DNA from: Candidatus Zipacnadia bacterium
Lineage (GTDB): Bacteria > Armatimonadota > Zipacnadia > Zipacnadales > UBA5352
Reading direction: 5' to 3'
Length of the DNA stretch: 33,252 bases
Assembly: GCA_029820295.1 (NCBI GenBank)
Contig: JALGVA010000045.1
Coordinates: forward strand, 1-33,252
Shown here: piece after piece, positions 1-33,252 of the stretch
Layout: the number at the start of each line of letters is the position of its first letter
Position numbering within the stretch: position 1 is the stretch's first letter
Position numbers and translations under genes: made by a program
The notes under the pieces: model-generated
Database searches by the model: none
What the model saw: the letters and a program-made list of their open reading frames with translations, nothing else
Told to the model about the DNA's origin: nothing

Positions 1-111
1 CATTCGCGGACTCACAAGTCGGCTGTGGCCGAATCGGGAGACGATCCAACTACCGGCGGCCGCGTGAAGCAATCGCTCAGATACGCCATTCACACACCAG
101 TAGCTGTCGCC

Positions 112-131
112 AAAAAGGCCGCTTTCCGGCC
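112..131 (-). terminator. Candidate intrinsic terminator after the DUF3604 gene
   Basis: Read on the minus strand, GGCCG, a five-base loop GAAAG and CGGCC form a perfect 5-bp GC stem followed directly by five T residues. It lies 26 bases beyond the TGA stop at 158-160, where a terminator for that gene is expected. The stem is short, so strength is uncertain. The remaining bases 1-111 show no gene or clear signal. Confidence 0.5.
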
Positions 132-157
132 GGGTTTCTAGGCCTCGGACCAGACCT

Positions 158-1759
158 TCACACATCCACCCAGATCGGACTCGACCAAGCGTACTGGCCG
201 TTGAGCTGGCTCACGCGCAGGTAGAGGTAGCTCCGGCCGGGCGCGAAGTCGTCGATCGGCAGCTCCAGCGCGGCGGTGTAGCCCGCCCGCGGGATCGCCA
301 TGTGGCGCTTGATGATGTGCGCGTTGTGGTAGACCGCATCGCGCAGGTCGTCCCACAGGCCCTCCTGCGGGCCGAACTGCTCGGTGATGCGCTCGCGCGA
401 CTCCTGGTCGTAGACAATCAGCCCGGTGCGCCGCATCGCCTCCGCGGGCGTGAAGGTGAGGCGGTGCCGGTCGCACTCGAAGACGCACATGCCGTCCGCG
501 GGCGCCTCGATCTCGACGATGAGCCGCGCCTGCGAGTCGCCCTCGGCGGCGCCGCGGCGCGGGCCGGTGGTCAGGTCGAACTCGACCTCCGCATCGCCGG
601 TCTGGCGCCAGGAGTTGCCGTGGCGCGTGAAGGCGCCCTCGACCGAGACGATGCGGCCCTCACGCAGGCGCAGGCGCCCGTGCCACTGCTTTTCCCCGGT
701 AGCGATGCCGTAGTGTGCGGTCGGCCCCCAGCCGAACTCGAACGGGAGCTTGCAGCGCAGCAGGCCCTCTTCCGGCGGCTCCCACGTGCCCGCGTGGCAG
801 TGCGTGTGCACCACGCGGCCGTCGCGGATGACCTCGATGCGGTCCAGCGCCTCGGTGCACTCGACCGACGCGCGCAGCGTCAGCGGCCCGGTCGGCCGCT
901 CGATGGTCGAGCCCATGGGCGCGTCGTCAATGGCGTAGTCGAGCTTGATGCGGTCGCCGGTGACGCCGTAGACGCGGCGGCTCAGGAACGCGTCCCACAG
1001 GCTCTCGCGGGTCAGGTTCTCGGCGATTGCGGCCATCAGCCCGATGCCCCAGCGCCCGGCGAAGCCGCCGCCGTTGTCGCCGGAGGCCATGATGCCGACG
1101 CGCAGGCCCCGGTTCAGCGCCGACTGGATGGTGTTCATGGACACGCGCGGGGCCATCGAGCCGTTGCGGAACATCGTCAGCGGCGCGCCGCAGCCCTCGG
1201 AGGAGCCGTGCACCGAGTAGATCTCAGCGATGGGGGAGACCTGCTCGTCGAAGTGCGCCCAGTCCTTGCCGCGGTTGGCGAAGGCGTAGCCGGTGTGGTG
1301 CGGGATGGCGATGCCGCCGCGCGCGCGCAGGTTCGCGTAGAGGTCGTCGATGTGCAGTGTCAGGTCGAGCGGCGGGTCGTCGAACGGGTGAAAGACGTTG
1401 TGGTCGCCCCAGCGGGTGCGGTCGCCCGACCACTCGTAGCCCGCGAAGGTCACGAAGCGCCCCGGCTCGTGGTACTCGCGCACCAGCCGGCAGATCATCG
1501 CCCAGTCGGCGGCGTAGTAGTCCTTCCAGCCGACGGTCTCGGAGCGGAAGCCCTGCTCGTTGCGTGTGAAGTGCGCGGGGTAGTAGACGATGGGGAAGAA
1601 GTCGAGGTAGTCGCGCGCGCCCTCGAAGGCGCGGCGCACGAAAGCCTCGCAGTCAGCGGCGCCCCCGGGTGGCTCCGCGACGGCGTCCACGCCCTGCGCC
1701 TGCAGCCGCATGTGCGCCAGGTTGAACTGTGTGTGCATGTCGCCCCAGTAGATGGGCAT
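158..1759 (-). CDS. DUF3604 family (PHP-like) protein
   Basis: Cytoplasmic protein of 533 aa that resembles DUF3604 proteins, a family of uncharacterised, probably metal-dependent PHP-like hydrolases. The N-terminus MPIYWGDMHTQF carries the family's Asp-x-His pair (D7, H9). Other family-like elements are YEWSGD, GDHNVFHPF, IPHHTG and a glycine-rich ASGDNGGG. The C-terminal third looks beta-rich. No signal peptide is visible. The ORF stays open upstream to 2755, but I chose the ATG at 1759 because GAAGGAGG lies eight bases upstream and the family motif starts immediately. The gene stands alone, diverging from the secreted GH-like gene at 1949. Family assignment is fairly safe; substrate is unknown. 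Confidence 0.88.
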   Translation of the reverse strand: MPIYWGDMHTQFNLAHMRLQAQGVDAVAEPPGGAADCEAFVRRAFEGARDYLDFFPIVYYPAHFTRNEQGFRSETVGWKDYYAADWAMICRLVREYHEPGRFVTFAGYEWSGDRTRWGDHNVFHPFDDPPLDLTLHIDDLYANLRARGGIAIPHHTGYAFANRGKDWAHFDEQVSPIAEIYSVHGSSEGCGAPLTMFRNGSMAPRVSMNTIQSALNRGLRVGIMASGDNGGGFAGRWGIGLMAAIAENLTRESLWDAFLSRRVYGVTGDRIKLDYAIDDAPMGSTIERPTGPLTLRASVECTEALDRIEVIRDGRVVHTHCHAGTWEPPEEGLLRCKLPFEFGWGPTAHYGIATGEKQWHGRLRLREGRIVSVEGAFTRHGNSWRQTGDAEVEFDLTTGPRRGAAEGDSQARLIVEIEAPADGMCVFECDRHRLTFTPAEAMRRTGLIVYDQESRERITEQFGPQEGLWDDLRDAVYHNAHIIKRHMAIPRAGYTAALELPIDDFAPGRSYLYLRVSQLNGQYAWSSPIWVDV

Positions 1760-1948
1760 GGGCGGGGCCTCCTTCGGGGGTAGCGACGAACTCCGAGCAA
1801 CAGCAACCGCGAACGGTTTCCCCTGCCAGGCGGGCATTCCCTTCGCCGTCACCGCCTCATCGGGCAGAGGAGTGACGGTGCGCGGCGCGAAATCCCCCCG
1901 TGCTCGCGCGGCCCTGCTAATTCGAGTGCGGCGAACAGGAGTCTGATC
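1760..1948. promoter_or_regulatory. Divergent intergenic region with two ribosome binding sites
   Basis: This 189-base gap separates two genes transcribed away from each other, so it should hold promoters for both. Visible signals are AAGGAGG on the minus strand near 1768-1775 and AGGAG at 1937-1941 on the plus strand, seven bases before the ATG at 1949. I could not find a convincing -35/-10 pair; CTAATTC near 1917-1923 is the most AT-rich short stretch. No gene is seen here. Confidence 0.4.
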
Positions 1949-3937
1949 ATGAACAGAGACACGATGGCAGTGGCCCTGGCCCTCGCGGGGCTGATGGCGG
2001 CGAACGTGGCGTGGGGCCTCGGTGGGGGGCCGCAGGTGGTGGGCGAGAACCTGGTGGTCAACGGCGGCTTCGAGGAGGGCGGTGAGGGGTGGAGTTCGGC
2101 GCTCGAGGTGGTCGATGAGGGCGCGTTTGACGGCGAGCGCTGCGGCGTGATCGACAACACCGCCGATGGTGAATCCAGGGGGATCGTGCAGGGCTTCATC
2201 CCGCTCAAGCCCTTCACCTACTACCGCTTCTCGATGGCCGCGCGGCGTGAGACCGGCCAGGGCTACGTCTACGTGCACTGCAACTGGTACGCCGCGCCCG
2301 GCGAGCGGCTGATGAGTTCGCCGCAGTGGTCGGCCGGGCGCGCCATGCCGGTCACGCTGCGCACCGGTGAGGGCCACGGCGACTGGCGCGAGTACTCCGG
2401 CGTCTTCCGCTCGAATCGAGCCGACCTGGGCGGCGTGCAGCTCGTGATCTTCATCCGCGACGGCGCCGACCGCGTCTACCTCGATGACGTGACGATCGAG
2501 GAGATCCGCTACCCGGACGCACCGGAATGGGAACTGCCCGACGCGGTGGTCTACGAGGGCCATCCGAGCCGCTTCGGCATGGCGGTCGAGGACGCCGCGC
2601 AGGACGGCCAGACCTTCACGGTCACCACCACCGGCGCGCGCTACGTCCTCGATGCGGCGGCCGGGAGCATGTCCTGCCGACAGCGCATCGGCGTCGACCG
2701 CGAGGTGGCGGTCGCCGACTTCGGTGGCCCGCTGGGCGAGCTGGCCATGGTCCACCGCGATGACGAAGTCTGCGTCCTGCAGGGCGAGGACCTGGCCATC
2801 GGCTTCCAGGGCGATTCGCTGGTGACCATCGCCACCAATCGGGACCTGCAGGTCGGTGTCACGTCACAGATCGGCGCGGAGTGGTTCCGGGCCCAGGAAC
2901 CCTACCTGTTGGCCATCGATCAGCAGGGCGGATTCTGTGTAATGCCGTGGTCGCGGCCGGAACTCAACTCGCCCGGCACCACCATGTCGGGCCCGGAGCA
3001 GGACACCGGCGAGCCGGGGTGGACCGCGAGCTGGCAGGTCGGCGCGCGCGAGATGTTCGCGCTGGCGGTCTTCCCCGGCCGCGAGTTCGACTGGGCGGAG
3101 TCGTTCGAGAAGCGCATCGTGTGCACGACAGTGCGTCCTGAACCTCGCTACCAACTGGAGGACGAGGCGCTGCGCGAATACGCGAAGCACGCGACCGTGC
3201 TCATGCTGTTCGCCGGCGTCTACGACCACGCGCCGCAGGGCTTCGAGCACGCGCCCTACAATGTGCGGGACCCGCAGAAGTTGAGTGACACCATTGCGCT
3301 GGCGCATGAGTTGGGGATGGAGGCGATCATCTACCGTCACCCGACCAGCTACGACTGGGTGAACCTGTCGCTGGACTACTTCCTCGAAGACCTGCGGGTG
3401 ACCCGTGGGCGCTACGGCTTCGACGGCTGGTACTTCGACGGCTACCCGCGGCTCGAGGACTGGATGGGCGGCTATCGGGCGATGCGCATCGTGCGCGACC
3501 GCGTGGGCGATGGCACGATCTACGTGCACTGCACGCTCAACCCGCCGGTGCGCATGACCGAGCTGTACTGCCCGTTCATCGACAGCTACGCGACCTTCCT
3601 GCTGCGCGCCGAGGCCCAGTTCATCGACGGCCCGAGCGATCCGTACCTGCGCTACGTGGTGAACACGCAGCACATCTCCAACACCATTGCGACCCTCAAG
3701 GGCAACGAGATGCGCGCGGCCGCGGGCTCGGAGGAGAAGGCGTCGCTGCGCCTGCAGCTCGAGACCATGCTCTCCCTCAACGGCCGTTGCCGCTGGGCCT
3801 ACCCGGGCTGGCCGCTGCGTGAGAGCGATCTGGACGACTACATCGGCTACTACTTCGCGGAACTCGACCGCATGGAGGCGCAGTGGCGCGCGACCGGCGA
3901 GCCCATCCCGATGACCTGGCGGCCGAGGGGCGAGTAG
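1949..3937 (+). CDS. Secreted CBM-containing glycoside hydrolase-like protein
   Basis: Exported 662-aa protein. Residues 1-23 form a signal peptide (charged MNRDT, Ala/Leu core, cleavage near VAWG). Residues ~30-185 look like a CBM4/9-type carbohydrate-binding jelly roll: they open with NLVVNGGFEEG and close with YLDDVTIEEI, both typical of that fold. A beta-rich middle is followed from ~400 by a TIM-barrel-like region with FDGWYFDGYP at ~490, where the Asp of YFDG is a plausible catalytic acid. The start has AGGAG seven bases upstream. It probably binds and attacks an external polysaccharide. I cannot assign a GH family, and catalysis is inferred from layout. It diverges from the DUF3604 gene and ends at TAG 3935-3937. 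Confidence 0.85.
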   Translation: MNRDTMAVALALAGLMAANVAWGLGGGPQVVGENLVVNGGFEEGGEGWSSALEVVDEGAFDGERCGVIDNTADGESRGIVQGFIPLKPFTYYRFSMAARRETGQGYVYVHCNWYAAPGERLMSSPQWSAGRAMPVTLRTGEGHGDWREYSGVFRSNRADLGGVQLVIFIRDGADRVYLDDVTIEEIRYPDAPEWELPDAVVYEGHPSRFGMAVEDAAQDGQTFTVTTTGARYVLDAAAGSMSCRQRIGVDREVAVADFGGPLGELAMVHRDDEVCVLQGEDLAIGFQGDSLVTIATNRDLQVGVTSQIGAEWFRAQEPYLLAIDQQGGFCVMPWSRPELNSPGTTMSGPEQDTGEPGWTASWQVGAREMFALAVFPGREFDWAESFEKRIVCTTVRPEPRYQLEDEALREYAKHATVLMLFAGVYDHAPQGFEHAPYNVRDPQKLSDTIALAHELGMEAIIYRHPTSYDWVNLSLDYFLEDLRVTRGRYGFDGWYFDGYPRLEDWMGGYRAMRIVRDRVGDGTIYVHCTLNPPVRMTELYCPFIDSYATFLLRAEAQFIDGPSDPYLRYVVNTQHISNTIATLKGNEMRAAAGSEEKASLRLQLETMLSLNGRCRWAYPGWPLRESDLDDYIGYYFAELDRMEAQWRATGEPIPMTWRPRGE

Positions 3938-3948
3938 CCCGCGGCAGG

Positions 3949-4077
3949 CTACGGGAGGCCGGTCGGCAGCGCCACGACCAACCCGCTGTCATCGCCGGTG
4001 ACGATGCACTCAGCGTCATGAGCCTGGCAGCATGCGGCGATCAGGCACATCGCGGCGACGAATCGTGGCGGTCGCAT
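3949..4077 (-). CDS. Short ORF with signal-peptide-like N-terminus, possibly a truncated gene
   Basis: A 42-codon minus-strand ORF starts MRPPRFVAAMCLIAACC and runs to TAG at 3949-3951. The first ~19 residues (two Arg, then an Ala/Met/Cys/Leu/Ile stretch) resemble an export signal. The rest, AHDAECIVTGDD onward, looks like the first strand of a secreted domain that then stops. It lies 24 bases beyond the small Cys-motif gene of the operon upstream. No good ribosome binding site is seen. It may be the stump of a deleted secreted-protein gene or simply chance. Confidence 0.3.
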   Translation of the reverse strand: MRPPRFVAAMCLIAACCQAHDAECIVTGDDSGLVVALPTGLP

Positions 4078-4101
4078 TCGAGGAACCCGCTCGGGGTCGC
4101 G

Positions 4102-4422
4102 TCACTCAGGGGGTGCGCCGCCCTCATCCGGGTTGAGCAGCCGGTTGTACTGCGCGAAGACGGCGCTCACATCAAAGAAGAGCGAGTACGATGCGCCGCA
4201 GGCCTGACAGCGCACATCCAGCCGGTCCATGTAGCCGCCCTCGGCTGCAAGCAGCGCCTGCCGGGTCACCTCGATGCGGCCATGCGCCCCGCAGGTGCAC
4301 TGAAGCCGCGCCACGTAGGCGTACTCCTGCGGCACGGCTCGCACCGACAGCGCCTCCTCCGGGCTGGTCGGCGCCTCCGGGTCGGTGATCGGGATGCGCA
4401 GGCGGTTGGGCCGGTCGTCCAT
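4102..4422 (-). CDS. Small protein with CxC and CxxC motifs (zinc-ribbon-like)
   Basis: Protein of 106 aa, not matched to a named family. It has four paired cysteines: C42-T-C44 followed by GAHGRIEV, and C72-Q-A-C75 followed by GASYSLFFDV. The spacing and the glycines after each pair fit a small zinc-ribbon knuckle, though the first pair is CxC rather than CxxC. The N-terminal ~30 residues look disordered. GGGAGG is placed a few bases before the ATG. The gene starts 13 bases after the ceramidase-like gene and is the last member of the 9030-to-4102 operon. A metal-binding adaptor or regulator role is only a guess. Confidence 0.72.
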   Translation of the reverse strand: MDDRPNRLRIPITDPEAPTSPEEALSVRAVPQEYAYVARLQCTCGAHGRIEVTRQALLAAEGGYMDRLDVRCQACGASYSLFFDVSAVFAQYNRLLNPDEGGAPPE

Positions 4423-4435
4423 GGCGCGACCTCCC

Positions 4436-5725
4436 TCACGGCATCTCTGCGAGCAGGCGCACCTGCGTGTCCACGATCATGTCTCCCGCCTCGGGAACCA
4501 GGCGGCTGCCCCGGCACAGCGTCGGCTCGTAGCCGCCGGTCGCGATGGCCTCGGGCGTGGGCACATAGCCGCAGTTGCCGTTGGCGATCGAGGCGAACAT
4601 GGTGTGCGCGAACGGTGAGCGGCGCTTGCAGTCCAGCCCGTAGGTGCAGAACATCTGTCCCGGCGAAGAGGCGATCCCCAGGCCTCCTACGCGCGCACAG
4701 ATGACCTCGCAGCGGTCCTCGCCCACGCGCTCGATGTACTCGGCCAGCATGATGCGCTCGCGCGCGAAGACCACGTCACGCGAGTAGTCGTCATCGGTGG
4801 CGGCCGCTGCGACGGCACGGTCGCCCTCGAGCTGCTCGGCGTCCGGGCGGCGCATGGGAATGCCGAGGACCTCGTGGGTCACGTCGATCACCGGCGCGTC
4901 CTCGAAGTGCATGTCCGCCAGGAGGCGCAGCGACTCGCCGGTGAGCTTGCGCGCGAAGCGCGCAACCGCCGGCTCGCCCGCCTGCGGGACGTCCTGATCG
5001 CGGGCCACCTGCGTGATGTCGCCCATCGCGCCGTTGAGGAAGACCAGCGGCGCCCCGGTCGCGCGCGCTATCAAGTCGCTCCAGGCGCCCGGGTAGTCGG
5101 CGGAGAACTCGGGGCCGCCCATGAGCGTGCAGTGGCAGGTGAAGTTGCCCACGAAGCCCAGCAGCCGTCCGTTGGTGTCGCGCGCCGCCAGCAGCAGCAC
5201 CTCGGCGTCGCCGGGCCCCGCCCGCTCGATGACATGGTCGAGCGACGGATCGGCGTGCGTCTCCTGTGTGCCATCGGCCAGCCGCCAGCGCCGATTCCAG
5301 CCCAGGCCCTCGGCGACGCCCGCGCCCCAGCCGATCTGCGCCGGCACGGCGTTGCGTGCGGCCTGCGCGACCGCGCTGGCGGTCTGCCGGACGATGTGTT
5401 CGCGGTAGTGCTCGTCGGAGGGCGAGCCGAGGACATCGTTGGCCGGGCCGCCGCAGTGCGTGTGACTGGCGGCGATGATGATCTGCGCGTCGGGGATGTG
5501 CGCGAGGTCCGCGGCCAGTTCGCGCGCGCGCAGATTGTCCTCGGTGGGGATGGAGACCGCATCGACGCCGACCAGCGCCAGCGCGTCATCCTCACCCAGC
5601 AGCACCGCCGCGCGCACGCGCAGCGGATCGTGGATGCCCTCGGCCGGGCGCGGCGCGAAGCCGCCGGGGATACTCGCGCCGATGGGCGGAGTAATGTCCG
5701 CGACGTGGAAGCCGGCTCTGATCAT
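4436..5725 (-). CDS. Neutral/alkaline non-lysosomal ceramidase-like hydrolase
   Basis: Protein of 429 aa resembling the N-terminal catalytic domain of neutral/alkaline ceramidases. It begins MIRAGFHVADITPPIG, the usual family opening, followed by GGFAPRPAEGIHDPLRVRA. The zinc-site region reads AASHTHCGGP, and NGAMGDITQ is also family-like. The C-terminal Ig-like domain of true ceramidases is absent and no signal peptide is visible, so ceramide is unlikely to be the substrate; environmental homologues of this length are often found near glycan genes. An ATG six bases earlier (5731) is possible, but AGGAG is nine bases from 5725 and only three from 5731. The start lies just after the previous gene's TGA at 5739-5741, so translation is probably coupled. 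Confidence 0.85.
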   Translation of the reverse strand: MIRAGFHVADITPPIGASIPGGFAPRPAEGIHDPLRVRAAVLLGEDDALALVGVDAVSIPTEDNLRARELAADLAHIPDAQIIIAASHTHCGGPANDVLGSPSDEHYREHIVRQTASAVAQAARNAVPAQIGWGAGVAEGLGWNRRWRLADGTQETHADPSLDHVIERAGPGDAEVLLLAARDTNGRLLGFVGNFTCHCTLMGGPEFSADYPGAWSDLIARATGAPLVFLNGAMGDITQVARDQDVPQAGEPAVARFARKLTGESLRLLADMHFEDAPVIDVTHEVLGIPMRRPDAEQLEGDRAVAAAATDDDYSRDVVFARERIMLAEYIERVGEDRCEVICARVGGLGIASSPGQMFCTYGLDCKRRSPFAHTMFASIANGNCGYVPTPEAIATGGYEPTLCRGSRLVPEAGDMIVDTQVRLLAEMP

Positions 5726-5738
5726 GGGCATCGTCTCC

Positions 5739-7067
5739 TCACAGCGGCAGGTCATCCTCGGCGTCGAACTCCGTCGAGACCCACCAGCCGCGGTTGAGCA
5801 GATAGTCCTCGACCTCGAACATCATCGGCGCGGCCTGCGCGGCCACCAGCCGGAACTCGCCGCTCAGGCGCACGGTGATGGCCCGGTTCGCCGAACGCCC
5901 GGCGAGCACCCAGCAGTCGTAGTCGCCGGCGGCCACCGCCGGCATCTGCAGCGGCTCACCGACCCCCGCGAAGGCCTGCGCCGGGCCGATCTCGCGCGCC
6001 GAATCGCCGACGAGCAGGCTCACGAGGTAGACGCCGTCCGGCGCTACCGGGATGAAGAACTCCGCCTCTCCGCTGACCGAGACGCCCTCGACGCGCTCGG
6101 GTTGAACGCCCGCGAAGCGCTCGTCGCGGGTGATGTCGCCGCCGTCGATGGCGCACGGCTCGAAGCCAGCGACCGGCGCGCCGAAGTTCAGACGAACGGT
6201 CGGCGCGTAGGGGTTGGTCCAGCGCACGTTGACCGCCGGGTGCACCTCGGCCACGGGCTCGGCGCGCGCGGGCGTCATCACCAGCTTGAATTCATGGAGG
6301 CCGCCGGTGCGGACCTTGCCGTCGGCGGAGTAGAGCCGCCAACCGTCACCACGGCGCAGGAGCGACCATGCGGGCGTAGCCCGGCAGATGCCCTGCCCCG
6401 GGCACCACGTGCCCTTGGGCGCGCAGTCGAAGTCTACCGCGCCGCCCGGCAGGTGCAGGCGCAGGTAGCGCAGGCTCCTGACGGACGTGACGCCCCCGGG
6501 GCCGAGGATTGCGCTCCAGGCCGAGTCCTCGCGCGTCGCCGCATCCGCGGGGCCGGGAGTGCCGAGGAACTGCGCGCGCACGCCGTCGATCAGCGCCGTC
6601 GGGAGCAGCACGCCCGCCGAGGTGACGCCGGTTACGTCCGGCTCAAGCAGCCGCATGTGCGTGATCTCGAGACGGTGGGCACGCGTGGCGATCTCCTGGC
6701 GCAGCTTCGAGCCGGGCTCGGCCAGCCAGCGATGATGGACCTGTGCCCAGCCCTCGGCCTCTATCTGCCAGGTGCGCGGCGCGCCCCCCGGTGCGGGCTC
6801 GACGATCATCCCGTCGATGATGCGCGTGCCCGCGAAGTCCACCTGCAGCGGCTCGACCGACGCGACGTCGATCTGCGCGTGGGCGAGGATGGCGGCGACG
6901 AGGATCATAGCGATTGAGAGACCCGTGGCGCGAACTCCGTGACATCCCGCCCAGGGGCGGGACCGGTGCGCCGTCCCGCAGCCCAGTGGGGCGACGAAAC
7001 GGCCGACGGGCAGGGACGCCCGTCGCACGGACCTGCGTCGCGTCTTGCGTGCGCGTGGCTCAGTCAT
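5739..7067 (-). CDS. Secreted protein with galactose-binding-like domain, function unknown
   Basis: Up to 442 aa. Residues ~46-66 (VRATGLSIAMILVAAILAHAQ) look like a signal peptide, followed by a beta-rich domain (~67-270) I do not recognise. Residues ~290-400 begin VRLNFGAPVAGFEP, resembling the galactose-binding-like modules next to many polysaccharide lyases and esterases. The ATG at 7067 overlaps the preceding gene's stop (ATGACTGA), which favours coupling. However, the first ~50 residues are an Arg-rich extension encoded by two perfect DNA hairpins (6945-6962 and 7004-7025), so this part may not be translated. The next ATG, at 6908, would leave only a 12-residue hydrophobic start. The gene end is firm; the start is not. 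Confidence 0.75.
   Translation of the reverse strand: MTEPRARKTRRRSVRRASLPVGRFVAPLGCGTAHRSRPWAGCHGVRATGLSIAMILVAAILAHAQIDVASVEPLQVDFAGTRIIDGMIVEPAPGGAPRTWQIEAEGWAQVHHRWLAEPGSKLRQEIATRAHRLEITHMRLLEPDVTGVTSAGVLLPTALIDGVRAQFLGTPGPADAATREDSAWSAILGPGGVTSVRSLRYLRLHLPGGAVDFDCAPKGTWCPGQGICRATPAWSLLRRGDGWRLYSADGKVRTGGLHEFKLVMTPARAEPVAEVHPAVNVRWTNPYAPTVRLNFGAPVAGFEPCAIDGGDITRDERFAGVQPERVEGVSVSGEAEFFIPVAPDGVYLVSLLVGDSAREIGPAQAFAGVGEPLQMPAVAAGDYDCWVLAGRSANRAITVRLSGEFRLVAAQAAPMMFEVEDYLLNRGWWVSTEFDAEDDLPL
6945..6962. repeat. Perfect 8-bp hairpin in the 5' part of the 5739-7067 gene
   Basis: TCCCGCCC and GGGCGGGA form a perfect 8-bp inverted repeat around a two-base loop AG. It lies within the doubtful N-terminal extension of the secreted protein gene. 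A structure this strong is commoner between genes than inside them. Confidence 0.5.
7004..7025. repeat. Second 8-bp hairpin near the operon junction
   Basis: CGACGGGC and GCCCGTCG pair perfectly around a six-base loop, about 35 bases downstream (in the minus-strand sense) of the glycoside hydrolase stop at 7060-7062. Without a T tract it is not a classical terminator; it could protect the upstream message or be a remnant of a dispersed palindrome. Confidence 0.45.
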
Positions 7068-9030
7068 AGGCCCACACCACCCCGTACGTCGCGAAGCTGC
7101 CGGCCGGGATGACCAGCACGCTGTGTTCGCCCTCGCGGGCCACCGGCAGCGCCACCGGCTCCGGCAGCTCCGGCGAGGCCAGCAGCGCCTCCGAGACCGC
7201 TCCGGGCAGGCGCATGGTCAGTTCCGGCAGCGGCGGCGTTGGCGGCGGGCTGTCGTGGTCGAACGCGATGGTGTCGCCCGGCTGCAGGTCGCGTCCGGTG
7301 CAGTTGAGCAGGTGGATCGCCCGCGCCGGCCGGCCGTCGCGCTCGGAGCGGTAAACCCACGAGAGCAGGCCGCGCCCCGCTCCGGTGACGCTGAAGCGCG
7401 GCGCGTCGCCGAGAGCGGTCGCGGCGCCCGCCTGAATGCGGGCGATCGCCTCAGGATCATCCGGGGGGATGAACCCACCGTCACGGTACTTGGCCGGAAG
7501 CTGGCTTTGCTCATACGCGTCCGGCCCGAGCTTCGCCGCCAGGTACCACACCTCACCCTCGCCGACGGCCCGCCGCGTAGGTGTCTTCGCGTCGGGCCGC
7601 GTGACGTCCGCCTCGGCGCGCAGCGGATCGGCCGAGGGATTGCCGTCGGCGTCGAGCGTCCCTGCCTCGCAGGTGAGCAGCAGTCGCCCGCCCGCGCGCA
7701 CGTAGTCCATGAGCGCCGCCTTCTGCTCGGGCGAGATCGCGGTGCAGTTGGGCAGCACGATGAGGCGGTAGCGGTCCAGCGCGCCCGGCTCGGTAAGCTC
7801 GCTCTCGATGATCACGCGCGTGGCGTAGTTGCCCAGCAGCAGTGCCTGCAGCCAGCCGTCGAACTCCTCCTGGAAGTACTCGAAATCGTAGCGCAGGTCG
7901 CGCGTGGTGGCCGACAGCAGCAGGCCGACGTCGGCGTCAAGCCGCGCGGTCTCGTCGTCCATCTGCCACGGCCACTGCAGCAGGTCCTGCGGGCGCGGGT
8001 CCTCGTTGGCGGGCTGCAGCGACCACCACAACGAATGCCCGCAGGCGCGGCCGAAGGCCCAGCAGAAGTATGCCGAGGGCCGCGTGATGTCGAACTTGGC
8101 CCACGCGGGCGTGCCTGTGGTCTCCGACAGGGCGCGTCGCTGGGCGAGCAGCATGGCCACGTAGGGGTAGCTGTCGAAGGGCACCGCATTCAGCTCGGTG
8201 CCGATGGTGTCCACCGATTGCACGCGCGAGGCGTAGTCGCCGCCGCGCGTCCACACATACGGCGAGGACTGCCCGGCGGTCGTGTAGTTGAACATGCGCA
8301 CGTCGGGGTTGACCGCCAGCAGGGCGTCGCGCACCTCGGCGCGGAAGTCATTGAGGCAGTCGCCACGCCAGTGCATCCACTCGCGGTACTGCGCGTCCGC
8401 CAGCGCGCGCTCGAAGAAGCCCGGGCCCTCGACCGCCGGGTAGGGGCGGCCCTTCTGCTCCCGCCACTTCGCCCGGCACCAGCGGCAGCCGCAGTAGCCG
8501 CGGCCCATCCACGAGATCTCGTCCATCTGCCATGCGTCCACTCCGGTGTCACGCTGGAAGCCGGTCGCCCAGTCGATGTAGAAGCGCCGGAACTCGGGGT
8601 TGTTGAAGCAGAAGATGCGGTGGCGCGTCATCATGTCGGCGGCGTGAAGCTGAAGCCAGTCGGGGTGTTGCCACGCCAGCGGGTAGGCATCGTAGTAGAC
8701 GATGGTCAGGTCCACGTGTTCGATGACGCGCAGGCCGTGGCGGTGGCAGGCCTCGACGATGGTGCGCGTGATGGCGCGCACATCGTCCCCGCGGTTCAGG
8801 AAGTTGAGGCGGAAGTGGTAGCCGCTGAGCATCACCGCGGTGTAGCCGGCGGCGGCGATCTCCGCGGCCTTCGCGTCGCAGTACTCAGGCGTGGCGGTGT
8901 AGTAGCGGTCGGCGTTGTTGCTGCCCGCCCACTGCGTGAACGCCATGTTCCAGGTCCAGTCGGCGGCGCCCGCGGGCAGGCACGCGACCAGCGCCAGCGC
9001 GGCGACTGCCGCCGCCGTTCCTCGGTTCAC
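7060..9030 (-). CDS. Secreted glycoside hydrolase-like protein with trimerisation-like domain
   Basis: Exported 656-aa protein, first gene of the operon. I chose the GTG at 9030 because GGAGGT stands eight bases upstream and the protein then begins with a signal peptide (VNRGTAAAVAALALVACLPAGAA). The open frame extends to 10080 but is not coding there. A TIM barrel follows: residues ~165-185 carry DAWQMDEISW and a Cys-rich turn (GYCGCRWCRAKW), a pattern seen in GH42-like beta-galactosidase relatives. Residues ~360-460, including RYRLIVLPNCTAISPEQ and YVRAGGRLLLTCEAG, resemble the beta-galactosidase trimerisation (glutamine-amidotransferase-like) domain. The C-terminus is beta-rich. Family-level function is likely; the sugar is unknown. 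Confidence 0.85.
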   Translation of the reverse strand: MNRGTAAAVAALALVACLPAGAADWTWNMAFTQWAGSNNADRYYTATPEYCDAKAAEIAAAGYTAVMLSGYHFRLNFLNRGDDVRAITRTIVEACHRHGLRVIEHVDLTIVYYDAYPLAWQHPDWLQLHAADMMTRHRIFCFNNPEFRRFYIDWATGFQRDTGVDAWQMDEISWMGRGYCGCRWCRAKWREQKGRPYPAVEGPGFFERALADAQYREWMHWRGDCLNDFRAEVRDALLAVNPDVRMFNYTTAGQSSPYVWTRGGDYASRVQSVDTIGTELNAVPFDSYPYVAMLLAQRRALSETTGTPAWAKFDITRPSAYFCWAFGRACGHSLWWSLQPANEDPRPQDLLQWPWQMDDETARLDADVGLLLSATTRDLRYDFEYFQEEFDGWLQALLLGNYATRVIIESELTEPGALDRYRLIVLPNCTAISPEQKAALMDYVRAGGRLLLTCEAGTLDADGNPSADPLRAEADVTRPDAKTPTRRAVGEGEVWYLAAKLGPDAYEQSQLPAKYRDGGFIPPDDPEAIARIQAGAATALGDAPRFSVTGAGRGLLSWVYRSERDGRPARAIHLLNCTGRDLQPGDTIAFDHDSPPPTPPLPELTMRLPGAVSEALLASPELPEPVALPVAREGEHSVLVIPAGSFATYGVVWAYD

Positions 9031-9129
9031 AGTGCTGCACCTCCGCCGCAGGTGGTGTCGGCGCGGGCAGGTTCGGCCCGCGTGGCCGGTGAACCTTCCG
9101 TGCACCTGACGCCATCGGAGGCTGCCCTG
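9031..9129. promoter_or_regulatory. Short divergent promoter region
   Basis: Ninety-nine bases separate the GTG of the glycoside hydrolase operon (-) and the ATG of the amidohydrolase (+). Each side has a ribosome binding site: GGAGGT on the minus strand eight bases from the GTG at 9030, and GGAGG at 9117-9121 on the plus strand, eight bases from the ATG at 9130. No clear sigma-70 promoter could be picked. Shared control of the two transcripts is plausible but unproven. Confidence 0.35.
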
Positions 9130-9870
9130 ATGATCATCGACTCGCACGTTCACCTCAAGCACGGCGACGCGGCCGCGACCGAGTACACGCCCGAGCAGAT
9201 CGTCGAGGTGATGGACGCGGCCGGGATCGACCGCTCGGTGGTCTTCGCCATGTCCACTACCACGCGGCGCTCGATCGAGATGGCCCGCGACGCCGTCGAG
9301 CGTTTCCCGGATCGGCTGATCCCCTACGTCTACGCGCTGCCCAGTTACGAGCGACCGGTCATCGAGGAGCTGCGCGAGGCCATCGCAGGGCTGGGCTTCC
9401 GCGGCATCAAGCTGCACATCGGCGAGTGCCGGCTGCGCGAGTACATCGCCGACCCGGTCTTCGCGCTCGTGGGGGAGCTGGGCGTCCCATGTCTGATCGA
9501 TCTCGGCGGCGACCTCGCCACCGGGGAGCGCATCGCGGCGGCGTTTCCGCAGACGAAGCTGATCTACGCGCACTTCGGCCGCTATCTGTGCACCGACGCG
9601 ACGCTGATCCGCAGCTTCATCGCCCTGGCGGACGCGCACCCGAACGTGTGGCTGGACGCCACCGGCGTGGTTCTGGACTGGACCATCTCCGAGGCCGTGC
9701 GGCGCCTCGGCGCCGAGCGCGTCATCTTCGGCACCGATGGCCCGCACCCGGCGCCGACACTGACGGAGATGGCGCGCAACTCCATCCGGCAGATCGAGAT
9801 GCTGGACATCTCCGAGGAAGAGAAGGCGATGGTGCTGGGGGGGAGCGTCGCGCAGTTGCTGGGGCTGTGA
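9130..9870 (+). CDS. Amidohydrolase-2-type TIM-barrel metal-dependent hydrolase
   Basis: Cytoplasmic protein of 246 aa, typical length for short amidohydrolase_2 proteins. Metal-site motifs are present in order: DSHVHL (H6, H8), GIKLHIG, YAHFGRY and FGTDGP (Asp near 202). The usual mid-barrel His position reads CLIDLGG instead, so one ligand may differ. The ATG was chosen because GGAGG lies eight bases upstream and HxH follows at once, as in the family. The family includes hydrolases and decarboxylases acting on small cyclic or carboxylated compounds; which applies here cannot be told. It diverges from the glycoside hydrolase operon. Confidence 0.87.
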   Translation: MIIDSHVHLKHGDAAATEYTPEQIVEVMDAAGIDRSVVFAMSTTTRRSIEMARDAVERFPDRLIPYVYALPSYERPVIEELREAIAGLGFRGIKLHIGECRLREYIADPVFALVGELGVPCLIDLGGDLATGERIAAAFPQTKLIYAHFGRYLCTDATLIRSFIALADAHPNVWLDATGVVLDWTISEAVRRLGAERVIFGTDGPHPAPTLTEMARNSIRQIEMLDISEEEKAMVLGGSVAQLLGL

Positions 9871-9879
9871 GGGACGACC

Positions 9880-9956
9880 GGGCATCGGGGATCGGAGATG
9901 GGGCATCGGGAACGGTATGGACGCCCGAGAACCGCGAACCGGCAGCCGGCACCCGG
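9880..9956 (+). repeat. Degenerate heptamer (7-base) repeat tract
   Basis: Just after the amidohydrolase stop, the sequence falls into 7-base units: GGGCATC, GGGGATC, GGAGATG, GGGCATC, GGGAACG (9880-9914). After a 14-base gap come GAACCGC, GAACCGG, CAGCCGG, CACCCGG (9929-9956). The rest of the gap to 10064 holds only a small hairpin (10020-10034, GCACGGC/GCCGTGC). No gene is seen between 9871 and 10064. Similar heptamer phasing occurs near 29391-29418. Confidence 0.6.
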
Positions 9957-10064
9957 GGAACGACGTGAGTGGCGGCGAAGCGGCCGAGGCCGTTGTCGTT
10001 CCGTGGCCCGGGCACTCCTGCACGGCCGCCGTGCCGCACGCGCTCGGCAGACGTGGAGCCGCCG

Positions 10065-11420
10065 CTAGCCCCCGAACCACCGGCGGTCAATGATCAGCAG
10101 CCCCTGCAGCAGCATGAGCGCCACGAAGCCGATGAGCCCGGCCATCAGCGTCGGTGGCCCACGACGCTCGACCGGCGGCGTGGCGGCGTCGAGCACGCGG
10201 AAGGGGGCCTCGACCTCGCCCCGCGCTTCCTGCAGCCGCGCCTGCCACAGCGCCTGCTCGACCGCGACGAGCTGGTCGGCGCGCACCTGCTGATCGCGCT
10301 GGATGGCGACGTACTCGCGCGCGACCGCCGGCATCTGCGCCATCTCCGAACGTGCCTGCGCCAGCAGCGCTGAGTTCTCGGATGAGCGCGCCCGCGCCCC
10401 AGCAAGCTGCACGCGCAGGTCCACCACGCGCCGGACCGCCTCGTCGTGCAGCGGGTTCGGCTGTTCGCCCACCTCCCGCACCACGGTCTCCTGCAGTTCG
10501 GCGATCTGCGCCTCTGTCGAGTCGATCGAGGCCTGGATCTGCTCGACGTCGCGGTGCTCGCGCGTCTTGCCCCGGGCCAGCTCGGTCGCGAGATCGACGC
10601 GCAGGCGCGTCAATTCCTGCTCGAGGCTGGCGATGAGCGGATTGCGGCTCTCCACCGACGAGGAGATGCGCCGCACTTCGGTCGCCTCGAGCTGCTGCTC
10701 GGCGGCCGCCAGGGAGCTGGCGGTCGCGTCGGCCTCGGCGATGGCGTCGGCGCGCGCCTGCTCGAGCACCCGGATGCGATCGCTCACGCGCGCGGCGTTG
10801 GCGTCGGGGTCAAGCAGCTCGTACTGCGCGCGCAGGCCCTCCAGCCGGTCCTCGATGTCGTCCAGCTCATCGCGCAGCTCGTTGTAGCGCTTCTCCAGGA
10901 ACTCGCGGCCCTCGCGCGCGGACGCCACATTGGTCTGCCGCAAGTAGTCCTCGAGCTGCGCGACATAGGAGTTGGCGATGTCGGCGCTGAGCTGGCGGGC
11001 ATCGGCGAAGCCGATGGGGAAGTTAAAGAAGGCGAATCGGGGGTCGGCGTAGCCGCGCAGCGTCACGGCGATGACCATGCCGTCCTCGCCGATGTCCCGG
11101 ATCGAGGTGATCTTGACCAGCCGGTTGATGAGCTCGGCCTTGTCCGTGTTGAGTCTGTTCTGCAGATCGAGGGCGTCGATGACCTGTTCGCGCACGGTGC
11201 GACTGATGGCGATGGCCTTCAGGCGCTCCAGCGATGCGCCCGCCTCGGGCTCGCCGGCGGTGACGGCTGCGAGCGCGTCAGGCCGATCGCTCAGCAGCAC
11301 GGTCGTGTCGGCGACGAAGATGCCCGGTCGCGTGAAGTGCACCACCGCGGCCACGATCACGCCGCCGATCGCGCTGATGATCAGCACGTGCAGCCAGGTC
11401 ATGCTCTCGATGAGTCTCAT
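10065..11420 (-). CDS. Wzz/GumC-type polysaccharide co-polymerase-like membrane protein
   Basis: Inner-membrane protein of 451 aa with the classic two-helix Wzz layout. Residues ~7-29 (MTWLHVLIISAIGGVIVAAVVHF) form the first membrane helix. A long periplasmic part rich in Glu, Arg, Ala and Leu (~130-370) should be coiled coil. A proline-rich stretch (ATPPVERRGPP) precedes the second helix (LMAGLIGFVALMLLQGLLII). There is no cytoplasmic Walker-type tyrosine kinase domain, so this is a kinase-less form. It would set chain length or assist export through the Wza-like protein encoded 40 bases upstream in the same direction. GGAGG precedes the ATG by 13 bases, somewhat far, but no better start exists. 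Confidence 0.85.
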   Translation of the reverse strand: MRLIESMTWLHVLIISAIGGVIVAAVVHFTRPGIFVADTTVLLSDRPDALAAVTAGEPEAGASLERLKAIAISRTVREQVIDALDLQNRLNTDKAELINRLVKITSIRDIGEDGMVIAVTLRGYADPRFAFFNFPIGFADARQLSADIANSYVAQLEDYLRQTNVASAREGREFLEKRYNELRDELDDIEDRLEGLRAQYELLDPDANAARVSDRIRVLEQARADAIAEADATASSLAAAEQQLEATEVRRISSSVESRNPLIASLEQELTRLRVDLATELARGKTREHRDVEQIQASIDSTEAQIAELQETVVREVGEQPNPLHDEAVRRVVDLRVQLAGARARSSENSALLAQARSEMAQMPAVAREYVAIQRDQQVRADQLVAVEQALWQARLQEARGEVEAPFRVLDAATPPVERRGPPTLMAGLIGFVALMLLQGLLIIDRRWFGG

Positions 11421-11460
11421 GCGGGTGTCTCGTCCTCCGCCGAGACGAAGGTGGCGGACA

Positions 11461-14154
11461 TCAGAATACCAGGGCGGCGACGGCCAGCGGGATGATGGTG
11501 CGCAGCCACGTCTGCAACTCGCTCTCGGTGCGGACCGTGCGGACGATGTGCCGCGTCGGCACCACGACCACGTCGCCGGGCGCCAGCACGCTGTCACGCT
11601 CGATGGGTTCGACCGCACCGTTGGCGTGCACCACGACCATGCGGTTGGCCGCGCCGTCCTCGCGCACGCCGCCGGACTCGTTCAGGTAGTAATCGGTCGT
11701 CTCTCCCTCGGCGAAGGGCACCGCGCCCGAGCGCGGTACGGCGCCCAGGACCATGACCGTGTTGACGCGCCGGGGCACCATCACGGTGTCGCCGGGCTCC
11801 AGCGCCAGGTTGCCCTCCGCGCCCTCGGTCGCCACCAGCTTGCGGCCGTCCACCGGGATCGCGGCCACCCAGTCGCCTTCGCGGACCGAGCGCGGCGGCA
11901 GCACGATGCTCAGTCCGCCCGGCGTGCTCATCACCTGGCGCAGGCGGTAGTCCACCGCCTGCCCAAGCGCCGCAGCGGCCTCCTCGGTCTCGACCGACAT
12001 CGCGCTCTGCTGCTGCGTGGCCTCGGCGTTCACCGATGCCAGAACGCGCTGCAGGTCCTCCTGCTGGGCGTCCTCGAGCGCTTCGGGCCGCCGGCGGTAG
12101 ACCACGATGCCGCCGACGTTCGCGTCGGCGAGCATGCCCCCGCCATCCTGTAGCAGGTCCCATACGGTGTAGGCATCATCATCCGGGCCCGAGCGCACCG
12201 GGTAAGCGCCCGGCCCGCGCACGCGGCCTTTGAGGAAGACCACGTCGGGCTGTGTCTGGAACTCCCCGCGCCCGGTGACGGTCACGCTGTCATCGTCCTG
12301 CAGCACCATGTCCGGCTCGACCGTGTAGTCGTCGGGCCCGCCGATGAGCACGAGGCGGATCGGTGTGGGGGAGCCCTCGAAGCGTCCCCGGGTCAGCTCG
12401 ATGTTCGGCCCCGCGCCGGGGGAGGGGCCACCCGCCGCGAACAGCAGGTCGCTCACGCGCATGCCCTCATGCCGCGGGTAGCTGCCCTGCATGCGCACCA
12501 GCCCGGCCACGTGCACCTCGCCGGCGAGGCCCACCTCTTCGCGCGTGCGCACCTGCAGCCGGTCGCCGCGCTGCAGCACGAGGTCGGCGTCGGCCTCGCC
12601 CGCCAGCGCCGCACGCAGGTCGACCGGGATGAGCCGCCAGGCCTGGTCCTCGGTCAGGCGCAGCAGATCCGCGCGCCCGGTGTAGGCCTCGGGGGCCGGC
12701 CCGCCGGCACGCGCAATGAGCTGACTGATGCGCAGGTTCGCGGCCCAGCGGTAGGTGCCCGGGCGCGTGACCGCGCCGCTGACCTCGACCTCGAAGGCCG
12801 GCTCGACCTCCTCCTGCTCGTAGATCGTCACGTAGTCCTTGGGCTGCAGGGGCAGGTCGTGCTCGGGATCGCCGGCGAGCGCCTGCGCGACCTCGAAGGT
12901 GATGATCTCGAAGTGCCGCTGATCGTCGAGCCGGCTGATGACCCCGCGCCCCACGTGGGCGTTCACCGCGAGGCCCTCGGCGGCCCCGACCAGCGCACTT
13001 ACCGTCGGGCAGGCCTCGACCGGGTAGTAGCCCGGGCGTTTGACCGCGCCCAGGATGCGCACCGTGTTGCCGGCGCTGTCGCGAATGCTGCGCGCGATCA
13101 CCACGTCGCCATCGGTCACCGGTGTGCCCATGCCGCTCGCGCCCGGCGCCGCGCAGTCGATGGTCAGCAGCCGCCACTCCCGGCGGTCGTCGGCGCGCCA
13201 CAGGTGGAGCACGGCGTAGGCCTGGGGAGTGAGACCGCCGGCCATCGCGAGCACGTCGGCGATGGTGGCCCCGTCGGTCAGCTCGTAGCGCGCCGGGCGC
13301 CGCACCTCGCCGGCCAGCCCCACCTCAGCGCCCATCGGGGGCACGAAGATGGTATCGCCGGGATTGAGCAGCACGTCCTGCTCGCGGCTGCCGGTGAGCA
13401 GGTAGTCGTAGAGGTCGAACTCGACCGCGGCGGCGCCCACGCGCGTCAGGCGTACGCGCCGGTACGAGCCGATCTGCGACGGCCCGCCTGCCGAGTAGAG
13501 GGCGTCGAGCACGGTCGCCATGCCGGTGAGCAGATAGCGGCCCGGCCGCGCGACATCGCCGGTCACGTAGACCTCGATGGCGCGCTGGGCTGAGACGCTG
13601 AGCGTCACCCCGGGGTCGGCGAAGATGTGGGAGTACGCCTGCGTGACCGCCTCGCGCAGGGCCTCGATGGTCTGCCCGGCGGCGGTCATGCGCTCGAGCT
13701 GGTCGGGGAAGATGAAGCCCTCGGGGGTGACCGTCATCTCCTGGGCGACCTGCTCCCACTCGCGCACGACCACGCGCAGGGACAGCACGTCGCCCGGCCC
13801 GACCACGTAGCTGGCCGGCACCGGCGCCGACGCGGGCGCCGGCGTTTCGGCCTCGGCGTTCGCGTGCTCGTCGGCCGGAGGCGCCATCTGCTCGGCCGCG
13901 CGCGCGAAGAGCTGCTCGCCAAAGCGCGGCAGGGCGTTGAAGATCTCCGCGGGCGCCTCGACGCTCTCGCCGCCCGGCGCGGAGGGCAGCACGGTCTCGT
14001 GCACCGGCTCGGGCCCAGGAGGCGGCGCCTCCCCGGGGGCCGTGTCCGCGGCCTGCGCCCATGCAGACGCGCACGCGAGGACAGTCACCAGCACGGCCAC
14101 GGGTGTCGCTGCAACCACGAGGGTGCGAGCAGTTCGTCCGACCATCATCATCAT
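11461..14154 (-). CDS. Large Wza-like polysaccharide export protein with about seven SLBB-like units
   Basis: Protein of 897 aa, more than twice the length of E. coli Wza. Of four tandem ATGs I chose 14154 because TGGAGG lies six bases upstream. The N-terminus is a signal peptide; VLAC at residues 25-28 could be a lipobox, giving an outer-membrane lipoprotein like Wza, while AWA|Q is a signal peptidase I alternative. The export domain starts with SYVVGPGDVLSLRV (~115). SLBB-like units then recur with a G-x-V-x-x-P/x-G-x-Y signature near residues 195, 278, 366, 457, 547, 640 and 811. The C-terminus ends in a hydrophobic stretch (IIPLAVAALVF). It probably forms an outer-membrane or envelope-spanning channel for an exopolysaccharide, working with the Wzz-like protein downstream. 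Confidence 0.88.
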   Translation of the reverse strand: MMMMVGRTARTLVVAATPVAVLVTVLACASAWAQAADTAPGEAPPPGPEPVHETVLPSAPGGESVEAPAEIFNALPRFGEQLFARAAEQMAPPADEHANAEAETPAPASAPVPASYVVGPGDVLSLRVVVREWEQVAQEMTVTPEGFIFPDQLERMTAAGQTIEALREAVTQAYSHIFADPGVTLSVSAQRAIEVYVTGDVARPGRYLLTGMATVLDALYSAGGPSQIGSYRRVRLTRVGAAAVEFDLYDYLLTGSREQDVLLNPGDTIFVPPMGAEVGLAGEVRRPARYELTDGATIADVLAMAGGLTPQAYAVLHLWRADDRREWRLLTIDCAAPGASGMGTPVTDGDVVIARSIRDSAGNTVRILGAVKRPGYYPVEACPTVSALVGAAEGLAVNAHVGRGVISRLDDQRHFEIITFEVAQALAGDPEHDLPLQPKDYVTIYEQEEVEPAFEVEVSGAVTRPGTYRWAANLRISQLIARAGGPAPEAYTGRADLLRLTEDQAWRLIPVDLRAALAGEADADLVLQRGDRLQVRTREEVGLAGEVHVAGLVRMQGSYPRHEGMRVSDLLFAAGGPSPGAGPNIELTRGRFEGSPTPIRLVLIGGPDDYTVEPDMVLQDDDSVTVTGRGEFQTQPDVVFLKGRVRGPGAYPVRSGPDDDAYTVWDLLQDGGGMLADANVGGIVVYRRRPEALEDAQQEDLQRVLASVNAEATQQQSAMSVETEEAAAALGQAVDYRLRQVMSTPGGLSIVLPPRSVREGDWVAAIPVDGRKLVATEGAEGNLALEPGDTVMVPRRVNTVMVLGAVPRSGAVPFAEGETTDYYLNESGGVREDGAANRMVVVHANGAVEPIERDSVLAPGDVVVVPTRHIVRTVRTESELQTWLRTIIPLAVAALVF

Positions 14155-14292
14155 CGCCCGCCTCCACGGCAGGCTCATCGCGTCCGGTCACCGGTGGGTG
14201 TCGCCACGGCAGCCGGCGGAGCGGTAGCCCGCGCGCCGCCGGTGGCGTCTTCCACGCGCGTGTGGCTTCTCCTTCTTCGGAGATACCGGCGG

Positions 14293-14321
14293 AGTCTACA
14301 CGATGATGTGCCGAGCTGCAA
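14293..14321 (-). promoter_or_regulatory. Predicted sigma-70-like promoter for the export operon
   Basis: On the minus strand TTGCAG (14316-14321) and TAGACT (14293-14298) are separated by exactly 17 bases. It begins just after the thioredoxin-NHL stop at 14330, where a promoter for the wza-like gene would be expected. Transcription would start near 14286, leaving about 130 bases of leader before the ATG at 14154. The leader contains inverted repeats (CCGGCGG/CCGCCGG, and TCTCC/GGAGA close to the start). Confidence 0.45.
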
Positions 14322-14329
14322 GGTCCGGG

Positions 14330-16372
<2,043 letters not shown>

Positions 16373-16607
16373 GATCTCTCCTGCACGCATTCACCTGCGG
16401 CCCTCAACCCATGCCTGTGTGACGCCCTCGGGGCGTGTGCCTGCAACTTCACCAGGAAAGTAGACTTAACAGACGCTCGCCGGCACCCCCGAGTTTGCCA
16501 TCTGCCACGAACCTTCCTGCTCGCGCGCAGGGCACGGACCGCGCTCCGGCGAAACCCGCCGCGAGCATCATCTGACGCATCGCCGCGCGGGAGGTCGGTG
16601 CCTGCCC
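16373..16607. promoter_or_regulatory. Divergent intergenic region with a small hairpin and an AT-rich patch
   Basis: This 235-base gap lies between the thioredoxin-NHL gene (-) and the eight-gene operon (+). ACGCCC (16422-16427) and GGGCGT (16431-16436) form a 6-bp hairpin. The only AT-rich patch in the gap, with TAGACT at 16461-16466 followed by TAAC, is the most likely -10 area for the plus strand, but no good -35 sits 17 bases before it. GGAGG near 16590 is 13 bases from the ATG at 16608. No gene is visible. Confidence 0.3.
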
Positions 16608-17369
16608 ATGGAGCTGTTCGACTGCAACTGCTGGTACGGCGTGCCCAAGACGCCACCACTGGCGCCTGCTGAGACCGTCGATGACCTGCTGGGCGAGCTG
16701 GGGCGGGCGGGCATCGGGCGGGCGCTGGTGCGCAACGCCGCCATCTGGGAGGAATCGCCTGAGGTGGGCAACGCGCTGACCACCGCCGACTGCGCGCGCG
16801 ATGAGCGCCTGGAGGCGGCCTGGGGCATCCTGCCGCCGCACACGGGCGAGCTGGGCGACGTGCACGAGTTCCTGGACGCCATGCGCGCGGCCGGCGTGCG
16901 CGCCCTGTGGGCCTATCCGGCGAAGCACCGCTACCTGCTCAACGCCACCGCGATGGGCGGGATGCTCGAGGAGATGCAGGACCGCGGCATCCCGCTCTTC
17001 CTGCACCGGCGCGAGATGCCGGGCGCGCAGGAGACCTATGCGGTCGCCGAACAGGTGTTGGCCGACTTCCCGCGCCTGCACCTGGTCATCGTCGCACACG
17101 GGAGCTGGGGCGAGGACCGGCTGTTCCGGCCGATGATGGCCCGTTACCCTAGCTTCGCGGTCGGTACTTCGCGCTATGAGCTGGACGGCGGCATCGAGGA
17201 CCTGTGCCGCACCCTCGGCCCCGAGCGCCTGCTCTTCGGCACCAACTTCCCGGAGACGCCCATGGGTGGGCCGATCCTCACGCTCCTGCACGCCGCCATC
17301 AGCGACGAGGAGCGCGAGCTGATCGCTGGCGGCAACCTGCGCCGGATACTCGAGGAGGTGCGGCTGTGA
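16608..17369 (+). CDS. Amidohydrolase-fold protein lacking the usual metal ligands
   Basis: Protein of 253 aa with an amidohydrolase_2-type TIM-barrel pattern but a changed active site. The family HxH is replaced by D5-C6-N7-C8 (MELFDCNCWYG). The mid-barrel region reads LFLHRREM, a later element is IVAHGSWGEDR, and the catalytic Asp is Asn (FGTNFP, N213). It may be inactive, or bind a different metal through the cysteines. Its stop overlaps the GTG of the next gene, an amidohydrolase with intact motifs, so the two are probably translated together and may form a complex. It is the first gene of the plus-strand operon. Fold assignment is fairly sure; activity is not. Confidence 0.83.
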   Translation: MELFDCNCWYGVPKTPPLAPAETVDDLLGELGRAGIGRALVRNAAIWEESPEVGNALTTADCARDERLEAAWGILPPHTGELGDVHEFLDAMRAAGVRALWAYPAKHRYLLNATAMGGMLEEMQDRGIPLFLHRREMPGAQETYAVAEQVLADFPRLHLVIVAHGSWGEDRLFRPMMARYPSFAVGTSRYELDGGIEDLCRTLGPERLLFGTNFPETPMGGPILTLLHAAISDEERELIAGGNLRRILEEVRL

Positions 17370-18202
17370 TCAACGACACCCGCCTGGCCGAGGAGTTCGT
17401 CGCACATGGCCGCGTCGATGACTGCCCGGTGATCGACACTCACGCGCACTTCGGGCCCTACCAGGCGATCTACTTTCCGCGCTGGCGGCCCGAACGCGTG
17501 CTCGACACCATGGACCGCTGCAACGTGCGCTGGCTGATCATGTCCGCTCACGCCGCGCTCGTGGACACCGCACGCGGCAACCGCGAGGTCGCCGAGATCG
17601 TTGCGGCCCACCCGGACCGCATCCGCGGCTACTGGGTGATCAACCCGAACTACCCCGAGCGCCTGCAGCGGGAACTCGACGAGTTCGATGCCCACGCGCA
17701 GACCCCGGGACAGGCCTCGAGCCCGCCGGCCTTCGTGGGCTTCAAGTTTCACCCGAACCAGCACGGCGTGCCGCTCAATGACGAGCGCTACCATCCCGCG
17801 CTGGAGTACGCCGATGCGCGCGGGCTGCCGATCCTCTCGCATACCTGGGCGGGGCGCGGGATGAGCAGCCACGCTGAGGTGCGCGAGGTCGCCGAACGCT
17901 TCCCGAATGTGCGGCTGCTCATGGGCCACGCCGGCTACGGCGACTGGGAAGAGTCGGCGAAGGTCGCGCGCGACCACGAGCACGTCTACCTGGAGCTGAC
18001 CGCGGCCTACTCGGTGCGCGGGGCGCTGGAGATCATGGTCGAGCACGCCGGCAGCGAGAAGATCCTGTTCGGCACCGACCACCCGTGGTTCGACCCGCAC
18101 TACGGCATCGGCTGCATCCTGTCTGCCTACATGACCGACGAGGATCGGCGCAACATCCTGCACCGCAACGCGGAGCGGCTGTTCGGCCTGCCGCTGGATT
18201 GA
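17366..18202 (+). CDS. Amidohydrolase-2-type hydrolase with intact metal motifs
   Basis: Protein of 278 aa. The frame is open from 17204, but the GTG at 17366, overlapping the previous stop (GTGA) with GAGGAGG seven bases upstream, is the evident start. Motifs in order: VIDTHAHFG (H26, H28), GFKFHPNQHG, ILSHTWAGRG, LMGHAGYGD and FGTDHPWFDP (Asp near 238), so all expected metal ligands are present. Related enzymes hydrolyse or decarboxylate small carboxylated or lactone-like substrates. The coupling to a motif-less paralogue suggests a heteromer. A 12-bp hairpin begins within its stop codon. The substrate cannot be predicted. Confidence 0.87.
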   Translation: MINDTRLAEEFVAHGRVDDCPVIDTHAHFGPYQAIYFPRWRPERVLDTMDRCNVRWLIMSAHAALVDTARGNREVAEIVAAHPDRIRGYWVINPNYPERLQRELDEFDAHAQTPGQASSPPAFVGFKFHPNQHGVPLNDERYHPALEYADARGLPILSHTWAGRGMSSHAEVREVAERFPNVRLLMGHAGYGDWEESAKVARDHEHVYLELTAAYSVRGALEIMVEHAGSEKILFGTDHPWFDPHYGIGCILSAYMTDEDRRNILHRNAERLFGLPLD

Positions 18203-18226
18203 GGGCCGGTCGGGCGACCGGCCCTC
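18201..18226 (+). terminator. Perfect 12-bp hairpin directly after the amidohydrolase stop
   Basis: GAGGGCCGGTCG and CGACCGGCCCTC pair perfectly around a GG loop, starting inside the TGA codon at 18200-18202. No T tract follows, so it may be a partial terminator, attenuator or message-stabilising structure separating the amidohydrolase pair from the downstream genes. A ribosome binding site (GAGGAGAAGG) follows at once, before the ATG at 18246. Confidence 0.5.
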
Positions 18227-18245
18227 TGCGAGGAGAAGGACACGC

Positions 18246-19225
18246 ATGGAGATGCGCAGACTGGGACGAAGCGGCCTTGAGGTCAGCACGCTGGGACTGG
18301 GAACCTGGGCGGCGGGCGGGCCGAGCACTCACGGCGGCCTGCAGTCGGGCTGAGGGTTCGTCGATGACCGCGAGCTGGTGCCGGCCATGGAGCGGGGACT
18401 GGCGATGGGCGTGAACCTCATCGACACCGCCGACGCCTGCGGCTGCGGGCATTGCGAACGCCTGATCAGCGAGGTCATCCGCGGCCGCCGCGACCAGGTC
18501 ATCGTCGCGACCAGGTTCGGCTTCGAGTACGACGAGGAGCGCGTCGAGATCCGGGGCGAGCGCGGCGACCGCGAGTATGTGCGCGAGGCCTGCGAGAAGA
18601 GCCTGCAGCGCCTGCGCACCGACTACATCGACCTCTACCAGTTCCACCTGGGGGGTACGACGGCGACGCCGAGGAGACCCGAGACGCGCTTGAGGAGCTG
18701 GTCGACGAGGGCAAGATCCGCTGGTACGGCTGGAGCACCGACGATCCGGCGCGGGCGCGCGTCTTCGCCGCGGGCGAGCACTGCTGCGCGGTCCGGCAGA
18801 GCCTGTCGGTGCTGGGCGGGAGCTGGGAGACGCTGCGCGTCGCCCATGAGGAGGACCTCGCGTCGCTCAACCGCGGCCCGCTGGTCAAGGGCCTGCTCAC
18901 CGGCAAGTTCAGCCACGAGTCGACCTTCGCCGACAACGACAACCGGTGCCGCTGGGACCTCAGGTCCGGCACGCAGGCCGAGCAGCTCGAGATGTTCGGG
19001 CAGATCCGCGACGTGTTGACCGGCGACGGGCGCACCGTCGCGCAGGGCGCGTTGTGCTGGCTGTGGGGGCTCAGCGACCGCAGGCTGCCCATCTTGGGCT
19101 TCAAGACCGTGCGGCAGGTGGAGGAGCACGCGGGCGCCATGGAGTTCGGGCCGCTCCCTGCGGCGCAGATGGACCAGACCGACGAGATCCTGGGCCGCGA
19201 CCCGGCCTACCGCGACCTGCCCTGA
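18246..19225 (+). pseudogene. Broken aldo/keto reductase gene (stop plus frameshift)
   Basis: The reading starts MEMRRLGRSGLEVSTLGLGTW, a normal aldo/keto reductase opening, with a ribosome binding site before it. TGA at 18351-18353 interrupts it at a place where relatives usually have Trp (QSG-stop-GFVDDRE). The frame continues through NLIDTADACGCGHCE to DLYQFHLGG, then shifts at a run of six G (18650-18655); one extra G would restore reading into YDGDAEETRDALEEL and through GKIRWYGWSTDD to the TGA at 19223. Two catalytic positions are also changed: the usual Tyr of DTAxxYG is Cys, and the Lys of ATKxG is Arg (VATRFG). With a nonsense change, a frameshift and lost catalytic residues, decay is the simplest reading, though sequencing error could explain the first two. 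Confidence 0.75.
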
Positions 19226-19259
19226 CGCGGCGGGAGGCGGGTGTTTGAGGAGGAGAGTC

Positions 19260-22010
19260 ATGGGTTGCGCCCGGCTTGCCGTCCTGGTCCTCGCGCTCTC
19301 GCTGTGCTTCGCGCACGCGGATGAGGTCCCGCTGCTCAACGCCGGGTTCGAGACCGGCGCCCTCGACGGCTGGGAGCCGCCCGTGCCCGCGCTGCTGTTC
19401 GCGGTCACCGACGAGCTGGCGCACTCCGGCGGCTTCTCGCTGCGCGCCCACGGTGACCCGGACGAGCGCTACAACGGCTTCGCGCACCTGGTGCAGCAGG
19501 TCGAGCTGGCGCCCATCCCCGGCGCGCGCTACGAGATCGCCGGCTGGGTGCGCGGGACGGTCACGCCGGGCGCGGACAGATCCGCGCGCCTGGCCATCCG
19601 CGAGGTCAACGCCGAAGGCACCACCATCCGCTACGACGAGGTCTGGCTGCAGCCCGAGTCGGACTCGTGGCGGCATGTCTCGCAGCGCTTCCGCGCGGCC
19701 GACGGCGCGGTGGCGTTCCAGGTCTACGTGATCCTGTCGAACCTGACGCCGGACGATGTGATCTACCTCGACGACATTACGCTCAAGGCCCTCGACAGCC
19801 TGGGCGAGCCGGTGACCGCGCAGCCCCCCGCGTTCTCAGGCGGTGGCGCAGCACCCGACCGTACCGTGGAGCTTGCGGGCGAGGGCCTGCGCGCGCGGCT
19901 CGATGCCGAGACCGGCCTGCTTGCCTCGTTGGAGCTGACCGAGCCGGAGCCGCTGGCGCTGCATCCGGCCGCGCCGGACACCACGCGGGTGTTCATCCAG
20001 CTCGGCGACCGCGAGGTGCTGTTCACGCGACCTGTCGAGCGCACCACCGACGGCCGTGGCGCTCTGCTCGCGCCTGAGGACCCGTCGATCCCGCTGCGCT
20101 GCCGCGTGCTCTACGACACCGCTGCGGGCTGCCTGACCGAACGGGTAAGCTTCGAGGCCAGCGGCGACATCGACCAGCTTACGCGCCTCGGGGTGCGCCA
20201 CGGCTTCGCGCCCGAGCGCTGGACGCACATTGTCGGCGCGCTGCGGCCGGTGCGCGTGATCGAGGCGGGGGAGAGCACGCTCCTCACCTACGGCGAACGC
20301 GAGGGCGACCTCGCCCCCACACAGCTCGATGCGTGGCAGTCGGTGACCTTCCCGATGGCGGTGCTTGAGGGCGCCGACCGCTGGGTGATGGTCGGGAGCA
20401 CCAGCCTCGATGACTTCGTCACTCTCGCCCCCAACCAGCCGGCGGGCTACTTCCCATCGGTGCAGAACAACCCGACACGCATCGCCGCCGGTGACCGCTT
20501 CAGCTTCCATCTCACCTGGCGTGCGTTCCCGAAGGACAGGGCGCTGCTGCGCGATGTCTGGCGTTGGTACGGCGAGCACGTCTTCAGCGACAACCCGCTG
20601 CTGGCGGGGCTGCTGCCCTTCGAGGCGCACGCCGTGCCGCGCACGCTCCCGCCCGGCTGCGAGGTGAGCGCGTCGGGCTTCTGGGCGCGGGAGGGAGCGC
20701 GCATCGAGCCCGAGCGCGTGCCGCCGGCGGCGAACATCTGGTACTTCGGCTGGCACGACTGGATCAACGAGCGCTACCCGACGCAGGGCGAGTGGTGGTG
20801 CAGGGTCGGTGGCTGGGCGCGCGAGAACGCCGAAGGCTTCCGGGACGCCATCGCCCGCTACCAGGCCGACGGACTGAGGTGCTACCTGTACTTCCGGCAG
20901 ATCGCGAACCTCGCGCAGCGCGGGACGACGCTGCCCGCGCGTTGGTTCAGGTCCGGGGCCGGCGGCGCGCTCGACGTCTACGGCGGCGGCTACGCCCTGG
21001 ATCTGCCGCCCGAGGTCGCGGCGGACGCGGGCGTCGAGCGCATCCCCTGGGGGATCTACGACTTCTCTGCCGACGACTTCCGCGCGCGGTACCTGCGGCA
21101 GGTGCGCGAGTGCATGGACTTCTACCGGCCCGCGGGTATCGGTTGGGACATGGGCTGGGACCCGAGCGACCCCGGGATCCTGCGCGTGCAGGCCGAGGCC
21201 TTCGAGTGGATGCGCGCGACTCACCCGGAGATGCGCGTGATCGCCAACGAGGCGTCGGGCACGCCATCACAGTGGTTCGCTGACTGCATCCTCATCGAGA
21301 ACGGCATCCTCTACGGCAAGTCCGTCTGGGACTACGAGGTCGCCAAGGCCTTCGGCACCCAGATCGCCAGCATCGAACGCGGACACTTATTCGTGCGCAT
21401 GGCCGAGCGGCTGCTCTCCGACGAGCCGAGCTGGGCCTTCCCGCTGGGGCTGGCGGACGCCCGGCGCTTCGCGCAGTGGTCGATGGCGGCCGAGCCGCTG
21501 CCCGAGGACGAGGCGGCGCGCGTGAACGAGCTGGCCTTCCGGATGAACGTGCGCGCCGGCCTGCGCACCATGGGGCTGGGCGCGCAGTGGGCTTACGTGA
21601 CCGACGCGCGCTACGGGCCGAGGCCGGTTCCCGAGCGGCTGATCGATTTCATGACGCAGCTCATGGCGCTGCCGCCGCTGCAGGGGAGCTTCACGGTGCG
21701 GCTCAATGGCGCGGCCGACGCCGACGATGGCCTCTACGCCGGGGCCTGGGCGAGCGCGGAGAGTGTCTGCGTGGCGGTCTTCAACGACACGGAGAGGCCT
21801 CGGCCCTACGTGCTCACCATCGACGTTGAGGCACTCGCCCGCCACGGCGGGCACGGCGCGCCTGCGACCACAGAGGCGTTCTCGGTGGACTCGCTGGCCG
21901 GCGTCCACGAGGATGCGCCCGATGCCGCGTGGAATGCCGATGGCGTGACGCTGACCGGCGAGGTCGCGCCGTTCACGCTGGTGGTCTGGCAGGGAGATTC
22001 CGCTCAGTAG
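19260..22010 (+). CDS. Secreted CBM-containing glycoside hydrolase-like protein
   Basis: Exported 916-aa protein. The ATG at 19260 is preceded by GAGGAGGAGAGTC; the TTG at 19245 is only an alternative. Residues 1-20 (MGCARLAVLVLALSLCFAHA) form a signal peptide. A CBM4/9-like jelly roll follows (~22-180), from LLNAGFETGALDGW to YLDDITLKAL. A beta-rich region (~200-430) leads to a TIM-barrel-like domain (~490-800) with NIWYFGWHDWINERYP, RCYLYFRQIANLAQR and GIGWDMGWDP. The last ~90 residues look like a beta-sandwich. The architecture parallels the 1949-3937 protein but the two are not close copies. Likely an extracellular saccharide-degrading enzyme; family and substrate are not assignable. The next gene begins 12 bases on. 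Confidence 0.87.
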   Translation: MGCARLAVLVLALSLCFAHADEVPLLNAGFETGALDGWEPPVPALLFAVTDELAHSGGFSLRAHGDPDERYNGFAHLVQQVELAPIPGARYEIAGWVRGTVTPGADRSARLAIREVNAEGTTIRYDEVWLQPESDSWRHVSQRFRAADGAVAFQVYVILSNLTPDDVIYLDDITLKALDSLGEPVTAQPPAFSGGGAAPDRTVELAGEGLRARLDAETGLLASLELTEPEPLALHPAAPDTTRVFIQLGDREVLFTRPVERTTDGRGALLAPEDPSIPLRCRVLYDTAAGCLTERVSFEASGDIDQLTRLGVRHGFAPERWTHIVGALRPVRVIEAGESTLLTYGEREGDLAPTQLDAWQSVTFPMAVLEGADRWVMVGSTSLDDFVTLAPNQPAGYFPSVQNNPTRIAAGDRFSFHLTWRAFPKDRALLRDVWRWYGEHVFSDNPLLAGLLPFEAHAVPRTLPPGCEVSASGFWAREGARIEPERVPPAANIWYFGWHDWINERYPTQGEWWCRVGGWARENAEGFRDAIARYQADGLRCYLYFRQIANLAQRGTTLPARWFRSGAGGALDVYGGGYALDLPPEVAADAGVERIPWGIYDFSADDFRARYLRQVRECMDFYRPAGIGWDMGWDPSDPGILRVQAEAFEWMRATHPEMRVIANEASGTPSQWFADCILIENGILYGKSVWDYEVAKAFGTQIASIERGHLFVRMAERLLSDEPSWAFPLGLADARRFAQWSMAAEPLPEDEAARVNELAFRMNVRAGLRTMGLGAQWAYVTDARYGPRPVPERLIDFMTQLMALPPLQGSFTVRLNGAADADDGLYAGAWASAESVCVAVFNDTERPRPYVLTIDVEALARHGGHGAPATTEAFSVDSLAGVHEDAPDAAWNADGVTLTGEVAPFTLVVWQGDSAQ

Positions 22011-22022
22011 GAGGAACCGACA

Positions 22023-23213
22023 ATGCAGCGATTGCGGATCGGGATGGTCGGGGCCGGCACCGGTCGCGGCCAGTCATGGATGTCCTCGCTCACCAAGCTC
22101 ACGAAGCATAGCCCGCTCTACGAGTTCTGCGGCTTCTGCGAAGTCAATGAGGCGAAGCGCACCGCCAGCGCCGAGACCTGGGGCGTGCCCGGCTACACCT
22201 CGCTGGCGGAGATGCTCGACGAGGCCGGGCCCGACGTCGTGCTCGGCGCCGCGCCGCCGGACGCGAACCCGATGATCCTGGGCGTGTGCGCCGCCCGGGG
22301 CGTGCACGTCATGACCGAGATCCCGATCGCGCCCACGCTCGCCATGGCCGACCGCATGGTGGAGACCGCGCGCGACGCAGGGATCGTCTTCGAGGTCGCC
22401 GAGCAGGTCTGGCTGTGGGCCGACGAGCAGCTCAAGCGCGCCATCATCGCGGCGGGGCTGATCGGCGAGCCGCAGCACGCGCGGCTCTACTACACCAACA
22501 AGGCCGACTACCACGGGATCAACGCGATCCGTATGCTGCTCCCCGGCGAGGCGGTGCGCGTGCTGGGCGCGACCGGCGAGGTGACCGTGCCGCCCTTCCG
22601 TCACTTCACCGGCGCCATGATGGACCGCAGCCACTGGGACCTGGGCGTGTTCGAGTTCAGCAGCGGCGTCCGGTGCATCTTCGAGAGCCCGCCTCGCGGG
22701 CGGATGCCGCGCCGCTGGGACGTCGAGGGCACTCTGGGCACGCTCTTCGGCGAGGCCCTGTGCATCGGCGGGCAGGGGGACTTTGTGCAGTTCGACTTTG
22801 TCAGCGAGCACACCGAGGTCGAAGGTGAGCGCATCCTCGAGCACGTGCGCGTGAACAGCGACCCGCCGGTGGTGTTCGAGAACCCCTACCGCGCGTGGCG
22901 CGCCGACAGCGGCGACGAGGTGGCGCGCATGGCGCTGCTGGAAGGCTTCCATCGTGCGGTTACCACGGGCTCAGCGCCGGCCTATGGAACCGACAACGCG
23001 CGCCGCGACCTGGAGCTGCTCTTCGCCATCCGGGAGAGCGACGCGCGCGGGGGGGGCTGGGTGGAGCTGCCCTTGGGCGAGCCCACCGCGCTGGAGGCCG
23101 CGATCGAGGCCGCCTACGCCGACGACTACGGCGACTGGACGCGCCCGGAGAGCCTGGTCGATGTGCCCTACCGTCAGGGCGGAGTGCGCCTCGATGTCGG
23201 CGGGTGGGACTGA
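22023..23213 (+). CDS. Gfo/Idh/MocA family protein with EIP in place of EKP
   Basis: Cytoplasmic 396-aa protein with an N-terminal Rossmann fold (IGMVGAGTGRGQ, residues 6-17) and a C-terminal alpha/beta domain of the Gfo/Idh/MocA type, within the family's usual length. These enzymes oxidise or epimerise sugars with NAD(P). The hallmark E-K-P is here E99-I100-P101, so the catalytic Lys is absent; a subgroup of the family carries similar E-V-P sequences. AGGAGG lies eight bases before the ATG. It sits between the secreted GH-like gene and an unknown gene with gaps of 12 and 20 bases. A role in handling a glycan-derived sugar fits, but dehydrogenase activity is doubtful. Confidence 0.88.
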   Translation: MQRLRIGMVGAGTGRGQSWMSSLTKLTKHSPLYEFCGFCEVNEAKRTASAETWGVPGYTSLAEMLDEAGPDVVLGAAPPDANPMILGVCAARGVHVMTEIPIAPTLAMADRMVETARDAGIVFEVAEQVWLWADEQLKRAIIAAGLIGEPQHARLYYTNKADYHGINAIRMLLPGEAVRVLGATGEVTVPPFRHFTGAMMDRSHWDLGVFEFSSGVRCIFESPPRGRMPRRWDVEGTLGTLFGEALCIGGQGDFVQFDFVSEHTEVEGERILEHVRVNSDPPVVFENPYRAWRADSGDEVARMALLEGFHRAVTTGSAPAYGTDNARRDLELLFAIRESDARGGGWVELPLGEPTALEAAIEAAYADDYGDWTRPESLVDVPYRQGGVRLDVGGWD

Positions 23214-23233
23214 CACCACGAGGAGGCCCGAAC

Positions 23234-24100
23234 ATGCCCTTCGCAGCCGATGACTCAGGGACGTGGCGCTTTGAGACCGACGAGATGTCCGGTATGCTGG
23301 AGCCGATGGGCGCGCGCCACGGCGTCAAGACCCTCACGCACAAGGCCACCGGCGTGGACGTCGTGCACGAGGCCTATGACCTGCTGAACCTGTTCCTGCT
23401 CTTCGCGCGCAACCGATGCATGGGCGCGGCCCGGCAGTATGAGCGCGAGGTCGAGGTCGATGGCGACGAGCTGACCGTGCGCTGGCCCGCGAGCGAGACC
23501 CATCAGGCGGAGCTGACCGCGGTCTACGCGATCGCCGGACCGAACCTGATCGACCTGACCATCACCGTGCGCAGCGAGTGGGTCTACGCCGCCTACGAGC
23601 TGTTCCTGTCCAGCTACTTCCCGCCGAGCATGCGCCCGCACGTCTACCTGCAGGGCAGCCCCTACGTTGATCCGCCGGACGTGCCGCGGTGGGTCGCGCC
23701 CACATGCAGCGATGTCTTCGTCGGCACCGGCCTGGTCTTCCCGCGCGACCAGCACGCCTCGCGGCACTCGGTCGATGGCCGCTGGACCGGGCTCTCGATC
23801 GTCTACCGGTGGAACCCGCAGCGCCTCTACGAGCTGCCTGTCTGCATGCAGGCCGATGCCGACACGCGCGTCGCCGCGGTCCTCATGTCCCGGCCCGAGG
23901 ACTGCTTCGCGGTCGTGAGCGGATACGCCGAGGCCCACCCGGATGACCCGTTCGGCAATCAGAACCCCATGTACCTGTCGCTGTTCGGCGAGGATCTCTC
24001 GCCCGGCGATGAGCGCACGGCGCACATGCGCCTGGCCGTCATCGAGCTGGATGACGAGATGCGCGCGCCACTGGAGCTGTACGATCAGTTCGCAGGCTGA
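23234..24100 (+). CDS. Unknown beta-rich protein, possibly mutarotase-like
   Basis: Protein of 288 aa I cannot place in a named family. The start at 23234 has AGGAGG eight bases upstream; the open frame reaching back to 22895 overlaps the previous gene and is not real. No signal peptide. The opening (TGMLEPMGARHGVKTLTHKATGVD-like, around residues 18-38) resembles the first strands of aldose-1-epimerase-type beta-sandwiches, and most of the rest predicts as strands. Aromatic and charged clusters (YFPPSMRPHVYLQGSPY, IVYRWNPQRLYELP) could line a sugar site. Conserved-looking placement between the Gfo/Idh and creatininase-family genes, with gaps of 20 and 12 bases, suggests a step in the same pathway. 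The mutarotase suggestion is tentative. Confidence 0.8.
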   Translation: MPFAADDSGTWRFETDEMSGMLEPMGARHGVKTLTHKATGVDVVHEAYDLLNLFLLFARNRCMGAARQYEREVEVDGDELTVRWPASETHQAELTAVYAIAGPNLIDLTITVRSEWVYAAYELFLSSYFPPSMRPHVYLQGSPYVDPPDVPRWVAPTCSDVFVGTGLVFPRDQHASRHSVDGRWTGLSIVYRWNPQRLYELPVCMQADADTRVAAVLMSRPEDCFAVVSGYAEAHPDDPFGNQNPMYLSLFGEDLSPGDERTAHMRLAVIELDDEMRAPLELYDQFAG

Positions 24101-24112
24101 GGAGGCACCGGG

Positions 24113-24889
24113 ATGTCCGACCTGAAGGTGCGCTGGGAGATGATGACGCCGGCGGAGCTGGACGAGGCGATCGCGCGGCTGCCGCTGGCGATCGTGCCCG
24201 CCGGGTCGCTCGAGTGGCACGGGCCGCACATGACCTGCGGCTCGGACTTCATCCGTGGCGACGTAATCTGCACCACGGTCGCCGAGCGGCTCGGTGGCGG
24301 CGTGGTGCTGCCCGCGACCTGGGTGGCCGCGCCGGGCTTCTGCAACTGGCGCGGCACCATCAGCTTCACACCCGCCCTGGTGAAGCAGGTGGCGCTGGAA
24401 TTGTATCGCGAGCTGGAGAAGTGCGGCTTCGAGTGGATCTTCGTGCACCTCGCTCACGCCGGGCAGATGCAGCGCGAGGCGTGGGAGGGCGCTGCGCGGC
24501 AGTACGTGGACCAGGGCTTCGCAAAGATCCTCGTGAAGCACGGGCCGGACGGTCCGTTCGAGGCCGACCAGGGCGGCGGCCACGCCGGGCCGAACGAGGC
24601 GGCCGAGCTGATGGCTTCGTTCGCGTCAGCCGTGCACCTGGATCGCTACGATCCCGAAGACACGCTGCTGCCCAAGTACCCCGGCTGCGACCCATGGCTC
24701 TACTCGCGCGGGCTCAGCCCGGCGGCGCGTGAAAGCGTCTTCCGCTTCATGGCGCGCGAGCACTATGAGTGGGACGCCGACCTCGCACAGAAGGTCATGC
24801 CGGAGACCGCCCGGGCGCTCTTCGACGAGGTCTGCGACCGGCTCACCGATGAGCTGCGCGCGTGGATCGCCGAGACCGAGGCGGAGTAG
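24113..24889 (+). CDS. Creatininase family protein
   Basis: Cytoplasmic 258-aa protein with the creatininase fold signature GSLEWHGPHM at 31-40. E34, H36 and D45 fall at the same positions as metal ligands in creatininase. The later family element, usually NGHGGN, reads LAHAGQM (H115), and HAGPNEAAEL (H157) matches the HAGxxE region near the C-terminus. Metal-dependent amide hydrolysis is the family theme, as in creatininase or the peptide-trimming MftE, but the altered second motif argues against creatinine itself. GAGGAGG precedes the ATG, and gaps to neighbours are 12 and 11 bases. In this context an amide or lactam derived from a modified sugar is conceivable, which is inference only. Confidence 0.87.
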   Translation: MSDLKVRWEMMTPAELDEAIARLPLAIVPAGSLEWHGPHMTCGSDFIRGDVICTTVAERLGGGVVLPATWVAAPGFCNWRGTISFTPALVKQVALELYRELEKCGFEWIFVHLAHAGQMQREAWEGAARQYVDQGFAKILVKHGPDGPFEADQGGGHAGPNEAAELMASFASAVHLDRYDPEDTLLPKYPGCDPWLYSRGLSPAARESVFRFMAREHYEWDADLAQKVMPETARALFDEVCDRLTDELRAWIAETEAE

Positions 24890-24900
24890 GGGAAAACGCG

Positions 24901-26355
24901 GTGCTCAGAGCGTGTCTCGTGGCGATGGCGATGGCGGTTTGTGCGCCGGCGCTCGTGCAGGCAAACCTGGCGCTCGAGGGCAGGGCGCTGAGCGGGCTGC
25001 ACAACTCGGGGCCCACGGTGCCGCCGGCGCTTGTCAACGACGGCGACATGACCACCTGGTGGGGCTCGAACGATCCGACGCCGGATCCGCCCAAGGACAT
25101 CGGCATCGCGTGGGAGCAGGCTCGCAGCTTCTCGTGCGTGCGTGTGCACTTCTTCTCGATGGGCTACGTGCCCGCCAGCGACGGCTGGGCCATCCAGGTG
25201 ATGCGCGACGGCGTCTTCAGCGACCTGCCCGCGACCGTGGACAACCCCGATTGCCCGCGCTGGACCTTCCGCTTCCCGCCGGTGACCGCCGAGCTGGTGC
25301 GCCTGGTGGTCACCGCCTACGCCGGGAGCCGCCCGGCGGTGCGCGAGTTCGAGGTATACGAGCAGTCGCCGCCGGCCCCGCGCCTGCGTCGGCCGGCGCT
25401 GCTCGACGGTGCGTTCTGGGCCTTCCACTACCCGCACTGGGCCGAGCGCTGGGATGATGCCGCGCTCGCCGCCGAGGTCGATCACGCACACGCCATCGGC
25501 CTCGACACGCTGATTCTCTACACGGTCAGCGGGGGCGACGGTGAGTGGTCAACCGTAATGCCGGACGCGCCGCTGCCGCAGATGGAGGCGTGGGCCGGGC
25601 GCGATCCGCTGAAGGTCATCCTGTCGCGCGCCGATGCCCTGGGCATGCGCGCCTACATCGGCGACGCGCCACCGACGGGCTACTCGCTGCCCGGCGAGGA
25701 GCAGGCGGTCATGGCCGAGAGCCGCGAGCGCCTCGACGCGTACCGCAGCGCGCTGCTCGAGCGCTACGGCGCGCACCCGTCGCTGGTCGGCTACTACCTG
25801 AATTTCGAGTTGTGCCCGGCCAACTTCGGCAATGACCCGACCGTTCCCGCCGCGCAGGTCCAGCAGCTCGCGGCCCTCATATCGGGGCTGCGCCCCGACC
25901 TGGAGATCGTGCTGCCGCTGGGGCTCTATCGCTGGCGCGACACGCCTGAGGACAACTGGGAGTTCGTCGGCCCCGAGCAGCTCCGCGCCTTCTGGCATCC
26001 GTTCATCGCGGCGGTACCGGACGTGGACGTGATCATGGTCATCGACGGGCGGGGCACCGGGCTGTCGCCGCTGGCGCTGACCGACCTCAACCAGGCGGCG
26101 GTGCGCGCCGTCTGCGACGAGTTGGGCAAGACCATGTGGACCGACGTCGAGTGCGCGGTGATGGGCGCTCGCGGCTACTACTCCTTCCCGATCGGGCGGC
26201 TGGCGGCGTCGATGGAGGTCGCGGCGCAGCACGCCGACCGCCTGGTGACCTTCGACTACCCGAACTACCTCAGTCCCACCAACGGCCGTGAGCCCTCGGC
26301 GCGCCTCTACGAGGACTACCGTGAGTACCGGAACACGCTGCTCGGCCGGTGGTAG
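24901..26355 (+). CDS. Secreted discoidin-like plus DUF4434-like TIM-barrel protein
   Basis: Exported 484-aa protein starting at GTG 24901, with GGGGA eight bases upstream. Residues 1-21 (VLRACLVAMAMAVCAPALVQA) form a signal peptide. Residues ~22-160 look like an F5/8 type C (discoidin) carbohydrate-binding domain: NLALEGRALSG, ALVNDGDMTTWWGS, and VREFEVYE at the end. Residues ~165-484 resemble DUF4434, a GH-like TIM barrel: FWAFHYPHWAERWDD, GLDTLILYTVSGGD, LVGYYLNFELCP (a Glu at a typical catalytic strand end) and WTDVECAVMG. It is the last gene of the plus-strand operon, 11 bases after the creatininase-family gene. A glycan-binding and possibly hydrolytic role is likely. Confidence 0.86.
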   Translation: MLRACLVAMAMAVCAPALVQANLALEGRALSGLHNSGPTVPPALVNDGDMTTWWGSNDPTPDPPKDIGIAWEQARSFSCVRVHFFSMGYVPASDGWAIQVMRDGVFSDLPATVDNPDCPRWTFRFPPVTAELVRLVVTAYAGSRPAVREFEVYEQSPPAPRLRRPALLDGAFWAFHYPHWAERWDDAALAAEVDHAHAIGLDTLILYTVSGGDGEWSTVMPDAPLPQMEAWAGRDPLKVILSRADALGMRAYIGDAPPTGYSLPGEEQAVMAESRERLDAYRSALLERYGAHPSLVGYYLNFELCPANFGNDPTVPAAQVQQLAALISGLRPDLEIVLPLGLYRWRDTPEDNWEFVGPEQLRAFWHPFIAAVPDVDVIMVIDGRGTGLSPLALTDLNQAAVRAVCDELGKTMWTDVECAVMGARGYYSFPIGRLAASMEVAAQHADRLVTFDYPNYLSPTNGREPSARLYEDYREYRNTLLGRW

Positions 26356-26385
26356 CTACGCACGCGCGAACTGCCGCAGCCGATG

Positions 26386-26401
26386 CGTCACGTCCGTGAC
26401 G
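26386..26401. repeat. 16-base perfect palindrome after the DUF4434-like gene
   Basis: CGTCACG, TC and CGTGACG form a 7-bp inverted repeat 31 bases after the stop at 26355. It could be a weak 3' structure of the plus-strand operon or a protein-binding site. No T tract follows. Confidence 0.4.
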
Positions 26402-26435
26402 TGGCCGCCGCGCGAGGAATGTCCGAACGGGCGGT

Positions 26436-26464
26436 TTGCCCGGTCCGTCAGTCGGGTATACACT
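26436..26464 (+). promoter_or_regulatory. Possible sigma-70-like promoter between convergent genes
   Basis: TTGCCC (26436-26441) and TACACT (26459-26464) are 17 bases apart on the plus strand; TATACA overlaps the second box. The site is in a gap with no protein gene and points toward the strong hairpin at 26634-26662, so it could drive a short noncoding RNA. Match to consensus is moderate. Confidence 0.3.
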
Positions 26465-26470
26465 AGGGCG

Positions 26471-26665
26471 CGCCGCGCAACCGGCCGACATCCCGACTCG
26501 CCTTGTGCCCTACCGCCGGCAGGATGCGGACAGAAGTGGCCTCGCAACCCGCACCGGAGCGCACGGCAGTACGATCGAAGGCTCGCACCACACCCCCGAC
26601 CGGTAGAGCGCCCGCAGCCCTGCAGGCCATCATGACAGGCCCCCGATCTTCGGGGGCCTGTCGCT
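26471..26665 (+). ncRNA. Speculative ~195-base noncoding transcript
   Basis: The 322-base gap 26356-26677 has no convincing protein gene. From the possible promoter at 26436-26464 to the perfect hairpin at 26634-26662 there is room for a ~195-base RNA. I compared by eye with SRP RNA, RNase P, tmRNA and 6S landmarks and saw none. Entered only because the gap would otherwise be undescribed. Confidence 0.2.
26634..26662. terminator. Strong 13-bp hairpin between convergent operons
   Basis: GACAGGCCCCCGA, loop TCT and TCGGGGGCCTGTC form a perfect 13-bp stem. It lies between the end of the plus-strand operon (26355) and the stop of nagA on the minus strand (26678-26680), the expected place for a bidirectional terminator. 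The plus-strand tail (GCTTTGTGG) has only three consecutive T residues, so efficiency is uncertain. Confidence 0.7.
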
Positions 26666-26677
26666 TTGTGGCATCCC

Positions 26678-27874
26678 TCAGCGGTACATCGCCACCCGCC
26701 TGCCCTTCGCGTAGACCTCCAGCAGGTTCAGGTCGCGGTCGAGCAGGATCACATCCGCGTCCTTGCCTTCGTCGAGCGAGCCCTTGCGGTCATCCACGCC
26801 GATGATGCGCGCGGGCGTCAGCGAGCCCATGGTCCACGCGTCCTCGAGGCGCGCCCCCACCGTCTCGTGGGTGAAGCGCAGCATTCCGATCATCGGGGTG
26901 ACCGAACTCGCGATGACCTCCGGCCGGTCCCTGATGATGGCGATGCCCCCCTGCACCAGGCACTCCTGGCCGCCGATGAAGTATTCACCAGCGGGCAGGC
27001 CCACGCCCTTCATCGCGTCCGAGACCAGCGCCAGTCGGTGGGGGCCTTTGCACATGAGCGCGAAGCGGATGAGCGCCGGGTGCAGGTGGAAGCCGTCGCA
27101 GATGACCTCGGTGGTGACCGCCTGGCTCATCAGCACGGTCTCGACCACGCCCGGCGCGTAGCCCCTGCCGGTCGATGCGCGCAGCGCCTCGAAGCGCAGT
27201 GAGCCCATCACGCAGTAGAGGTGCGTGGCGTGCGACAGCCCGGCGTCGATGGCCGCGAGCATCTGCTCGTGCGTGGCCTGCGAGTGCCCGACGGAGGCCA
27301 CGATGCCCGCTGCGCGCAGCGCCCGGATCAGGTCAAGGGCGCCGGGCAGCTCGGGCGCCAGCGTCCACTCGGTGATGAAGTCGCCGTGGTCGGTGATGAG
27401 CGGCAGGTACTCGCCGGGGTCGGGGTTGCGCACGTACTCGGCGAGATGCCCGCCGCGGTACTCCTGGTCGAGGTACATGCCCTCGACGTGGTAGCCGAGG
27501 ATCTCGGCGCGGCAGTCGGGCGCGGCGGCGCGCGTCGCCGCGATCGACGTGCGCATCTCGTCGATGGGCACGCTCAGGCCGCTGGGGGCGATGCTGGTGG
27601 TGCCCTGCGAGAGGTGGTACTCGCAGCCGGCGATGATCTCCTGCGGATCCGCGGTGACGAAGTCATGACCCTGGCCGCCGTGAACGTGGATGTCCACCAG
27701 CCCGGGCCCGACGAAGAGCCCCCGGCACTCCACCACGTGCTCGCCCGCGCGCGCCGAGCCGCTGCGGCGGATCCCTGCGATGCGGCCGTCCTCGACCACG
27801 AGGTCGGCCTGCACGCGCCGCGTGGGCGTGACCAGCGTGGCTTCGGCGAAGACGATGGTGTGGTGCTCCGGCAT
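26678..27874 (-). CDS. nagA: N-acetylglucosamine-6-phosphate deacetylase
   Basis: Cytoplasmic 398-aa enzyme expected to remove the acetyl group from GlcNAc-6-phosphate, feeding amino sugars to glycolysis. The N-terminal ~50 residues form the small beta domain of amidohydrolases. The barrel carries DIHVHGGQGHDF (H63, H65), YHVEGM with the ligand Glu, VGHSQAT, ATHLY, CDGFHLHP and LVSDAM with the catalytic Asp. Two spots differ from typical NagA: HLEGP is HVEGM, and the Asn after THLY is Cys, so a related N-acetylated substrate is possible. The C-terminus (ARIIGVDDRKGSLDEGKDADVILLD) is typical. GAGGTG lies seven bases before the ATG at 27874. It is the last gene of the minus-strand cluster, downstream of the sulfatase. 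Confidence 0.9.
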   Translation of the reverse strand: MPEHHTIVFAEATLVTPTRRVQADLVVEDGRIAGIRRSGSARAGEHVVECRGLFVGPGLVDIHVHGGQGHDFVTADPQEIIAGCEYHLSQGTTSIAPSGLSVPIDEMRTSIAATRAAAPDCRAEILGYHVEGMYLDQEYRGGHLAEYVRNPDPGEYLPLITDHGDFITEWTLAPELPGALDLIRALRAAGIVASVGHSQATHEQMLAAIDAGLSHATHLYCVMGSLRFEALRASTGRGYAPGVVETVLMSQAVTTEVICDGFHLHPALIRFALMCKGPHRLALVSDAMKGVGLPAGEYFIGGQECLVQGGIAIIRDRPEVIASSVTPMIGMLRFTHETVGARLEDAWTMGSLTPARIIGVDDRKGSLDEGKDADVILLDRDLNLLEVYAKGRRVAMYR

Positions 27875-27896
27875 GGCGCTCACCTCTCGTGTGCGT

Positions 27897-27918
27897 GTGC
27901 AGGCGACGGCGTCTGCAC
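27897..27918. repeat. Short palindrome copy 1, beside the sulfatase gene
   Basis: GTGCAGGCG, loop ACGG and CGTCTGCAC form a 9-bp stem with one G-T wobble, in the 70-base gap between the sulfatase and nagA. A near-identical palindrome is at 29426-29447, on the other side of the sulfatase gene. Confidence 0.6.
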
Positions 27919-27944
27919 TCCCGGCAGGGGAGGCGCGCCCGGCC

Positions 27945-29363
27945 CTACTGCTCCGCCCAGTCCGGGTTCGGGGTCGGGAGCTTCGCGCCGAGCTCCTCCC
28001 GCCAGCCGCGCAGCATCGCGTGCAGGTGCTCGGCGCGATCGGGCTCCTCGGCCGACAGGTCGCGCTCCTCGCCGATGTCCTCCCGCAGGTTGTACATCTC
28101 GAGCCGGCCATCCTCGAAGAACTCGATCAGCTTCCACTCGCCCGCGCGCACGGAGGAGCCCGGTGTGCCGCCCTGGTTGCCGTAGTGCGGGTAGTGCCAG
28201 TAGATCGCGTCGCGATCGAGCGCGCTGTCGCCGCGGAGCAGCGGCGCCAGGCTCACGCCGTCACATGGCTGGACCTCGCCGTCCGCCCGCACGGGCATCG
28301 GGTTGGCGCCGGCCATCTCCAGGAAGGTGGGGTAGAAGTCGGTGGTGGTCACCGGCACATTGCAGGTGCTGCCCGGCTCGGTGACGCCCGGCCACTTGAT
28401 GAGCAGCGACTCACGCACCCCGCCCTCGTACATCCAGCCCTTGCCCTCGCTGAGCGGCGCGTTGCAGGTGGGCGAGCCCTCGGAGGTCGCCAGACCGCCG
28501 TTGTCCGAGGTGAAGACGACCACCGTGTTCTCCGCCTGACCGGCCTCCTCGACCGCCGTCAGCAGCCGCCCGATGCCCTCGTCGAGGCTCCAGATCATCG
28601 CCGCGTAGCGCGGGTCTGACTGCACGATTCGGCGCGTCACCCGCTGGTCGCGCTTGTGCTCCATCGGGAAAGGCTCGCCCACCTCGAAGGGGTCGATCTC
28701 GTCGAGGCTCATCTCCCGCGCCTTCGCCTCGAAGCGCGCGATGTCGTCCGGCTTCGCCTGCAGCGGCGTGTGCACGGCGTAGTGCGCCAGGTGCAGGAAA
28801 AACGGGCGGCCGTCGGAGCCCAGGATGAGGCGGATGGCCTCGTCGGTGAGCCGGTCGGTCAGGTACTCACCCGCGGGGCCGTCCGGGAGCGTCGGGATCT
28901 GCCAGGGGCTGAAGTAGCCGTGGCCGGGCGCGCCCATGGCGCAGCCGCCGATGTTGACCTCGTAGCCGAACTGCTCCGGCCAGTACTCCTCACTTCCCAT
29001 GTGCCACTTGCCCACGTGCCACGTGGCATAGCCGGCGTCGCCCAGAGCCTGCGCGATGGTGTGCTCGTCGCGCGGGAGGTGCGTTACGTAGTCAGGCTCG
29101 ATGACCCGCCCGCGCGCGGAGCCGGGGATGTAGTTGGTCACGCCCACGCGTGCGGGGTAACGCCCGGTCTGCACGCTCACCCGCGTCGGCGAGCACACGG
29201 GGCAGGTCGCGTAGCCGTCGGTGAACATCATGCCCTCGGCGCGCAGGCGGTCGAGGTGGGGCGTCTCGTAGAACGAGCTGCCGAAGCAGCCCAGGTCCGC
29301 CCAGCCGAGGTCGTCGATCAGGATGAAGATGATGTTGGGGGCGGTCGATGCGGATGGCGGCAT
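27945..29363 (-). CDS. Type I sulfatase (formylglycine-dependent)
   Basis: Arylsulfatase-superfamily protein of 472 aa. NIIFILIDDLGWADLG supplies the metal-binding Asp pair (D17, D18). The activation motif is C57-S-P-T-R followed by VSVQTGR, so the Cys would be converted to formylglycine by a maturase not encoded here. VGKWHMG and FTSDNGG are the other conserved active-site elements. No signal peptide is evident, suggesting cytoplasmic action on imported sulfated sugars, unless the start is further upstream. I chose the ATG at 29363 because AGGAG lies seven bases upstream. Neighbours are nagA downstream and a sugar isomerase-like gene upstream, consistent with breakdown of a sulfated, N-acetylated glycan. 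The exact ester is unknown. Confidence 0.92.
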   Translation of the reverse strand: MPPSASTAPNIIFILIDDLGWADLGCFGSSFYETPHLDRLRAEGMMFTDGYATCPVCSPTRVSVQTGRYPARVGVTNYIPGSARGRVIEPDYVTHLPRDEHTIAQALGDAGYATWHVGKWHMGSEEYWPEQFGYEVNIGGCAMGAPGHGYFSPWQIPTLPDGPAGEYLTDRLTDEAIRLILGSDGRPFFLHLAHYAVHTPLQAKPDDIARFEAKAREMSLDEIDPFEVGEPFPMEHKRDQRVTRRIVQSDPRYAAMIWSLDEGIGRLLTAVEEAGQAENTVVVFTSDNGGLATSEGSPTCNAPLSEGKGWMYEGGVRESLLIKWPGVTEPGSTCNVPVTTTDFYPTFLEMAGANPMPVRADGEVQPCDGVSLAPLLRGDSALDRDAIYWHYPHYGNQGGTPGSSVRAGEWKLIEFFEDGRLEMYNLREDIGEERDLSAEEPDRAEHLHAMLRGWREELGAKLPTPNPDWAEQ

Positions 29364-29390
29364 GGCGTCACTCCTGTGCGAACGGCGGCA

Positions 29391-29418
29391 AAGGGCAATG
29401 GGCAATCAGGAACGACGC
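29391..29418. repeat. Degenerate heptamer repeat upstream of the sulfatase
   Basis: AAGGGCA, ATGGGCA, ATCAGGA and ACGACGC follow one another in 7-base phase, most clearly the first two. It lies between the sulfatase start and the palindrome at 29426. It resembles in style the heptamer tract at 9880-9956. Confidence 0.45.
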
Positions 29419-29425
29419 ACGGCGT

Positions 29426-29447
29426 GTGCAGGCGAGGGCGCCTGCAC
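29426..29447. repeat. Short palindrome copy 2, on the other side of the sulfatase gene
   Basis: GTGCAGGCG, loop AGGG and CGCCTGCAC form a perfect 9-bp stem. It shares the sequence TGTGCAGGCGA at its left with copy 1 (27897-27918), and CTGCACT at its right. It sits at the point where the truncated gene stops looking like protein. Confidence 0.6.
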
Positions 29448-29631
29448 TACGCTGCGGCCTCCCCATCGCGGCCATCAGGGTGCCGTCAGGCGCGTCGGTC
29501 ACCAGGAAGTGCTCGTTGCCGGCGTCGTGGTCGCCGGTGGAGACGTGGACCATGTAGTCCGGCTCGCTGCGCGCGAGTTCGGCCCGTAGGTCATCGGGCA
29601 TCGCGGCGCTCTTCGGGTCAGGCATCCGCGC

Positions 29632-30537
29632 TCACTCCCCTGCGGCCTCGACCTCGGCCAGGATGCGCTTGAGGTTCGCGACGCCATCGCGGACCGAGCC
29701 GCGGATGTCGTCCGGCAGCGAAGTCTCAAGCGAAACCGTCCCGTCGAAGCCCGCATCGCGCAGGATCGAGAACACGGTCGGCCACTGCATGTCGCCCTCG
29801 CCGCCGACGCATGGCCTGTACCACTCTTCACTGTCCTTCGGCAGCGTCCGCCGCCAGCCCTCGGCCTCGGCGTTCTCGGGCTCGGCGGCGCTCAGCAGCG
29901 AGTCTTTGGCGTGGACATGCACCACGAAGGGCGCGAACATGCGGGTCACCTCGACGTGGTCCTCGCCAAAGACGATGCGGAAGTTGGAGAAGTCCAGGTT
30001 GACCCCGAAGTTCGGCCGGTCTACCAGCTCGATCATGCGCATGACCAGGTCCGATCGCCCGAGCAGCAGCCCGTGGTTCTCGACGCCCACCGTCAGGCCG
30101 CGGTCGGCGGCGGCATCGGCGATCTCCTGCATGCCCTCGCTGACGCGCTCGAGGATGAAGTCGAGGTCGGGACTCTGGGCCTGCTCGGGTGGCAGCGAGC
30201 TGCGCGGGTCGAGGCGGATGGTGTCGGTGTCGAGGATGTCGGCGATGTCCATCTCCAGGATGCAGTGGGCGACGGTCGCCTCGAAGGCCTGCTCATCGTA
30301 GACCGCGAAGTCGCTCTCCAGCGTGTAGCACGAGACCAGCAGCCCGCCGTCGTCGAGCAGTTCGCGAGCCTGCTCGGCCTGCTCATCGACCGGCTCGTCC
30401 TCGCTCCAGTAGCGGCTGAGCGGCTCGAAGCAGTCGGCCTCGGTGTTCAGGCCGACGAACTCGATGCAGTCGAACATGTCCACCTCGCCCTTGATGAGCG
30501 GGGCGTTGAAGACCCACTGGCACACTCCGGCATACAT
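29632..30537 (-). CDS. Sugar phosphate isomerase/epimerase-like TIM barrel
   Basis: Cytoplasmic 301-aa protein of the xylose isomerase-like TIM-barrel superfamily (AP endonuclease 2 type). The metal ligands appear in the expected order: GVENHG (E153), NLDFSNF (D182), VVHVHAKD (H209) and a late TVSLETS Glu near 275. Members isomerise or epimerise sugars and sugar acids such as tagaturonate, inosose or erythrulose phosphates. GGAGGAGG stands just before the ATG at 30537. A 154-base gap with a 6-bp hairpin (30555-30569, CGGAGC/GCTCCG) separates it from the membrane protein gene upstream. Its place in the sulfatase-nagA cluster suggests it processes the same sugar; which one is unknown. Confidence 0.85.
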   Translation of the reverse strand: MYAGVCQWVFNAPLIKGEVDMFDCIEFVGLNTEADCFEPLSRYWSEDEPVDEQAEQARELLDDGGLLVSCYTLESDFAVYDEQAFEATVAHCILEMDIADILDTDTIRLDPRSSLPPEQAQSPDLDFILERVSEGMQEIADAAADRGLTVGVENHGLLLGRSDLVMRMIELVDRPNFGVNLDFSNFRIVFGEDHVEVTRMFAPFVVHVHAKDSLLSAAEPENAEAEGWRRTLPKDSEEWYRPCVGGEGDMQWPTVFSILRDAGFDGTVSLETSLPDDIRGSVRDGVANLKRILAEVEAAGE

Positions 30538-30691
30538 GCCGCCGCCTCCTCCGACGGAGCGCGGCTCCGCCAGATCGTTTGGTCGCCGGTCCGGTATTCG
30601 TCGGCAGGGCCGGCGGACCTTTCACGCGCCGTCCGGTGTGCCCGCTGCCCGGCCGCCCGGTGCAGATGGCGATCATCGAGCCGCAGTAGCG

Positions 30692-32701
30692 TCAGTACGC
30701 CCAGAAGCGGTAGGTGGGGAAGCGGCCGATGGTGCCGATCAGCCCCCACATGCCCCCGACCATGAACTCGCCCAGCGTCAGGCCCAGAAAGAGTGGCAGC
30801 AGGTGGCGGTAGAGGCGCTGGCCGCCGTAGCGCAGCACCAGGCCCTTGATCGTCCACGCCACCAGCAGCGGCACCCACAGCAGCCCGATGAACCACACGC
30901 TCGACGCCGCGTAGCCCGCCGGGTGGAAGGGCCACCAGACGTGGCGCTGGCGCATGAGCAGCAGGGCGATGGTGAAGGCGCCGCCGGTGCACAGCGCCAC
31001 CAGCCGGTTCAGGTCCGGCGGCTTGGGGTAGGCGAGCCAGCTCTGCGGACGGGAGAACGCGCCCTGGCCGAGATAGGGCGCGTCCGCGGGTGTGGTCGCG
31101 AAGCCGTGGGTGTACGCCAGGTGCAGCGTCGCCCAGAAGCCCGCGACCACGCCCAGCACCGTCGCGAGACCCAGCGCTCCGAGCGTTCCCGGCCCGGCCA
31201 GCCCGCGCCGCTCGCCCAGCGCCAGCGCCTCGATCCCGTGCGGCATCGGGTGACTGCGCTGCACGCGCTCCAGCCACCACAGCAGGCTCAGCCCCTTGAC
31301 GTTCGCGTCACCGAGCAGGCGCACGCCGCCGATGCGCGCCATCATGTCCAGCGGCCCGGTGAACAGGTCGTGCACCGGCAGCCCGAACTCCGCGCGCATG
31401 CGCGTGATCGCCAGCGACAGCAGCAGGTAGCCGCTCAAGTAGACCGCGGCGGCGCTCGCGCTCACTCCGAGCTGGCTGGTGACGAACCAGGCCGCCAGCG
31501 CGATGGCCCCGACGATGCCCGCGAGCGTCGCCCGGTAGGGCAGAGCCTGCCGACGCTCATCGGGCACCCGCACGCCGCGCAGCACCTGGCCGACCACCGC
31601 CGCGAAGTAGCGTCTCCCGGTCCACAGCACGAACACCGCGATGCCCAGGTACGCCCCGACCGTCTGCTCGCGCACGAAGGGGATGCCCATGCGCTGGTAG
31701 CCGGTCACCCACGAGCCGATCATCTCGAGCTTCCAGAACCAGTAGAAGAACCAGCACGAGAACAGGAAGTCCTGGGGCATCAGATAGCCCAGGCCGATGG
31801 CGAAGGGGTAGACCGACACCCAGGTGTTGCCCATCGCGCGCCACGGGTAGGTCTGCAGTTGCGGCATGAGATCGATGGCGGTGACCTTGATGACCGGCAC
31901 CGCGGGGTAGAGCGTGCCGATGCCGTTGAGGATGTCGATCGCCGCCGCGATGCCGAAGCCGATCCAGAACAGCGAGCTGCCCATCAGGTCGGGGCCGATG
32001 ATCCCATAGCCCGGCTCGGTGAGCTTGAAAGGGATCTCAGTCAGCGGGTAGGTGAGCTTCTCCTGCTCGGTCCAGCGTCGCCACACGAAGACGTCGATGA
32101 GCAGCATCGCTCCGATCAGCGCCAGCACCAGGACGCTCCATGCGCCGATCGGCGCCAGCCAGGGCGTGAGGGCCTCGCGTGAGTAGAGGAAGCCATCTCC
32201 CTCCCAGAAGTCCCACACCGCCCGATCGTCCGTGACCAGCAGCCCGGAGGCGAGGTGATCGCGGAACAGCTCCTCCCAGTTGTTGATCGAGTTGGCGTAG
32301 TAGTCGATGAAGGGGAGCTGGTTGGCGAGCACCTGCAGGAAGTCGTGGCCCGCGACCGCGCTGGCGAAGCTGACCATGACGTAGACCGTGGCCAGCTCAC
32401 CCGGGGACAGCGCCCATCGCGGCCGCCAGCGGCGCAGCGCCAGGTTCATCAGCGCCAGCGCGGTGAGCGTGAAGACCGCGTTGAAGAACAGCGAGAACAT
32501 GGTGGGCTGGCCGGAGTTCCAGACCAGCTCCATGCTGTGCACCCACAGGATGTTGGGCGGGATCAGCAGCGCACCCAGCACCAGCGCGCGCACCGTGACG
32601 GGCGTGCGGGCGCGCGCCGCGTCCCCCCGCGCGCGAGTCACCGCCGAGGTTGTCGGGTGCGCCGCCACGGGGCCTCGCCTCGCCCGGAGGATGCCGGTCA
32701 C
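30692..32701 (-). CDS. DUF6785-type multi-pass membrane protein, possible transporter
   Basis: Inner-membrane protein of about 669 aa with roughly twelve or more hydrophobic segments. It matches the pattern of DUF6785/DUF6784 proteins, which look distantly like OPT transporters: ALLIPPNILWVHSMELVW followed by PTMFSLFFNAVFTL near the N-terminus, a conserved loop RAEFGLPVHDLFTGPL, and GLTLGEFMVGGMWGLIG at the C-terminus. The GTG at 32701 has no good ribosome binding site; GTG at 32668, with GCGAGG before it, or a later GTG just before RALVLGALL would remove an Arg-rich tail. Substrate is unknown; import of saccharide breakdown products is a guess from the cluster. First gene of the minus-strand cluster. 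Confidence 0.85.
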   Translation of the reverse strand: MTGILRARRGPVAAHPTTSAVTRARGDAARARTPVTVRALVLGALLIPPNILWVHSMELVWNSGQPTMFSLFFNAVFTLTALALMNLALRRWRPRWALSPGELATVYVMVSFASAVAGHDFLQVLANQLPFIDYYANSINNWEELFRDHLASGLLVTDDRAVWDFWEGDGFLYSREALTPWLAPIGAWSVLVLALIGAMLLIDVFVWRRWTEQEKLTYPLTEIPFKLTEPGYGIIGPDLMGSSLFWIGFGIAAAIDILNGIGTLYPAVPVIKVTAIDLMPQLQTYPWRAMGNTWVSVYPFAIGLGYLMPQDFLFSCWFFYWFWKLEMIGSWVTGYQRMGIPFVREQTVGAYLGIAVFVLWTGRRYFAAVVGQVLRGVRVPDERRQALPYRATLAGIVGAIALAAWFVTSQLGVSASAAAVYLSGYLLLSLAITRMRAEFGLPVHDLFTGPLDMMARIGGVRLLGDANVKGLSLLWWLERVQRSHPMPHGIEALALGERRGLAGPGTLGALGLATVLGVVAGFWATLHLAYTHGFATTPADAPYLGQGAFSRPQSWLAYPKPPDLNRLVALCTGGAFTIALLLMRQRHVWWPFHPAGYAASSVWFIGLLWVPLLVAWTIKGLVLRYGGQRLYRHLLPLFLGLTLGEFMVGGMWGLIGTIGRFPTYRFWAY

Positions 32702-32777
32702 GGTCGAGGCGGGTGTTTCGCCGCGTGCGACGCGAACCCTTGGCGAAGTGCCCCGAGCCCGGCAGCTCCCCGAGCTG

Positions 32778-32804
32778 GGCGTCCAGGCGCCTCACCTGGA
32801 CGCC
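32778..32804. repeat. Perfect 10-bp hairpin in the divergent gap 32702-32924
   Basis: GGCGTCCAGG and CCTGGACGCC pair around a seven-base loop, between the membrane protein gene (-) and the FucU-like gene (+). There is no T tract, so it may be an operator-like site or another dispersed palindrome. Nothing else firm is seen in this gap of about 220 bases. Confidence 0.45.
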
Positions 32805-32924
32805 GTTACCCGCTGTATCGCCGTCACGAGCGGACTCTCCTGCGCGGAGGGCAGGCGAACCGCACGCGGGCGAGGAACCCGCCCTGCGCAGGGATCACCG
32901 GTCGAGAGATCGCCATGGAACGAA

Positions 32925-33038
32925 ATGCTGCGCGGCGTCTGGCGCAACATCCACGCGACCGGCGACGACACGCTGGCGAACTCGCACTACTGGTCGCTGC
33001 GCTTCTTCGACCTGGGGCCGGACTGCGTTGAGCCCTGA
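32925..33038 (+). CDS. Short ORF before the FucU-like gene, possible gene remnant
   Basis: A 37-codon ORF reads MLRGVWRNIHATGDDTLANS, then ends YWSLRFFDLGPDCVEP and TGA, 18 bases before the next start. The composition is protein-like (balanced, aromatic, few Arg/Pro runs), unlike the upstream frame, which is Arg-rich. No good ribosome binding site is seen (GGAA only). It may be a small real gene or the tail of a lost one. I do not recognise it. Confidence 0.35.
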   Translation: MLRGVWRNIHATGDDTLANSHYWSLRFFDLGPDCVEP

Positions 33039-33056
33039 CCGACTGGAGGCAGCATC

Positions 33057-33252
33057 ATGCTCAAGGGCATCTCGCCGCTCATCAGTCCCGAACTGCTTGA
33101 GGTCCTCGCGCGCATGGGGCACGGAGATGAGATCGTCCTCGCCGACGCGCACTTCCCGGGCGAGACCATGGGCCGGCGCGTGGTGCGCGCCGATGGCCTG
33201 CGCATCCCCGATCTGCTCGACGCCATCCTGCCACTGTTCGAGCTGGACGCCT
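33057..33252 (+). CDS. RbsD/FucU-family sugar mutarotase, N-terminal part (runs off window)
   Basis: The first 65 residues are present. [34 protein letters not shown] is the characteristic RbsD/FucU opening, with the conserved GHGDE (catalytic His22 and Asp24) and [17 protein letters not shown] next, which is closer to FucU (L-fucose mutarotase) than to RbsD. These cytoplasmic enzymes speed the interconversion of sugar anomers. GGAGG lies eight bases before the ATG. The remaining ~80 residues are beyond the window. It diverges from the membrane protein gene. A fucose-like substrate is plausible given the sulfatase cluster next door. Confidence 0.9.

Follow-up and report, generated by a model that had tools for sequence, protein, structure and literature searches.

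A degenerate amidohydrolase gene overlapping an intact paralogue in Candidatus Zipacnadia: a probable non-catalytic partner subunit found across the Armatimonadota

The overlapping gene pair and its surroundings

The window (the whole stretch of DNA analysed here, 33,252 nucleotides of contig JALGVA010000045.1 from a Candidatus Zipacnadia bacterium) carries two overlapping open reading frames, here called A and B (Table 1; 16608-18202 together). An earlier note on this DNA had read them as an overlapping amidohydrolase pair, and both indeed match PF04909 (Amidohydro_2) above the Pfam cut-off of 26.4 bits, gene A with 62.8 bits (E-value 5.7e-17) and gene B with 113.8 bits (E-value 1.6e-32). The gene A match begins only at profile position 44 and so lacks the HxH part; 64 of 68 gene A relatives also match this family (E <= 0.001). 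A search of NCBIfam gave no family fitting either gene. As the note had also stated, the second gene starts inside the stop of the first, the start of B and the stop of A sharing the 4 bp GTGA, and the Shine-Dalgarno-like GAGGAGG lies within the final codons of A. Gene B has an N-terminal extension of ~20 residues, which is typical of such partners. A scan for promoters and terminators found nothing.

Just 3′ of the pair lies an aldo/keto reductase-like gene (18246-19225, + strand) that is broken, being interrupted by an in-frame TGA near 18351 and changing frame near 18655; this is either an assembly error or a pseudogene. A third PF04909 gene is present in the window (9130-9870, + strand); its HxH is intact and it has no degenerate neighbour.

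Table 1. Features of the amidohydrolase pair in the window
Feature	Position	Strand	Evidence or remark
Gene A, degenerate Amidohydro_2 barrel (probable pseudo-subunit), 253 aa	16608..17369	+	ATG start; PF04909 match, AlphaFold2
Gene B, intact Amidohydro_2 metal-dependent enzyme, 278 aa	17366..18202	+	GTG start; PF04909 match, ligands
Junction	17352..17369	+	Shine-Dalgarno-like GAGGAGG 17352-17358, then GTGA 17366-17369
Arg171 codon of gene A	17118..17120	+	Start of helix after strand 6; kept in 140/144 paired pseudo-subunits

Active-site residues

Gene B has all the motifs, as had been claimed for it: His26 and His28 (the HxH of DTHAH), Lys127, His159, His188 and Asp238 are all present, among them the five metal or catalytic ligands of an amidohydrolase-2 enzyme (HxH, His, His, Asp). 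Gene A does not have this set. When IDTHAHFG of gene B is aligned with FDCNCWYG of gene A, Asn7 and Trp9 fall at the HxH positions (which thus read N-C-W), and Asn213 stands in place of the catalytic Asp. The earlier note had the Asn right, but its Cys-Asn-Cys in place of His-x-His was a register error: Cys6 and Cys8 align with the T and the A of DTHAH, which are not ligand positions. Its statement that the first gene lacks metal ligands holds for the HxH and the Asp but not for the two other His, since His133 (strand 5) and His164 (strand 6) are still present in the window copy.

The same asymmetry runs through 144 A/B pairs with good scores, on which the following residue counts are based. 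B domains have H26 and H28 in 144/144, K127 in 142/144 and H159 in 139/144, while H188 and D238 are found in every ungapped case (141/141 and 135/135, respectively); all five ligands occur together in 132/144. No A domain has more than two of the five, and 100/144 have none. The commonest residues at the ligand positions of A are N (90, the Asn7 of the window copy), C (19) and H (13); M (30), R (27) and Y (14); D (64), C (18) and E (15); T (23), H (22) and V (18); and G (59), N (24) and A (15). It is very likely indeed that gene A has no metal-dependent catalytic activity.

Other residues of A are strongly kept. D5, G11, N55, G204 and P215 are conserved at 98-99%, R207 at 96% and E81 at 92%. 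Equivalents of D5, G11 and N55 occur in intact members (in B, D24 for D5 and N72 for N55). R171, in contrast, has no conserved counterpart in B and is invariant among 68 aligned split A proteins; B itself has an Arg 10-11 residues past H188 in 54 of the 144 pairs.

Pairing and fusion of A and B

The genome from which the window comes (5.63 Mb) has 41 PF04909 matches, many of them in tandem. Six are A-type degenerate genes (C39, which is the window copy, and C120, C146, C288, C170 and C185), and every one of them is followed directly by an intact B-type gene. The pairs C170 and C185 are each a single open frame of about 535 aa; among the split pairs, C39, C120 and C288 have a 4-bp overlap, and the genes of C146 abut. 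The genes flanking the paralogous pairs differ from pair to pair, and no functional hint was found among them. The same genome also has a very divergent degenerate/intact pair (C56; L034:2531-3334 and 3334-4062, with IDVNTCFG and IDMHAHIG, respectively), whose junction overlaps like that of the window pair and whose members form long branches in the tree discussed below. A second degenerate type, e.g. VDLNAYLGHWPFRR, occurs at C192 (L035:2494-3276) and C16 (L032:4205-5008), where it follows an intact gene.

Among close relatives the profile for A has matches in 41/41 genomes searched, and phylum-wide in 73/291 genomes at E <= 1e-30; named relatives of one fused pair belong to Candidatus Zipacnadia, candidate division WS1 and Armatimonadetes MAGs. 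The A domains first compiled numbered 114; the partner is fused to 56 of them and directly follows another 49. When other Armatimonadota classes were added the set grew to 166 A domains, four of them at contig edges, and B is directly downstream in 148 of the 162 that are not (75 adjacent, 73 fused). The reverse comparison gives the same picture, with A directly upstream of 100 of 107 B-clade genes in 41 genomes; the other seven include three at contig starts and two (G010 and G020) with an unlinked A. Conservation of the pair in other genomes, which the earlier note had named as a check, is therefore borne out in both directions, and, because six such pairs are present in one genome and the pairing extends across the phylum, the arrangement in the window is not a chance juxtaposition.

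The exceptions are few. The partner is upstream in 8/166 A domains, six of which are of a type with the motif NAYLGHWPFR, and 6/166 A domains are single. Four of these six have a strong B ~2 kb downstream, past an inserted gene, and the remaining two belong to a family (f2) with B-type genes elsewhere in the genome. The inserted gene (loci L222, L223, L190 and L196), on either side of which A and B nonetheless stay together, was named by eye from its sequence as a ~700-aa glycosidase-like gene in L222 and as a DNA-methyltransferase-like gene in L190. In family f2 (L115 = G010, L141 = G015, and G020), A and B are unlinked or lie at contig ends, which makes it a natural test of the need for A-B linkage. 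The NAYLGHWPFR proteins constitute the second degenerate subfamily (L228-L257), with an amidohydrolase directly upstream in 29/30 loci, so that the gene order is opposite to that of A and B.

A tblastn search of plasmid records with A found such pairs outside the phylum: a Subdoligranulum plasmid has A then B in overlapping frames, and a plasmid of the haloarchaeon Halomontanus rarus encodes a fused A-B protein, which lacks R171. On the latter plasmid the degenerate-intact fusion lies beside a reversed, intact-degenerate fusion (L226:4986-6611 and 6685-8373), and both are annotated merely as amidohydrolase family protein.

Selection, co-divergence and phylogeny

Orthologue comparisons gave dN/dS values of about 0.14-0.28 (A) and 0.11-0.31 (B), and A is therefore maintained by purifying selection, like B. 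All seven close orthologues compared share one junction layout, in which the final codons of A contain an AGGAGG-type motif and GTGA or ATGA follows. A mirror-tree comparison of the A and B distance matrices gave r = 0.90, whereas re-pairing paralogues within genomes gave 0.14 ± 0.03 (the maximum of 1000 shuffles was 0.27), and the true partner was recovered from the A and B distances in 104/113 cases against 31 expected. A and B thus evolve as a unit; this does not in itself show binding, since physical linkage alone can produce co-divergence.

A tree of 106 domains is divided by a branch with support 100/99: the degenerate domains (A, the NAYLGHWPFR type and the A half of C56) are all on one side of it and the intact domains are all on the other. 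This grouping is not an artefact of the ligand columns, as the degenerate clade survives their removal with support 98. Nor is A a recent local duplicate of its partner, since A genes from different genomes are closer to one another than to the B genes that they accompany. Because all of the degenerates form one clade, the dead lineage is old and probably arose once; its two types now lie on opposite sides of their partners.

Predicted structure

An AlphaFold2 model of the natural C170 fusion (538 residues, built with 53 fused sequences) has two packed barrels, with pLDDT 95.4 and pTM 0.93; a pTM this high over the whole fusion requires that the barrels be confidently positioned with respect to each other, in addition to being well modelled individually. 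Gene A modelled alone gave pLDDT 96.5 and pTM 0.94. In the latter model R171 is the second residue of a helix (170-179) that follows strand 159-162, seven residues past the strand-6 His position.

Foldseek searches with the fusion and with A place them nearest, among solved structures, to the amidohydrolase-2 decarboxylases, 3cjp and 3irs. The closest structure to A is BB4693, an uncharacterized protein (PDB 3irs and 3k4w; TM-score 0.79 by query, 19% identity). Like A it is short of ligands, with no strand-5 His and with Ala (FGTAYP) for the catalytic Asp, but unlike A it has no known partner or function. The top matches of both queries, ACMSD and the gamma-resorcylate and 5-carboxyvanillate decarboxylases, share the fold and also belong to PF04909. 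ACMSD is dimeric and cannot do without Arg239, which the neighbouring subunit supplies (PMC11650718), and the match list includes PDB 4ifk, whose title concerns that residue. In the human ACMSD PDB chain the corresponding Arg is 11 residues past the strand-6 His, about one helical turn from the position of R171. Given this offset the two may not be equivalent, although equivalence is plausible. ACMSD, however, pairs identical metal-bearing subunits, whereas here one partner has lost its metal site, the partners belong to separate clades, and they are often fused.

Function of the degenerate protein

The explanation that we consider probable is that gene A encodes a non-catalytic paralogue which, through coupled translation, joins the amidohydrolase encoded by gene B in an obligate 1:1 complex, and completes or shapes the active site of the latter. 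The physical complex is, taken separately, highly probable. A heteromer with a non-catalytic pseudo-subunit had been suggested in the earlier note, and it appears well supported by pair conservation, natural fusions, co-divergence and the confident two-barrel model; because A and B are kept together throughout the phylum, in many cases as one protein, the inactive member is probably an integral functional component of the active enzyme. In such a complex B would perform the metal chemistry at its site of HxH, Lys, His, His and Asp, and A would replace one half of the usual amidohydrolase-2 dimer. The most likely route by which A might contribute is that its Arg171 reaches into the site of B and binds a carboxylate of the substrate, as Arg239 does in ACMSD, so that the metal would be kept by B and the Arg by A, which has lost the metal. 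We infer this role in trans, the carboxylate class of substrate and the association of the separately encoded proteins by analogy and from the fused relatives, in many of which A and B would make up a pseudo-dimer within one polypeptide; for the action of Arg171 in trans the odds seem to us somewhat under even. The offset of Arg171 from the ACMSD Arg, the Arg that 54 of the partners carry themselves, the lack of R171 in the haloarchaeal fusion and the unlinked A and B of family f2 count against this explanation or parts of it.

Gene A could instead be a ligand-sensing regulatory subunit, with a metabolite bound in the emptied barrel and B under its allosteric control. In the model the fold of the barrel is intact, the former metal pocket has diversified as expected for varied ligands, and the A paralogues co-diverge with the B paralogues; against this, no single conserved pocket residue points to a common ligand, and fusion into one chain and near-universal pairing suit a structural role equally well. 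We regard sensing as unlikely.

A second enzyme, with A carrying out one step by metal-independent chemistry and B the next, is more doubtful still. LigI is a metal-independent lactonase of the amidohydrolase superfamily, bifunctional fused enzymes are common, and a few polar residues of A (R171, E81, D5, N55 and R207) are near-invariant. The inner-barrel positions of A, however, drift strongly even in near relatives (H, D, N, R, P and Q all occur at position 133 among the closest), unlike those of a conserved active site, and D5 and N55, given their counterparts in intact members, look structural.

The cysteine-based metal site that the earlier note offered as its other possibility is very improbable and was rejected on register and conservation. 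The Cys and Asn positions, on whose free variation among homologues the note had made its proposal depend, are steady in the 13 closest copies (Cys6 and Asn7 in 13/13, Cys8 in 10/13, together with His164 in 12/13) but vary across the family of 144 pairs, where position 6 is Cys in 75 and Ala in 48, and position 8 Cys in 71 and Ala in 50. Moreover, these Cys flank the ligand positions and are expected to point out of the barrel, and intact partners often have Cys at the same places (DCHGH, DAHCH). Finally, that A is a duplicate undergoing decay into a pseudogene, as its lost catalytic residues might suggest, can be dismissed on its dN/dS of about 0.2 (as in B), the retention of its reading frame at about 150 loci, and its membership of an ancient clade with no sign of being a recent copy of the partner.

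Comparison with known enzyme/pseudoenzyme pairs

A non-catalytic complex partner of the kind we favour for gene A has precedents. In the Pseudomonas ATCase-pDHO complex an inactive pseudo-dihydroorotase of the amidohydrolase superfamily is needed for the activity of its partner, and the zinc ligands are missing from the homologous pDHO domain of yeast (PMC7053772); that partner is an unrelated transcarbamoylase, whereas here it is a paralogue of the pseudoenzyme. In the trypanosomatid prozymes (AdoMetDC-prozyme and the deoxyhypusine synthase pair) a dead paralogue binds and activates the live enzyme (PMC5201418, PMC3663545). Here, similarly, a dead paralogue is kept beside a live one under purifying selection. 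The prozymes differ in that the enzymes are unrelated to those described here and that activation was measured; the present pairs are known from sequence, number up to six in parallel per genome, and are fused in about half of the cases. Dead/live enzyme pairs are thus already known, but we found no description in the open-access literature of paired or fused live/dead amidohydrolases in the amidohydrolase-2 family, and as far as that literature shows such pairing is new there; the paper naming the class Zipacnadia (PMC10290634) does not mention amidohydrolases.

The pairs may, as a tentative proposal, constitute an undescribed two-component class of amidohydrolases in the Armatimonadota with outliers in Bacillota and haloarchaea, in which members of an ancient dead clade would provide their partners from a live clade with a catalytic Arg in trans. 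On this view A and B would have been multiplied together and diversified to many substrate specificities, in both gene orders and in split, overlapping and fused forms. Both halves are at present named simply amidohydrolase, which calls for caution in annotation, and the intact half expressed alone may give an inactive protein. Activating dead paralogues are known from few cases; the present series of about 150 diverged enzyme/pseudoenzyme pairs lies within one superfamily, occurs split, overlapping and fused and in two gene orders, offers a clear candidate residue, and makes it possible to test how the tasks of a homodimer come to be shared out between a subunit that holds the metal and one that assists it.
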